Shown here piece after piece: positions 1-6,604 of a stretch of DNA of 6,604 nucleotides. Every line of letters begins with the position of its first letter. The first letter of the stretch is position 1. The stretch is from JBFMHD01 sp040752395 [NCBI: Candidatus Hydrogenedentota bacterium]. Its GTDB lineage: Bacteria > JBFMHD01. The notes under the pieces are model-generated. The model ran no database searches. It worked only from the letters and a program-made list of their open reading frames with translations, and was not told the origin of the DNA. The position numbers were made by a program, and so were the translations under genes. The DNA lies in NCBI GenBank assembly GCA_040752395.1, contig JBFMHD010000154.1, positions 1 through 6,604 of the forward strand, read 5' to 3'.

Positions 1-249
1 TGGATATAATGGTGCTCGAAAAAAAGGTGGTTTTGATAATGGGTGGCCTTCAAAAAAGTTCAACGCCAACTCTGTATGGATTTTCGCATCCATAATAGGA
101 TGATAAAATAAAGGGTTATTTCTACTCTGGTCAGTAATATAATTAAGTCTTATAAATAAACCGAGCCCTATTATTATAGCAAACAAAAGACGAGTAAATC
201 TCATATAAATATATTCTCTAAAAAAGTCATTTTCAAGTGTTCTATACAT
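1..249 (-). CDS. Membrane glycosyltransferase, GT39/PMT-like (N-terminal part, cut by window edge)
   Basis: Read on the minus strand from ATG at 249, the frame stays open to base 1 (83 codons). After a short charged N-terminus (MYRTLENDFFREY) comes a hydrophobic segment (FTRLLFAIIIGLGLFI), a likely first transmembrane helix. A luminal-type loop follows with a PIMDAKIHTELALNFFEG stretch and, shortly after, RAPLYP. This layout (Asp in the first loop, then A-PLYP) is typical of the start of polytopic dolichyl-phosphate-mannose mannosyltransferase/ArnT-like enzymes, which transfer sugars from lipid-linked donors on the outer face of the membrane. ATG 249 is chosen because AGAGG lies 7 nt upstream of it. 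The alternative ATG at 204 has only a weak AGAGA 10 nt upstream. The gene is divergent from everything else in the window, so a link to phosphate metabolism is not implied. Substrate unknown; most of the protein is outside the window. Confidence 0.68.
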   Translation of the reverse strand, partial: MYRTLENDFFREYIYMRFTRLLFAIIIGLGLFIRLNYITDQSRNNPLFYHPIMDAKIHTELALNFFEGHPLSKPPFFRAPLYP

Positions 250-250
250 C

Positions 251-282
251 TTTGTGCCTCTGTTCCTTTGTCACTTTGTGCT
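251..282. repeat. Degenerate octamer tandem array (TTTGTNCC-like)
   Basis: Four 8-base units with consensus TTTGTNCC on the plus strand (unit starts 251, 259, 267, 275). On the minus strand the array lies directly upstream of the glycosyltransferase start, and the AGAGG that serves as its ribosome binding site (257-261) is part of the array. One of several period-7 or period-8 arrays in this window. Confidence 0.6.
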
Positions 283-315
283 TTACGAACAGTTTTTTTT
301 CAGAGACCTTATATA

Positions 316-344
316 ATTATATTGACAATGAATTGTTTTTGCAA
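316..344 (-). promoter_or_regulatory. Candidate sigma70-type promoter for the glycosyltransferase gene
   Basis: On the minus strand there is a perfect TATAAT (plus positions 316-321). A TTGCAA (339-344) lies upstream of it with exactly 17 bases between. Transcription would start near 309 and run leftward into the gene starting at 249. It overlaps the plus-strand candidate promoter at 322-350. Sequence match only. Confidence 0.45.
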
Positions 345-350
345 TATTTA
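322..350 (+). promoter_or_regulatory. Candidate rightward promoter with a palindrome at its -35 box
   Basis: A perfect TTGACA (322-327) is followed after 17 bases by TATTTA (345-350), a weak -10 match. A palindrome, ACAAT-GA-ATTGT (325-336), overlaps the -35 box and lies between the elements of the opposing promoter, so one regulator bound there could affect both directions. The transcript would run through the repeat region into the methyltransferase gene. Confidence 0.4.
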
Positions 351-357
351 AAGGGCG

Positions 358-410
358 ATAGGTTTTCGGTGGTCGGTTCACCGATAACCTAAAACCCAAA
401 ACCTATAACC
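358..410. repeat. Heptamer tandem array with nested inverted repeats
   Basis: On the minus strand, positions 410 down to 376 read as five heptamers beginning with GGT (GGTTATA, GGTTTTG and relatives). The same stretch forms nested inverted repeats: ATAGGTTTT (358-366) pairs with AAAACCTAT (398-406), and CGGTG (367-371) pairs with CACCG (379-383). A transcript could fold into a long stem. There is no T-run after it, so it does not look like an intrinsic terminator. Confidence 0.55.
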
Positions 411-442
411 GAATATCTTGCTTCTTGCTTCTACTTGATATC

Positions 443-470
443 ATTAGAGTTACAATGTTTTTCGAAGGAG
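443..470 (+). promoter_or_regulatory. 28-nt leader module 1 (upstream of mini-ORF 1)
   Basis: ATTAGAGTT, six variable bases, TTTTT, two variable bases and then AAGGAG, placed 5 bases before an ATG. It has the same length and order as the modules at 596-623, 3427-3454 and 3574-3601. The G-rich end is a Shine-Dalgarno sequence. The preceding U-rich stretch could act as a translation enhancer, which is inference. TACAAT at 451-456 resembles a -10 box but has no well-spaced -35 box. Confidence 0.65.
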
Positions 471-475
471 TACTC

Positions 476-580
476 ATGAGCGCGTTTGCGCTCTACACGA
501 GGTATGAAAAACTAAAGATGATATGTTGGCTTCGGGCTCCGGGCTTCGGGCCCCAGCCGGCTGTAGTCCGTAGCCTGTAG
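476..580 (+). CDS. Possible mini-ORF 1 (34 codons, begins MSAFALYT)
   Basis: ATG at 476 lies 5 bases after AAGGAG. The frame runs to TAG at 578-580. The peptide starts MSAFALYT, continues with EKLKM, and ends VVRSL. The mini-ORF in the second cassette (3460-3558) has the same start, the same EKLKMI stretch and the same RSL ending in the same frame, despite different insertions. A 6-bp stem, GAGCGC-GTTT-GCGCTC (478-493), begins at the last base of the start codon and could limit initiation. No function is recognised. It may be a leader peptide, a tiny real gene or simply part of a non-coding repeat. Confidence that it is translated is low. Confidence 0.3.
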   Translation: MSAFALYTRYEKLKMICWLRAPGFGPQPAVVRSL

Positions 581-595
581 CCTGTACCCCGAATT

Positions 596-623
596 ATTAG
601 AGTTGCGAAGTTTTTATGAGGAG
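596..623 (+). promoter_or_regulatory. 28-nt leader module 2, carrying the methyltransferase RBS
   Basis: ATTAGAGTT, six bases, TTTTT, two bases, then GAGGAG, which extends to AGGAGG at 619-624 and lies 5 bases from ATG 630. It is the same module that precedes PPK1 and both mini-ORFs. It supports ATG 630 as the methyltransferase start. Confidence 0.65.
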
Positions 624-629
624 GTTTGA

Positions 630-1346
630 ATGAAGCTATACGGTAAAAATGTTTGTTTAGAAACTTTAAAGACCAACCCGAATAAAGTTGAAAAAGTCTT
701 TATAAGAAAAAACATAAAAGGAAATAAAATAGAAGCTATTATAAAGTTATGTAGAGAAAATAAAATACCGTTTATATTTTATCAAGACAAACATAGCGAG
801 AATGATACGCAGGGTGTATATCTTGTTAAAGCTTCTGCTTGTATAATTGATGACGATATGTTGCTTTCAGATTTTGCAGAACTCAAAAAAGGATATATCC
901 TTGTCATTGACAGTATCTACGACCCACGAAATTTAGGTGCGATTATTCGCAGCGCATCTGCATTTTATTGCTATGGCATAGTCCTGCCTAAAAGGAATAG
1001 CCCACCGATAAGTGATGTCGTCTATAAAACCAGTAGCGGATATGTAGAAAAAATTAAAATTACAAGAACAGTAAACATAGCACGGTTTCTTGATCAAGTA
1101 AAAGAACTGGGTATCCAGGTAGTAGGTTTATCTGTTTCCGGGAATACACAATTAGAGGGTTTCAGTTTTGATACTAAGGTCTGTATAGTTGTAGGTAGTG
1201 AAGATAAAGGTATCAGGTTAAATGTAGCAAAAAGATGTGACAGTCTTGTAAGAATACCTATGCAGCAGGGGATTGATTCTCTTAATATTTCAGTAGCCTG
1301 CAGTATAACTTTTTATGAAATATTTAAACAGCTATTTTTTAAATAG
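630..1346 (+). CDS. rlmB: SpoU/TrmH-family 2'-O-methyltransferase, RlmB-like (23S rRNA Gm2251 type)
   Basis: A 238-residue protein, close to the usual 240-250 of RlmB. It has a short L30e-like substrate-binding domain (about residues 1-75; opens with LYGKNVCLETL) and a C-terminal SPOUT knot domain. The three family motifs are present: DPRNLGAIIRSA (98-109), VVGSEDKGI (187-195) and IPM followed by SLNISVA (209-223). These form the SAM pocket and carry the catalytic Arg and Asn. RlmB methylates the ribose of a conserved guanosine in the 23S rRNA P-loop. The usual HQG at the domain linker reads TQG (60-62), a small deviation. AGGAGG lies 5 bases before the ATG, so the start is secure. Exact target (RlmB or a related TrmH-like RNA methylase) cannot be settled by eye. 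It has no obvious functional tie to the downstream polyP genes. Confidence 0.85.
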   Translation: MKLYGKNVCLETLKTNPNKVEKVFIRKNIKGNKIEAIIKLCRENKIPFIFYQDKHSENDTQGVYLVKASACIIDDDMLLSDFAELKKGYILVIDSIYDPRNLGAIIRSASAFYCYGIVLPKRNSPPISDVVYKTSSGYVEKIKITRTVNIARFLDQVKELGIQVVGLSVSGNTQLEGFSFDTKVCIVVGSEDKGIRLNVAKRCDSLVRIPMQQGIDSLNISVACSITFYEIFKQLFFK

Positions 1347-1367
1347 GGACACATCCCATATTTCAAG

Positions 1368-1703
1368 TTATTTCTTCAGATAATTTTTATCGGACCTTTT
1401 ATATTCGGTACTGCGGTTGCTAAAACTATCGGAAAAGAAATAGTTGACCCGCATGTAATAGACGTATGGGTAGTATGCGGTGCATTAGTGGGTGCTATTT
1501 TTTGGAACCTCCTCACCTGGTGGCTTGGCTTTCCCTCATCCTCAAGCCATGCACTTGTTGGAGGATTAGGTGTCAGCGTTATAGCATCAACCGGGTTCCA
1601 ATTCCTAAAAATACACGGATTTGTTAAGATAGTAATAGTCCTTATAACATCACCAGCTGTAATTATAACAGTACTAATAAAAAATAAGTATTTAATCCGT
1701 TGA
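1368..1703 (+). pseudogene. PiT-family (PHO4) phosphate transporter relic, lacking both ends
   Basis: The frame is open from just after the methyltransferase stop to TGA 1701-1703. From about 1368 it reads as an inner piece of an inorganic phosphate transporter. GTAVAKTIGKEIVDP (1407-1451) matches the segment after the first helices. It is followed by a membrane stretch, then WNLLTWWLGFPSSSSHALVG (1503-1562), a signature of this family, then KIHGFVKIVIVLITSP (1608-1655). PiT proteins have some 300-500 residues; here about 110 remain. The N-terminal helices with the first FNDxAN-type motif are missing and no start with an RBS is seen. Homology also fades after SP (about 1655) into AT-rich sequence. 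GTG 1488 could open a 71-codon reading frame but lies inside the conserved region. The relic beside Ppx and PPK1 points to a former phosphate-uptake gene in the polyP locus. Confidence 0.85.
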
Positions 1704-1729
1704 CATTATACTAAAAGATAGTTTATTAA
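1700..1729 (+). promoter_or_regulatory. Candidate promoter for the Ppx/GppA gene
   Basis: TTGACA (1700-1705) is a perfect -35 match. TATTAA (1724-1729) follows after 18 bases as a moderate -10. It overlaps the last codon of the transporter relic and leads toward the Ppx start at 1830. The long leader (about 90-95 bases) would include the inverted repeat arm at 1755-1763 and the GC-rich hairpin at 1791-1809. Motif match only. Confidence 0.4.
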
Positions 1730-1763
1730 TATTTTATTTATATGAGCCTCTCTCTTTAGTATA
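1708..1763. repeat. 9-bp inverted repeat around the Ppx promoter region
   Basis: TATACTAAA (1708-1716) is exactly complementary to TTTAGTATA (1755-1763), with 38 bases between. The left arm lies between the -35 and -10 of the candidate promoter. It could be a two-site operator, the stem of an RNA fold, or the ends of a decayed insertion. Confidence 0.4.
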
Positions 1764-1790
1764 GCGAAAAGGAAGGTACCATAGCTGTCC

Positions 1791-1809
1791 CCCACACGTG
1801 GGGTGTGGG
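1791..1809 (+). promoter_or_regulatory. GC-rich hairpin just upstream of the Ppx ribosome binding site
   Basis: CCCACAC (1791-1797) pairs perfectly with GTGTGGG (1803-1809) across a 5-base loop. An alternative stem pairs CCCCA (1790-1794) with TGGGG (1799-1803). It ends 11 bases before the GAGG at 1821-1824. There is no U-tract after it, so a terminator is unlikely. It stands out in otherwise AT-rich surroundings. Possible roles are RNA stabilisation or translational control, both inferred. Confidence 0.45.
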
Positions 1810-1829
1810 TGGGGGTTTATGAGGATGTA

Positions 1830-3392
1830 ATGATTATGGAGAACCAGAAACAGGTTAACAGGGCTGGAGTTATTGATATAGGTTCACATTCTATTAAATT
1901 AATTATAGGTGAAGCTATTGGTGACGACGTCAAAATAATCGAGCTTTTAAAACATCTTTTACCCATAGGCAAAGATACCTTCTATAAAAACATTATTACC
2001 CAGGAGACAATTAAGCAGACTATAAACATCTTATCAAAATATAAGAAGGTATTAGAAGAATATGCTATAACTGATATAAGGGTAATAGCAACCAATGCTG
2101 TGCGTGAAGCAAACAATAAAGATATTTTTATTGATTCTGTGTATCGCAAAACAGGGTTCAGGGTAGAGGTCTTAACTGTTGGTGATGTAATTTATTTTGT
2201 TGATTCATATATTTCTTACAAATTAAAGGATAAATATCCTACTCATGAAAAGAATCTATTAATAGCGGAATTAAGTGCAGGCGCCATAGAATTCTCTATT
2301 ATGGAAAATGGTTATGTGGTTATGAGTCGAGCTGCGCCACTTGGGTCATTACAATTAAAACAGATTATAAGTAAACTCAAGAGCAGCCAGCAAAAAAATC
2401 TTGAAGCTGTAAAAGAGTATTTTGAGAACGAATTAGAATATATAAAACGGTTTATCCCAACTAAAAAGATTGATGATATCATTCTGATAAGCGAGGATTT
2501 AGCTTTTTCAATAGAAAACATACTAAAAGAGAAGCGAAAAGAATCGACATTTTTCACCATAACAAAGGAAGAGGCTCTAAGTTTTGCGTCAAAGTGTGAG
2601 GGTAAATCTGCTGACGAAATAATGAATACTCATAAATTGCCGTTTGACATTGCCGAGATAACAGGGATATTTTCTATAATACTTAGTTCATTTTTCACAT
2701 TTACCGAGAACAAATACATTTATGTCCTTGAGACATCGTTATACGAAGCTGTTTTATCACATATGCTTGAGCAATATACGCCATCAAGACAATACAAAAA
2801 AATTGACCATCTTATTGCTATGACAAAATCTCTATGCACAAAATATAATGTAAATATCAATCATTCTGAATACGTTGCAAATCTGTCTAAAACAATTTTT
2901 ACTTCTTTACGGGAGATACTTGGTTTACAGCAGGGTGATTTACTCCATCTTCTGCTTGCCTCGTATCTACATGATATAGGTATGTTTATCTCTAATCGGG
3001 TTCATCATAAACATTCAGAATACATTATAAGTTCTCTTAATCTCTCAAGACTCGAAGAAGAAGATATGAAAACCATTGCAGCAATAGCAAGATACCACAG
3101 GAAGGCAGCGCCAAGCCCTAACCATCCACTCTATGCCTCGCTTCCGGCTGAGAAACAGATAAAAATCCAGAAGATGAGTGCTATTTTAAGAATAAGTAAT
3201 AGCCTTGACCGGTCTCATAAACAAAAGATTAGAGACTTAACTGTTAAAATAGATAAAGACCAGAATATTGTTCTTACTGCTATTGTGTCAGGTAACTTTA
3301 TTCTTGAAGAAATGGATTTCGACGAAAAAAAGAAATTTCTTGAAGATATAACAGGAACTAAAATCAGTCTAAAAGTTACTACAAAAACTTAA
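1830..3392 (+). CDS. ppx: Ppx/GppA-family protein with degenerate phosphatase site and intact HD domain
   Basis: 520 residues from ATG 1830, which has GAGG 5 bases upstream. An upstream GTG at 1803 lies inside a hairpin and has no RBS. The N-terminal ASKHA half has the first phosphate motif as DIGSHS (16-21; usually DIGSNS) and ATNAVREA (87-94). The later motifs are eroded. Where exopolyphosphatases have ISG-x-EEA, this protein has LTVGDVI (115-121), so the catalytic Glu is at best an Asp. The D-x-GGGS-x-E loop reads ELSAGAIE (147-154). The C-terminal HD-type domain keeps its residues: H345, HD at 381-382, HHKH (392-395), YHRK (422-425) and LDRSH (459-463). The family hydrolyses polyP or pppGpp. 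This member may be weak, altered or a sensor, with the HD part as the conserved function. It shares its orientation with PPK1 216 bases downstream, and no intrinsic terminator is visible between them. Confidence 0.85.
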   Translation: MIMENQKQVNRAGVIDIGSHSIKLIIGEAIGDDVKIIELLKHLLPIGKDTFYKNIITQETIKQTINILSKYKKVLEEYAITDIRVIATNAVREANNKDIFIDSVYRKTGFRVEVLTVGDVIYFVDSYISYKLKDKYPTHEKNLLIAELSAGAIEFSIMENGYVVMSRAAPLGSLQLKQIISKLKSSQQKNLEAVKEYFENELEYIKRFIPTKKIDDIILISEDLAFSIENILKEKRKESTFFTITKEEALSFASKCEGKSADEIMNTHKLPFDIAEITGIFSIILSSFFTFTENKYIYVLETSLYEAVLSHMLEQYTPSRQYKKIDHLIAMTKSLCTKYNVNINHSEYVANLSKTIFTSLREILGLQQGDLLHLLLASYLHDIGMFISNRVHHKHSEYIISSLNLSRLEEEDMKTIAAIARYHRKAAPSPNHPLYASLPAEKQIKIQKMSAILRISNSLDRSHKQKIRDLTVKIDKDQNIVLTAIVSGNFILEEMDFDEKKKFLEDITGTKISLKVTTKT

Positions 3393-3426
3393 ACCAGCAC
3401 TTTGCTTCTTGCTTCTACTTGATATT

Positions 3427-3454
3427 ATTATAGTTACAATGTTTTTCGAAGGAG
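3427..3454 (+). promoter_or_regulatory. 28-nt leader module 3 (upstream of mini-ORF 2)
   Basis: ATTATAGTT, six bases, TTTTT, two bases, AAGGAG. It differs from module 1 by a single base in this stretch and lies 5 bases before ATG 3460. Confidence 0.65.
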
Positions 3455-3459
3455 TCAAC

Positions 3460-3558
3460 ATGAGCGCGTTTGCGCTCTACACTATTGGGTTCTTGGGTTC
3501 TTGCGTTATTGCGCTCTACACAAAGGATGAAAAACTAAAGATGATCCGTAGCCTGTAG
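3460..3558 (+). CDS. Possible mini-ORF 2 (32 codons, begins MSAFALYT)
   Basis: ATG 3460 lies 5 bases after AAGGAG, with stop TAG at 3556-3558. It starts MSAFALYT, has a 13-codon insertion relative to mini-ORF 1 (ending in a repeated ALYT), then KDEKLKMIRSL. It shares start, core and final three residues with mini-ORF 1. The insertion is a multiple of three and adds no stop. The GAGCGC-GTTT-GCGCTC stem again begins at the start codon (3462-3477). No known family. It may be a leader peptide or a repeat by-product. Confidence 0.3.
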   Translation: MSAFALYTIGFLGSCVIALYTKDEKLKMIRSL

Positions 3559-3573
3559 CCTGTACCCCGAATT

Positions 3574-3601
3574 ATTAGAGTTACAGCGTTTTTCAGAGGA
3601 G
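3574..3601 (+). promoter_or_regulatory. 28-nt leader module 4, carrying the PPK1 RBS
   Basis: ATTAGAGTT, six bases, TTTTT, two bases, GAGGAG, with 7 bases to ATG 3609. It is the same module as upstream of the methyltransferase (596-623) and both mini-ORFs. Confidence 0.65.
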
Positions 3602-3608
3602 ATTAGCG

Positions 3609-5630
3609 ATGGAACCAAAATCACGGTTCATACACAGAGAAATAAGCTGGCTTAGTTTTAATGAACGTGTCCTTGAAGAAGCCGAGGATCTGAATAATCC
3701 GTTATTTGAAAGACTAAACTTTCTTGCTATCTTTATAAATAATCTTGATGAATTTATTATGGTTCGTGTTGCGGGTATTAAACGCCTTATCGATGCTAAT
3801 TTTACAGAAAGGGATGAATACGGTTATCTACCATCTGAAATATTTAATGAAATCACTAAAAAGATCGAGATTTTAATCAAAAGATTATATAATATTTACA
3901 ATAATCTCCTTAATAACGAGTTAAAACAGAACAAAATATCTTTTAAAAAATATCAAGAACTAAACCCACAAGAAAAAAAAGCCGTAAACCAATATTTTGA
4001 ATCAACGTTATTCCCTGTAATCACACCTATGGCTGTTGACCGAGGCCATCCTTTCCCAATACTACCTTCGAAAACAATCTCGTTTGCTCTCGTGATAGAG
4101 CGATATAATAAACCATATCTCTCGATACTACCTATCCCTTCTGTGGTACCACGTGTTTTTAAATTGCCATCACAAGATAATGAATCCAATTTTATATTAA
4201 TAGATGAGATTATACGTGCAAATTTAGATGCTTTTTTCAGGGGTTATAAGATAGTTGAAAACTCTATTTTTCGTATTTTAAGAGACAGTGAGCTGGAGAT
4301 TAAAGAAGAATATACTGAAGACCTTCTTAAATCAATTGAGAATGAACTAAAAAAACGGCCTTATGCTAAAGCCATCTATCTCGAACTTGAAAAACAGGTT
4401 TCAACTGATCTTTTGGCAAAATTATGTGACGAGCTTGAAATACCAGCAAGCGAAGTGAAAGTTATTGATAATATCCTTGATCTCTCATTCTTTTTTGATT
4501 TTATTTCAAAGTATTCAATCCCTGAATTCCGTTATAGAAGTTTCACCAGTAAAGAGATAAAATACTCAAATATTTTTGATAGAATAAAACAGGAAAATTT
4601 TACTTTACATCTGCCATTTCAATCGTTCCAGCCAGTGGCTGATTTTATAAAGACCGCTTCGCAGGACCCAAATGTCCTTGCTATAAAGATGACTCTATAC
4701 AGAACAAACGCTGATTCATCTATTATCAAGGCATTAGAAGAAGCAGCCAGAAATAATAAACAGGTAACGGTATTAGTTGAATTGCGGGCAAGGTTTGAGG
4801 AGGAAAAAAATATACTCTGGGCACATGAGCTTGAGAACGCAGGCTGCCATGTAATTTACGGTGTTGAAAAACTCAAGATACATTCAAAAATAGCGCTTAT
4901 CGTAAGAAAGGAAGAAGAGGGTATTAAAAGATACATCCATCTTTCTACAGGCAATTACAACGAAAAAACAGCAAAGATTTATACAGATATCGGGTTCTTT
5001 ACAGCAAACGAAGACTTTGCAAGAGATATATCTGATGTTTTTAATGTAATATCAGGTTATTCTACACCACCACGATGGAAAAAGGTTACCTCAGCCCCTA
5101 ATGACCTGCGTCAATACTTCTTCAATCTCATTGATAATGAAATCGATAATCAGAAAAAATACGGTAATGGCTTAATATTTGCCAAAATAAATTCGCTTGC
5201 GGACAATCAGATGATAGAAAAACTTTATGAAGCATCAGCAAATGGTGTTAAAATAAAATTAATCGTTCGCGGTATCTGTTGCCTTATACCCGGTGTCACG
5301 GGTTTAAGCGAGAACATTGAGGTTAAAAGTATTGTTGGCAGATTCCTTGAACACAGTAGAATATATCTGTTTAACAACAACAACGATCCCCGGTTATTTT
5401 TGTCGTCTGCTGACTGGATGACCCGAAATTTCGACCGAAGGATAGAATTAGTTTTCCCTGTTGAAGACGAGAATTTAAAAGAGGAGCTGATATTTATATT
5501 AAATAAATACTGGGAAGATAACTTAAAATCAAGATTTTTAAAAGCTGACAAAACATATATCCCTGATAATATCTCTGATAAACAATCAAACGTTCAGGAA
5601 AGCCTGATTGAGTATTACTCCTGGAGATAA
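3609..5630 (+). CDS. ppk1: Polyphosphate kinase 1 (PPK1)
   Basis: 673 residues, near the usual 680-720, with all four PPK1 regions. The N-terminal domain opens with the family's REISWLSFNERVLEEA (10-25) and NNLDEFIMVRVAG (44-56). The head domain has ITPMAVDRGHPFP (138-150). Two PLD-like catalytic domains follow. The first has KMTLYRT (360-366), ELRARFEE (391-398), KIHSK with the His expected to be phosphorylated (H425), and STGNYNEKTA (446-455). The second has GRFLEHSRIY with the second active-site His (H582) and SSADWMTRNFDRR (599-611). The enzyme reversibly transfers the gamma phosphate of ATP onto a growing polyP chain, usually membrane- or granule-associated. No key residue seems lost, so it should be active. 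AGAGGAG lies 7 bases before ATG. The next gene starts 3 bases after the stop, so the two are almost certainly cotranscribed. Confidence 0.97.
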   Translation: MEPKSRFIHREISWLSFNERVLEEAEDLNNPLFERLNFLAIFINNLDEFIMVRVAGIKRLIDANFTERDEYGYLPSEIFNEITKKIEILIKRLYNIYNNLLNNELKQNKISFKKYQELNPQEKKAVNQYFESTLFPVITPMAVDRGHPFPILPSKTISFALVIERYNKPYLSILPIPSVVPRVFKLPSQDNESNFILIDEIIRANLDAFFRGYKIVENSIFRILRDSELEIKEEYTEDLLKSIENELKKRPYAKAIYLELEKQVSTDLLAKLCDELEIPASEVKVIDNILDLSFFFDFISKYSIPEFRYRSFTSKEIKYSNIFDRIKQENFTLHLPFQSFQPVADFIKTASQDPNVLAIKMTLYRTNADSSIIKALEEAARNNKQVTVLVELRARFEEEKNILWAHELENAGCHVIYGVEKLKIHSKIALIVRKEEEGIKRYIHLSTGNYNEKTAKIYTDIGFFTANEDFARDISDVFNVISGYSTPPRWKKVTSAPNDLRQYFFNLIDNEIDNQKKYGNGLIFAKINSLADNQMIEKLYEASANGVKIKLIVRGICCLIPGVTGLSENIEVKSIVGRFLEHSRIYLFNNNNDPRLFLSSADWMTRNFDRRIELVFPVEDENLKEELIFILNKYWEDNLKSRFLKADKTYIPDNISDKQSNVQESLIEYYSWR

Positions 5631-5633
5631 CTT

Positions 5634-6604
5634 ATGAATCATATTGAACAATATAGCGTATATGGTGCTAAACTAATACTAAAACTGCTTGGTGAAATGA
5701 GACAGGAAATAAACGGGGTTCGTAAATCAAAAGATATTGAATATGTGCACCGGATGCGTATCGCATCACGCAGGTTGCGTAATAGTTTCAGAATATTCGC
5801 TGAATGTTTTTCTGAGATAAAACTCAAAAAGTGGCAGAAAAGTATTCGTGGTATCACGCGTGCACTCAGTGATGGCCGCGATACTGACGTCAAAATAGCG
5901 TTTCTTAATCATATCTTAAACAATATTCGTTCAAAAGAGATTAAACCAGGTATAAAACGACTGTGTTTGCGACTGCAGCAGAGACGAGGTAGATTACAGA
6001 AAAAAATTATAAAAATTTTTGATAGATTAAAAAAGGCTAAAACATTAGATGATATCCAGAACACTGCTCAATCATTAATAAACAACGCCACCCTTGAGCC
6101 ATCTATTAATTCTATCTCTATTTTTCAATATGCTTATTTGAAAATTTTCTATCAATTACGCAATGTATTAGAATTTGAGCCTTATATCTATAAACCCAAA
6201 TATGTGGCTGAACTACACAGGATGAGAATAGCAAACAAACATCTACGATATACGATTGAAGCATTCGAACCTTTATTCGAGGGTAAATTAAAAGAATATC
6301 TTGATAAAATAATATATGTTCATAAAATTCTTGGCGAGATACACGATTGCGATGTCTGGATAGATTATCTCCCTGAATTTTTAGCAAATGAGCGTAAACA
6401 GATTAAAGAGTTCTTGGGTAGCAGCAGGGCTTACAAAAGAATAGAACCCGGTATCTTACATCTCTTAAAAGACCGTAAAAAAGAACGTAAGCGGTTATAT
6501 AACGAATTTGTTTTGTTCTGGCAGCAGCTGAAAAACGAAAATACGATTAATAACCTCATCAACCTTTTATACTTGTATATCGAACCGAAAACCAGCGAAC
6601 CTAA
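5634..6604 (+). CDS. CHAD-domain protein (polyphosphate-binding), C-terminus cut by window edge
   Basis: Open from ATG 5634 to the window end (323 complete codons, no stop). The start follows the PPK1 stop by 3 bases, and its GGAG (5623-5626) lies in the end of the PPK1 gene, a sign of translational coupling. The protein is rich in Lys, Arg and helices. It carries the two conserved-histidine repeats of CHAD: HRMRIASRRLR at 39-49 and HRMRIANKHLRY at 195-206. Each is followed by the characteristic Asp-rich turn: GRDTDV (81-86) and LGEIHDCDV (233-241). CHAD domains form a positively charged helical bundle that binds polyP and can localise to polyP granules. Position directly after PPK1 fits that role. 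No CYTH domain precedes it. The basic stretch DRKKERKR near residue 282 and the downstream part lie at or beyond the domain end. Confidence 0.92.
   Translation, partial: MNHIEQYSVYGAKLILKLLGEMRQEINGVRKSKDIEYVHRMRIASRRLRNSFRIFAECFSEIKLKKWQKSIRGITRALSDGRDTDVKIAFLNHILNNIRSKEIKPGIKRLCLRLQQRRGRLQKKIIKIFDRLKKAKTLDDIQNTAQSLINNATLEPSINSISIFQYAYLKIFYQLRNVLEFEPYIYKPKYVAELHRMRIANKHLRYTIEAFEPLFEGKLKEYLDKIIYVHKILGEIHDCDVWIDYLPEFLANERKQIKEFLGSSRAYKRIEPGILHLLKDRKKERKRLYNEFVLFWQQLKNENTINNLINLLYLYIEPKTSEP

Follow-up and report, generated by a model that had tools for sequence, protein, structure and literature searches.

The 6,604-nt stretch of DNA analyzed here (hereafter, the window) contains two copies of an intergenic cassette, which is probably a lineage-specific duplication whose 3′ end is a strong ribosome-binding site (RBS), free of stable structure, that now serves rlmB and ppk1. 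In the arrangement that we propose, the repeat unit would be a short heptamer array followed by a translation-initiation region, and two tandem units with a mini-ORF between them would form a cassette, placed once upstream of rlmB and once between ppx and ppk1, genes that are nearly contiguous in most relatives examined. Duplication or recombination would have produced the cassette copy, with the heptamer arrays as a possible site of the event. The leader next to each gene would act as the working RBS of rlmB and ppk1, with its TTTTT (T5) tract as an A/U-rich enhancer beside the Shine–Dalgarno (SD) sequence, and the mini-ORF would be incidental or, at best, function modestly as an upstream reading frame. 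The genes bordering the cassettes are:

630..1346, + strand: rlmB, SpoU family methyltransferase, 238 aa (Pfam PF00588; NCBIfam TIGR00186 above cut-off)
1836..3392, + strand: ppx, Ppx/GppA phosphatase with an HD domain, start codon assumed at 1836 (Pfam)
3609..5630, + strand: ppk1, polyphosphate kinase 1, 673 aa (Pfam; TIGR03705 above cut-off)

The proteins of the window are closest to those of Omnitrophota (at most 61% for PPK1). The genes downstream of the leaders had been called unrelated, which holds for the functions of rlmB and ppk1, but both lie in one co-directional cluster, with their start codons 2979 nt apart.

Four copies of a leader module

The first-pass annotation described a module of the form ATTA-N-AGTT-N6-TTTTT-N2-RAGGAG, and a pattern scan recovers it at exactly the four places reported (443–470, 596–623, 3427–3454 and 3574–3601), with 0 mismatches in each. 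The chance expectation at up to 3 mismatches is 0.04 matches, and 0/200 shuffles gave four. The ATG, said to follow after 5–7 bases, stands 5, 6, 5 and 7 bases away in copies 1–4, respectively. A profile of the four copies finds no fifth in the window, where the next-best match reaches 5.6 bits versus 41–43 bits for the modules, the latter by construction, as the profile was built from them. The start of the module lies further upstream than described, with TAC-N8 preceding ATTA in 4/4 copies, such that the extended module reads TAC-N8-ATTA-N-AGTT-N6-TTTTT-N2-RAGGAG and is followed by the ATG. The six central bases, described as variable, vary at four positions, with C fixed at the second and G at the sixth. 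The leaders, from the pattern scan and the sequence, are:

432..475, + strand: leader 1, TAC-N8-ATTAGAGTT-ACAATG-TTTTT-CG-AAGGAG and a 5-nt spacer
585..629, + strand: leader 2, before rlmB, TAC-N8-ATTAGAGTT-GCGAAG-TTTTT-AT-GAGGAG and a 6-nt spacer
3416..3459, + strand: leader 3, TAC-N8-ATTATAGTT-ACAATG-TTTTT-CG-AAGGAG and a 5-nt spacer
3563..3608, + strand: leader 4, before ppk1, TAC-N8-ATTAGAGTT-ACAGCG-TTTTT-CA-GAGGAG and a 7-nt spacer

Each leader copy stands 3′ of a heptamer array detected by TRF. The mark of a heptamer-type intergenic repeat, 7-nt units in short arrays between genes, is present in the window, and 7/8 of its distinct period-7/8 tandem arrays fall within the two cassette-bearing intergenic regions. 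The arrays, all from TRF, are:

386–410: period-7 array
416..432, + strand: heptamer array, TTGCTTC unit, before leader 1
528..551, + strand: heptamer array, GGCTTCG unit, inside mini-ORF 1
561..586, + strand: heptamer array, GTAGCCT unit (TRF rotation CTGTAGC), before leader 2
3402..3416, + strand: heptamer array, TTGCTTC unit, before leader 3
3485..3511, + strand: octamer array, TTGGGTTC unit, inside mini-ORF 2
3548..3564, + strand: heptamer array, GTAGCCT unit, before leader 4

Between the two leaders of each cassette lies a mini-ORF with an inverted repeat at its start codon:

476..580, + strand: mini-ORF 1, 34 aa, terminating in the GTAGCCT array (ORF list, sequence)
478..493, + strand: inverted repeat GAGCGC-GTTT-GCGCTC, starting at the third base (G) of the mini-ORF 1 ATG (sequence; paired in predicted folds)
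3460..3558, + strand: mini-ORF 2, 32 aa, terminating in the GTAGCCT array (ORF list, sequence)
3462..3477, + strand: inverted repeat GAGCGC-GTTT-GCGCTC at the mini-ORF 2 start codon (sequence; paired in the centroid but not the minimum-energy fold)

The copies form two related pairs

The tandem order noted previously, leader and mini-ORF followed by leader and gene, is found in both cassettes, but the four copies are not independent: they fall into two related pairs. The mini-ORF leaders (1 and 3) differ at 1/28 bases, and the segments 418–498 and 3402–3482 are 94% identical over 81 nt. The gene leaders (2 and 4) share 38 identical bases that reach into the module, while the next 19 bases differ at 6, and the segments 567–626 and 3545–3604 are 88% identical over 60 nt. 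The differences between the gene leaders are confined to the bases after the 38-nt run and spare T5 and the SD. Recent common origin of the copies accounts for most of the fixed spacing of the module. The linker differences around T5 and the SD, as read from the sequence, would also fit selection on these two elements, and the differences around T5, SD and ATG could reflect selection instead of recent copying.

Both mini-ORFs share their first eight residues, the start-codon inverted repeat, EKLKMI, and a final RSL and stop. Their middles consist of heptamer/octamer repeats and differ throughout between the cassettes. As the two lengths differ by 6 nt, the reading frame is kept.

Strong, unstructured putative initiation sites

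The proposal that the repeated element ends in an RBS is upheld by all four copies, each of which has a strong SD at a normal distance from the ATG. Against a generic anti-SD, leaders 1–4 have predicted pairing energies of −7.6, −12.4, −7.6 and −8.4 kcal/mol, respectively, versus −6.0 and −6.4 kcal/mol for ppx and the CHAD gene elsewhere in the window. In E. coli, A/U-rich enhancers co-operate with SDs in the excerpted account of Vimberg 2007 (PMC2176067). The likeness is an A/U stretch beside a strong SD, as T5-NN-RAGGAG would provide, and the layout is present here, with T5 two bases 5′ of RAGGAG and the ATG 5–7 nt 3′. The part of that study drawn on concerns sequence variants in E. coli, whereas the window holds a duplicated repeat module.

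Three of the four leaders fold more weakly than shuffles (z +1.52, +1.31 and +0.63), while the ppk1 leader has z −1.17. When the mini-ORF hairpin is included, the leader 1 segment is somewhat more stable than its shuffles (z −1.34), and the gene starts may therefore be more accessible than the mini-ORF start. For the whole cassettes, z is −0.29 (73/200 shuffles as good) and −1.57 (15/200). The earlier suggestion of a shared translational control element finds no support, with no common fold in the four leaders and no Rfam match in the window (E up to 1). A riboswitch, RNA thermometer or known leader RNA was rejected, as there is neither an Rfam match nor a conserved SD-hiding fold in the four leaders; a FourU-type thermometer, with the T-tract pairing the SD, was rejected as the leaders form no stable fold; and a sigma-70 promoter in the leader was rejected as none was listed in the promoter scan. 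No terminators were found in the window versus 2.0 expected.

The ppx–ppk1 junction in relatives

Of the two cassettes known, the one between ppx and ppk1 alone can be placed against relatives. With the cassette, the ppx–ppk1 gap of the window is 216 nt, while in 33/35 relatives it is 0–92 nt (median 18), as estimated from hit ends (36 ppx rows and 35 ppk rows, giving 35 pairs on one contig). This count leaves out genomes with only one of the ppx and ppk1 hits, and one Omnitrophota genome, G005, stands outside the 35, with a ppx–ppk1 gap of 247 nt. In relatives' loci, ppx is directly 5′ of ppk1 in 19/21 and ppk1 is followed by a CHAD gene in 10/21; in the underlying table of 22 loci, rows L103 and L013 were not used, L103 being listed in the wrong orientation and L013 being without adjacent ppx. 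The gap sizes suggest that the cassette was inserted between ppx and ppk1. Among the relatives examined, no close relative with an empty ppx–ppk1 site was found.

Searches in other genomes

With one mismatch allowed, the module pattern gives 4 matches in 384 Omnitrophota genomes versus 8 for a reversed control, and with two mismatches it gives 2 matches in 19 near relatives versus 7. The four one-mismatch hits are L083, L084, L085 and L086; the two inspected, L083 and L085, both lie within genes. A stricter exact pattern has 0 matches in genome contigs, and neither the exact pattern nor the mini-ORF start sequence has any match in viral contigs (0 for each), where an SD-less shorter pattern finds 2 stretches that are identical in the sequence flanking the match, neither with an SD. 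Scanning 2.9 Mb of fetched loci with a weight matrix yields 5 hits above 16 bits versus 0 for the reversed matrix, of which 2/5 (L083 and L085) come from loci fetched for the pattern; another, L238 in G005, is a T5–SD stretch preceding an ATG. In 81 genomes, profile R1 scores at best 19.3 bits versus approximately 42 for the window copies, in a search that can miss weak copies because it scored 76 candidates per genome under stricter filters. Among the first 20 R1 hits, five have the ATG of an open frame of 60 codons within 25 nt. The pattern and R1 searches show no excess over controls and lend no support to the earlier idea of a portable module, if this is taken to mean a genome-wide family. 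The heptamer/octamer words are found again in other Omnitrophota, without the leader, in a DNA search that scored two candidates per genome.

A leader type general to Omnitrophota was also considered and rejected as unsupported: in the SD genes of four relatives, T5 beside the SD versus T5 at a background position numbers 3/98 versus 0, 2/87 versus 2, 3/124 versus 4, and 6/54 (G005) versus 3, a comparison that slightly favors the SD side, as it uses a single background segment and allows several SD matches per gene. T5-NN-RAGGAG occurs once in 776 kb sampled from four relatives' genomes, at a gene start. Gene calls for this survey and for the G005 repeat below were made with a crude ORF caller.

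Alternative explanations

G005 carries a hairpin repeat whose sequence is unrelated to the window module. Of the 76 copies read, 39 lie directly before an ATG, compared with 1103/16,400 random positions, with some of the stretches read having been picked for holding listed repeat copies. This placement indicates that start-proximal repeats do occur in Omnitrophota. Together with the presence of two cassettes within 6.6 kb and an RBS at the end of the element, it would fit a dispersed mobile repeat (MITE-, BOX- or REP-like) with many genomic copies, whose SD/start-codon end captures genes. We nonetheless regard this as very unlikely: the G005 family is unrelated in sequence, copies do not exceed the control level in the genomes searched, and none of the 25 inverted pairs listed (of 69) bounds a cassette. 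An assembly artefact, in which the contig was joined at shared repeats and the arrangement is partly false, is highly improbable. The exact 38-nt run common to the cassettes and the metagenome-like appearance of the contig would allow it, but the cassette middles differ throughout and the gene order agrees with that of the relatives' loci (ppx before ppk1, the CHAD gene after).

That the leaders are the general promoter and 5′UTR of the organism or of one regulon, alike without duplication, is quite unlikely, as the kinship runs far beyond the module into the heptamer arrays and mini-ORF, the ppx and CHAD genes of the window lack the module, the leaders contain no promoter-like pair (the window has 12 such sites versus 13.1 in shuffles), and T5–SD leaders are not common in the relatives sampled. 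It would, on the other hand, account for constant blocks joined by variable linkers of fixed length, and for leader 2/4 differences that follow the 38 shared bases and spare T5 and the SD. Also unlikely is an upstream-ORF control device, in which translation of the mini-ORF would tune initiation at the second leader, possibly via the start-codon hairpin. The order leader, mini-ORF, leader, gene is common to both cassettes, and the mini-ORFs keep the same eight first residues, inverted repeat, stop and frame despite their 6-nt length difference. However, chance would preserve the frame in about 1/3 of cases, the shared ends are simply copied parts and the middles repeats, the cassettes do not fold clearly better than shuffles or match Rfam, and the distance from the mini-ORF stop to the gene ATG is approximately 50 nt, which is long for termination–reinitiation coupling.

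Wider implications and known repeat systems

A broader, rather unlikely extension of the duplicated-cassette reading is that uncultured Omnitrophota harbor a genome-wide family of portable initiation cassettes, of which the window would hold one member. Insertion into tightly coupled operons would uncouple the gene downstream and impose on it a uniform leader and an upstream mini-ORF, with unrelated repeats having evolved for the same role in different lineages. The roles paralleled would be those of T5–SD leaders behind heptamer arrays in the window and of hairpins in G005. If repeats supply RBSs, genes could gain independent translation signals by copying rather than point mutation, and conserved operons could be split without loss of expression; the G005 parallel makes this idea testable in a sequenced genome.

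The G005 repeats are T-tract/GNA-triloop hairpins and are also present at the ppx–ppk1 junction. Homology of the module to this family was prompted by TTTTT-CGAAG in leaders 1 and 3 and rejected because leaders 2 and 4 lack it and the A-tract is missing; the window contains no T-tract/NCGNAGN/A-tract hairpin.

Cyanobacterial short tandemly repeated repetitive (STRR) sequences consist of 7-nt units repeated a few times between genes. The window resembles them in its 7-nt units, but its words differ and its host belongs to another phylum, and no STRR with an SD module is known to us. Pneumococcal BOX, RUP and SPRITE elements are small interspersed repeats co-transcribed with genes, and large BOX elements form small expressed ORFs, without good SD candidates in the excerpted account (Croucher 2011, PMC3049150). 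As described there, BOX elements are structured and spread through the chromosome, whereas the window leaders bear an SD and have no stable structure. TAACTGA direct repeats occur in Cand. Maribeggiatoa (BOGUAY), other Beggiatoaceae, Cyanobacteria and Bacteroidetes; in BOGUAY they are intergenic, with the majority just 5′ of start codons, and a role in translation has been proposed (MacGregor 2015, PMC4679880, as excerpted). The likeness to the window lies in intergenic heptamer direct repeats upstream of starts, although the words differ. According to the same excerpt, TAACTGA heptamers overlap the RBS and canonical SDs are rare there (PMC4679880), whereas in the window the heptamers lie upstream of a separate leader with a strong SD: the arrays preceding the leaders end 43–44 nt 5′ of the ATG and do not overlap the RBS.

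Four leaders in two repeat cassettes

A pattern scan of the window matched the 28-nt module ATTA-N-AGTT-N6-TTTTT-N2-RAGGAG exactly four times with no mismatch, at 443–470, 596–623, 3427–3454 and 3574–3601, in full agreement with the four copies reported by the first-pass annotation. Even when as many as three mismatches are tolerated, only 0.04 matches would be expected by chance, and a count of four was reached in none of 200 shuffles. These leaders (1–4 in order) are separated from the following ATG by 5, 6, 5 and 7 nt, respectively, and all four carry TAC-N8 before ATTA. When the copies are aligned with their flanks, the fixed blocks hold as described, whereas the six central bases are not all free: a C and a G are constant among them. 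The surrounding features are as follows.

1–249, minus strand: N-terminal part of a protein divergent from rlmB, apparently membrane-associated
630–1346: rlmB
1386–1703: short PHO4/PiT phosphate transporter remnant between rlmB and ppx
1836–3392: ppx with an HD domain
3609–5630: ppk1
5634 to window end: CHAD-domain gene

Searched against Pfam and NCBIfam, the minus-strand protein had no hit with an E value of 0.001 or less. The PHO4/PiT remnant matches only profile positions 33–128 of 350, and it is apparently a decayed gene.

The four copies group as two pairs. Leaders 1 and 3, which precede mini-ORFs 1 and 2, differ at 1 of 28 bases and belong to an 81-nt repeat of 94% identity, and leaders 2 and 4, which precede rlmB and ppk1, belong to a 60-nt repeat of 88% identity. 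The initial 38 nt of the latter repeat are identical, reaching AGTT inside the module, and then 6 of 19 positions differ (Fisher p 0.0007, for a cut point picked after inspection). All six differences lie in linkers and spare the TTTTT tract and the RAGGAG Shine–Dalgarno element (SD), a pattern that is suggestive only, because the motif was defined by its constant positions.

A heptamer array precedes every leader (TTGCTTC for leaders 1 and 3, GTAGCCT for leaders 2 and 4). Additional 7- or 8-nt arrays lie inside the mini-ORFs, and 7 of the 8 distinct period-7/8 arrays found by Tandem Repeats Finder in the window fall in the two cassette-bearing intergenic regions. The mini-ORF products (34 and 32 aa) have MSAFALYT..., EKLKMI... 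and RSL in common, while their differing middles are repeat-derived. An inverted repeat, GAGCGC-GTTT-GCGCTC, starts within the start codon of both.

An apparently opened ppx–ppk1 junction

Among 35 relatives with ppx and ppk1 on the same contig, the estimated gap between the two genes is 0–92 nt in 33 and over 5 kb in two (median 18 nt over all 35), and the junction is probably coupled in these genomes. In the window, the gap is 216 nt and is made up of the cassette. From this comparison, it appears that a repeat cassette has opened a usually tight junction and that the end of this cassette supplies the SD of ppk1. The nearest PPK1 relatives (up to 61% identity) are from Omnitrophota and one MAG labelled Auribacterota, in whose phylum only 4 of 44 genomes have PPK1; the nearest ppx relatives reach 53%. 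The window thus probably comes from an as yet unsampled lineage within or close to Omnitrophota. No rlmB match was found within the relatives' loci searched, and the comparison of upstream neighbourhoods is thus confined to the ppx–ppk1 cassette.

Leader properties and possible mechanism

The predicted pairing of the four leaders with a generic anti-SD (−7.6 to −12.4 kcal/mol) is stronger than that of ppx (−6.0) or the CHAD gene (−6.4). In E. coli, A/U-rich enhancers and SDs are reported to be co-operative (PMC2176067). Folds compared with shuffles revealed no stable structure common to the four leaders (z of +1.52, +1.31, +0.63 and −1.17), and the segment with the mini-ORF 1 hairpin has a z of −1.34. 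Within the window, there was no Rfam match, no terminator and no excess of promoter-like sites. The initial reading of a portable, RBS-bearing module is supported in part, as a repeated element that ends in a strong SD; neither a common fold nor an Rfam match spoke for a shared control element, and portability of the module across the genome is conjectural. The gene-proximal leader would be the working initiation region, recombination, possibly at the heptamer arrays, may have copied the cassette, and the mini-ORF could either be a by-product or act weakly as an upstream ORF.

Among the published cases that we found, the closest is a heptamer repeat known from giant sulfur bacteria, TAACTGA; most of its copies in BOGUAY are described as lying no more than several nucleotides ahead of a start codon (PMC4679880). 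Unlike the heptamer arrays of the window, those heptamers are reported to overlap the expected RBS, with SDs being rare (PMC4679880). In pneumococci, large BOX elements give rise to small ORFs, and those tested are described as being without good SDs (PMC3049150). Among the open-licence papers listed, no title concerned intergenic repeats of Omnitrophota/Omnitrophica, and none on heptanucleotide repeats or repeats with ribosome-binding sites concerned Omnitrophota.

Search for the module in other genomes

The module was not found above control level in the searched genomes other than the window. Exact searches gave 0 matches both in genome_contigs, with a stricter form, and in viral contigs; one mismatch gave 4 matches in 384 Omnitrophota genomes versus 8 for the control, and two mismatches gave 2 in 19 near relatives versus 7. 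A module profile scored at most 19.3 bits across 81 genomes, compared to 41–43 for the window copies. T5-NN-RAGGAG, where T5 is the TTTTT tract, occurs once in 776 kb of contigs from four relatives, so the usual leaders of these four are of another type. Cassette DNA matched 66 of the 384 genomes at E up to 0.1; the top matches (E 1.1e-6) involve octamer words of mini-ORF 2 (query 91–121), and those touching a leader are short (about 20–45 nt, E 0.0035 or worse). Similar 7–9-nt tandem words (such as GTTATTGCG/GTTATTGGG, GTAGCCT and GTCACCA) were seen in eight Omnitrophota genomes (L111–L114, L117, L120, L126, L129), mostly intergenic and some apparently within genes.

Start-proximal repeats in relatives

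Of four relatives examined for repeats at starts, MAG fen_1318 (G005) stood out, with 112 exact copies of TTTTTNCGNAGNAAAAA versus 1 match for the reversed control. This sequence matches in 21 of 42 genomes searched of the same order, the next highest count being 13. The repeat is a hairpin of the form T-tract, N-C-GNA-G-N', A-tract. In 797 kb of stretches picked for containing copies (76 copies; L173–L179, L211–L244), the outer N-N' letters are Watson–Crick in 73 (GC 40, AT 30, CG 2, TA 1), G-T in 2 and T-C in 1. With open frames required to have 80 or more codons (30 or more for those running off the stretch), a same-strand ATG lies within 25 nt after the hairpin in 39/76 copies, at 2–20 nt; the corresponding figures are 5/76 for the opposite strand and 1103/16,400 for random positions. 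AGGA, GGAG or GAGG occurs 4–16 nt before the ATG in 19 of the 39. The hairpin is possibly a start-codon-associated repeat family, and no homology to the window module was seen.

The ppx–ppk1 gap of G005 (247 nt, L005 5748–5994) contains several repeats present elsewhere in this genome, the last being a T-tract/CCGAAGG/A-tract hairpin abutting ppk1. The hairpin family shows that Omnitrophota do have start-proximal repeats, and G005 is a second genome with repeats at the ppx–ppk1 junction. Another genome, G229 (L245–L250), has a longer, different repeat with the core TTTTTGCGRAGCAAAAA in common and similar flanks (CAATGAGACTTG... ...TAGTCGAAT); none of the 5 intergenic copies read is near a start. 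In G005, a second mini-hairpin (ATCCGCGAAGCGGAT, for example) often stands ahead of the hairpin.
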